42,435 bases of DNA, taken from NCBI GenBank assembly GCA_017551505.1, contig JAFZLL010000001.1, positions 1-42,435 of the forward strand. The letters run 5' to 3'. The notes under the pieces were generated by a model. The model was not told the DNA's origin. It was given only the letters and a program-made list of their open reading frames with translations, and did no database searches. Origin of the DNA: Eubacteriaceae bacterium. Its GTDB lineage: Bacteria > Bacillota > Clostridia > Eubacteriales > Anaerofustaceae. Shown piece after piece: positions 1-42,435 of this stretch. Made by a program: the position numbers and the translations under genes. Position 1 is the stretch's first letter, and each line of letters starts with the position of its first letter.

Positions 1-90
1 GACATAGCGGCAGGAACCGACGGTTTTCATGGCGAGTTCAAACTGATCATCTGTCAGATACGCTCTGTATCTGTATGCCCTGTTGCCCAT
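1..90 (-). mobile_element. tnpB: TnpB-type transposase/RNA-guided nuclease of an IS200/IS605 element, N-terminal fragment (runs off the window)
   Basis: Only the first 30 codons are present, read leftward from the ATG at 88-90. The peptide starts MGNRAYRYRAYLTDDQFE and continues to a GSCRYV motif. This matches the N-terminal helix-turn-helix of IS200/IS605 OrfB proteins, whose pattern is a YxFRxYPxxxQ-like start followed by G-x-C-R-x-V/Y. A GAGAGGAG ribosome site lies 8 bases before the ATG. TnpB proteins are RNA-guided DNA nucleases that help keep the element at its donor site. The RuvC domain lies outside the window, so it is unknown whether the gene is intact. Confidence 0.75.
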
Positions 91-202
91 GGCGGTACTC
101 CTCTCTGTGCTGTTATTGTAGCACAGGAGGGAATATTCCGCAAACATATGTTCGATTTTCCGTCTTGAACGAGACGAGATGGACACACATAGAAGAACTC
201 AG

Positions 203-234
203 GCAATGACTATCAGGCGCCAAGACTCATTGCT
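203..234. repeat. Imperfect hairpin upstream of tnpB, possible IS200/IS605 left-end structure
   Basis: GCAATGA (203-209) and TCATTGC (228-234) form a 7-bp inverted repeat around an 18-base loop, about 110 bases upstream of the tnpB start. IS200/IS605 elements carry subterminal hairpins recognised by TnpA, so this may mark the element's left end. No TnpA gene is visible and no cleavage site can be assigned. The rest of 91-345 holds no gene I can support. Confidence 0.3.
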
Positions 235-345
235 TGTTTACAGCAGATCCCTGGTGCGATCCATCTCACCCCTTATGGAAGCGGGAGTATTCTCGCTGAA
301 GCTTGATAAAAAAGGCGGAAAATACTTCCGATCGGAAAAGAAACG

Positions 346-1008
346 CTAAAGTTCTGCCATGAAAACAGGATAACGGACGATGGTGATACGGTTTTCGGGC
401 TTCGTATACCTTGGATCGGCGAGGAATACGAAGTGCCGGAATCTCCCCGGGCACAGATCGAATTCGATCATCTCCTTCTCTATAAGCTCGTCCATCAGGG
501 CCTGGCACTTTTCGTCGGCTATATAGCTCTGGTCCTGAGTCAGCTGTATGCAGGGCCCATCGGCATACTCCAGTATATATATTCTTTCGCAGTCTATGCC
601 TTTTTCTGTTTTTGCTGCCTCCTCGCAGGATAATTCGAAAAGTTCGTCGGTGATAAAGTCGGGTACCCGTATCATGACAGCCCATGCCGATGTCCTTCGC
701 GGAGCAGATTCCCAGGGCATTTTGTCGCTTTCCATCCACAGAGCCTCTACAGGAGGGTATGCATAATCGTAAAACCCATGTACGTCGATGCCTCTGTCGG
801 GCAGCGAACGCAGGATATCCGTCATTTGATAAAGTTGGTCTATGGCGTCCATGAACGCGCTGTTTTCTTCATAAAGCCCGCCGTAGCCTTCGATTGCGAT
901 GAATCTCATTGGAGGGATATCGATCAGGGCCGGTTTTTCCCCGGGATCGTAAAGCCCGGGGAGTTCTTCCCTGAAATCGAAGAGGGTCTGTGCCTTTTCT
1001 TTTGCCAT
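346..1008 (-). CDS. GyrI-like small-molecule-binding domain protein
   Basis: A 220-residue cytoplasmic protein with no signal peptide or membrane segment. The segment KPALIDIPPMRFIAIEGYGG near residue 25 is the typical opening of the GyrI-like (SOUL/GyrI superfamily) fold, and the C-terminal half with FRHFVFLADPRYT and a final VRYPV fits the two-repeat family that occurs without an AraC domain. Such domains bind small hydrophobic or cationic ligands, and some act as hydrolases. The ligand is not evident here. The start has a GAGAGA ribosome site and lies 7 bases after the 5'-nucleotidase gene, so the two are probably co-transcribed. Family assignment is good; function is open. Confidence 0.82.
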   Translation of the reverse strand: MAKEKAQTLFDFREELPGLYDPGEKPALIDIPPMRFIAIEGYGGLYEENSAFMDAIDQLYQMTDILRSLPDRGIDVHGFYDYAYPPVEALWMESDKMPWESAPRRTSAWAVMIRVPDFITDELFELSCEEAAKTEKGIDCERIYILEYADGPCIQLTQDQSYIADEKCQALMDELIEKEMIEFDLCPGRFRHFVFLADPRYTKPENRITIVRYPVFMAEL

Positions 1009-1015
1009 TTATCTC

Positions 1016-2494
1016 TCAGTATTTGTCCGGTCTGTCGCTGATGGTGATCCTTCCGTCTATCACGGCATCGGCGAGATGGCTCTTGGAGAGCATTTCATCC
1101 AGGATCTCCTGGCTGGAAGTCGCTATGACCTTCGCCTTGCCGTTTTCTTCCGCCTCGGCGATCGGGATCCCGAAGAATTCCTCAAGATTATTGAAATGGA
1201 AATTCTGTATGGCGACTTTGAAAACATCATCGTCTTTTACTTCTCTGCCGTCAAAGGTCAGAGAGTTCAGTTCTTTGCGCTCATATGAGTAATCGATACG
1301 CAGAGCGCCGTTTATCTGGTAGAATTCAGTCTCTCCTTTGTATGCGTCGTCCCTGAGCACATGTTTGACCATCTTTTTCAGCTGTGCTCCCGTGACTTTT
1401 ATCATATATATCGCATCGCCATACGGGAATATCTCGCAGAGATCCCTGAATTCCACGATAGGGCCGAGGTACTGGTTGCGGATGCTCCCGCTTCCGAGGA
1501 AGACGATATCGACGCCCAGACTGTCCGCAAAGATATCGGCGAAAAGATTTCCTATCTCTGTCTCCTGGTTGCGCCGGGGATGAGTGAGCTGTCTTTTCAA
1601 GCGGGTGACCAGCCTTGCATACTTTTTATCGGTCTCATTTTTGTAATTGCTTATCAGGTCCGCAAGGTTCTGGTCGGGAACGCAGGTGTCATCGTTTATG
1701 GGGATAAGCTGCCATGTGTAAGAACTCACGGAGTTGGTGTCCGTATCCACCAGCATGTCGAATCTTCCGATCTGGTCGGTCCCTGTGCCTGCCTGGACTA
1801 TGAGTATGTCGTTGACGATCTCGGGCTTATCAAGGACGGTATGGGAGTGTCCGCCGATGATGATATCGACGCCAAGTTCCTTATCGAGCTGTGCGGCAAG
1901 TTCCTTGTCTTTTTCGATGCCTATATGCGTGAGCAGTACAGTCAGGTCTATATCTACGGATTTGTAAGTATTGATGATCTTTGAGATCTCTCCGGCAGCT
2001 TCGTTGACATTGATGAACGTGCCTATCATGGCATCGCTCTTCGCATAGGACATTATCTCTTCGGTAAGGATACCTATGAACAGTATGTTCAGACCTCCGA
2101 CGTTCAGAACGATATGGGAATTGAAGAGCCTGACGCCGTTGGTCTTAATGTATAGATTTGCGTTGATTATCGGGAATCTAGTGCATTTCTCAAGGAAGAG
2201 CAGGTGCTCGATGCCGTAATCCATCTCGTGGTTGCCCAGAGTGACCACATCAGGTGCGAGCATGTTCATGATATCTACGGTGGAAACGCCCTTGAATTCG
2301 CTGTCTATGACAGAACCGCGGAACATATCGCCCGATATAGTATATATGACATTGGGATTGTCCTGTCTGGTCTTGCTTACGTACCCTGAAAGAAGCGAGA
2401 CGCCGCCTATAAGATTCTTATCGATGTTTTCCGCCAGAAAATCTCCGTGCATATCATTGGAATGAAGTATTGTCAGCGGTACCAGATTGCTCAT
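1016..2494 (-). CDS. 5'-nucleotidase / UDP-sugar hydrolase family metallophosphoesterase
   Basis: A 492-residue protein of the UshA/YfkN family, which hydrolyses 5'-nucleotides or nucleotide sugars with a di-metal centre. The metallophosphoesterase motifs are clear: HSNDMHGDF at residues 11-19, the GD at 55-56, GNHE at 87-90 and GGHSH at 214-218. The C-terminal nucleotidase domain carries TEIGNLFAD and a GSGSIR substrate-binding motif. Unlike periplasmic UshA there is no signal peptide: the N-terminus MSNLVPLTILHS enters directly into the first catalytic motif. It should therefore be cytoplasmic, suggesting nucleotide salvage or overflow control. An AAAGGAG site precedes the ATG. First gene of a probable two-gene operon with the GyrI-like gene. 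Confidence 0.9.
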   Translation of the reverse strand: MSNLVPLTILHSNDMHGDFLAENIDKNLIGGVSLLSGYVSKTRQDNPNVIYTISGDMFRGSVIDSEFKGVSTVDIMNMLAPDVVTLGNHEMDYGIEHLLFLEKCTRFPIINANLYIKTNGVRLFNSHIVLNVGGLNILFIGILTEEIMSYAKSDAMIGTFINVNEAAGEISKIINTYKSVDIDLTVLLTHIGIEKDKELAAQLDKELGVDIIIGGHSHTVLDKPEIVNDILIVQAGTGTDQIGRFDMLVDTDTNSVSSYTWQLIPINDDTCVPDQNLADLISNYKNETDKKYARLVTRLKRQLTHPRRNQETEIGNLFADIFADSLGVDIVFLGSGSIRNQYLGPIVEFRDLCEIFPYGDAIYMIKVTGAQLKKMVKHVLRDDAYKGETEFYQINGALRIDYSYERKELNSLTFDGREVKDDDVFKVAIQNFHFNNLEEFFGIPIAEAEENGKAKVIATSSQEILDEMLSKSHLADAVIDGRITISDRPDKY

Positions 2495-2560
2495 TTTATT
2501 CTCCTTTGTCTGTCCAGGTGTCGGTTTCAGCCATTATAGCATAACTGCATATAACTTGTG

Positions 2561-2998
2561 CTAAAACTTCAATATCATTTCGATGTGAGGGATACCGTCC
2601 TCCAGGAAAACGCCGCCCTCTCTGATGAATCCCGCTTTTTCATAAAAACCCGAGGCCTGGACCTGCGCTTCTATCCTTATGGCATCGGCACTGAATCTTT
2701 CTCTGGCAACTTTTATTCCTTCCTGCAGCACCATCCTGCCGTAGCCCTTCAGCCTTTCAGTGCTTATGACTCTGCCCAGCGAGACCTCGCTGAACGAAAC
2801 GCCCCTGTCCAATACCCTGAGGTATGCAAGGATCCTGTCCTCTTCTTTCAGGTATACGTGGATCGCGCCTTTATCCTTCCCGTCGATATCCTGATACGGG
2901 CAGTCCTGTTCAACAACAAAAACAGCGCATCGTATCCTGAGTATCTCATACAGTTCGTCCAGAGTGAGTTCATCATATCTTTTGACTACATATTCCAT
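2561..2998 (-). CDS. ElaA-like GNAT N-acetyltransferase
   Basis: A 145-residue single-domain acetyltransferase that would transfer an acetyl group from acetyl-CoA to an unknown amine. The sequence LYEILRIRCAVFVVEQDCPY near residue 15 is characteristic of the ElaA subfamily, followed by the acetyl-CoA-binding strand and the motif A region (VSLGRVISTERLKGYG) near residue 75. The C-terminal FYEKAGFIREG segment is the usual GNAT motif B. Its length equals the family norm. An AGGAGAACCC stretch lies just upstream of the ATG. It stands alone on the minus strand; a TATACTATA-rich segment at about 3030-3040 may be its promoter. Confidence 0.88.
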   Translation of the reverse strand: MEYVVKRYDELTLDELYEILRIRCAVFVVEQDCPYQDIDGKDKGAIHVYLKEEDRILAYLRVLDRGVSFSEVSLGRVISTERLKGYGRMVLQEGIKVARERFSADAIRIEAQVQASGFYEKAGFIREGGVFLEDGIPHIEMILKF

Positions 2999-3228
2999 AG
3001 GGTTCTCCTCATTACAGCTTAAGGTATTATACTATACTGCGTTATATTTATGCATATGTTTGAGGCAGGCTGCGGAAGCGGTGCCGCATGGAGCTTAAGA
3101 TACAGAAAGCGGCAGTGACCCGATGAAACGGATCTGCCTGGAACCGGAAATGCTCCTGCAACTCCTTCTATCGTAAAGAGTTTTGTGCTAACATATCTCT
3201 TGCGAAGCGTGAAATGGTGGGGAAAGAA

Positions 3229-4464
3229 TTGACTTCAAAAAAGAAAAGGAACAAACTGGCAATAAAGATCTGCGCAGCGGCGGTATGCGCCGCACTGTTA
3301 ATTGCGCTGGCTGTTGTGCTGATCGCAGACAGCAAAAGCAGACTTTCCGTATTCAGAAAAACAGTATTCACGCCGCGTGAGTGCTCTTTTGAATTCCGCA
3401 GCGACGCAAGGCTGTACGATCTTTTCGACCTGACTAACGGCAAAGTGATCTCTGAGGATGAGCCATTGGATACGCGCTCTCTCGGAACCTTTTCCGCAGA
3501 AGTGGTGTACAGAAATCCGCTGGGAATAATCAGAAAGAAGACGGTGAGCTATACCGTCGTGGATACGGTCCCTCCGGTAATGATGTGTCCCAAAACCGTG
3601 ACAATGACTCAGGGAAGCGATTATGATCTCGCGATGTCCATTTTTTCCGCAGACAACTGCGACCCGAATCCCGGGAGGAAGATAGAAGGTAGTTACGATA
3701 TAAATACCGTAGGGAAGTACCCGGTCAGACTCGTCGTCACAGATGCTTCCGGCAACGTCACAAAGAGCGACTTCACGATATCCGTGATACCCAAGCAGGA
3801 TTCCTCTTCATCGTCTTCATCGCCGGCGCCGTACTATTATTTCGACGATTTCGTTCGTGATTACGCCTCCGATGGTCTGCTCTTCGGAATAGACGTATCA
3901 ACATGGCAGGGCGATATAGACTGGTATGCCGTCAAGAGGAGCGGCGTATCATTCGCGATGATGCGCATCGGTTATCAAGCAGGCTGGGGAGGGGAGAGCA
4001 AGACCGACGGCTGGTTCGATTCGAATATCAATGAGGCTGCCGAGGCAGGCATGGAGCATCTCGGAGTGTACTTCTATTCATATGCTCTGACAGAAGAAGA
4101 AGCCTCCTCGCAGGCAAGATGGGTGATCGACAAGCTCGGCGGCGTGCCCCTCGACCTAGGGATCGCTTTTGACTGGGAGTCGTTTTCTGGCTTCCCGTCC
4201 CGGGGCAAGAGCCTGGCCGATATGAACGATATCGCCCGGGCTTTTCTGAGCGAGGTGGAGAGAGCAGGATACAAAGGCATCATGTACGGCAGCCTGAACT
4301 ATCTGAACACGGTATGGGATCTCAATGAATACGATACTTGGCTCGCACATTATGCGAAGCAGACCTCATACGGGAAGAAATTCCGGATGTGGCAGCAGTC
4401 GAGCACAGGCAATGTGCCAGGTATCGACGGATACTGCGATCTGGATATACTTTATGTCAAATAG
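3229..4464 (+). CDS. Membrane-anchored GH25 lysozyme with Ig-like domain
   Basis: A cell-wall hydrolase. After a lysine-rich start comes one membrane segment ([15 protein letters not shown]), so the enzyme faces outward. Next is an Ig/HYR-like domain ([12 protein letters not shown] onward), then a run of seven serines as a linker, then the glycosyl hydrolase family 25 catalytic domain over about the last 200 residues. [13 protein letters not shown] and AFDWES supply the acidic catalytic residues, and WQQSS is the conserved C-terminal motif. Family 25 enzymes cleave the muramic acid-glucosamine bond of peptidoglycan. I prefer the TTG at 3229, because GGTGGGG lies 6 bases before it; the in-frame ATG at 3214 has no ribosome site. 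gpmA begins 15 bases after its stop. Confidence 0.87.
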
Positions 4465-4478
4465 AAATGGGAGGGATC

Positions 4479-5225
4479 ATGAAACTCGTATTAGTGCGTC
4501 ACGGGGAAAGCGAATGGAATAAGGAAAACCGCTTTACCGGATGGACAGACGTGCCTCTGTCAGAGACAGGAAGACAGGAAGCAAGACAGGCAGGCATCAT
4601 CCTTAAGGAAGAAGGCTATTCCTTCGACGTGTGTTATACCTCATTCCTCAAGAGGGCTATCGATACCCTCAACCTCATACTGGAGGAGATGGATATGGAG
4701 TACCTGCCCGTCGTCAAGGATTTCAGGCTGAACGAGCGTCATTACGGGGCGCTCCAGGGACTGAACAAAGCAGATACTGCGGCCAAATTCGGGGAAGAGC
4801 AGGTTAAACTCTGGCGGCGTTCTTTTGACATACAGCCCCCGAGCCTCGAGGCCGATGACGAGCGCAATCCTGCTTTTCAGCCTCAGTACGCAAAGATCGA
4901 CAGATCGCTGCTGCCTCTGACAGAAAGCTTGAAGGACACCATCGCAAGGGCGGTCCCGTATTTCGAGAGCGAGATCAAGCCAAGGGTATTATCGGGCGAG
5001 AAGGTTCTTATCGTAGCTCACGGCAATTCACTGAGAGGCCTTGTAAAGTACTTCGACGGGCTATCTGATGATGAGATAGTGGCGGTGAACATCCCCACAG
5101 GCGTCCCCCTGGTATACGAATTCAACGACAGTTTCGAGGTCGAAAAGAAGTACTATCTGGGCGACCAGGCTGCCATAGAAGAAAAGATCGCAGGCGTATC
5201 CAACCAGGGCAAGGCAAAAGCCTGA
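4479..5225 (+). CDS. gpmA: 2,3-bisphosphoglycerate-dependent phosphoglycerate mutase
   Basis: A 248-residue glycolytic enzyme that interconverts 3- and 2-phosphoglycerate. It begins [14 protein letters not shown], with the RHGE phosphohistidine motif at residues 7-10, followed by [10 protein letters not shown], the ERHYGALQG motif near 88-96 and the second catalytic histidine in AHGNSLRG near 184. All match GpmA at its usual length of about 250. The open frame extends upstream, but the ATG at 4479 has a GGGAGG ribosome site and the correct N-terminus. It lies between the lysozyme gene and sfsA in a tight plus-strand run. Confidence 0.96.
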
Positions 5226-5226
5226 G

Positions 5227-5931
5227 ATGCTGGAATACGGAGAAGTCGAGGAAGCTGTTTTCATCACAAGGAAAAACAGGTTTATCGCATCTGTGGAACT
5301 GAACGGCAAAACAGAAGATGTGCATGTCAAAAACACAGGCCGGCTGAAGGAATTGCTGATCCCGGGATGCCGGTCTTACGTCGTAAGGTCATCGAACGGA
5401 AAACGCAGGACAGCTTACGACCTCATCGCTGTCGAAACCTATCACGGCGTAGTCAATATCGATTCGATGGCGCCAAACGAGATAGCAGGTGACATATTCA
5501 GGATGATCTATCCTGATATCACGTATATCAGGCGCGAAGTGTCGTATTCGGACAGCCGTTTCGATTACTATTTCGAATCGGAGGGCAGAAAAGCTTTTTC
5601 GGAGGTCAAGGGCTGCACTCTCCTGGAAAGGGATACGGCCTTATTTCCGGATGCCCGGACAGCAAGGGGAATCAAACACCTGGAAGGGCTAATAAGAGCC
5701 AGGAACGAGGGTTACGAAGCATCGGTGCTGTTCGTATGCACCATGAAAGGCGCGAAGCGTTTCAGCCCCAACAGGGAGGCAGACCCTGAGTTCGCGGACG
5801 CTCTTGAGAGAGCTTATCTCAAAGGCGTCAGGATATATGCATATGACTGCGTTGTCACGCCGGGCAGCCTTATGCATGATAAAGCACTGGAATTGAAGCT
5901 TAAGCAAGATGTATATCAACAGAGTAAGTGA
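5227..5931 (+). CDS. sfsA: SfsA family protein (sugar fermentation stimulation / putative DNA-RNA nuclease)
   Basis: A 234-residue SfsA homologue. Diagnostic stretches are ENRFIA-like KNRFIASVELNGK, HVKNTGRLKELL near residue 37, SMAPNEIA near 80, and SRFDYYFE followed by EVKGCTL, which carries the PD-(D/E)xK-like nuclease residues. The family was first described as stimulating maltose use in E. coli and has since been described as a nuclease; its role in Clostridia is not settled. The ATG lies one base after the gpmA stop, indicating translational coupling, and the 3' end overlaps the next gene by 23 bases. Confidence 0.93.
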   Translation: MLEYGEVEEAVFITRKNRFIASVELNGKTEDVHVKNTGRLKELLIPGCRSYVVRSSNGKRRTAYDLIAVETYHGVVNIDSMAPNEIAGDIFRMIYPDITYIRREVSYSDSRFDYYFESEGRKAFSEVKGCTLLERDTALFPDARTARGIKHLEGLIRARNEGYEASVLFVCTMKGAKRFSPNREADPEFADALERAYLKGVRIYAYDCVVTPGSLMHDKALELKLKQDVYQQSK

Positions 5932-6808
5932 CGAATACCGGAGGATCTTCGGCTGCAAAGTGTACAAGCTTGCCATCGAGGGAGGCTTTACATGCCCCAA
6001 CAGGGACGGGACATGCGGTTCGGGAGGATGTACATTCTGCTCATCGCAGGGCTCGGGAGAGTTCGCGGCAAAGGGCTCCGATATATCCGAACAGATCGAA
6101 AAAGCAAAGAAGCTTGTTGCCAGAAAATCCAAAAGCGCCAAATTTATCGCTTATTTTCAAAGTTTTTCAAATACCTATGCCCCAAAAGAAATCCTGAAGG
6201 TCAAATTCGAGCAGGCTTGCGAACGTGAGGACATAGCTGCCCTGTGCATTGCGACAAGACCGGACTGCCTGCCCGAAGAGACGCTTGAACTGCTCAGCGA
6301 TATCAACCGGGTCAAGCCTGTGTATATCGAATTGGGGCTGCAGACTATCCACGAAGAGACCGCAAGAGCCATAAACCGCGGGTATTCCCTTTATGTTTAC
6401 GACAGGGCAGTCGATGAGCTGGGAAAAAGAGGCATTTATACTGTGACCCATATGATAATCGGGCTTCCGGGAGAATCGGAAGAAATGATATACGAGACAG
6501 CGCGTTATATAGGTGCGTCCGGCGTCCGGGGGATCAAGCTGCATCTGCTTTATATCCTGAGCGACGCTGCGATGAAGGAAGATTATTACAAGGGAGATAT
6601 AAAGGTGCTCTCCATGGATGAGTACATACGGCTGCTCGCCGGCTGCATCGAACGGCTTCCTGAAAGTATGGTCATACACAGGCTGACCGGTGACCCGCCT
6701 AAAGCAAAGCTCATCGCTCCGCAGTGGAGCGCCGATAAAAAGCGCGTGCTTAACTCCATCAACCGCTATCTGATCGATAATGACGTGACCCAGGGGAGAT
6801 ATCTGTAA
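5909..6808 (+). CDS. YhcC-type radical SAM protein (TIGR01212 family)
   Basis: A 299-residue radical SAM protein. The segment CPNRDGTCGSGGCTFC at residues 29-44 holds the cluster cysteines of the YhcC family, with C29, C41 and C44 as the likely ligands. The following SSQGSGEFA and AYFQSFSNTYAP are typical, as are IATRPDC, ELGLQT and HMIIGLPGE in the barrel. The reaction has not been defined to my knowledge; a role in RNA or protein modification is often assumed. It starts inside the sfsA 3' end (23-base overlap), so it belongs to the same transcription unit as gpmA and sfsA. Confidence 0.92.
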   Translation: MYINRVSDEYRRIFGCKVYKLAIEGGFTCPNRDGTCGSGGCTFCSSQGSGEFAAKGSDISEQIEKAKKLVARKSKSAKFIAYFQSFSNTYAPKEILKVKFEQACEREDIAALCIATRPDCLPEETLELLSDINRVKPVYIELGLQTIHEETARAINRGYSLYVYDRAVDELGKRGIYTVTHMIIGLPGESEEMIYETARYIGASGVRGIKLHLLYILSDAAMKEDYYKGDIKVLSMDEYIRLLAGCIERLPESMVIHRLTGDPPKAKLIAPQWSADKKRVLNSINRYLIDNDVTQGRYL

Positions 6809-6834
6809 ATTTTATAAATATGATACAGCCGTTA

Positions 6835-6863
6835 TTGAAATCCTACAGACATGAGGTTATAAT
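6835..6863 (+). promoter_or_regulatory. Housekeeping sigma promoter of tRNA-Arg
   Basis: TTGAAA at 6835-6840 and a perfect TATAAT at 6858-6863 are separated by 17 bases, 14 bases before the tRNA 5' end. Confidence 0.85.
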
Positions 6864-6877
6864 AAGTCCACTGGCAA

Positions 6878-6953
6878 GCGTCATTAGCACAGCGGATAGT
6901 GCATCCGGCTACGAACCGGAAGGCCGAAGGTTCGAATCCTTCATGGCGCGCCA
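6878..6953 (+). tRNA. tRNA-Arg (anticodon ACG)
   Basis: A 76-base cloverleaf. The acceptor arms GCGTCAT and ATGGCGC pair with one G-U. The anticodon stem TCCGG/CCGGA encloses CTACGAA with anticodon ACG, read as inosine-containing ICG. The T arm is GAAGG TTCGAAT CCTTC. Discriminator G and an encoded CCA complete the 3' end. A promoter and a terminator flank it, so it is a single-gene unit. Confidence 0.96.
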
Positions 6954-6968
6954 TTTTTGATGATTACA

Positions 6969-6993
6969 GATGCAAGGCGGCTTGCATCTTTTT
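6969..6993 (+). terminator. Intrinsic terminator of tRNA-Arg
   Basis: GATGCAAG (6969-6976) pairs perfectly with CTTGCATC (6981-6988) around the tetraloop GCGG, and five T follow. Confidence 0.92.
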
Positions 6994-7010
6994 CTATTTA
7001 TATGCAGGAT

Positions 7011-7047
7011 GGCCGTGATCCCGGGGTCATTTCCCGTAATCACGGCC
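7011..7047. repeat. Inverted repeat of unknown role
   Basis: GGCCGTGAT (7011-7019) and ATCACGGCC (7039-7047) are a perfect 9-bp inverted repeat around a 19-base loop. There is no T-run on either strand, so it is a poor terminator. It lies between tRNA-Arg and the 3' end of the acyltransferase gene. Confidence 0.6.
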
Positions 7048-7158
7048 ATGCCGGATATCGCAGTGCAATGCGGATAACAATAATTCCGTAATTCCGCAAG
7101 CCAGACATATTCATACCGCACGGCCATCACCAAAGGCTGATAGAACCGCAGCGGTATC

Positions 7159-8358
7159 TTATACGGTGTGCACTGTACGTCCGTCGGTACGCAGCATGTA
7201 GATAAGCTCTATGTATTTGAACGGGCTGGTGTTCACGGTCTCGGAGGAAAGGACATAACTGCCTTTGCCCTTGATGGAGAAGATCAGTCCCTGGCGGTTG
7301 ATGACGTCCGCGTCGGAGAAATCATTATAGTCAAAAGAGAAATCCCTGCCGCCTTCTCCGTGGAATTCCAATCGGTCGCGGTACGCGGAAACCGTGCCGT
7401 TGACCACCTCGTCTCCCTCTTTATCGTTCAGTATCGTCAGATCCTGTGAAAAGTCCTGGGTTATCGGGTCGTTTTCCTGATATGAGCTGTATAATTCCCT
7501 GCGGCTCCTGAGTTCGGCTTTCTGCCATTCGTACCAGTCGGTAATATTGTCAAAGGTATCCCTGTCGCTTTCGATGAATCCCTGTTCGGTATAACGGAAA
7601 TGCGTGTTGCAATTGGTGCATTCAAAAGTATCGCCCTTGCTGGTAATGGCCGAGAGCTTTTTGCATATCGGGCACATATAAAGAGCGACTTCTATCGATT
7701 CCGCGATATTATCTCCCTTATAGACAAGTTTCGCATCTCTCTGATATGCATAGGCATCCTCATGGATATCTCTCTCGATTACTTCCTGCACTTCTTCGGG
7801 GCTCATTCCCGCTATCTCTTCGGCGCTGTATTCGTTGACGACTTCACCGAAAAATCTGCCCTTGCGGAACTTCTTCGCCCATCTGGGCTGGATAAAGTAT
7901 CCTCCGCGGATCCTGTATGTGATCAGGGCAGCGCCGGAGGCTTTGACGAGCTTTCCCGTAGCCGCCACAACGGGCAGAGTCCTCCCGCTGATGCTCCTGC
8001 CTCCTTCGCCGAAGATGCATACGTTCTCACCGGATTTTACTCTCTTTAAAACGTTGAAGACCGTGGTTATGTCGTTTGTGCTTTTTTTGCGCCATATTGG
8101 ATCGATCAGGTATGTAAGCAGGTCGTGCAGCTTCTTGCCCCGTCCTATATTGTCGCTGGCCACATAATAATAATGGCACGGAAGGGAAGAAGGCATACAC
8201 AGAAAATCGACATCTGTGACATGGTTGGATATCATGATGAAGTGATCTGATTTCGGCCTGTATTTCTTTCCCGTGAAACCGAAGTGAGCGCATATGGCTT
8301 TGCAGAACAGGAACTTGAGGATGTAGAATAAGATTTTTCGCGGTCTGGCTCTTTTCAT
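7159..8358 (-). CDS. PlsC-like 1-acyl-glycerol-3-phosphate acyltransferase with zinc-ribbon and C-terminal extension
   Basis: A 399-residue acyltransferase. The NHxxxxD catalytic motif appears as NHVTDVD near residue 46, and FGEGGRS near 117 matches the substrate-binding block of the PlsC/LPLAT family. It would acylate a lysophospholipid at the membrane. It is longer than ordinary PlsC (about 240 residues). After the catalytic domain comes a four-cysteine zinc ribbon (CPICKKLSAITS then CTNCNTHFRY, residues about 230-260), and then a domain of about 130 residues with no recognisable family. The extension may sense or bind lipid or nucleic acid; this is inference. The gene appears to be alone on the minus strand, downstream of clpB. 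Confidence 0.83.
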   Translation of the reverse strand: MKRARPRKILFYILKFLFCKAICAHFGFTGKKYRPKSDHFIMISNHVTDVDFLCMPSSLPCHYYYVASDNIGRGKKLHDLLTYLIDPIWRKKSTNDITTVFNVLKRVKSGENVCIFGEGGRSISGRTLPVVAATGKLVKASGAALITYRIRGGYFIQPRWAKKFRKGRFFGEVVNEYSAEEIAGMSPEEVQEVIERDIHEDAYAYQRDAKLVYKGDNIAESIEVALYMCPICKKLSAITSKGDTFECTNCNTHFRYTEQGFIESDRDTFDNITDWYEWQKAELRSRRELYSSYQENDPITQDFSQDLTILNDKEGDEVVNGTVSAYRDRLEFHGEGGRDFSFDYNDFSDADVINRQGLIFSIKGKGSYVLSSETVNTSPFKYIELIYMLRTDGRTVHTV

Positions 8359-8434
8359 GGCGGCCTCCGGAGATAATTTTATATCATTCTTTTATTTTTA
8401 CTGCTATTTCGATCCAGAGCTGTTAACAAAAGAT

Positions 8435-8473
8435 AGAGGCAGACCGGTCCTATGCTCATAGCGGTCTGCCTCT
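8435..8473. terminator. Probable terminator downstream of clpB
   Basis: AGAGGCAGACCG (8435-8446) and CGGTCTGCCTCT (8462-8473) form a perfect 12-bp stem. On the minus strand it is followed by ATCTTTTG, a modest T-rich tail suited to clpB, whose stop is 19 bases before it. Confidence 0.75.
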
Positions 8474-8491
8474 GTATTAAAGCCTGCGGTA

Positions 8492-11089
8492 TCATTCCTT
8501 GAAGAACAGCTCGGTTCCGTCGGAGTCGATTACCAGATCGGCTTCTTCGATAAGATTGTACTCGATGATGCGTTTTGCCACCATCGTCTCTATGTTGTGC
8601 TGTATGAATCTCTTGAGCGGGCGCGCTCCGTAAGCCGGGTCATAGCCGTTGTCGATGACGAATTCCTGAGCGGCGTCCGTAAGAGTGAGAGTGATCTTTC
8701 TGTCAGCTAGCCTGCCGGACAGCTTGTCGAGCTGCAGCTTCATGATCCCCCTCATCTCGTCCTTGGTGAGCGGCTTGAACATTATCGTCTCATCGATCCT
8801 GTTAAGGAATTCAGGTTTGAAGGACGATTTAAGCAGCGCGTTGACCTTTTCCCTGGCTTCCTCGGAGATGCTCCCGTCCTCGCCGATGCCGTCAAGAAGG
8901 TAATTGCTGCCGAGGTTGGATGTCATGATTATGATGGTGTTCTTGAAGTTGACGGTATTGCCCTGGGAATCGGTGACTCTTCCGTCATCGAATATCTGCA
9001 GCATGATATCGAATACATCCGAATGGGCTTTTTCGATCTCATCGAAGAGGATCACGCAGTAGGGCTTTTTGCGTACCGCTTCGGTAAGCTGTCCGCCTTC
9101 GTCGTATCCTACATATCCCGGAGGCGCTCCGATAAGTCTGGAGACCGAGTACTTTTCCATGTATTCGCTCATATCTATCCTGACCATATTCTTTTCACTG
9201 TCGAACAGCGATTCGGCAACGGCTTTGGCCAGCTCCGTCTTTCCGACTCCGGTAGGCCCAAGGAAGAGGAAGCTGCCTATTGGCTTTCCCGGATCCTGGA
9301 TGCCCGCTCTGGAACGGAGTATGGAATTGCACACGATGGTAACAGCCTCATCCTGTCCGATGACTCTTTTATGGATGAGATCCTCGATATGCATCAGTTT
9401 TGCTCTTTCGCTCTCGACAAGTTTGGATATAGGTATACCAGTCCACTTGGACACTATCTCTGCGATCTCGTCCTCTGTCACTTTGTCCCTGAGGATGTTT
9501 TCCTTCATCTCCTCGTAAAGAGCCTCTTCTGAAGCAGCCAGCTGTTTTTCAAGCTCGGGCAGCTTCCCGTATTTCAGCTGGGCGGCTTTGTCCAGGTCGT
9601 AATTCCTCTCGGCCTTCTCGATCGCGGCATTGACTGAGTCGCGCTCTTCTCTGAGTTTCTGAGTCTGGGCGATGAGATTCTTTTCCCTGGTCCATTCGTC
9701 CTTCATCTCATCGAACTGTTTCTGAAGCTCATTGATCTGAGAATCGATGTGGGCAAGCTTTTCTGTCCTGTCTGCATCATCTTCGGAATCGACGGCTTTG
9801 CGTTCGATCTGAAGCTGCATGATCTCTCTGGAAATCCTGTCCAGATCGGAAGGCATGGAGTCCATTTCTGTCCTGACAAGGGCGCAGGCCTGATCAACAA
9901 GGTCGATGGCCTTGTCGGGGAGGAACCTGTCCGTAAGGTACCTGTCTGACAGCTCGGCTGCGGCTATGAGCGCGGAGTCATGGATCTTTACGCCGTGATA
10001 GACCTCGTATTTTTCCTTTATTCCGCGCAGGATGGATATCGTATCCTCTATGCTCGGCTCATTGATGGTAACGGGCTGGAAACGTCTGGCGAGTGCCTTA
10101 TCCTTCTCGATGTACCTGTGGTATTCGTCCAGCGTAGTGGCGCCTATGCAGTGCAGTTCGCCTCTGGCGAGCATCGGCTTCAAAAGGTTGCCGGCGTCCA
10201 TAGAACCTTCCGAGCTTCCTGCACCGACGATGGTATGTATCTCGTCGATAAACAGGATGGTTGAACCGCTGTTGGCTTTCACCTCGTTCAGGACGGCCTT
10301 CATCCTCTCTTCAAATTCGCCTCTGTATTTGGCTCCTGCGATAAGGGAGCCCATATCGAGGGAGATTATCTTTTTGTCTTTAAGGCCCTGGGGCACGTCT
10401 CCGGCTACGATGCGCATGGCAAGCCCTTCGACGATGGCTGTTTTGCCGACCCCTGCCTCACCTATGAGAAGAGGATTATTCTTTGTCTTGCGGGAGAGTA
10501 TCATCATGAGGTTCCGTATCTCCTCGCTCCTGCCGATAACGGGATCCAGCTTGCCCTGCCTCGCTGCCTCGACCAGGTCGCTGCCGTATTTCTCAAGGGC
10601 GTCATAGGAACCTTCCGGGTTGTCGTTTGCTACTCTCACATTTCCGCGGACCAGCGCCAGCGCCTTCAGGAAATCAGCCTCGTTGACTCTGTATTCGTCG
10701 AACAGAGCTTTCAGTTCGCCGTCGGCCATCTGGACGATGCTCAGCCCGATGTGTTCAACGGAGACGAAGTCATCCTTCATCTGCGTGATCTTGAGCTCGG
10801 CTTCTTCGAGTATCTTCTGGGTCTTTTCGGAAATATAGTATTTCCCGATCTCCTTGGTGCTGGTCGTATAGCTCGGGAGCCTGCCTATGATCTCGTCGAG
10901 CCTGGAGACGAATTCCGGCACATTGACATTCATCTTCTCGAAGAGCTTGGGCGTGACCCCGTCTTTCTGTGTCAGCAGGCTGCGCATGAGGTGGACAGGC
11001 TCGATCTGCGGATTGGAGTGTTCCTCGGTCAGTCTCTGCGCATCCTGTATCGCTTCAATGGATTTCTGGGTGTATTTCTGTAGATTCAT
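8492..11089 (-). CDS. clpB: ATP-dependent chaperone ClpB
   Basis: An 865-residue Hsp100 disaggregase that extracts proteins from aggregates together with DnaK. The order is standard: Clp N-terminal repeats (to about 150), first AAA+ ring with Walker A GEAGVGKT and Walker B ILFIDEIH, a coiled-coil middle domain rich in E/K/R (about 400-530), second AAA+ ring with GPTGVGKT and [11 protein letters not shown], and the C-terminal small domain. The open frame extends 39 codons upstream. I chose the ATG at 11089 because GGAGGG lies 8-9 bases ahead and [10 protein letters not shown] is the family start. A strong inverted repeat sits in its leader. No CIRCE or CtsR box was seen. Confidence 0.97.
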
Positions 11090-11130
11090 GTTCTTTCCCT
11101 CCATTTCATGATTACTTGGTATCTCAATGA

Positions 11131-11158
11131 GAAATCCGGCGAAAACTCGCCGGATTTC
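11131..11158 (-). promoter_or_regulatory. 12-bp perfect hairpin in the clpB leader
   Basis: GAAATCCGGCGA (11131-11142) and TCGCCGGATTTC (11147-11158) pair completely around AAAC. The element ends 42 bases upstream of the clpB start codon and has no T-run in the clpB direction. It could be a leader RNA element or a repressor operator. It resembles neither the CIRCE sequence nor the CtsR heptad repeat. Confidence 0.55.
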
Positions 11159-11357
11159 AAGAAAGCATTTTGCCTGGATATTACATATCACATCGGGCAC
11201 GTGCATTCAAGACAATTAATCGGCCTGTAATCTTTCTAATTCTACATTAACATACTCCTTTAGGGGAAGATTTACAGATTTAATTCTAAATAATCTGAGA
11301 TATGTTTGTGCGCAATGATATAATGATTCAGTTTTTAGTGTAGCTTTCGGAGGAAAT

Positions 11358-11588
11358 ATGAAAACAGCACTGGCTATTATTATTTTTATAAGCAGCATAT
11401 TCGTAGTCGTATCCGTGGTCCTTCAGGAAGGCAAGGACGAAGGCCTTTCCAGCGCGATAACCGGCAATACGAACCTCTTCGGCAAGGGAAGGGAAAGGAC
11501 TCTGGACGCGACGCTCCAGAGGATAACCGTCATTGCCGGGGCCGTCCTCGGTATCGCCGTCTTTGCGATGGGGGTATTCTTTAAATAG
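11358..11588 (+). CDS. secG: Protein-export membrane protein SecG
   Basis: A 76-residue subunit of the SecYEG translocon. It has two membrane helices (residues about 3-22 and 54-75) joined by a polar loop containing LQEGKDEGLSSAITG and LFGKGRERT, the SecG signature (normally xGxGLGxAxxGG..LFG). The start has a CGGAGGA ribosome site 6 bases ahead, and TATAAT at 11319-11324 is the likely -10 box, with no clear -35. It stands alone on the plus strand between clpB and prfB. About 120 bases after its stop contain no gene. Confidence 0.93.
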   Translation: MKTALAIIIFISSIFVVVSVVLQEGKDEGLSSAITGNTNLFGKGRERTLDATLQRITVIAGAVLGIAVFAMGVFFK

Positions 11589-11707
11589 TATCATTAGAAG
11601 AAACCAGCTAAAAGCAGATGGCTTTAGGGGCATATATGTGATCTGCCGCAGGGCAGAACGGAACGGTACTGCGGTCCGGTTCTGATGAAGACCGATCAAT
11701 AACGCAA

Positions 11708-11742
11708 AATGGCGGTACAGCTTTCAGGGCTGTACCGCCATT
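11708..11742. terminator. Bidirectional terminator between secG and prfB
   Basis: AATGGCGGTACAGC (11708-11721) pairs with GCTGTACCGCCATT (11729-11742) over 14 bp around a 7-base loop. ATTTGTTT follows on the plus strand and TTGCGTT on the minus strand, so it can serve both convergent genes. Confidence 0.88.
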
Positions 11743-11793
11743 ATTTGTTTCGTTTGGTTGTGCCTCATCCCGACCTGCAGAGCCTGCCGAAGC

Positions 11794-12901
11794 TTATTCA
11801 CTGATATTCATCTTTAGATAAGCTTCTATGAATCCGCTTATGTCACCGTCCATGACTGCCTGTACGTTCGCTGTCTCAAACTTGGTACGGTGGTCCTTCA
11901 CCATCGTGTACGGGCAGAATACATAGGATCTTATCTGGTTTCCCCATGCGATCTGGCCGTAGTCGCCCTGGAGCTCTGAGAGCTTTTCCTTATGCTCTTC
12001 CTCCATGAGCGCGGTCAGCTTAGAGATAAGGATCTGCATGGCCTTGTCCTTGTTCTGGAACTGGCTGCGCTCGTTCTGAACCGCGACTACGATCCCCGTA
12101 GGGATATGAGTTATCCTTACTGCAGAGTCCGTCTTGTTGACCTTCTGGCCTCCCGCGCCGGTCGACCTGTAGGTATCTATCCTCAGATCCTTGGGATCGA
12201 TCTCGACTTTTTCTGTGTTCTCTATCTGCGGAATGATATCCACCGACACGAACGAGGTCTGGCGCCGTGAGTTCGAGTCAAAAGGAGAGATACGTACCAG
12301 CCTGTGGACTCCTTTTTCGCTCTTCAGGTAACCGTATGCATTTGCACCCTCAAAGAGCAGCGTCGCGCTCTTTATGCCGGCCACATCGCCGGGGAGGCTT
12401 TCAAGCACTGTTACTTTGAGCTTATTGCGTTCGGCGTACCTGAGATACATCCTCATGAGCATTTCCGCCCAGTCCATTGATTCGGTCCCGCCTGCTCCGG
12501 GATGGATGGCGAGGATGGTGTCGTTGGCATCGTATTCGCCCTTCAGGAGGGTCGCGAGCTTGAACGAAGCGAACAGCTCATTAAGTTCGTCAAAGCCCTT
12601 ATTCAGCTCTGCTTCGTTTTCTTCATTCGGGTCGTCGTCGTAGAATTCCACGAGGATCTTCACTTCATCGCATTTATCCCGCACTTCGGCGTAGGATTCT
12701 TCCTTGGCTTTAAGCACCTTGATCCGCTGGACGACCTGGCGTGAGCCTTCGGCGTCGTCCCAGAATCCGGCGGAACCCATTTTGTTTTCTAATTCTTCCC
12801 GTTCTTCTTTGGCGCCTGCGACGTCAAAGAGAACACCCCATTTCTTCGATCTGCGTATCTATTTCCGCAACCTGTTTCTTCAGTTCGTCAATAAACAGCA
12901 T
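11794..12901 (-). CDS. prfB: Peptide chain release factor 2, expressed through a programmed +1 frameshift
   Basis: RF2 recognises UGA and UAA and releases the finished protein. The gene is complement(join(11794..12825,12827..12901)): 25 codons from the ATG at 12901, then CTT TGA C, where T12826 is skipped, then 343 further codons, 368 residues in all. The downstream part has the RF2 codon-recognition motif SPF (RISPFDSNSRRQ) and the peptidyl-transferase motif GAGGQKVNKTDS. The upstream frame reads MLFIDELKKQVAEIDTQIEE and then MGCSL before the in-frame UGA. RF2 levels therefore control their own synthesis. It lies 41 bases after secA on the same strand. The start has AGGAAGG about 15 bases ahead, unusually far. 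Confidence 0.95.
12823..12840 (-). promoter_or_regulatory. RF2 recoding signal (internal Shine-Dalgarno, CTT TGA C slippery stop)
   Basis: On the minus strand the order is GGGGTG, TTCT, CTT, TGA, C. The GGGGTG (12839-12834) is the internal ribosome-binding stretch, CTT (12829-12827) the slippery codon and TGA (12826-12824) the stop with a 3' C. The distance from the GGGGT to CTT is 5 bases, three more than the AGGGGGT-AT-CTT arrangement of E. coli. Confidence 0.88.
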
Positions 12902-12942
12902 TAGATCATCACATCCTTCCTGTTATGGATTTTATTCGGACG

Positions 12943-15453
12943 TCAGTCCTTGAAAAGGCCCTTGCCGCAGCACTGCTTGTATTTCTTGCCGCTGCCGCAC
13001 GGACATTTCGCGTTTTTGGCTATCGGTTTATCTCCCGGTTTCGGGACGTATCTCTTTACTACGGTCGCAGACTTTCCGTCACCTGCGCTGGCTGCCGGCA
13101 CTTTTCTGTCGGCGGGGGCCTTTTCGTCTCCCAGCCTGAAATTGTACATCAGCCTGACGGTCTCCTCCCTGATGGTGTCGTTCATCTGCTCGAACATCTG
13201 GAAGCCCTCGTTCGTATAGGCCTGTACCGGATCCTGCTGGCCGTAAGCCCTCAGGCCGATGCCGTCTCTGAGCTGGTCCATATCGTCGATATGCGCCATC
13301 CAGTTGTTGTCCACGACGGTAAGCAGGATCAGCCTTTCTACCTGTCTCATCCGTTCGCTGCCGATCTCCTCCTCGCGTTTGCTTCGTGAGGACATCATCG
13401 CACTTACAGCTTCCTCGATGAGCTTTTCATTGTCAGCGCCGGGAGTGAAGTCCACGTCTACCCTGTATTCGGACAGGAACTTCTCATGCAGCTTTGCGGT
13501 ATCCGCTTTTTCCTCTGTTCCGAAATTGTCGCTGTTGACGATATCTTCGCATATCTGCTCGATATATCCGTCTATGACGGCGCTGATATCCCTGCCTTCC
13601 AGCACCTCTCTTCTCTGGGCGTAGATGATCTCCCTCTGCTTGTTCATCACGTCGTCATACTGGAGCACGTATCTTCTGGTGGCGAAGTTGCGTCCCTCGA
13701 CTGTCTTCTGGGCATTCTCGATCCCTTTGTTGAGGATGCCGGCTTCCAGAGGCATATCGTCGTCGATCTTGAGCTTGTTGGCGAGCGCCAGCGTCGCTTC
13801 GCTGCCGAAGAGCCTCATCAGGTCGTCTTCCAGCGATATGAAGAACTGGCTGGAGCCGGGATCTCCCTGGCGTCCCGCGCGGCCTCTCAGCTGATTGTCG
13901 ATGCGCCGGCTCTCATGGCGCTCGGTCCCTATGATGTGCAGTCCGCCGAGTTCCCTGACGCCTTCTCCGAGCACGATGTCCGTGCCTCTTCCGGCCATGT
14001 TGGTGGAGATGGTCACGGTGTCTTTCTGCCCGGCCTGCGCGACTATCTCGGCTTCTTTCTCGTTGTTTTTGGCGTTGAGCACGCTGTGCTGTATGCCTGC
14101 GCGTTTTAACAGCCTGCTCAGGTATTCGCTCTTCTCGATGGATATTGTGCCTACGAGGATAGGCTGCCCCGTAGCGTGGCGGCGCTTTATCTCCTCGACG
14201 ACTGCATTGAATTTGGCCTTCTCCGTCTTATATACCTGGTCGTTCAGGTCCTGGCGGATCATCGGCCTGTTCGTCGGGACGCAGACTACCTTCATGTTGT
14301 ATATAGACTCGAATTCCCTCTCTTCGGTCTTCGCCGTGCCCGTCATGCCGCTGATCTTGTTGTAGAGCCTGAAGAAGTTCTGGAAGGTTATGGTCGCCAT
14401 GGTGACGCTCTCCCCGGCAACTTTGACATGCTCCTTGGCTTCGATGGCCTGGTGGAGGCCTTCATTGAAACGCCTTCCCGGCATCAGACGGCCGGTGAAT
14501 TCGTCGACAATGATGACCTGTCCGTCGCGCACGACGTAATCCACATCCTTCTTCATGACGAAGCGGGCTTTGAGTGCCTGGTTGATGTGATGTCGCAGCG
14601 TCAGGTTCTCCAGATCGCTCAGGTTATCGATCCTGAAATACTTTTCGGCTTTTGCGGTCCCTTCCTCCGTCAGCGTAGCAGTATGCTCCTTTTCTTCGAG
14701 GGTATAATCCCTGTCTCTGATCAGCCTTGAGGCAAAAGCGTCCGTCTGGTTGTACAGCTCGGTATTCTCCCTCGAGCTTCCGGAGATTATGAGGGGAGTG
14801 CGGGCCTCGTCGATCAGGATGGAGTCGACCTCATCGATGATCGCATAATTGAGTTCCCTCATCACCAGCGATTCACTGGTCTTTACCATGTTGTCCCTCA
14901 GGTAGTCGAAGCCAAACTCGTTGTTCGTGCCGTAAGTGATGTCGGAATCGTATGCCTGCCTTTTCTCTTCGGGAGTAAGGCCGTGCACGTTGAGCCCGAC
15001 GGTAAGGCCCAGGAACCTGTATATCTGCCCCATCCACTGAGAGTCCCTGCCGGCCAGGTAATCGTTGACCGTAACAATATGGACGCCTTTTCCGCCAAGC
15101 GCGTTCAGGTATGCGGGCATCGTCGCTACCAGGGTCTTGCCTTCGCCTGTCTTCATCTCGGCTATATTGCCTTCGTGAAGGACTACGGCGCCCATGATCT
15201 GCACGGGGAAGGGCTTCATGCCGAGCACGCGCCAGGCGGCTTCCCTGGCTGTCGCAAAGGCCTCCGGCAGAAGGGCGTCCAGTTCCTCTCCGTTCGAGAT
15301 GCGCTCTTTGAACTCGGGCGTCTTGGCCTTGAGCTCGTCATCGCTGAGCGAAGAGTATTCGTCTTCCAGTGCCAGGACCTGATCGGCGATCTTTCTGTAT
15401 TTTCTGAATTCTCTTTCTTCCAGAGTCTGGGTTATCCTATCAAGCAGTCCCAT
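12943..15453 (-). CDS. secA: Preprotein translocase ATPase SecA
   Basis: The motor that drives secreted proteins through SecYEG. The 836-residue sequence contains Walker A in [11 protein letters not shown] (about residue 100), the DEAD-like [14 protein letters not shown] (about 208), [20 protein letters not shown] and [13 protein letters not shown] of the second motor domain. A C-terminal [13 protein letters not shown] zinc-binding SEC-C motif, which binds SecB or the ribosome in other species, closes the protein. Length and order match Firmicutes SecA1. It is the first gene of a secA-prfB unit. The start ATG at 15453 has only a weak AGGGA site. Confidence 0.97.
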
Positions 15454-15604
15454 ATGCTTAAATCCCTGTCACAATATGCTTTAGGTATATACTTCATTGA
15501 TTATATCACCGCAAAGGACCGTTTCCCGCTTGTTAACAGATATTTAATTCATATATGGGAACAGGCGTATTCCTTATCGCGTCAGTTAGGGATAAAATCA
15601 GAAT

Positions 15605-17017
15605 ATGCAAGGAAAGACCGCACTGGAAAACACCGATAGATTCATAACCCGATTCCTGGATTCCTCACGGGGACTGATCCTTCCGGGAGAACGCGTGCTC
15701 ATCGCGCTGTCCGGAGGGAGCGATTCAGTCTTCCTGCTCGTCATGCTGAGCGCTGTCCGGGACAGGCTTGGCCTGAGGCTCTCCGCGTTCCACCTCAACC
15801 ATATGCTCAGGGGGGAAGAGGCAGATGCAGATGAAGCCCTGTGTTCCGAGCTGTGCGCAGGGTTCGGCGTCCCGCTGGATATATACAGGGAGGACATCGC
15901 CGCTCTTGCCGTAAAGGAAAAGATCTCACTCGAGGAAGCCGGGAGGATCCGACGCTACGAGATAATCGAATCTTACCGCGGAAGGGCCGACAAGGCGGCT
16001 ACAGCCCATCATGCGGACGATAACGCGGAGACTGTGCTGATGCACCTTATCCGCGGCACCGGGGTGCAGGGGCTGACCGGCATCCCCAGGATCCGGGGAG
16101 GCTATATCGTCCGTCCGCTGCTGGATTTTTCGAAAGAAGAGATCACTGATTTCCTTGAAGCTAATCGTATACCGTACGCGGTGGACAGGACGAATTTCCA
16201 GGACGATGCCTTCCGCAGCCGCATTCGCAACGGCATAATGCCGCTTATCCTTAAAGAGAACCCGTCCTTTGCCAGGAGCATGCTGCGTCTGGGCGAACTG
16301 GCAAAAGAATACCAGGATCTTGCCGAAACGGAAGCGGACAGGATAGCCATAGATCTCACAGACGGCGGATGCAGCGTACCCTATGATGCCGTAAAGTCCC
16401 TGAACAGGGCAGTGGCAGGCTGCGTGATCAGGAAGATGTGCGCACTGTGCGGCTTCGGGGCGGATATCGGCTTTGATTCGATGAAGGAGCTGTTCGCAAA
16501 GATCGAAGACGGGGACGACACCGTGTGGGATATCTATCTTCACAAGGTCGCTTTTCACCGTCGCTACGGCACTCTTTCTGCCAGGGCAGCCGAGGCAGTC
16601 TCGGCCCCGAATGGGTTCTCTTTTACGGCCTATGCGCCGTCGTTTATCATACGCCCCGCGCAGGGCTTCGCTTTAAGGCTGAGCTTCGCAAAAAATATGA
16701 AAAAGAATGACGGGGCTGCTCATATAACATATGTCGATTATGATAAAATACAGAATAATCTTGTCATCAGGAGCCGCAGGGAAGGCGACAGGTTCACCCA
16801 GATAGGGATGGATAGAGAGAAGACGGTAAGACGCCTGATGATCGACAGGAAGGTGCCCAGGGAAAAACGAGACCTGATCCCGATACTTACGGACGGTTCC
16901 CGTATCGCTGCCGTCATAGGCTACGAGACTGCGGAGGAATTCAAGGTAACACAGGAAACCGAAAAGATATTAAAAATAAAAATAATAAACATAGGAAGTG
17001 GCGAAAATGAAAAATGA
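15605..17017 (+). CDS. tilS: tRNA(Ile)-lysidine synthase
   Basis: A 470-residue enzyme that converts the wobble cytidine of tRNA-Ile(CAU) to lysidine using ATP and lysine, so that it reads AUA. The PP-loop SGGSDS lies near residue 38, followed by [13 protein letters not shown] and [15 protein letters not shown], which are family hallmarks. The C-terminal substrate-binding domain carries [11 protein letters not shown]. Length matches the full-length form. It starts the tilS-hpt-ftsH run typical of Firmicutes, and its 3' end overlaps hpt by 11 bases. The ATG has only a weak ribosome site. Confidence 0.94.
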
Positions 17018-17561
17018 GATGGAGAACGATATCAAAAAGGTCCTTTATTCGGAAGAGGCTATCAAAGCCAGGCTCGTTGAATTGGGAGAGGAATTGAGCA
17101 GGGATTACGCTGGAAAGAATCCGCTGGTGCTGTGCGTGCTCAAAGGCGCTTCGATCTTCATATCCGACATCGTACGGCATATGTCAGTAGCTCTTGAGAT
17201 GGACTTCATGGCCGTCTCGAGCTACGAAGGAACCTCGTCCACCGGAGAGGTCAAGATAGTCAAGGATCTCGGGGCTTCCGTCGAAGGCAGGGATATACTG
17301 ATAGTCGAGGATATCGTGGACACCGGTCTGACCCTGTCATACCTGGTCGGCCAGCTGCAGAACCGCAAACCGGCAAGCCTTAACATCTGCGCGCTGCTCC
17401 TCAAAAAGAAGACAGACCCCTCTACGCAGCGCAAGGTCGACGTCAAATACTATGGATTCGAATGCCCGGATGAGTTCGTGGTCGGCTACGGCCTCGATTT
17501 CAATGAGAGATACAGGAACCTGCCCTATATCGGCGTGCTCAAGGAAGAGATGTACTCCTGA
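17007..17561 (+). CDS. hpt: Hypoxanthine phosphoribosyltransferase
   Basis: A purine-salvage enzyme of 184 residues that makes IMP or GMP from the base and PRPP. The PRPP-binding motif [11 protein letters not shown] lies near residue 97, and the loop CVLKGASIF near 40 and the [16 protein letters not shown] segment near 155 match the HPRT family. I use the ATG at 17007, which has AGGAAG 8 bases ahead. An in-frame GTG at 16998 sits inside that ribosome site. The start overlaps the tilS stop, so the two are translationally coupled. Confidence 0.95.
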
Positions 17562-17669
17562 GACGTGCAGGGCATTAAATTCATATTAATGAAACGGGCA
17601 CTTTACGGAATAAACATCCTTAAGATGTTAAACTACAGTAGTGCCACAGTCTATTAAGGAGATTTCGAT

Positions 17670-19937
17670 TTGAAAAGAAGAAGAGGTTTAGGCCCGCTGA
17701 TATTCTATATATTGGTGCTCATCGGCGCTTACGTCTTCCTGATAACCGCCACCGGCAATATGATCTTCGGTTCGGGAAAGAAGGAAACGGTCAGCTACAA
17801 TGATTTCACCAAATACCTCAACAACAATATGCTCAAGGAGGTCGTCGTTTCCATCGGCTCGAACGGAGTGTCCTATGTCGAAGCCGAACTGAAGACCTCG
17901 ACCAGCAAGAATGTTACGGCCATCAATCTTTACCTGCCGTCGGACAAGCTTTCGGAATTGCTGGACGCGTACACGGAAAAATACCCGAACAGCATTGAGA
18001 TAAAGTACAAGGTGCTCAGCGAGGGCGGCTGGACAGGCATACTCATGACCATAGCCACATTGTCGGTCATCGGCTTTGCTCTTTTCCTCATCATAAGCCA
18101 GCAGGCTGCGGGGAACTCCAGCGGGCGGGTGATGAATTTCGGCAAGAGCAAGGCCAGGATTTACCAGCCCGGAGACAAGAAGGTGACATTCGAGGATGTT
18201 GCCGGCGCTGACGAGGAGAAGCAGGAGCTCGAGGAGATCGTCGATTTCCTTAAGCATCCCGAAAGATATAAGAAGCTCGGCGCAAGGATCCCAAAGGGTG
18301 TCCTTCTGGTCGGGCTTCCGGGCACGGGGAAGACCCTGCTCGCCAGGGCCACTGCGGGAGAGGCTGGCGTGCCTTTCTTTACCATAAGCGGCTCTGATTT
18401 CGTCGAGATGTTCGTAGGTGTCGGAGCCTCGAGGGTAAGGGACCTGTTCGATTCTGCGAAGAAGAATTCTCCGTGCATCATATTCATCGATGAGATAGAT
18501 GCCGTAGGCCGCTACAGAGGTGCGGGGCTCGGCGGAGGGAATGACGAAAGGGAGCAGACCCTGAACCAGCTGCTCGTGGAGATGGACGGGTTTACGGACC
18601 ATCAGAACATAATCATCCTGGCCGCAACCAACAGGGCGGATATACTGGACCCCGCACTGCTCAGGCCTGGAAGATTCGACAGGCAGATAACGGTGCACGT
18701 ACCCGATGTCAAGGGCAGGGAAGAGATACTCAAAGTACACGCCAGGCAGAAGCCTGTTGCCGACGACGTGGACTTCAGCGTGATCGCCAAGGCGACTACC
18801 GGTATGACCGGAGCCGATCTGGAGAATGTCATGAACGAGGCTTCCCTCATGGCTGCCCGCAATAAGGCGGACAAGATCACGATGGACGATATCAGGGAAT
18901 CCATAAAGAGAGTCATCGCCGGACCCGAGAAGAAGAGCATGGTGGTCACCGACAGAGACAAGCAGATCACTGCTTACCACGAGGTGGGACACGCAGTGGT
19001 CGCGTCATCGCTGAAGGAGTGCGACCCGGTAATGGAGATATCGATAATACCGAGGGGAAGCGCTGCGGGATACACGATCAACATCCCGGATAATGACGAC
19101 AACCACGTTTCCAGGACAAGGCTGCTCAATGAGATAACCATGTGCCTGGGAGGAAGGGCGAGCGAAGAGGTCATGCTGTCGGATATCTGCACAGGCGCGG
19201 TGAGCGATATCCAGAGAGCCACTCAGATCGCACGCAAGATGATCACCGACTACGGCATGAGCGACGTGCTCGGGCCAATCAGCTACGGCGAGGACGACGA
19301 CAACGTATTCATCGGCAAGGACCTCGTCACAAGGAAAGTTCTCAGCGAAGAGGTCGCCAGCAAGATAGATTCCGAAGTCAAGCGCATCATGGATACGTGC
19401 TACAGCGAGGCCAAGAAAATCGTTTCCGCGAATAAGGATAAGATAGACCGGATCGTCAAGACGCTTTACGAGAAGGAGACCCTTACCGGAGACGAGTTCA
19501 GGGAACTTTTCTTCTCAGAACCTCACGATGAGAGTCCGGAAGGCGAGCAGGAAGCGCAGGATGCCCCGGATGACAATCTCAGCGGCGGCGATATCGGAGA
19601 GAAACGCGACGCGACAGATATGCTTTTGTCATATAAAGCTCCGGAACAGGTCATGGTGACCGAAATGACAGAGAATTCGGAAACACCGGAAACACATTTC
19701 ACCGCAGAGGATAACGAGGCGGAGACCGATGGGAATGATGATGCAGCCTGCGCACCTATCGGCGGTACGGATGTCGACGGAAACAGCCTGTCAGACGGCG
19801 CGGATCAGGATATGCCTCAAAATACACGCGGCATCATCGCAGACGGGGCGGATATGGAGATACCTTCCGCCGAGGAAGTGCTCAGGAATGCCGGAAATTC
19901 TCACAACGGGAACGGAAGCGCTGAAGAAAAGGATTGA
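17670..19937 (+). CDS. ftsH: ATP-dependent zinc metalloprotease FtsH with long acidic C-terminal tail
   Basis: A membrane-bound AAA+ protease. Two N-terminal helices (about 10-30 and 118-140) flank a small external domain. The AAA domain has Walker A GLPGTGKT near residue 215, Walker [13 protein letters not shown], and the second region of homology with RPGRFDR. The zinc-site HEVGH lies near 436, with a conserved downstream Asp region. Two oddities stand out: Walker A carries Leu in place of the usual first Pro (GPPGTGKT), and about 120 residues rich in Asp/Glu/Gly/Asn follow the protease domain, making it longer (755) than the usual 600-700. The TTG start has AAGGAG 7-8 bases ahead. Confidence 0.96.
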
Positions 19938-19999
19938 AGTTATTTCCGGTTATGGTATAATCAATAATACTAATTAGCAATAATCTGGAGGAATAAATA

Positions 20000-20416
20000 A
20001 TGGCTAAGAAGAATAACGGTTTCGGATTCGGGCTGATGTTAGGCATCGCCGCGGGAGCCGCCGCAAAATACCTTCTCGATAATAAAGAGGAGATAAAGAA
20101 CATGGCTGCCGAGACAGCAGAAGGCACTAAGGAAGGCTTTGAGGAAGCCGTGAATTACGCAACTGACAGATTCACTGCTGCCGCAGGGGACTTTGTGGAC
20201 AGAGTGAAGGATTATGTGGAATACGCCAAGCAGCAGTTCAATGACATCAAGGAGACTCTGGTGTGCAGCGAATGCGAGTGCGATGGCGAGTGTGACTGCT
20301 GCGAAGAAGAATGCGACTGCGAAGGCGAATGCCACTGCGAGGATAATGACGGGGACTGCGGCTGCAAGGACGGAGTCTGCGAATTCGACGCAGGCGCTGA
20401 AGAGAAGGCAGAATAA
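20000..20416 (+). CDS. YtxH-like protein with a cysteine-rich, metallothionein-like tail
   Basis: A 138-residue protein in two parts. The N-terminus GFGFGLMLGIAAGAAAKYLL is the short glycine/alanine membrane segment of YtxH-like stress proteins, followed by an amphipathic helical stretch to about residue 85 (KNMAAETAEGTKEGFEEA). The tail from 89 to 127 has thirteen cysteines in C-x-C, C-x2-C and CC spacing among Asp and Glu, plus one His. This pattern suggests metal binding, by comparison with metallothioneins; no known family is recognised for the tail. A CTGGAGGAA ribosome site precedes the ATG. It is followed 20 bases later by a DUF948 gene, the usual YtxH partner. Confidence 0.82.
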   Translation: MAKKNNGFGFGLMLGIAAGAAAKYLLDNKEEIKNMAAETAEGTKEGFEEAVNYATDRFTAAAGDFVDRVKDYVEYAKQQFNDIKETLVCSECECDGECDCCEEECDCEGECHCEDNDGDCGCKDGVCEFDAGAEEKAE

Positions 20417-20436
20417 CTGACATCCGAGACCCGAAC

Positions 20437-20871
20437 ATGCGCTCTTGGGAATATGTAGTAATAGCCGTCGGAGCCGCGCTGGTAGTCCTTATAGTCTATC
20501 TTATCGCCGCGATAAAGAAACTGACGGCACTACTGGGCAAAGTCGATAAGCTTTTATCAGACAATGAGAACGGCATAAGCGGCATCATCGGTAATACGGA
20601 GAATATAACTTCAAACGCAAATGATGTTGTCGCGGACGTCAAAAGCGTGAGCGGCGAGATCAGGAATGCCGCGCAGGGAGTCAAAAAGTCTCTGAACGAC
20701 ATCTCCTCACCGAAAGCTAAAGCTTCCGATGACCCGTCAAGGTCTCCAATGTTCAACAAGGTCATAAAGGCAGCCGGGACTGCGGTAACTGTCGGAAAGA
20801 TGCTCAGGAACCGGCACCGGGACAGACAACTTAAACAGCTGAAAAAAGAAGTAAAAAAATATAAATCCTGA
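20437..20871 (+). CDS. DUF948 (YtxG-like) membrane-anchored coiled-coil protein
   Basis: A 144-residue protein with a single N-terminal membrane helix (VVIAVGAALVVLIVYLIAAI, residues 7-26), then a long heptad-like helical region (KKLTALLGKVDKLLSDN and GIIGNTENITSNANDVVAD) and a lysine-rich end. This arrangement is the DUF948 family, usually next to YtxH and linked in Bacillus to general stress genes. Function is unknown. It shares a transcription unit with the preceding YtxH-like gene, and a hairpin follows. Confidence 0.85.
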   Translation: MRSWEYVVIAVGAALVVLIVYLIAAIKKLTALLGKVDKLLSDNENGISGIIGNTENITSNANDVVADVKSVSGEIRNAAQGVKKSLNDISSPKAKASDDPSRSPMFNKVIKAAGTAVTVGKMLRNRHRDRQLKQLKKEVKKYKS

Positions 20872-20878
20872 ATTGACG

Positions 20879-20916
20879 CAAAAAGAGGATAAGCTTTCCC
20901 GCCTGTTCTCTTTTTG
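20879..20916 (+). terminator. Candidate terminator after the YtxH/DUF948 pair
   Basis: CAAAAAGAG (20879-20887) and CTCTTTTTG (20908-20916) form a 9-bp stem around a 20-base loop, with T residues in the 3' arm. It ends 29 bases before the EF-G-like start, so it may end the upstream unit or act as a leader element. Confidence 0.5.
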
Positions 20917-20944
20917 ACGGTTTTAAGGAAAAACGGAGGTTATT

Positions 20945-22993
20945 ATGAAGATCTACGAGTCAAAGGACATCAGAAACGTAGCGGTACTGGGCCATGGCTC
21001 CAGCGGAAAGACTACTCTCGCTGAGGCTATGGCATTCAAGACAAAGCTCATCGACAGAATGGGTAAGGTCGAGGACAAGACGACGATCAGCGATTTCGAC
21101 GCAGAGGAACAGACACGCCAGTTTTCCATCAATATGGCGCTCATACCCCTGGAGTATCAGAACGTAAAGATCAACCTCATGGATACACCCGGCTATTTCG
21201 ACTTCGTCGGAGAGCAGGAGTGCGCCCTCAGGGCTGCTGACGCGGCTCTGATAGTCGTCGACGCGCTCAGCGGAGTCGAAGTCGGTACGGAAAAGGCCTG
21301 GGAGATGGTCGAGAAGGCGAATATCCCCGCCATTTTCGTCGTGAACAAGACCGACCGAGAGAACGTCGATTTCGCCAGGACTTTCGAATCCATAAGGAAC
21401 CTTGCCGGCACCAAGGCCGGTGCTTATACCGTTCCTGTGAACCCCGGCGTAGGCTTCGACACGATATGCGAAGTCACCACCGGCGAGAGCTTCAAATACG
21501 AGAAGGGAGTCGGCACCAAGACCGAGACCACAAGCGAAGAAGCCGAACAGGCAGAAACTTACCGCGAGGAACTCATGGAGACAGCTGTTTCCGCAGACGA
21601 GGAACTCATGGAGAAATACCTCGAAGGCGAAGAGCTTACAGCCAAGGAAGTCAATTCCGGCATCAAGAAAGCCGTCATGGCTGATGAACTGATCCCCGTA
21701 ATGACCATCGCGGCTGACACCGGAGTCGGACTCGACAAGCTTATGGACGCTATCGTCCATATCCTCCCGTCGCCACTCGAAAGCTCAAAAGCCGAAGTCG
21801 ATCCCGCAGGTCCCACCGGCGTCTTCGTGTTCAAGACCATCGCGGACCCGTTCGTCGGGAAGCTTTCCATCTTCAAAGTCATGGCAGGGACCCTGACCAA
21901 TGACCTGGAGCTGCGCAACACAACGACCTCCACAAAGGAAAAGATCAACCATGTATATACCATGGCAGGCAAGAAGCAGATCGAACTCGATAAGCTCAAC
22001 TGCGGCGACATCGGGGCTCTTTCGAAACTTAAGGATACACTGACCAACCAGATCCTCACATCCTCCGCGGACGATGTGGAGTTCGAAAAGATCGATTTTG
22101 CCAAGCCGATAATGTCCATGTCGATCACAGCAAAATCCAAGGACGATGAGGACAAGCTCGGAAACGGCATCGCCCGTATCAAAGAAGAGGATCCGACGAT
22201 ATCCTTCGAAAGAAACTCCGAGACGAACCAGAACCTCGTCACAGGCATGGGCGAGATGCATATCAACGTTGTAGCTTCTAAGCTCAAGAGCAAATACAAC
22301 GTCGACGTCATCCTCGATACTCCTCTTGTCCCTTACAGGGAGACAGTCCGCAAGAAAGCGGAGCATGTCGAAGGAAAACACAAGAAACAGTCCGGAGGAA
22401 GCGGACAGTTCGGCGTCGTTTATATCGATTTCGAGCCCAGCGGAAATCAGGAACAGCAGCTCGAGTTCGTTGACGCCGTCGTCGGAGGGACCGTGCCTCG
22501 CCAGTTCATCCCCGCAGTCGAAAAAGGTCTGCAGCGCTGCGTAGCGGAGGGCGTCCTTGCCGGATATCCCGTAGTGGGACTCAAGGCGACCCTTCTGGAA
22601 GGCAAGTACCATCCGGTCGACTCGGATGAAATCTCCTTCATCACGGCTGCCACACTGGCTTACAAGGCCGGAATGCCGCAGGCTGACCCGGTACTGCTGC
22701 AGCCCATCTATACTGTCAATGTGACCGTTCCCGATGATTACATGGGAGATATCATGGGCGACATCAGCAAGAAGAGCGGAAGAGTCCTGGGATCCGACAG
22801 CAAGGACGGCAAGGTCGTAGTCACCGCTGAAGTTCCTCTCGGGGAAATGTTCAAATATGCCACGGAGCTTCGTTCAATGACGCAGGGCAGGGGATCCTAC
22901 GATATGGAATTCGCAAGATACGAGGAAGTACCTGCTTTCCAGGCACAGAAGGTGATCGAAGAAGCCAAGAAAATGAAGGAAGCACAGAAATAA
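20945..22993 (+). CDS. Elongation factor G-like GTPase (EF-G paralogue)
   Basis: A 682-residue translational GTPase with all EF-G domains. The P-loop is GHGSSGKTT (residues 16-24), where canonical EF-G has GHIDAGKTT. DTPGYFDFVGE and NKTD complete the G domain. Domain IV (YRETVRKKAEHVEGKHKKQSG) and domain V (GDIMGDISKKSGRVLG) follow. The GSSGKT form with the GSGQFGVV segment is typical of the second EF-G (FusA2-like) found in many Clostridia beside the main factor, which normally lies by rpsL/rpsG. The role of the paralogue is not settled. An ACGGAGG site precedes the ATG, and a strong terminator follows. Confidence 0.9.
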   Translation: MKIYESKDIRNVAVLGHGSSGKTTLAEAMAFKTKLIDRMGKVEDKTTISDFDAEEQTRQFSINMALIPLEYQNVKINLMDTPGYFDFVGEQECALRAADAALIVVDALSGVEVGTEKAWEMVEKANIPAIFVVNKTDRENVDFARTFESIRNLAGTKAGAYTVPVNPGVGFDTICEVTTGESFKYEKGVGTKTETTSEEAEQAETYREELMETAVSADEELMEKYLEGEELTAKEVNSGIKKAVMADELIPVMTIAADTGVGLDKLMDAIVHILPSPLESSKAEVDPAGPTGVFVFKTIADPFVGKLSIFKVMAGTLTNDLELRNTTTSTKEKINHVYTMAGKKQIELDKLNCGDIGALSKLKDTLTNQILTSSADDVEFEKIDFAKPIMSMSITAKSKDDEDKLGNGIARIKEEDPTISFERNSETNQNLVTGMGEMHINVVASKLKSKYNVDVILDTPLVPYRETVRKKAEHVEGKHKKQSGGSGQFGVVYIDFEPSGNQEQQLEFVDAVVGGTVPRQFIPAVEKGLQRCVAEGVLAGYPVVGLKATLLEGKYHPVDSDEISFITAATLAYKAGMPQADPVLLQPIYTVNVTVPDDYMGDIMGDISKKSGRVLGSDSKDGKVVVTAEVPLGEMFKYATELRSMTQGRGSYDMEFARYEEVPAFQAQKVIEEAKKMKEAQK

Positions 22994-23015
22994 CCTCCAC
23001 AAAACGATAATCATA

Positions 23016-23044
23016 ACAGGGCGGGAAACCGCCCTGTTTTTTTT
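23016..23044 (+). terminator. Intrinsic terminator of the EF-G-like gene
   Basis: ACAGGGCGG (23016-23024) pairs with CCGCCCTGT (23029-23037) around GAAA and is followed by a run of eight T. Confidence 0.95.
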
Positions 23045-23225
23045 ACTTCAGTTTTTCTAAAGCAGGATATGCCGGAGACATATTTCGATACTGATGGCAA
23101 TTACTGTTGAGATCACTCTTTGATAACTGATTTCAGATTTATAGCCTCTCCTTTGAGGGGTTGTGATATAATCTGATTGAACTAATATTGAAATTAACAG
23201 TATTATTATCCATAAAGGAGAAGAT

Positions 23226-24431
23226 ATGAAGAAACGCATCATGATGATAATCTGTGCATTGGCGCTTGTCCTGGCAGCTTTTATCCCCGCTGCGGAAGTA
23301 ATGGCTGATCCGGAATTCGTCTATGCAATGGCTATCCAGGTTGCACACGCGCCGGATAAGACCGTTTATACGGTCGGCGAGACCCTTGATTTAACAGGCC
23401 TGGTCGTCAAAGGACATTACAAGTATTCGGACGGGTCCGATAAGTGGGTGGAGATTGGGCACAACGAATGCTATTTTCATGACGAAAACGACCAGAACGT
23501 CGATAAGCTGCAGAAAGCCGGGGATATAAAGATAAGAGTACTTGTTAAACTGCCGGACGATGAGGGCAGCTTAGAGTATTTTGAGGACTATTTCTGGGTA
23601 CAGGTAAAGGAGAAGTCCTCTTCCAGCAGCGGAAGCGAACCGAAGTTCAAGACGAGCTCCAAGCTTCCTGACGGAACCGTTGGCAAAGAATACTCCTGCA
23701 CGATAGAAGCATCCGGCGGCGCCAATATGGCGATCGGCGAGTATTACAATCCCGGCAAGGAGAACAACGTTCCCAATGGACTGAAGATAACTGAAGGCTC
23801 AAAGGCAAAGCTGAGCGGTACCCCGACAAAGGCAGGAACATATAAATTCTACATGTGCGCCAGCAACGATTACGGAGAGGACTACCGCGAATTCACTATT
23901 ACCATTAAGCCGGCGGAAGATGAATCAAAGTATCCTGCGAAATTCGTTACGGACTCAAAGCTCCCGGACGCAAAGGTAGGGGAGGAGTACAGCGTGACCA
24001 TAGAAGCGGAAGGCTACGGCGAGATCGAGATCACCTGGGACAACGAAGCCCCGATCAGCCATTTCGTTCCGGATGGACTGGAACTTACCGACGGCAGGAC
24101 TGCGACGCTCTCGGGCGTTCCCACAACTCCCGGCAGCGGAGCATTTACGCTCAAAGCCAGCAACATGTATGGACAGGAAAGCAGAGTATTCACCATTACG
24201 GTGCTCCCCGCGGACAGTGATCCTGATCCTGACCCTGATCCAATACCCCAGAAGAAGGACAATACCATGCTGTTCCTTCTCATATTCGGAGTGATCATTG
24301 CTTTACTCGTTGCCGTAATAACCGTACTGGCTCTGAAACTGAACGAGAAAAATAAGAAGCATACGAAGAAGAAGACTGAAAGCAAACCCGGAAACGAAGA
24401 TACCGGTATGACAGACGACAGCGGAAAGTAA
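23226..24431 (+). CDS. Secreted, membrane-tethered Ig-like repeat protein
   Basis: A 401-residue surface protein. A Sec signal peptide (MKKRIMMIICALALVLAAF, likely cut after AEVMA) is followed by a Big_3-like Ig domain (YTVGETLDLTGLVVKGHY), a serine-rich hinge and two He_PIG-type putative Ig domains, each starting with a (S)KLPDxxVGxEY motif near residues 146 and 240. A (DP)n linker, one membrane helix (LFLLIFGVIIALLVAVITVL) and a lysine-rich cytoplasmic tail end it. The anchor is a transmembrane helix and there is no LPxTG motif. Its ligand is unknown. AAGGAGA precedes the ATG and TGATATAAT at 23164-23172 is an extended -10 box. Confidence 0.82.
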   Translation: MKKRIMMIICALALVLAAFIPAAEVMADPEFVYAMAIQVAHAPDKTVYTVGETLDLTGLVVKGHYKYSDGSDKWVEIGHNECYFHDENDQNVDKLQKAGDIKIRVLVKLPDDEGSLEYFEDYFWVQVKEKSSSSSGSEPKFKTSSKLPDGTVGKEYSCTIEASGGANMAIGEYYNPGKENNVPNGLKITEGSKAKLSGTPTKAGTYKFYMCASNDYGEDYREFTITIKPAEDESKYPAKFVTDSKLPDAKVGEEYSVTIEAEGYGEIEITWDNEAPISHFVPDGLELTDGRTATLSGVPTTPGSGAFTLKASNMYGQESRVFTITVLPADSDPDPDPDPIPQKKDNTMLFLLIFGVIIALLVAVITVLALKLNEKNKKHTKKKTESKPGNEDTGMTDDSGK

Positions 24432-24484
24432 CGGGATATCCTGCAGGCTGAAGTACACTGTGTGTTAAGCCGAGATTAACCGCC

Positions 24485-24514
24485 TTGACAACCGGCATTC
24501 CTGATATATATAAT
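24485..24514 (+). promoter_or_regulatory. Promoter of smpB
   Basis: TTGACA (24485-24490) and TATAAT (24509-24514) are separated by 18 bases, both perfect consensus hexamers. The smpB start follows 26 bases later. Confidence 0.85.
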
Positions 24515-24539
24515 CTTACCGCTTAAGAAAGGACACGCC

Positions 24540-25004
24540 ATGGCGAGATCGAAGGAAACAGACAGATTGATAGCTAAAAACAGAACAGCGCTGCATGATT
24601 ATTTCATCGAAGACACCTATGAAGCGGGCATTTCCTTAAGCGGTACGGAAGTAAAGTCGCTCAGAGCAGGCAAAGTCAATCTCAAGGACAGCTATTGCTA
24701 TGTCAAAAACGGTGAGGTGTATATCTCAAATATGCATATCAGCCCGTACGAGCATGGCAATGTTTATAATCTGGATCCGTTAAGGGACAGAAAGCTGCTC
24801 CTGCACACAAGGGAGATCAGACGTTTAAGGGAAGCTTCGCAGAAGGACGGCTATACGCTGGTTCCCCTTGACCTGCATTTTTCGCGCTCGTATGTAAAAG
24901 TCAGTCTCGGGGTCGGAAAAGGCAAAAAGCTTTACGACAAACGTGACGACCAAGCCAGAAAAGACATGAAGCGTGATATAGACAGGGCGATGAAGAATCA
25001 ATAA
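24540..25004 (+). CDS. smpB: SsrA-binding protein SmpB
   Basis: A 154-residue partner of tmRNA, required for rescuing stalled ribosomes. Family stretches are [39 protein letters not shown], the [11 protein letters not shown] segment and the basic C-terminal tail ([21 protein letters not shown]), which enters the decoding centre. Length is normal. AAGAAAGGA precedes the ATG. Its stop codon ends on the base before the 5' end of ssrA, so both can be made from the promoter at 24485. Confidence 0.97.
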
Positions 25005-25347
25005 GGGGCCGCAATGGTTTCGACAGGGACACTGAAACTAGGGCAGCGGGCAGATGCGCCTTCCATCTATAAAAAGGGCAATTAAACATAAACGCAAACA
25101 ATAATTACGCTTTTGCTGCATAACGCAGCTGTTTCCCCTGTGCTGCCCCTCTAGGCACATCGGAAGCACAAAACCATAGAGGGTAACTGTGCGGGTAAGC
25201 TGATATACGCACTGTGACAATCAGCCAGAGAACGTTCACCTCCGTTTGCCGCGATAACGTCTCCCTGTAAAGAGCGGCACTCTGCGCCCGGAGAAACCCT
25301 TTCGGATGTGTTTTTGGACGCGGGTTCAATTCCCGCCGGCTCCACCA
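25005..25347 (+). ncRNA. ssrA: Transfer-messenger RNA (tmRNA)
   Basis: The 5' arm GGGGCCG pairs with CGGCTCC before the encoded ACCA, giving the alanine-tRNA-like end with TTCAATTCC in the T arm. The reading frame begins with GCA at 25094 and ends with TAA at 25121-25123, encoding ANNNYAFAA, to which the charged alanine is added first. The downstream part contains the CTAGGCAC/CATAGAGG type pseudoknot segments. At 343 bases it has standard one-piece length. It acts with SmpB to tag proteins from broken mRNAs for degradation, for example by FtsH or ClpP. Confidence 0.97.
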
Positions 25348-25360
25348 GAACATGAAGCGA

Positions 25361-25389
25361 CGAACATGATTTCATCAGAAACATGTTCG
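25361..25389. repeat. Inverted repeat just after ssrA
   Basis: CGAACATG (25361-25368) and CATGTTCG (25382-25389) form a perfect 8-bp stem around a 13-base loop. No T-run follows. It may take part in tmRNA 3' processing or be a scar; nothing decides between these. Confidence 0.5.
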
Positions 25390-25405
25390 CGGTTGCAATA
25401 GAAAT

Positions 25406-25436
25406 AGAGGTCAGTCGATTAAACTGGCCTCTTTTC
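25406..25436 (+). terminator. Intrinsic terminator of ssrA
   Basis: AGAGGTCAGT (25406-25415) pairs with ACTGGCCTCT (25423-25432), including one G-U pair, followed by TTTTC. Confidence 0.88.
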
Positions 25437-25541
25437 TTATTTCCAGCTTACTGTGAAGATATCAGGTCTGATAGATTCAAAACATACGAGGATAAGCATG
25501 CGATTAATGATAGGCCCATGTATTTTAGGCAAGAGAACTAA

Positions 25542-26495
25542 TCAAGCTTTCAGAGTTTCACACCTTTGCTCCATCAAACCTATCAGCTCATCCTTCATGT
25601 TATCAGGAAGGAGTGAGGCTTCAGCATCTTGAATGAACCTCGGGAGCGCGGAGAAAGTCTTTTCGATCATATCTTTTGCCGCCTTATCTGTTATTCCTAT
25701 TGTCTTGGCAAAAACAAGGAAGTCCTTGCGGTGGATGTTCGTTTTTTTACCGTTCAGGGTTAGCGCAAGCTGTTCACTGTCTTCAGGCATAACAAGGTTC
25801 ACGGGGAGAAGATCGTATGCGGGTGAGAGGACGTATTCGCCGCTTTCTGAAGAGGTTTCGATAAGTGAGAAATTCTTAAGGTGCATATCTGAATTCCCGA
25901 CGGCAAAAGAGAACACGATACGAAGGAAAAACTCAGTCAGATCGAGCGCGGGAGCAGAGGAATACTGCTTGATTATTTTTGCGCAGCGCTCATATGATCC
26001 CTTGTATTTATCCGCTGTCAACCGGCCGTCAAGCTGGCAGAAATCCTCCATGGCAAGCTTTTTCACGCTCGTGCGTTCTATAATCCTGTCTACGCGTTTC
26101 GTTATGAAAGCATATCCTGAGTCCGCTCCAATGAGTGCGTTGGGAACGGTTTTGATCTGCACTCGTTCCGCCATATGCAACATAAGATGTTCTGATTCGG
26201 GAAGCGCCTTGAATGTCTCTACCTGCGGCTTTAGAATATAACCGGTCGGATAGTTCACCAGTGTGAGACGCGGTGACTGATTGCGTCCTGACATCAGATG
26301 CAGCGAGAGCTTTTTCTGTACTCCCGGAACGGTAAATCCATGACTCGTGCTTTCTTTGACGAGTTCCGCAAGGGTCTCATCGTCAAGATCTATGAATGGA
26401 AGTACGGAAGTGCCGAAAAACTTATTGATGCAGCTTTTGTGCCAGTTCATACCGTTATCGGTTTTAAACGGTTTCCCGCAGCAAAGACAATTCAT
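25542..26495 (-). CDS. hipT: HipT-type Ser/Thr kinase toxin (HipA kinase core with N-terminal zinc finger)
   Basis: A 317-residue kinase corresponding to HipA without its N-terminal subdomain. It begins with a likely zinc site (C3, C6, H19, C22). The glycine-rich loop with the regulatory Ser is VPGVQKKLS (57-64). The catalytic loop is NSDMHLKN (201-208) with D203 as base, and D228 in SPAYDLLP takes the place of the DFG Asp. Kinases of this family phosphorylate aminoacyl-tRNA synthetases (GltX for HipA, TrpS for E. coli HipT) and halt growth; the target here is unknown. Its ATG overlaps the hipS stop by four bases (ATGA), as last gene of hipB-hipS-hipT. Confidence 0.87.
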   Translation of the reverse strand: MNCLCCGKPFKTDNGMNWHKSCINKFFGTSVLPFIDLDDETLAELVKESTSHGFTVPGVQKKLSLHLMSGRNQSPRLTLVNYPTGYILKPQVETFKALPESEHLMLHMAERVQIKTVPNALIGADSGYAFITKRVDRIIERTSVKKLAMEDFCQLDGRLTADKYKGSYERCAKIIKQYSSAPALDLTEFFLRIVFSFAVGNSDMHLKNFSLIETSSESGEYVLSPAYDLLPVNLVMPEDSEQLALTLNGKKTNIHRKDFLVFAKTIGITDKAAKDMIEKTFSALPRFIQDAEASLLPDNMKDELIGLMEQRCETLKA

Positions 26496-26830
26496 GCTGT
26501 CACCTCCGGCATGTCAGTTATACTTACGTTGCCTATACTGTCACGGCAGGCAACGAGGAGCAGTCCGAAACGGTCCTGAGGATCGAGTTTCCAGTTCCGA
26601 CTTACGATCTCGAGCAGCCATCCTTCGGGAATGAGCCCGTCAAAAAAGGGAAAGAGCGTTTTGGATTCGTACGGTGTTTCCGTCAAAGGCAAAGTAAGCG
26701 ATACCGGTGACGCACCTGGACTTGAAATATAGGCTTTGTCATATTTGAAGACGTATCCTTCGTCGGTTTCAGAAAGGATCCCGGCAAAGTAGTCGCGCAC
26801 ATATACGTATGCTGTTCTGAAAGTTGTCAT
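26492..26830 (-). CDS. hipS: HipS-like protein (stand-alone HipA N-terminal subdomain), probable antitoxin
   Basis: A 112-residue protein matching the 'couple_hipA' N-terminal domain of HipA. Diagnostic pieces are VYVRDYFAGILSETDEGYVF, the LTLPLTE motif near residue 46 and LFPFFDGLIPEGWLL near 60, followed by DRFGLL. In ordinary HipA this domain is fused to the kinase. Separation into its own gene before a shortened kinase defines the HipBST arrangement, in which HipS is the neutralising antitoxin. The ATG overlaps the hipB stop, and the TGA overlaps the hipT start. Antitoxin function is inferred from gene order and family. Confidence 0.85.
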   Translation of the reverse strand: MTTFRTAYVYVRDYFAGILSETDEGYVFKYDKAYISSPGASPVSLTLPLTETPYESKTLFPFFDGLIPEGWLLEIVSRNWKLDPQDRFGLLLVACRDSIGNVSITDMPEVTA

Positions 26831-27036
26831 TCCTCAGTCCTTTCCATTCTGCCGGGAACGGCTTCGTATCCGAACATCCCGAGCGCAATGTTTACCTTAT
26901 CCATGCGCACGGTGGGCTTTCCCTGTTCAAGTTCGCGAACGAACCGGAGCCCGAGACCGGAGCGCAGTGCGAATTCCTCCTGTGTGAGTCCCGCCTGCTT
27001 ACGTCTTACCTTTACAAATTGAGCTATTTTGTTCAT
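26827..27036 (-). CDS. hipB: HipB-like XRE-family DNA-binding protein
   Basis: A 69-residue helix-turn-helix protein: VRRKQAGLTQEEFALRSGLG forms the first two helices, and LRFVRELEQGKPTVRMD the recognition helix and turn typical of HipB (RxLExGKxT). The open frame runs further upstream, but the ATG at 27036 has GTGAGGT 5 bases ahead and the correct family start. It should repress its own operon by binding the palindromes at 27071-27171, one of which lies between the -35 and -10 boxes. It is the first gene of hipB-hipS-hipT. Confidence 0.9.
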   Translation of the reverse strand: MNKIAQFVKVRRKQAGLTQEEFALRSGLGLRFVRELEQGKPTVRMDKVNIALGMFGYEAVPGRMERTEE

Positions 27037-27067
27037 AGCGTACCTCACATAATGATATTTCTTTGAT

Positions 27068-27096
27068 ATATTATACCCTTTAAGGTATAATGTCAA
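27068..27096 (-). promoter_or_regulatory. Promoter of the hipBST operon
   Basis: On the minus strand TTGACA (27096-27091) is followed after 17 bases by TAATAT (27073-27068); an overlapping TATAAT at 27075-27070 would give a 15-base spacer. The first operator palindrome fills the spacer. The hipB start lies 32 bases downstream. Confidence 0.85.
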
Positions 27097-27171
27097 TAGA
27101 TAATTCACAGAATATACCCGTAATGGTATAAAATCTCTATATTGAAGTATCATTGTACCCTAACGGGTGCA
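27071..27171. promoter_or_regulatory. Three evenly spaced HipB operator palindromes
   Basis: TTATACC-N6-GGTATAA (27071-27090), TATACC-N6-GGTATA (27113-27130) and the imperfect TGTACC-N6-GGTGCA (27154-27171) share one layout. Their centres are at 27080.5, 27121.5 and 27162.5, exactly 41 bp apart. The HipB site of E. coli, TATCC-N8-GGATA, has the same outer symmetry. Binding is inferred. Confidence 0.82.
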
Positions 27172-27305
27172 AACGACAACTCGAGGTTCTTATATAATAA
27201 TTCGATGCTGAGGCTATTCTCTAAGTCTGAAAATGTCGCTTCCGGTACGACACATGATCAAAAGGCATGACTTATAATAACGATCGAAGAAAGGAAGGTG
27301 CGAAT

Positions 27306-27746
27306 ATGGGAGAAGGAGCAAAAGTGTTTTGCGAGCATTGTGGTTTTGAATCAACAATACTTGAAGGAAGCGGTTTTTTGTATCCATCATTGATCAAAGA
27401 ATTGAAGGAAAGGGCTATACACGGTGAGTTCGGAGACAAGCTGAAAGCCGTTATTGAAGCAAATCCTGACGGAATGATCAATGGTGAGAATATATTATAT
27501 GTCTGCGGAAAATGCGGTAACTGGTATTCAGAACCAAAGCTGTCTTATTATATTCCAACTGTAAAGGACGCATACTTTGAGGATTCTCATACAACTAAAA
27601 GACTCTATACACACAGACATAGATGCGAAAAGTGTAATAGTGTAATGCATATGCACAACACTAATGAAGGTGAAGCGTTGGAACTCAACTGTCCGGAGTG
27701 CGGAAGCCGATTAAGGGTCAGTGAAATGGATATAGATTGGGATTAA
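27306..27746 (+). CDS. Zinc-ribbon hypothetical protein
   Basis: A 146-residue soluble protein with four CxxC knuckles: CEHC (near residue 9), CGKC (near 66), CEKC (near 106) and CPEC (near 129). They probably form two zinc ribbons, one on each side of a middle segment with YYIPTVKDAYFEDSHTT. I do not recognise the family. The in-frame ATG at 27267 is possible, but the one at 27306 has AAAGGAAGGTG about 5 bases ahead. It is transcribed away from the hip operon, and TATAAT at 27273-27278 may be its -10 box. Base use is more A+T-rich than the core genes. Confidence 0.72.
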   Translation: MGEGAKVFCEHCGFESTILEGSGFLYPSLIKELKERAIHGEFGDKLKAVIEANPDGMINGENILYVCGKCGNWYSEPKLSYYIPTVKDAYFEDSHTTKRLYTHRHRCEKCNSVMHMHNTNEGEALELNCPECGSRLRVSEMDIDWD

Positions 27747-27881
27747 CTGATCAGGGATACAATGGTATTATCAGAAGCACGGGTTGAATAGACATCCCCT
27801 GATACTTATGATATATTCAATACTGTAAAGAAGCCGCACAGCCGGCAATTGACAATATTCAGAGAAAAGAGCAGAAAACAG

Positions 27882-28163
27882 ATGACTGACGAAGAGATGA
27901 GAACAGATAAAATGATAGCTTATTGCGGAGTTGACTGCTCTGAATGTGGTGACTACAAAAACAACAAATGCCCCTCCTGCAGGCTGTCGGAGTGGACGGA
28001 CGACGATATATGTATGCCGGTGAAATGCTGCATTGAAAAAGGTATAGAGTTTTGTTCGGAATGCGATGGGTTTCCATGCAAGGACATGAAGGATTTCTAT
28101 GAAGAGTCCGAGAGCCACAGAGAAGCTTTCACACGATTGATCGGGATGCGCAATAGGAAGTAA
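27882..28163 (+). CDS. DUF3795 cysteine-rich protein
   Basis: A 93-residue protein with the DUF3795 pattern: IAYCGVDCSECGDYKNNKC near residue 13, CPSC, then MPVKCCIEKGIEFCSECDGFPC. The many cysteines suggest a zinc or iron-sulfur site. Function is unknown. The start is uncertain: ATG at 27882 is used, an upstream TTG at 27849 and an ATG at 27897 are alternatives, and none has a strong ribosome site. Confidence 0.78.
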   Translation: MTDEEMRTDKMIAYCGVDCSECGDYKNNKCPSCRLSEWTDDDICMPVKCCIEKGIEFCSECDGFPCKDMKDFYEESESHREAFTRLIGMRNRK

Positions 28164-28239
28164 TTACCGAAGTCTATACAGAGGATACGGCCGAATACAA
28201 TTTGTCTGAGACATATGGTGATATCAGTAATACTCTCAA

Positions 28240-28746
28240 ATGATAATAAGGAAACGAGCCTGTAACGATTTGGATAAGAAGAAAACGCTGATCATTATCA
28301 ACGCAGCCCTGTACGTATTGTGGGCACTGTTTACTGCAGGATCTGTAGTTGCGGCTTACATTTCAGGTGCGGCTTACCGGGCTCAGGGACATCCTGAATT
28401 CTGGATATTCACGCAAGAAAGAACGATGGATTTATTTGGCATTTCTGCGCCGTTGCTCCTGGCTGCTATCGTCATGACAGTTATCTGCAGTGCAAAAGGG
28501 ACAAGCGATGGGAGTCAGGATATACCAATACATGATCAGGCTGTTATTAGCATATATAAAGCGAAACGTGAAGCCGTAAGCGATAAAACAGCTGAAGCAG
28601 CAAAGGATAGGAAGCTGCGCATCACACGGTTTGCGTTATTTGCTGTGGCTTTTACATTCGTAATAGCCGGTATATTGAACGGCAGCATGATGGACATGCT
28701 GAGGAAGGCTGTAAAAATCTGTACAGAGTGTATCGGACTTGGATAA
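28240..28746 (+). CDS. Membrane protein ending in a CXXC motif (CD1871A-like C-terminus)
   Basis: A 168-residue protein with three likely membrane helices (about 18-42, 66-85 and 131-148). A basic cytoplasmic loop (YKAKREAVSDKTAEAAKDRK) precedes the last helix. The end, MLRKAVKICTECIGLG, matches the short CXXC proteins (CD1871A type) found beside NapH-like ferredoxin genes in Clostridia, here carried on a longer membrane protein. The C-terminal cysteines may exchange electrons with or help assemble the partner, which is inference. The 3' end overlaps the next gene by 8 bases. The start lacks a clear ribosome site; the TTG near 28269 is an alternative. Confidence 0.7.
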   Translation: MIIRKRACNDLDKKKTLIIINAALYVLWALFTAGSVVAAYISGAAYRAQGHPEFWIFTQERTMDLFGISAPLLLAAIVMTVICSAKGTSDGSQDIPIHDQAVISIYKAKREAVSDKTAEAAKDRKLRITRFALFAVAFTFVIAGILNGSMMDMLRKAVKICTECIGLG

Positions 28747-29752
28747 CAAAGAGACTTCAAAGACATCGCTGTTTAAGAGCCTCCGTCCGGCAAAGAGGCG
28801 TCTGATCCAGCTTTATGCCGCATTGCTGTACAACGCCCATGTAAAGGGCTTCATAAAAGGGAACATATACACCGGCAAGTCCAAGGCGCTGTGTGTGCCT
28901 GGTCTTAACTGCTATTCGTGCCCGGCGGCCGTAGGTGCATGTCCGCTCGGCTCCCTACAGAACGCGCTGGCTGCTTCAGGCAATCGTGTGGGATTCTATG
29001 TGTTCGGCATCATAATGCTGTGGGGGCTCATGTTGGGAAGGACCGTCTGCGGATGGCTCTGTCCAATGGGACTTATACAGGAGCTGCTGCATGAGATTCC
29101 GACACCGAAGATCAGGAAGAGCCGTGCGACATATTACCTTTCATATCTGAAGTATTTAATCCTTGCGTGGTTTGCAGTAGCCGTGCCTTTGTGGTACGGG
29201 CTGAAACACGGGATGTCGGTACCCGCATTCTGCAAGTACATATGCCCGGCAGGAACTCTTCAAGGGGCTATGGGCCTGCTGGCCAATCCGAACAACGCGG
29301 GCTTGTTCAGGATGCTGGGGCTGCTGTTCACCGGCAAATTCGCGATAATGATGATCGCATGTCTTGCGTGTATTTTCTGTTATCGGTCATTTTGCCGTTT
29401 CATCTGCCCGCTTGGCGCTATCTACGGTATGTTCAACAAACTCGCACTTGTCGGTGTCAGAATAGACATGGACCGCTGTACGCACTGCGGAGCATGTGCG
29501 ATGCACTGCAAAATGGATGTGAGGCATGTCGGAGATCATGAATGCATAAACTGCGTGAAATGCATCGAGATATGTAAACATGATGCAATCTCGCTCAAGG
29601 CAGGAAAGATCCTGCTGAAGGCTCCTGCAGACGACTGCCGTTATGACAAGCCCGATTCGCTGACCAGGCGTTCCGGAGCGCTTCGTCTTGCAAGGGGAGC
29701 AGCTATCGCGGTCCTGGTCTTGGCACTGTTGTGGTACAACGTTCATAATTGA
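28739..29752 (+). CDS. NapH/NosR-like membrane 4Fe-4S protein
   Basis: A 337-residue membrane ferredoxin protein. N-terminal cysteine motifs NCYSCPAAVGACPLG and CGWLCPMG are followed by paired KYICPAGTLQG and RFICPLGAIYG, each at a membrane-helix end as in NapH/MauN/NosR. Two [4Fe-4S] ferredoxin motifs then follow: CTHCGACAMHC and CINCVKCIEIC. Such proteins carry electrons across or along the membrane from quinones or flavins to a reductase; no reductase gene is adjacent. The TTG start lies within the end of the CXXC gene, giving tight coupling. The reading frame stays open for 46 codons after its TGA. Confidence 0.87.
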   Translation: MDNKETSKTSLFKSLRPAKRRLIQLYAALLYNAHVKGFIKGNIYTGKSKALCVPGLNCYSCPAAVGACPLGSLQNALAASGNRVGFYVFGIIMLWGLMLGRTVCGWLCPMGLIQELLHEIPTPKIRKSRATYYLSYLKYLILAWFAVAVPLWYGLKHGMSVPAFCKYICPAGTLQGAMGLLANPNNAGLFRMLGLLFTGKFAIMMIACLACIFCYRSFCRFICPLGAIYGMFNKLALVGVRIDMDRCTHCGACAMHCKMDVRHVGDHECINCVKCIEICKHDAISLKAGKILLKAPADDCRYDKPDSLTRRSGALRLARGAAIAVLVLALLWYNVHN

Positions 29753-29907
29753 GGCGTAAAGGCAGAGATCAACGGTAATAACGAGGTAAAAGTCTGGGAT
29801 TGCGATCAGCCTGTAGTATACCTGCTCGATTACACGATAGAATGCATGGATATAACATCCAACAGATCTGATCAGAATCCTATTGGTATTATTTGAAGGA
29901 AAAAAAA

Positions 29908-30564
29908 GTGAGAACAATAGAAACAAATGGCATAACGTATCTGGAACTCATCCCTTATGGAACCGATGAATGGTACTACGGGATTAGTTACGAACATGGC
30001 GACCTGTATGAAGCCGAGGAAGTATTTAGGGAAGGACATGATGTAGAAGGCAGGACCCTCGTCCTTATCCATTATCCTGACGGAGAAGTGTACAGGCCCG
30101 TTCCAAAAACACCGGGTGTCTATCCTGGCGAACCGGTATATTATAACAGCAGCATCTACATACTTAATGTTGATTTCCCAAATGACCTTATCCAGATCCT
30201 GAGGTTCGACTGTTACAGTCACGAGAACGAGATTATTGAAAAACTGCCTCTGAGCAGCGTAAAGAACTGTTACAATCTTCAGCTTAATACAGCACCGCTT
30301 ACATTGACAAGACAATGTGTGGGTACGAATGAGTTCGAGATCATCTGGCCTGAGAAGATCCAACTGGATATGGGCGATCACGACAGTTTTTATCTTAGAG
30401 ACGGCGATAAACTGTATTTCAGCAGATGGTATGAAGAAGGAGATGACCAGGATTACAGATACTGGGAGGAGACGATAGTCCGTGATTTCGAAGGAAAGAT
30501 TATCGAAGTATATCCCGGAGACGTAAGGAAGATGCCGAATGGGGAGATGTGGAATATAAAATAA
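29908..30564 (+). CDS. Hypothetical acidic protein
   Basis: A protein of about 218 residues with no membrane segment or signal peptide. It is rich in Tyr, Glu and Asp and in short beta-prone stretches (TYLELIPYGTDEWYYGISYE, GRTLVLIHYPDGEVYRP, RDGDKLYFSRWYEEGDDQ). I recognise no family. GTG at 29908 is preferred, because AAGGA lies about 8 bases before it; TTG at 29893 is the longer alternative. It runs directly into the next gene, whose ATG follows its stop, so the two form a pair. Confidence 0.65.
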   Translation: MRTIETNGITYLELIPYGTDEWYYGISYEHGDLYEAEEVFREGHDVEGRTLVLIHYPDGEVYRPVPKTPGVYPGEPVYYNSSIYILNVDFPNDLIQILRFDCYSHENEIIEKLPLSSVKNCYNLQLNTAPLTLTRQCVGTNEFEIIWPEKIQLDMGDHDSFYLRDGDKLYFSRWYEEGDDQDYRYWEETIVRDFEGKIIEVYPGDVRKMPNGEMWNIK

Positions 30565-30966
30565 ATGAAAAAGATACTTACACTAATAAAAAAGTACTGG
30601 TGCATTACGCTGGCAGCAATAGTATTCATATGGACATTGATCGAGTGGATATTATCACGTGGTGATACAGATATCCTGTGGATGAGCATCTTGAACTACG
30701 GACTGCTGTTTCCGATCTGCGGGATCATACTCGGAATTCATTACGGGAGAAGTGGATCGAACCTGAAATGGATCGTTCCATTTTGCGCGTTTATTGTCGT
30801 TATGATCCATGACATTTCAGTAGGATATATCCTATTTAAAAAAGTCGAATTTGATCCCGGACAGATCCCGATGTATCTGGTCACAGCGGTACCGTGTGCA
30901 GTATCTGAGATAATAACCCATTTAATCGCTGCTTATTTTAGAAAACGTAAACAGAACCGGCAATAA
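30565..30966 (+). CDS. Small four-helix membrane protein
   Basis: A 133-residue protein with four hydrophobic segments (about 12-30, 41-58, 68-87 and 101-122) and a basic end (YFRKRKQNRQ). No family is recognised. It starts at the base after the preceding stop codon, which suggests translational coupling with the acidic protein and perhaps a membrane anchor or partner role. The 400 bases after it hold no ordinary gene, only hairpins, a small ORF and the rtcB leader. Confidence 0.68.
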   Translation: MKKILTLIKKYWCITLAAIVFIWTLIEWILSRGDTDILWMSILNYGLLFPICGIILGIHYGRSGSNLKWIVPFCAFIVVMIHDISVGYILFKKVEFDPGQIPMYLVTAVPCAVSEIITHLIAAYFRKRKQNRQ

Positions 30967-31092
30967 TTGGATGACCATATCAGATCCGAATACCTTATTC
31001 ACGGATCGCATTTTGCGAAAAAATGCGCCGCATTCAGCTGTTTCATGTATTATTATCATGCTGTATGCGCAGAAATTTAACTGCAAAGTTGA

Positions 31093-31121
31093 TTTACTGC
31101 CATTCCCAGATGTGCTATACT
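31093..31121 (+). promoter_or_regulatory. Promoter of the rtcB leader
   Basis: TTTACT (31093-31098) and TATACT (31116-31121) are separated by 17 bases, with TG two bases before the -10 box. Transcription would start near 31128, about 250 bases before rtcB. Confidence 0.6.
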
Positions 31122-31167
31122 CGTCTGGAAAAGAATAAAGCAAAAAATACTAAGAGGAACGTAATAA

Positions 31168-31290
31168 ATGCTTTGTTTTAATTACATCCAGGAAACCACG
31201 CATATAGACGCAAAATTCCCAAACCCAGAATTGGGACATTATTTGGTGCGCAATAACGAGGCAGGCGTAGAGTTTAAAATGCATCTATAG
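31168..31290 (+). CDS. Small ORF in the rtcB leader (40 residues)
   Basis: An ATG at 31168 with AGAGGA 9 bases ahead opens a 40-codon frame ending in TAG at 31290. The peptide starts MLCFNYIQETTHIDAK and has no recognised relative. Its frame covers the two leader segments that can form the anti-antiterminator and antiterminator helices, so translation could decide which structure forms. It could also be a remnant. Confidence 0.45.
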   Translation: MLCFNYIQETTHIDAKFPNPELGHYLVRNNEAGVEFKMHL

Positions 31291-31360
31291 ATAAATAGCT
31301 GCACATATAGGAAAAGAAACCATTACCGCTTGTCTCACGTAGGATGGGACAAGCTTTTTT
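31217..31360 (+). promoter_or_regulatory. Attenuator-like leader with terminator in front of rtcB
   Basis: GCTTGTCTCA (31328-31337) and TGGGACAAGC (31345-31354) form a 10-bp stem followed by six T (31355-31360), an intrinsic terminator ending 5 bases before the rtcB ribosome site. An upstream TGGGACA (31232-31238) duplicates the terminator's 3' arm and can pair with TGTCTCA (31331-31337). TCCCAA (31217-31222) can in turn pair with TTGGGA (31231-31236). The three helices exclude each other stepwise. No effector is evident. Confidence 0.6.
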
Positions 31361-31376
31361 AATTCGGAGGATCATT

Positions 31377-32576
31377 ATGTTAGAGATCAAAGGGAAAGTA
31401 AATACTGCAATATGTTTTGCAAAGGTAATCGAAGATGAGGCTATCGACCAGATTCGCAGGATGTGCGATACTGAAATGACAAGAGGAAACCGGATCAGGA
31501 TCATGCCTGACGTTCATTCCGGTAAAGGATGCACTATAGGGACGACAATGACGATCACAGATAAAGCGGTCCCGAACTTAGTAGGGGTGGATATCGGCTG
31601 CGGAATGTACACAGTCAAACTTGGCAGAACGGAAATCGATTTCAGTAAGATGGACGAAGCCTGCCATATAATACCGTCCGGATTTAACACATGGGATAGT
31701 GTGAAGTGGCCTTTCGATCTGACAGAGCTTAGATGTTACAGAGAACTTAAGAGGACCAGGAGACTGAACAGATCGCTCGGAACGCTTGGCGGAGGCAACC
31801 ACTTCATAGAAATCGATATCAGTGAGGATGGTACAAAGTATCTTGTCGTTCATTCAGGTTCAAGAAACCTTGGAAATCAGGTGGCCGAATACTATCAGAA
31901 GCTGGCAATCGATTTAAATCACGGTAAAGAGGAGTATTTTGTCAAACGCGATCAGATCATCGAGGAGTACAAGGCCGCAGGAAGAAGAAATGAGATCGAA
32001 GCCGCTCTTAAGGCTCTCAAATGGGAGAAGAAGAATACAGATCTTCCGGATGATCTTTGCTATCTGTACGGCAAATATCTCGAGGATTACCTCCATGATA
32101 TCGAGATCTGCCAGAATTTTGCCAGATTGAACAGAGAGAAGATGGCTGAGATCATACTTGACCATCTGAAGCTTGAAGCACTGGATGAATTCCATACGAT
32201 ACATAACTATATAGATACAAACGAGATGATCCTTAGAAAGGGTGCCATAGCAGCTCACAAAGGCGAGCTGGTACTGATCCCTATCAACATGAGAGACGGA
32301 TCTGTGCTGGCTTATGGCAAAGGCAATCCTGACTGGAACTTCTCCGCGCCGCATGGAGCCGGCCGTATCATGTCAAGGACCAGAGCCAGAGATGTTATCA
32401 GTATGGAAGAATACAGAAAGGCAATGGAAGGTATCTATACTACATCGGTCAATACTCACACTGTGGACGAGGCTCCGATGGCATATAAGCCTATCGAAGA
32501 CATCATCAGTGTCATCGGTGATTCAGTTGACATAATAGATGTTTTAAAACCGATTTATAATTTTAAGGCAAATTAG
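31377..32576 (+). CDS. rtcB: RtcB-family RNA ligase
   Basis: A 399-residue enzyme that joins RNA 2',3'-cyclic phosphate or 3'-phosphate ends to 5'-OH ends using GTP and Mn2+. Motifs seen: MPDVHSGKGCTIGTTMT near residue 43, VGVDIGCGM near 73 (metal-binding Asp and Cys), GGGNHFIEID near 140, VHSGSRNLG near 160, and APHGAGRIMSR near 325, whose His is the guanylylated residue. At about 400 residues it is close to E. coli RtcB and shorter than archaeal forms. The ATG at 31377 has GGAGG 6 bases ahead. No archease, RtcA or PrfH gene is adjacent. The genes facing it encode a vWA and a macro-domain protein. Confidence 0.95.
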   Translation: MLEIKGKVNTAICFAKVIEDEAIDQIRRMCDTEMTRGNRIRIMPDVHSGKGCTIGTTMTITDKAVPNLVGVDIGCGMYTVKLGRTEIDFSKMDEACHIIPSGFNTWDSVKWPFDLTELRCYRELKRTRRLNRSLGTLGGGNHFIEIDISEDGTKYLVVHSGSRNLGNQVAEYYQKLAIDLNHGKEEYFVKRDQIIEEYKAAGRRNEIEAALKALKWEKKNTDLPDDLCYLYGKYLEDYLHDIEICQNFARLNREKMAEIILDHLKLEALDEFHTIHNYIDTNEMILRKGAIAAHKGELVLIPINMRDGSVLAYGKGNPDWNFSAPHGAGRIMSRTRARDVISMEEYRKAMEGIYTTSVNTHTVDEAPMAYKPIEDIISVIGDSVDIIDVLKPIYNFKAN

Positions 32577-32587
32577 TCCGTGAATAC

Positions 32588-32612
32588 CTTTCCGGTCTAT
32601 TAAGCCGGAAAG
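32588..32612. repeat. Inverted repeat just after rtcB
   Basis: CTTTCCGG (32588-32595) and CCGGAAAG (32605-32612) form an 8-bp stem around 9 bases, with no T-run. It may stabilise the rtcB mRNA 3' end. Confidence 0.5.
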
Positions 32613-32624
32613 AATGAACACACA

Positions 32625-32901
32625 ATGAACGTTATAGAAGTCGACAACTCGGCGATTCCGTTGGTCGACCTTGCAGCGACAGGGTACAATTATCAAAAAT
32701 CTCAGGATATCTGCGGGTATATCTGTAAAGAATCTTCAAAACATCTCAGGATTCACCAACCTTCAGTCAATCTGCGAACGGCAGAATTGTGACAGCATGC
32801 CTTCAATCGACAATCTTATTATTCCTGCAACCGTGCTCGTGGTCACTGTCGATGAGATTATCGTTATCAAGTACGATGCTCATTGTGACGATGAGCTATA
32901 A
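32625..32901 (+). pseudogene. Frameshifted XRE-family regulator
   Basis: The ATG at 32625 opens MNVIEVDNSAIPLVDLAATG, then the frame moves by one base near 32686 and continues IIKNLRISAGISVKNLQNISGFTNLQSI through SMPSIDNLIIP to VTVDEIIVI. Together these make the usual XRE domain whose family reads xATGxNIKxLRxxAGxSVxDLQxxFGF. The normal IYKWQ motif has decayed to ICERQ. One frameshift and several replaced residues indicate a dead gene. A full-length family member is about 75-80 residues, so nearly all of it is still present. Confidence 0.72.
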
Positions 32902-32958
32902 TCTCATTAGTATAAAACGCGATGATTATTAGTATTAGGTCATATTAAACTCGATTAA

Positions 32959-32988
32959 CTTTAAGAATACATTTATGTATTCTTAAAG
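32959..32988. repeat. 13-bp perfect inverted repeat
   Basis: CTTTAAGAATACA (32959-32971) pairs with TGTATTCTTAAAG (32976-32988) around TTTA. Its last two bases are the first two bases of the next hairpin. Confidence 0.8.
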
Positions 32989-33015
32989 AGACCAGTCGTT
33001 AAGACTGGTCTCTTT
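32987..33015. terminator. Terminator between rtcB side and vWA gene
   Basis: AGAGACCAGTC (32987-32997) pairs with GACTGGTCTCT (33003-33013) around GTTAA and runs into TTTC. On the minus strand TTTAAG follows, so it may serve both sides. Confidence 0.82.
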
Positions 33016-33125
33016 CTAATTTTGGTCGGATATACATATTGCTTTTGTCAGGATGTTTATGGAAGGCATTAATAAAGTTGTGCCCAATGTAAACTGAATA
33101 AGAAAAGTTTTGCTGAATAGTGGCC

Positions 33126-33767
33126 TTACTTCCTGGATTCGTAATCTTCGTCGATCTCGTCCCTCCACGCTTCCTCCATGACTGATTCCGTACGGAAGGA
33201 TGAGAGGGCTTTGCCAAGAGCGTGGAAGTTTTTCTGTACGCCTATACTGTCAGCATGATAGTTAACAGCCCGGTTAGACGCGATTCCGAACCTTCCGGCA
33301 GTCTCCTCAGCATCAATATTGGCTCCAAGGAATATGAATTCCCAGCCTTTTTCCTTCATTTGGCTGATCTTGTTTTTTATATCTCTGACAGAATACTCCC
33401 GGCTGGCATTTTCCTCTCCGTCAGTGATGATGACGAACATCACCTTTTCAGCACGATAGTCTTCAGCGGTATGTTCCTGCGCCGAAGATATTTTATTGAT
33501 CGTGATCCCTACGGCGTCATATAAGGCAGTTGTTCCGCCAACGTAGTATTCCTTCGTCGTTATAGGGCTGACGGCCCTGATATCGATACGGTCATGCAGA
33601 AGGGTATAATTGTTGTCGAAAAGCACGGTTGTAATAAAGCACTCTCCGTCTATTTCCTTCTGTTTTGAAAGCATCGAATTGTATCCGCCGATCGTATCGC
33701 TTTCCAGCCCGCCCATCGATCCGCTCTTATCCAGTATAAATACAAGCTCAGTAAGTCCTTTTTTCAT
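33126..33767 (-). CDS. von Willebrand factor A (vWA) domain protein
   Basis: A 213-residue soluble vWA protein. The metal-ion adhesion site is complete: FILDKSGSM near residue 10 (DxSxS), the Thr in GGTTALYDAV near 78, and the Asp in VIITDGEENAS near 112. This is close to TerY-like vWA proteins. They usually bind partner proteins through Mg2+ and are found in stress and RNA-repair gene groups. AAGGAGA precedes the ATG. It lies 80 bases downstream of the macro-domain gene on the same strand and is probably co-transcribed with it; rtcB faces it across a terminator. Confidence 0.88.
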   Translation of the reverse strand: MKKGLTELVFILDKSGSMGGLESDTIGGYNSMLSKQKEIDGECFITTVLFDNNYTLLHDRIDIRAVSPITTKEYYVGGTTALYDAVGITINKISSAQEHTAEDYRAEKVMFVIITDGEENASREYSVRDIKNKISQMKEKGWEFIFLGANIDAEETAGRFGIASNRAVNYHADSIGVQKNFHALGKALSSFRTESVMEEAWRDEIDEDYESRK

Positions 33768-33847
33768 TTGTTATCTCCTTTTGTTTTAATTACAGGGAGA
33801 TAATAGGACAATTTCATATATGCGTGGTCGCATTGAAAGCGACATTT

Positions 33848-34906
33848 TTAGCTGCCGAGAAGCGGCTGGTCGTATTTGAAGAGGACTTCATTTATCTGGA
33901 ATATGTCGTACAGTCCGTTTTCGATGAAGTATTGTACGATGACATCGAATTTCCTGGAGTGCGAAAGTGCATAGCCGGCTTTTTCGAGAAGAGCTGACGC
34001 TTCATCCAAATTGAGCTCCAGCGCTATTATCAAAGCCAGTACAGTGCGTTTGCTCGGTGTGTAGCCATCCTGTGTCCTGATCTTGGAAAACAACCGTCTG
34101 TCGATATTCGCTTTCTTATATACATCTGAGTCCTTAAGGCCTTTAGTATCGATGATCCTCAGAAGCGAATCACTGAACGGCTCATCCATTCTGTTGAATA
34201 GCTCATTGCCGATATCTTCCTGTTCCTCAAGAGCCGCCTCACATAGAGCCTCGCAATCATCTATCCTTTGATGCTTTCCGGAGAAGGGGATACTTGCTTT
34301 CTGGGAGAACCGTGAGCATGCATTGTCACTGAACATAAATGACTGTGATGCGCCTGCCATACCGTCAACAGGCTCGATGCCGCTTAAGCAATTGTCCAGT
34401 TCCGTCTTAAGATCGCTCTCGATTGGGAACGAATCTAGGCTGCGGAACACTAAAACGACATCAATGTCGCTTGAAGTTTCATTGAGATAATCCCTGACGG
34501 CTTTCACCGCTATGTCCAACGCTTTCTGTTTCGGATAGCCGAATATCCCGGCAGAGAGCAACGGGAAGGATATACTCTCGCAGCCGTTCTGTTCAGCAAG
34601 TCTTAACGAGTTTATGTATGCGCTGTAAAGCTGCTTTTCACAAATGTCATCCTTGTCAGCCTCATAAACCGGACCGACAGCGTGGATGATGTGTTTTGCA
34701 CATGTGTTGAAGCCTGGGGTTATCACTGCATCTCCTGTCTCCACAGGTGTCAGTCTTCTACAGGCTTCTGTTAATTCACTGATCCCTGCTTCTCTGAATA
34801 TCGCACCGCAGACTCCGCCTCCCATTGCGAGCGATTGCTTCGCAGCGTTGACGATGGCATGCGTTTTCTGTTTGGCGATATCACCGAGCTTGAAATTCAA
34901 AGACAT
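33848..34906 (-). CDS. Macro-domain (ADP-ribose-binding) protein with C-terminal helical/HTH-like domain
   Basis: A 352-residue protein. Residues 1-165 form a macro domain: GDIAKQKTHAIVNAAKQSL, then MGGGVCGAIFREAG (ADP-ribose loop) and SISFPLLSAGIFGYPKQKA. Macro domains bind or hydrolyse ADP-ribose attached to proteins or nucleic acids. After a linker, residues about 240-350 form a helical domain with FSKIRTQDGYTPSKRTVLALIIALEL, resembling an XRE-like fold (two conserved blocks, SKIR..YTPSKRT and LDEASALLEKAGYALS). It may bind nucleic acid or regulate the macro domain. GTGAGG precedes the ATG. The next gene on the strand is the vWA gene. Confidence 0.87.
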   Translation of the reverse strand: MSLNFKLGDIAKQKTHAIVNAAKQSLAMGGGVCGAIFREAGISELTEACRRLTPVETGDAVITPGFNTCAKHIIHAVGPVYEADKDDICEKQLYSAYINSLRLAEQNGCESISFPLLSAGIFGYPKQKALDIAVKAVRDYLNETSSDIDVVLVFRSLDSFPIESDLKTELDNCLSGIEPVDGMAGASQSFMFSDNACSRFSQKASIPFSGKHQRIDDCEALCEAALEEQEDIGNELFNRMDEPFSDSLLRIIDTKGLKDSDVYKKANIDRRLFSKIRTQDGYTPSKRTVLALIIALELNLDEASALLEKAGYALSHSRKFDVIVQYFIENGLYDIFQINEVLFKYDQPLLGS

Positions 34907-34980
34907 AGAACGACCTCACTGTATTCGTAAAATGGTGCTTTGCAGCATAAGGATGCGGAAGCGATAAATGCTCAATGTCA

Positions 34981-35490
34981 TTATTTCAACAGATCCTCGA
35001 CCTTGTTTGCCCATTCTTCATAGCTCATTGATCCGATGACTGTTTCACCGACGACTTCTCCTTTGTTATTGATGAAAACAGAAGTAGGAACATAGCCTGT
35101 CTGGAACTTGTCGAAAGCTTCTGTATATTTGAGGATCAGATATGTTGTTCCGGCTTCATCAAGCACAGAATCGACATCGTTCTCCATATCAAATGAGGAA
35201 TATACACCGATGATATTCAATCCTTTTTCTTTATATTCTTCATATACCTTTTCCAGATCAGGCATCTCTCCGACGCACGGAGGACACCATGGCTCCCAGA
35301 AATTGATTAGAGTCAGCTTGCTCTCTGCAAAAATGTTTTGATCATAGGTATTTCCGTTTCTATCATAAGTTTCGAAAACCACGTCACCTTCAATATTATT
35401 TACAGGCGGGTCATTGTTTTCAGTTTTTTTGCAGGCAATAAGTACTGTAGCCATACTTATGCACAGAATCAGTATTAATAGTTTCTTCAT
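34981..35490 (-). CDS. TlpA-like thioredoxin-fold lipoprotein
   Basis: A 169-residue secreted lipoprotein. The signal peptide MKKLLILILCISMATVLIAC ends in a lipobox (LIAC), with the Cys to be lipidated. The thioredoxin domain carries NFWEPWCPPCVGEMPDLEKV with CPPC as redox site, and VPTSVFINNKGEVV with the cis-Pro. Such proteins reduce or isomerise disulfides outside the membrane. The second of two close ATGs is chosen: AGGAGG lies 6 bases before 35490 and only 0-1 base before the ATG at 35496. It is unlinked to the macro/vWA pair by function. Confidence 0.88.
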   Translation of the reverse strand: MKKLLILILCISMATVLIACKKTENNDPPVNNIEGDVVFETYDRNGNTYDQNIFAESKLTLINFWEPWCPPCVGEMPDLEKVYEEYKEKGLNIIGVYSSFDMENDVDSVLDEAGTTYLILKYTEAFDKFQTGYVPTSVFINNKGEVVGETVIGSMSYEEWANKVEDLLK

Positions 35491-35518
35491 AATCATTCCT
35501 CCTTAATCGGATAATCTA

Positions 35519-35795
35519 TTATAACAGGTTAAAGAGCTTCTGTGAAAAGGGTGTCGTAATATACTCAAGTGAAAGGTTTTGATAGAAAATATCCAACTCA
35601 TTCATGTTATCAAAGTCGTCTTTTACACTTTTGGGGGCTTTGTTGAAATCGATCAAGATGTATGAGCGATACTGTTCGAGCCCGAACTTCTCTGCAATTG
35701 TGGATTTACCGACGCGTCTGGCTCCCTCAATCAGCAAGGCTTTTTTTCCCTTAAGTTTCCTGTTTCCATTTCAGAAGGTCTTGATAAAGCTTCAT
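35519..35795 (-). pseudogene. 5' fragment of an AAA ATPase (DUF4143/AAA_14 type), frameshifted and truncated
   Basis: From the ATG at 35795 (GGAGAT ahead) the frame reads MKLYQDLLKWKQ, then a one-base shift near 35757 leads to KGKKALLIEGARRVGKSTIAEKFG, the start of an AAA_14 ATPase with its Walker A (GARRVGKST). Translation stops at 35519, after about 85 of the expected 400 or more residues. It is dead on two counts. These ATPases often occur singly in gut Firmicutes and are of unknown role. Confidence 0.75.
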
Positions 35796-35799
35796 TTGA

Positions 35800-36212
35800 A
35801 TCTCCATTTAAAGTCATCCTCAAGATTAATATTCGCTATACGCAGACTAATTCATAGCATAATACTACATAATACGCAAAGTATACTATCGTCATATGAT
35901 ACGCTAAACGCAGAGTTTAATGATTTTATTTATACCTGTCAAGAAAAGCAGACATGCAGCAAATTAAAGAATCCGATCCATATTTGATATGCAGTCATCT
36001 TCTGCTGAGCAATAAAAAAAGTAAAATTACAATTTAACTTTTCTATCTGACGATATGCTCGCAATTATTTATGAATGGTCCGAGTATTCATAACCCATTT
36101 GGAATAACAACACAAAACTGCAAACGACACACATATTCCCGTACCTTTTCATCGGCACATTCGATTTCTCGCGGTCTGCATTCTACAATGGAAATGAAGA
36201 AGGTCGAATGAC
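35800..36212. other. A+T-rich stretch with no recognisable gene
   Basis: No reading frame here matches a family I know. The first part, upstream of the ATPase fragment, has repeated TACGC/ACGCA words (35839-35844, 35873-35878, 35900-35904, 35908-35912), which may be old operator repeats. The rest looks like decayed sequence leading into the transposon remnant. Confidence 0.5.
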
Positions 36213-36364
36213 ATGAAGGATAAGAAAAGATACCTGTATTTGGATGACTTGGAATGGCGGCTGCTTCTCCTCGCGCTGAACAGGTGCGCAGCAAGCTGAT
36301 TGCGCATGGGGAATACACAGATCTCGTTGATGACGTGATCCTGAAAATGGCGATGGGAAGGTGA
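36213..36364 (+). pseudogene. Frameshifted small transposon-associated gene
   Basis: The ATG at 36213 gives MKDKKRYLYLDDLEWRLLLL ALN, then a one-base shift near 36286 restores RSKLIAHGEYTDLVDDVILK and a stop at 36364. The pattern YLYLDxxEWxxxxxxLNxxRxxLIxxGxYTDxVDxxLxK belongs to a short protein that accompanies TnpV in clostridial transposons. Function is unknown. It lies 2 bases before the tnpV remnant. Confidence 0.65.
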
Positions 36365-36366
36365 TC

Positions 36367-36715
36367 ATGATGGAAAAGTACATGGAAGATCCCAAGACCG
36401 GACTGCAGTATGAATTGCAGGGCGACTATTATGTGATTGCCAGAGAAAACGAGGCAGGAACTCCATCTATCTGCATTTGGGGACAGCGTCATCTTCGGTG
36501 GCTGAAGTAAAACCGCTGTGTAGCGTATACCAATCTTGTGACTTCCGGCAGACTACATGAGTATTTGCAGGAGATTGATGCCCAAGCCAATGAACAGCTT
36601 TCATGTTTGATCCGGCAGATGGCAGCCGCAGAGGGCGTCTCGGAGCGATTGAAGGCCGCCGATCAGATGGCGTGGGTTCGACACATGAACAGCATCCGCG
36701 CGCGGGCAGAAGAGC
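36367..36715 (+). pseudogene. tnpV: TnpV transposon protein, interrupted by a nonsense codon
   Basis: From ATG 36367 the frame runs 47 codons to TAA at 36508-36510 and stays open in the same frame beyond it. The downstream part reads NLVTSGRLHEYLQEIDAQAN, then QMAAAEGVSERLKAADQMAW and VRHMNSIRARAEE, which are hallmarks of TnpV. TAA probably replaced GAA or AAA. The homology ends at about 36715, where sequence from another gene takes over, losing the last few residues. Confidence 0.78.
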
Positions 36716-36997
36716 GTGGACCGGCTGCAGGAAAAGATCTCCATCCGGCTCTTTCCCGGCGCCTTTGCTGAGAACATCCTGTGCGAAGGGCTTGACCTGT
36801 TCAAGCTCCCGGTCGGGACAAGGCTACGGATCGGCACGGCGCTGTGCGAGGTCACGCAGATCGGCAAGGAGTGCCACGCGGACTGCGCGATTCGCCGTCA
36901 GGCAGGCGACTGCGTGATGCCGCGCGAGGGGATCTTCGTGATCGTCCTCGAAGAAGGCGACGCTAAAGCGGGCGACGCGGTAGAGGTCTTGGAATAA
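36716..36997 (+). pseudogene. MOSC-domain protein lacking its N-terminus
   Basis: 93 codons from a GTG at 36716 encode the C-terminal two thirds of a MOSC domain. FAENILCEGLDLFKLPVGT is followed by CEVTQIGKECHADCAIRRQ with the conserved cysteines and GDCVMPREGIFVIVLEEG. MOSC proteins carry sulfur or bind molybdenum cofactor. Family members are about 140-160 residues, so some 50-60 N-terminal residues are missing. The break coincides with the end of TnpV, so the segment is a recombination product. No ribosome site is visible at the GTG. Confidence 0.75.
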
Positions 36998-37027
36998 GCG
37001 GATATGAAATGATTTTTCAATTTCCTG

Positions 37028-37056
37028 TTGACAGAGGGATGTGTCTGTGATATAAA
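37028..37056 (+). promoter_or_regulatory. Strong promoter of the sulfur gene block
   Basis: TTGACA (37028-37033) and TATAAA (37051-37056) are separated by 17 bases. The start point near 37063 falls in AACTCGATAGGTAAA, whose ATAGG word recurs in the rrf2 promoter and may be an Rrf2-type operator half. Confidence 0.8.
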
Positions 37057-37099
37057 CATATCAACTCGATAGGTAAATGTGTTTCTACGGAGGAAAGCC

Positions 37100-37180
37100 A
37101 TGGTTCTCGTGAGCTTCAAGAGCATGATGTGTTGTGACATGCGCTGTGAGATGCGTGTGCGCTTCATCATGCCCGAATGA
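37100..37180 (+). CDS. Cys/Met-rich leader peptide (26 residues)
   Basis: The ATG at 37100 has a strong ACGGAGGAA site 5-6 bases ahead. The 26-codon frame ends with TGA at 37178-37180. Cys codons are at 37130, 37133 and 37145 and Met codons at 37124, 37127, 37139, 37151 and 37169 besides the start, so nine of 26 residues contain sulfur. It ends at the base before an antiterminator arm. The arrangement is that of an attenuation leader peptide responding to cysteine supply. The mRNA also holds an 8-bp stem, GCATGATG (37122-37129) with CATCATGC (37165-37172). No family is recognised. Confidence 0.65.
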   Translation: MVLVSFKSMMCCDMRCEMRVRFIMPE

Positions 37181-37240
37181 GTTCTCCGAGGAATCCCTCT
37201 TTTGCCGGAGAGCCTTCAGGGGCTCTCCGGTTTTTATTTT
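37181..37240 (+). promoter_or_regulatory. Terminator/antiterminator pair after the leader peptide
   Basis: CCGGAGAGCC (37205-37214) and GGCTCTCCGG (37221-37230) form a perfect 10-bp terminator stem followed by TTTTTATTTT. GTTCTCCG (37181-37188) can instead pair with CGGAGAGC (37206-37213), with one G-U pair, which prevents the terminator. A ribosome at the leader stop codon would cover 37181-37188 and favour termination. A ribosome stalled at the Cys codons would leave it free. Confidence 0.7.
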
Positions 37241-37259
37241 GCCATAAGGATGTGATCCC

Positions 37260-37316
37260 GTGAAAGATCGATTCCCGATCCTGAACCACCGCAACTACCG
37301 TTTCGGACGAATGTGA
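37260..37316 (+). pseudogene. N-terminal stub of a major facilitator transporter
   Basis: A GTG at 37260, with AAGGA about 10 bases ahead, opens an 18-codon frame encoding VKDRFPILNHRNYRFGRM. The piece RFPILxHRNYRxF is the usual start of an MFS transporter just before its first helix. The sequence then breaks off with a stop. This was probably the gene originally controlled by the attenuator. Identification rests on a short match. Confidence 0.4.
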
Positions 37317-37604
<288 letters not shown>

Positions 37605-37622
37605 CGAAACAGGAGCTTTTCG

Positions 37623-38303
37623 ATGAACTTCTATGTGCAGCGCGCCGTGCTGGACGCGGGCGTCAAGATCCTCTTTGCCGCGGTCTACGGCATCGACAAT
37701 CACGGCGAGGATGCGGCGTGGGCGACGTATCGCAATCGGCGCCTCCAGGAGCTATACGACGAGTACGCAGAGCTGGACATCCACAGCGACCCGATTCTGG
37801 AGGGCTTCAACCTCCTGCACGACAAGACCGGCGTGAAGCGGCGCAAGAACATCCCCGCCAGCGAGAATCTGATCAAGCTGCTGAAAAAGAATCAGGGCAT
37901 GTTCTTTATCAACCAGGCAGTGGATATCTATAATCTGATCTCGCTGGAGAGCAAGCTGGCTCTCGGCGCGCACAACATCGACCGCGTGGAGGGCGATTTC
38001 ACCCTGCGCTTCACCGACGGCACGGAGCGCTTCGTCCCCATAGGGCAGACGGAGCCCATCCCTGTCGCTCCGCACGAGTATTCCTACTGTGACGACGCCA
38101 CCGAGGTGCTCTGCCGTCTGGAGATCCGCCAGGTGGAGAAGACCAAGGTGGACGAGAACGCGCGGAACGTCTGTTACATCGTGCAGGGCAACGAGGCCAC
38201 GCCGGACGCGCTGCTTGTTGAGACCGCGCAGCGGATCGTCGACCTGACCGTAAAATACTGCGGCGGGCGCGGCGAGATCATCGTCCCGATCGTGAAAGAA
38301 TGA
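37623..38303 (+). CDS. B3/B4 domain protein (PheT B3/B4-like)
   Basis: A 226-residue protein with the B3/B4 fold found in the beta subunit of phenylalanyl-tRNA synthetase and as free-standing proteins (COG3382). Typical stretches are KILFAAVYGIDNHGED, ILEGFNLLHDKTGVKRRKNI, INQAVDIYNLISLESKLALG and HEYSYCDDATEVLCRLE. The stand-alone family may have a tRNA-editing or amino-acid-related role; this is unproven. The start ATG 37623 has AGGAG 7-8 bases ahead. It is intact and in the high-G+C block between the metY stub and cysK. Confidence 0.85.
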   Translation: MNFYVQRAVLDAGVKILFAAVYGIDNHGEDAAWATYRNRRLQELYDEYAELDIHSDPILEGFNLLHDKTGVKRRKNIPASENLIKLLKKNQGMFFINQAVDIYNLISLESKLALGAHNIDRVEGDFTLRFTDGTERFVPIGQTEPIPVAPHEYSYCDDATEVLCRLEIRQVEKTKVDENARNVCYIVQGNEATPDALLVETAQRIVDLTVKYCGGRGEIIVPIVKE

Positions 38304-38409
38304 AAGAAGGCAAAACCATGATACTCCTGACAAAGCGATGTCGGCCCTAACGAAACAATCAGACCGACAATAACAAATCAATACTTAAATAAATAAAGAG
38401 GAACATACC

Positions 38410-39342
38410 ATGTCTGCTATTTACACTTCCGCCGACCAGCTGATCGGAAAGACCCCGCTGCTGGAGCTGACCAACATCGAAAAGGAAGAGAAACTCGAGG
38501 CGACTCTGCTTGCCAAGCTCGAATACTTCAATCCCGCGGGCTCCGTCAAGGACCGCATCGCCAAGGCCATGATCGACGACGCCGAGGAAAAGGGCCTGCT
38601 GAAACCGGGCTCCGTGCTCATCGAGCCGACTTCCGGCAACACCGGTATCGGCCTGGCCTCCGTCGCCGCGGCGCGCGGCTATCGCATCATCATCGTCATG
38701 CCCGAGACCATGAGCGTTGAGCGCCGTCAGCTCATGAAGGCCTATGGCGCGGAGCTGGTGCTCACCGAGGGCTCGAAGGGCATGAAGGGCGCCATCGCCA
38801 AGGCCGACGAGCTCGCGCAGGAGATCCCCAACGCCTTCATCCCCGGGCAGTTCGTGAATCCCACAAATCCCGCCATCCACAAGGCCACGACCGGCCCGGA
38901 GATCTGGGAGGACACCGACGGCAAGGTGGACATCTTCGTCGCGGGCGTGGGCACGGGCGGCACGATCACCGGCGTGGGCGAATATCTCAAGGAGCAGAAT
39001 CCGAACGTCAAAGTCGTGGCGGTGGAGCCGGCCTCTTCGCCCGTGCTCTCCAAGGGCACGGCGGGATCGCATAAGATCCAGGGCATCGGCGCGGGCTTTG
39101 TGCCGGACGTGCTGAACACCGCCGTGTATGACGAGATCATCGCCGTGGAGAACGAGGACGTTTTTGCCGGCGGAAAACTGGTCGGACGTAAGGAAGGCGT
39201 TCTGGTCGGCATTTCCTCGGGTGCCGCAGTCTGGGCCGCGATTCAGCTGGCCAAGCGGCCGGAGAACAAGGGAAAGACCATCGTGGCCCTGCTGCCCGAC
39301 ACCGGCGACCGCTATCTGTCCACGCCGCTGTTTGCCGACTAA
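38410..39342 (+). CDS. cysK: Cysteine synthase (O-acetylserine sulfhydrylase)
   Basis: A 310-residue PLP enzyme that replaces the acetate of O-acetylserine with sulfide to give cysteine. NPAGSVKDR near residue 39-47 holds the PLP lysine. [11 protein letters not shown] near 75 binds substrate, and [10 protein letters not shown] near 180 binds the phosphate. VGISSGAA near 265 completes the site. Length is normal. GAGGAA lies 6 bases before the ATG. cysE starts one base after its stop, so substrate-making and substrate-using enzymes are made together and may form the cysteine synthase complex. Confidence 0.96.
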
Positions 39343-39343
39343 T

Positions 39344-40216
39344 ATGGATCCGACGCTTGCCTTGCTGATCGCCGATACGGCCCTGGAGCTGGAGACTTCC
39401 TCCGGCTCCAAAGGGAAAGACTATTCCGGTCTGCGCGAGCACGCGCAGAATCTGACCGATCTACTGATCCAGAGCATGTTCCCCAGCTGCGCCTCAGACG
39501 CCATGCCGCGGCAGGCTGCACTCGCCGGAGCGGTGGGCTATCTGCGGTTCTGCCTCTCGCTGGTACTCGACGAGCCGGAGCGCGCCGAGGCGATCATCCT
39601 GACGCTGCTGCGCAAGCTGCCGGAGATACAGCGTCAGATCCGGACGGATCTGGAGGCGGCCTACGCGGGTGACCCTGCGGCTCGGAGCATCGACGAGGTC
39701 ATTCTCTGCTACCCGGCCTTTACAGCCATCAGCACCTACCGTCTGGCGCATATCCTCTACCGTGAGGGCGTACCCATCCTGCCGCGCGTCATGACCGAAT
39801 ATGCCCACCGCCTGACAGGGATCGACATTCACCCGGGCGCACAGATTGGAGACTATTTCTTCATCGACCACGGCACCGGCGTCGTGATCGGGGAGACGAC
39901 CACCATCGGCCACCACGTCAGGCTGTATCAGCATGTGACGCTCGGCGCCAAGAGCTTTGCCGTGGGCGAGGATGGAACGCTGGTCAAGGGCATCAAGCGG
40001 CACCCGGATATCGGGGATCGCGTCGTCATCTATTCCGGCGCGACGGTCCTGGGCGGGGATACGCAGATCGGCAACGACTGTGTTATAGGCGGCAGCGTCT
40101 GGCTCACACACTCGGTCGAGGCGGGCAAGATGCTGCTTGCCCGCGCGGCCGTGGTCGACACGCCCTTGACGCGGGACGTCGGCTCTCCCGCCGCTATGGA
40201 CAGCTCCATGCTTTGA
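39344..40216 (+). CDS. cysE: Serine O-acetyltransferase
   Basis: A 290-residue enzyme that acetylates serine with acetyl-CoA, the first step of cysteine synthesis. The N-terminal helical half (RQAALAGAVGYLRFCLSLVL) is followed by left-handed beta-helix hexapeptide repeats: GIDIHPGAQIGDYFFIDHGT, GVVIGETTTIGHHVRLYQHV and TLGAKSF. It is of the longer serine acetyltransferase type (about 300 residues). The frame extends 72 codons upstream inside cysK, but ATG 39344 gives the proper start. No ribosome site is visible, so translation is presumably coupled to cysK. Confidence 0.93.
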   Translation: MDPTLALLIADTALELETSSGSKGKDYSGLREHAQNLTDLLIQSMFPSCASDAMPRQAALAGAVGYLRFCLSLVLDEPERAEAIILTLLRKLPEIQRQIRTDLEAAYAGDPAARSIDEVILCYPAFTAISTYRLAHILYREGVPILPRVMTEYAHRLTGIDIHPGAQIGDYFFIDHGTGVVIGETTTIGHHVRLYQHVTLGAKSFAVGEDGTLVKGIKRHPDIGDRVVIYSGATVLGGDTQIGNDCVIGGSVWLTHSVEAGKMLLARAAVVDTPLTRDVGSPAAMDSSML

Positions 40217-40238
40217 AACCATACGAGGAGAAAAAACT

Positions 40239-41055
40239 GTGTCTTATCCGAAAGTATTAACCATTCAGGACATTTCCTGTGTCGATCAGTGCTCCCTGAC
40301 CGTCGCGCTGCCGATCCTTTCGGCTGCGAGGGTCGAGACCTGCATCCTGCCCTCGGCGGTACTCTCCACGCACACGGCGGGCTTCACCGTGCGCGATCTG
40401 ACGGAGGATATCCCGGCGATCGCCGCGCATTGGCGCAGGGAAGGGATCGCCTTCGACGCGATCTATACCGGCTACCTCGGCTCGACCGAGCAGATCGCCT
40501 ATGTCCAAAACATCTTTGACACGCTGCGCAAGAGCGGCGGTCTGAGGATCGTCGACCCGGCCATGGCCGACGCTTTATCCCGCCTTTGATCAGGCCTACG
40601 TTGAAGCGATGAAGCCGCTCGTCTTCGGCGCGGATGTCATCCTGCCGAACATCACCGAGGCCTTCTTCCTCACGGGCATGGAATACCGCGAGAACTATGA
40701 TTGGATATACATTGACGACTTGCTGGACCGCCTCTCGACAGAAGGTGCGAAGACGATCGTGCTCACCGGCGTGAGTTATGTTCCGGGCAAAACGGGCGTG
40801 ATCGTGCGAAGCTGCAATCTGACGCGCTATTACGAGCACAGGAAAATCGCCAAGGGCTGCCACGGCAGGGGCGACGTGTACGCCTCTGCCTTCGTCGGTG
40901 CGTTGGCAAACGGCTTCAGCGCTTACGAGGCCGCCGTGTTGGCTGTAAAATATACCGTCAGGTGCATCGAACTGACGCAGGACGACCCGGAGCATTGGTA
41001 CGGCGTGAAGTGCGAGCTGGCGTTGCCGGAGTACATTCACTTGCTCGGAAAATAA
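40239..41055 (+). pseudogene. Pyridoxamine/pyridoxal kinase split by a frameshift
   Basis: Two halves are visible. 40239-40589 encodes VLTIQDISCVDQCSLTVALP through YTGYLGSTEQI to IVDPAMAD. From about 40575 another frame continues with YPAFDQAYVEAMKPLVFGAD, LPNITEAFFLTG and KGCHGRGDVYASAF (the GxGD catalytic loop), ending at 41055. The family normally reads PAMADNGKLYPAFD; here the bases for NGK are missing, consistent with an 8-bp deletion. PLP is the cofactor of CysK and MetY, so the gene fits the block. AGGAG precedes the start. It is probably inactive unless rescued or a sequencing error. Confidence 0.83.
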
Positions 41056-41070
41056 ACCCTTGCAGAAAAG

Positions 41071-41103
41071 AAACTGCCGTGGGCTGCATGCCCACGGCAG
41101 TTT
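41071..41103. terminator. Bidirectional terminator between the cys block and rrf2
   Basis: AAACTGCCGTGGG (41071-41083) pairs perfectly with CCCACGGCAGTTT (41091-41103) around a 7-base loop; the T/A-rich ends serve both convergent genes. Confidence 0.9.
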
Positions 41104-41118
41104 ATATATCTATCTCTT

Positions 41119-41547
41119 TTAAATCACATAGTCAAAGCCGCCGGAACTCTGCTGCACCAGATCCTGAACGGTATAGTGTCCGAGGTATTCACGCACGACC
41201 TTGTTCAGCCCTTCCCACAGCGGGAGCGTCCGGCAGTCGGAAGCGCGGGAGCAGGGCTTTGCGCCATCCTCCAGACAGGCGACGGGGGCGAGCGAGCCTT
41301 CGGTCAGCTTCAGCACGTCGAGTACGCCGATCTCTTCCGGCGACTGCCCGAGGCGATAGCCGCCGCCTTTGCCGCGCAGACCGTCCAATAATCCGGCCTT
41401 GACGAGCTCCTTCACGATGCTCTCGAGATATTTTTCCGAAATCTCCTGCCGCTCGGCGATCTCCCGGAGCGTGATATAACGATCGCTGTCCTGCTCGGCC
41501 AGATCGACGAGAACGCGCAACGCATAGCGCCCGCGAGTGGATACCAT
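41119..41547 (-). CDS. Rrf2-family transcriptional regulator with three IscR-like cysteines
   Basis: A 142-residue winged-helix regulator. MVSTRGRYALRVLVDLAEQ is the standard Rrf2 start, followed by the recognition region (ISEKYLESIVKELVKAGLL) and the wing GLRGKGGGYRLG. Three cysteines, C91, C99 and C105 (ACLEDGAKPC then DCRTLP), have IscR-like spacing and could hold an Fe-S cluster. Beside cysK and cysE it could also play a CymR-like role as cysteine-metabolism repressor that binds CysK. Two TTG codons at 41553 and 41550 are alternative starts; GGGAGG lies 11 bases before the ATG. Its promoter contains CCTAT..ATAGG. Confidence 0.9.
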   Translation of the reverse strand: MVSTRGRYALRVLVDLAEQDSDRYITLREIAERQEISEKYLESIVKELVKAGLLDGLRGKGGGYRLGQSPEEIGVLDVLKLTEGSLAPVACLEDGAKPCSRASDCRTLPLWEGLNKVVREYLGHYTVQDLVQQSSGGFDYVI

Positions 41548-41584
41548 CAACAAAACCGCCTCCCGTTCTCCAACACTTTATATG

Positions 41585-41616
41585 CCTATTATAGTGCAGG
41601 GTTTATAGGATCTCAA
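41585..41616 (-). promoter_or_regulatory. Promoter and possible operator of the rrf2 gene
   Basis: On the minus strand TTGAGA (41616-41611) and TATAAT (41593-41588) are 17 bases apart. CCTAT (41585-41589) and ATAGG (41605-41609) form an inverted repeat over the -10 box and spacer, fitting self-repression. Confidence 0.75.
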
Positions 41617-41886
41617 GAATCAATGTGGTAAAGCCGGCAACTCAAACGCGTATCCAAGTCGAGCGCGAAATCATTATCCTTTAGGATCGAAGGAACAGGC
41701 AAAAACCGTACGCAGCGAGTCATGATTCATTACCGTTTCGTCGGTATTCCGGAGTTACCGGATGATGCGTTCAGAAACAGCTACAAAGCCACCCGACAGG
41801 GGGTATGTGCTGAGACCCTGTCACAGCATAAAAGAAGGAGATGGCGTCAGGCCCGCTCCGTACATAAGTTGAAATCGAATATGCCG
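41617..41886. other. Intergenic stretch with no recognisable gene
   Basis: About 270 bases between the rrf2 promoter and the tRNA-Pro terminator. ACAGGG and CCCTGT near 41800-41822 could form a short stem. No reading frame resembles a known protein. Confidence 0.5.
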
Positions 41887-41934
41887 AAAAAAATTCGAGT
41901 TTCCATAACTCAAATCGGTTATGAACACTCGAAA
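41887..41934 (-). terminator. Intrinsic terminator of tRNA-Pro
   Basis: On the minus strand TTCGAGT (41933-41927) and ATAAC pair with GTTAT and ACTCGAA (ending at 41894) to form a long interrupted stem, followed by seven T. Confidence 0.85.
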
Positions 41935-42010
41935 TGGTCGGAGTGACAGGATTCGAACCTGCGGCCTCCTGCTCCCAAAGCAGGCGCGCTACCAACTGCG
42001 CAACACCCCG
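41935..42010 (-). tRNA. tRNA-Pro (anticodon TGG)
   Basis: A 76-base cloverleaf on the minus strand. Acceptor arms CGGGGTG and CACTCCG pair with one G-U. The anticodon stem CCTGC/GCAGG encloses TTTGGGA with anticodon TGG. The T arm is GCAGG TTCGAAT CCTGT. Discriminator A and CCA are encoded. Confidence 0.96.
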
Positions 42011-42112
42011 AACAATCTATAATTTACATTAATCAGAAGGTTTTGTCAATTGATATGATTGTGAATACAAACTGTCTCTGTGTTATAATTTTCTAATACG
42101 GGAGATACTGTT

Positions 42113-42435
42113 ATGTATGAAAAATACAAGATAATCACCTTTGGCTGCCAGATGAACGAAAACGATTCCGAGAAGATTTCCGGAATGCTTTCCGAGATGG
42201 GTTACCTGGAATCCGATGATGCGGCAGAGTGCAGCGTCATCGTGATCAATACCTGTTCCGTGAGAGGGAATGCCGACGATAAATTCTTCGGTGCGTTGGG
42301 CCAGCTCAAGCAGCTCAAACAGGCAAAGCCCGAAACTGTCATATGTGTCTGCGGATGCATGATGCAGCAGGAAGTTTTCCGTAACGAGATAAAGGAGAAA
42401 TACCGATTCGTCGATATCATCTTCGGTACTCATAA
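42113..42435 (+). CDS. miaB: tRNA-2-methylthio-N6-dimethylallyladenosine synthase MiaB, N-terminal part (runs off the window)
   Basis: The first 107 codons of a radical SAM methylthiotransferase that adds a methylthio group to i6A37 of tRNAs. ITFGCQMNENDSEKI holds the first cysteine of the UPF0004 domain, VINTCSVRGNADDK the second and VCGCMMQQE the third; together they bind the auxiliary 4Fe-4S cluster. The radical SAM CxxxCxxC motif and TRAM domain lie outside the window. A GGGAG site precedes the ATG, and TATAAT at 42084-42089 is the probable -10 box. Confidence 0.93.
   Translation, partial: MYEKYKIITFGCQMNENDSEKISGMLSEMGYLESDDAAECSVIVINTCSVRGNADDKFFGALGQLKQLKQAKPETVICVCGCMMQQEVFRNEIKEKYRFVDIIFGTH

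Follow-up and report, generated by a model that had tools for sequence, protein, structure and literature searches.

Leader-peptide attenuators exist in Bacillota (PMC2965389, PMC5794164); the ilv leader of Staphylococcus aureus, for instance, is Leu-rich and acts as a ribosome-mediated attenuator (PMC5794164). The leader described here comes from a 42,435-nucleotide stretch of DNA of an Eubacteriaceae bacterium (class Clostridia, same order as Acetobacterium), the whole of which we call the window. It shares with attenuators of the trp, his and ilv type the presence of end-product codons in a translated leader, an antiterminator and an intrinsic terminator that exclude each other, and a position before genes of the pathway. 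It differs from them in that it is predicted to read Cys, occurs in Clostridia, and is accompanied by a second conserved leader ORF, uORF2.

Cysteine leaders were reported in Actinobacteria by Seliverstov et al. 2005 (PMC1262725), and polycysteine leaderless ORFs in mycobacteria by Canestrari et al. 2020 (cited in PMC13236596). As described, both resemble the window in having Cys codons in a short ORF before cysteine genes, but they are leaderless or have no conserved terminator, and their Cys runs lie near the stop codon; the window leader, in contrast, has a Shine-Dalgarno site and a 5' untranslated stretch, Cys codons in mid-peptide and an intrinsic terminator. The uORFC-8-2 motif, found before cysS in Rhodobacterales, likewise combines tandem Cys codons with a terminator, and attenuation has been predicted for it; however, it is alphaproteobacterial, bears on cysteinyl-tRNA synthetase control, differs in RNA and peptide, and has no reported uORF2 (PMC8632094), whereas the window leader precedes metY and cysK in Clostridia.

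In Bacillota, T-boxes, SAM riboswitches and CymR regulate the same sulfur pathway as the one downstream of this leader. Rfam covariance models, those of the T-box and SAM riboswitches included, gave no match in the window leader or in the 19 other loci tested; a sub-threshold match to atoC RNA (20.5 bits against a gathering score of 50, E 0.32) was taken as chance. A literature search, with subscription journals largely outside its coverage, found no cysteine attenuator in Clostridia. The leader is a candidate cysteine sensor for clostridial sulfur genes whose leaders have neither a T-box nor a SAM riboswitch, and it would extend predicted Cys-codon attenuation beyond Actinobacteria and Alphaproteobacteria.

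The uORF1 leader and its hairpins

A cysteine gene cluster occupies the forward strand of the window from 37.0 kb onwards, in the order promoter, GGAGG, uORF1, terminator, uORF2, metY remnant, B3/4-domain gene, cysK and cysE-like gene; the features below lie on this strand unless stated otherwise. The promoter (37028-37056) is made of TTGACA (37028-37033), a 17-nt spacer and TATAAA (37051-37056), with a TG before the -10 box (extended -10). It was missed by our consensus promoter scan, which requires T as the last -10 base, because TATAAA ends in A. The Shine-Dalgarno sequence GGAGG (37089-37093) is located 6 nt 5' of the ATG at 37100, where uORF1 (37100-37180, stop TGA at 37178-37180) begins; it encodes the 26-aa Cys/Met-rich leader peptide MVLVSFKSMMCCDMRCEMRVRFIMPE, with six Met and three Cys, the latter at codons 37130-37132, 37133-37135 and 37145-37147 (Cys11, Cys12 and Cys16). 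A first-pass annotation of this DNA had placed promoter, ribosome site and a 26-residue ORF of this composition here, and the sequence confirms all three. No NCBIfam or Pfam model matches the uORF1 or uORF2 peptide. At 37059-37076 lies TATCAACTCGATAGGTAA, a putative half-preserved Rrf2/CymR-type box similar to ACCAACCTAAACGATAGGTAA at the matching place in genomes G144 and G222; by itself this resemblance is not significant, and we discarded the box as stand-alone evidence.

Exactly one intrinsic terminator was found by a scan of the leader region (37204-37239; stem 37204-37215/37220-37231, 12 bp, -23.9 kcal/mol, followed by a U tract), so that the earlier placement at 37205-37230 was right to within one base of the 37204-37231 given by both scan and fold. 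The antiterminator 5' arm GUUCUCCG (37181-37188) stands directly 3' of the uORF1 stop codon, and is complementary to the 3' arm CGGAGAGC (37206-37213), which lies within the terminator 5' arm. As had been proposed, complementarity and folding make this 8-bp helix and the terminator, which share bases, mutually exclusive. Folding also predicts an 8-bp helix within uORF1 (37122-37129/37165-37172) which, together with pairing of 37104-37116 with 37179-37192, can sequester the antiterminator arm in silico when no ribosome occupies the Cys codons.

We folded the transcript ending at 37215 with the ribosome footprint masked. In this in silico setting the antiterminator forms with P = 0.98 when the ribosome is at Cys12 or Cys16, P = 0 when it is at the stop codon, and P = 0.09 with no ribosome, the last value being low because the arm is hidden by upstream pairing. 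These figures agree with the first-pass idea that a ribosome stalled at Cys codons would free the arm and one at the stop codon would mask it. In the full-length transcript the terminator is the more stable fold in every ribosome state, and the switch must therefore act during transcription, with the antiterminator winning kinetically. The 181-nt leader folds more stably than its shuffles (z = -4.3). Pairing as good as that of the window's 8-bp antiterminator arose in 146 of 2000 shuffles (7%) when the segment upstream was randomised, and taken alone this helix is not strong evidence. A swap of arms between the window and other genomes showed no covariation for the window, its arm pairing equally well or better with some of the longer terminator arms from elsewhere. 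The evidence that goes beyond chance is comparative, namely the Cys-rich uORFs before metY, the enrichment in Cys, and the recurring architecture.

The trp attenuator works in this way, with the position of a ribosome gating mutually exclusive hairpins. In the window a leader ORF with a ribosome site, whose Cys codons are enriched or conserved in homologues, precedes an intrinsic terminator that lies before the first gene; an antiterminator exclusive with this terminator is gated by ribosome position in silico; and the downstream cysK and cysE make cysteine. We consider it probable that uORF1 acts with its hairpins as a transcription attenuator of the ribosome-mediated trp type that reads charged tRNA-Cys, and from these parts we infer ribosome stalling, cysteine dependence and an effect on expression. 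When cysteine is scarce, the ribosome would stall at Cys11, Cys12 or Cys16 and hold the 5' part of uORF1, the arm 3' of the stop codon would stay free and pair with the terminator 5' strand as this strand emerges, and antiterminated transcription would proceed through uORF2 to the metY remnant and on to the B3/4-domain gene, cysK and cysE. Ample cysteine would let the ribosome advance to the stop codon and cover the arm, and with the terminator formed the genes would be off; without translation, the arm would be mostly hidden by upstream pairing.

Cys-rich leaders in other clostridial genomes

Used as a query against relatives, the 26-aa peptide gave chance-level matches only. Since it is too divergent for direct search, we examined the regions ahead of metY, which in many relatives immediately precedes cysK. 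A uORF with a ribosome site and at least three Cys was present in 25 of 121 clostridial metY upstream regions, whereas dinucleotide shuffles averaged 1.6 and never exceeded 4, and none occurred on the antisense strand. The 121 regions are phylogenetically non-independent, yet the peptides fall into many dissimilar sequences. In a comparison of all amino acids, Cys was by far the most enriched residue, at z 20.4; the next were Arg at 7.0 and Met at 5.5. Cys leaders occur in the window's own family (MFIIRKRQKENYHNGRMYMCCINLNNTQ and MKNNIKRMCCYNNK), in Acetobacterium (for example MLNSELCISNERVLCMCCSRNGYLYSC), and outside both (for example MNIIFAMLRRNYRNGRMCLCMCTR). The aligned Acetobacterium leaders, with 47-90% identity to the first sequence, have invariant Cys at 7, 15, 17, 18 and 27, and most other positions vary; one further species has Tyr at position 7. 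A pattern combining a ribosome site with RMCC was also tried and rejected, its matches being close to chance and the one plausible match (G390) being the start of glgC.

Four Acetobacterium leaders (L061, L066, L067 and L068), lying about 150-380 nt before metY, showed no terminator. In these, ATATTGCATTTGTC, located 3' of the uORF, shows complementarity to GGCAAAGCAATATG, where the uORF has its ribosome site and start. This suggests a switch of another kind, one acting on translation.

The full tandem layout, consisting of promoter, Cys/Met-rich uORF1, antiterminator, terminator and uORF2, recurs in four further copies, one in G144 (L211), two in G222 (L230 and L256) and one in G293 (L221), these three genomes belonging to three families other than that of the window; with the window included, the layout rests on five copies from four genomes. 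At the position matching the window promoter these copies have TTGACA-17-TATACT. Their uORF1 begins MIK.Y..T..MM.MC and has 4-6 Cys, the range over all five copies being 3-6. The window uORF1 is 17-23% identical to the others, with Met-Met and the Cys cluster alone in common. All four non-window copies have the antiterminator UC(C/U)GAUA..CUCC with GGAG..UCGGA, which in silico stays free when the Cys cluster is occupied by a stalled ribosome. In G293 the antiterminator RNA is read in a different frame (L-I-C-S-P vs S-D-M-F-S), and its persistence despite this change indicates that the RNA is conserved, not the peptide. In these four copies the region of the Cys codons offers the arm an alternative partner (-11.8 to -15.3 kcal/mol), and this pairing corresponds to the classical 1:2 helix.

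Three more leaders (G011 and G006, from the window's own family, and the more distant G219) have other sequences, with a terminator and antiterminators of 10-14 bp that start 13-14 nt after a Cys codon. Homologous leaders lacking Cys codons or the antiterminator would have spoken against a cysteine attenuator; both are kept in the five tandem copies and in these three leaders, and this, with the Cys enrichment before metY, supports the earlier reading.

The relatives of uORF1 are located before metY or a transporter gene. metY leads to methionine, six of the 26 uORF1 codons specify Met, uORF1 has the motif MMxMC, Met-Met precedes the Cys cluster in every tandem copy, and Met is likewise enriched ahead of metY, all of which would fit a leader that senses methionine, or methionine and cysteine jointly. 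The enrichment of Cys is far higher, however, and the Acetobacterium leaders keep five Cys but a single internal Met; in the tandem copies, the uORF1 Met codons also form strand 1 of the 1:2 helix, which could by itself account for their retention. We therefore regard sensing other than of Cys alone as unlikely and keep to the reading in which uORF1 responds to charged tRNA-Cys, to which the Met codons may contribute.

In one leader of G293 (L228, contig 4, reverse strand) the terminator is missing and the ORF with the Cys codons continues, in the same frame, as uORF2 (MTMCFSTICLWRNC...NYRFGRM*). After the whole tandem of L221, and after the uORF2 of L219, the place of metY is taken by an ABC-transporter lipoprotein operon; these operons likely encode a sulfur amino acid importer.

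The uORF2 family

In describing a complete attenuation device, the first-pass annotation had the uORF1 attenuator parts right and missed that they are one half of a tandem leader. The other half, uORF2 (37260-37316, GTG start, stop TGA 37314-37316), encodes the 18-aa peptide VKDRFPILNHRNYRFGRM between the 3' side of the terminator and the metY remnant. It was found through the motif N(Y/F)RxGRMC, common to many Cys leaders, which matched 23 of 391 clostridial genomes against 4 matches for the reversed control; a profile search then matched 32 of the 391 at E <= 0.001, the window copy being the sole match in its genome (E = 6.5e-7). The family is mostly 18 codons long, with consensus MxxxFxxLxRxNFRFGRM, in which N..xGRM is invariant, and it has no model in Rfam, NCBIfam or Pfam. 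Of 33 distinct copies, 31 precede metY, and in the other 2 the gene that follows is for an ABC-transporter lipoprotein. The window copy belongs to this NFRxGRM family by its GRM end, its CGA codon and its position before the metY remnant: it ends NYRFGRM*, with Arg, Met and stop coded CGA-ATG-TGA (MKFYFEELVRANFRFGRM then UGA), although it has the GTG start and is without the near-invariant Arg10.

Compared by codon position, the copies show an identity of 0.56 at the first, 0.63 at the second and 0.36 at the third. The interval from uORF2 to metY has no consensus RNA structure (alifold -0.6 kcal/mol), for which reason uORF2 is not classed as a structured RNA; together with the codon-position identities this argues that uORF2 is a translated peptide. 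Arg17 is encoded by CGA in all 33 copies, whereas six codons are in use for Arg14. Of 35 Cys or RM leaders ahead of metY and cysK, 34 use CGA for the Arg in the RM pair. CGA is decoded by inosine wobble, and we know of no precedent for an invariant CGA codon in a leader peptide.

The codon after GRM is TGA in 13 copies, TGT or TGC in 16, TAA in 2 and another in 2. Many relatives have Cys codons directly after GRM, and in these a single leader may serve both roles; others, the window included, end at GRM and have their Cys codons on a uORF1 with a terminator. In a third set (L203, L208, L212, L213 and L219) uORF2 ends at GRM and no Cys leader was seen, in which case uORF2 would have to act by itself. 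TnaC is a nascent-peptide leader. Leaders of its kind and uORF2 are both short, with conserved C-terminal residues, and often end at the stop codon; uORF2 differs from them in its unrelated sequence and its invariant CGA codon, and its stalling is putative. Our guess is that uORF2 signals a stall that depends on its nascent peptide or on its codons, and of such guesses we prefer a stall at GRM for which CGA, a slow codon, sets the strength. More broadly, and quite tentatively, Clostridia might control sulfur assimilation through leaders built around N(F/Y/W)RxG-R(CGA)-M, a motif immediately followed by a stop or Cys codon. These would be a new ribosome-stalling class in which the nascent peptide and the invariant CGA would render the ribosome hypersensitive to either the supply of cysteine or a sulfur metabolite, the window being split into a Cys-codon attenuator (uORF1 and terminator) followed by a peptide module (uORF2). 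We know of no earlier description of this family of conserved leaders, mostly of 18 aa, with its invariant CGA; it is amenable to direct testing.

Downstream genes and state of the locus

The leader had been annotated as lying ahead of sulfur-assimilation genes. This holds for cysK (cysteine synthase A, 38410-39342; TIGR01139, 9.2e-139) and the cysE-like serine O-acetyltransferase gene (39344-40216, start inferred), but the first gene, metY (O-acetylhomoserine sulfhydrylase), is only a remnant of 77 N-terminal aa followed by a stop (37371-37604). Its counterpart at the matching place in relatives is about 430 aa long in a single frame, and a search of the window's genome found no full-length metY. 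The genes now under the leader are consequently the B3/4-domain gene (37623-38303; PF03483, 1.7e-18), cysK and cysE. The B3/4-domain gene begins directly 3' of the 77-codon metY remnant.

With metY shortened, the element could itself be decaying, and the GTG start and lost Arg10 of uORF2 make partial decay possible. A relic that formerly controlled metY and is now non-functional in this genome would also agree with the broken pdxK and MOSC frames nearby; yet uORF1, its ribosome site, the promoter, the antiterminator and the strong terminator are all intact, cysK and cysE are still downstream, and some of the broken frames may be sequencing errors of the draft genome. We consider a functionless relic improbable.

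An Rrf2-family regulator, CymR/IscR-like, closes the cluster on the reverse strand (41119-41553), 3' of the cysE-like gene and a pdx-kinase gene in two frames; Rrf2 genes also adjoin the metY leaders of G008 and G012. Given this regulator, the Rrf2-like boxes at relatives' promoters and a MOSC-domain ORF that ends at 36997, one could suppose that uORF1 is incidental, that the terminator merely ends the MOSC gene and that the Rrf2 regulator controls the cys genes. We hold this to be very improbable, as a promoter and a ribosome site separate the MOSC gene from the terminator, uORF1, antiterminator and terminator co-occur in unrelated surroundings, and attenuation and Rrf2 control are compatible with each other. 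An active cysteine attenuator remains our preferred reading of the locus.

Several neighbouring genes deserve mention. The pyridoxamine-kinase-like gene pdxK (40239-41055) extends over two frames and is either a broken gene or a sequencing error. Just 5' of the leader, 36603-36997 encodes the MOSC-domain end of a MoaC/MOSC-type gene whose frame is apparently broken. Further upstream, on the reverse strand, 33126-34906 holds neighbouring genes that encode a VWA-domain and a macro-domain protein.
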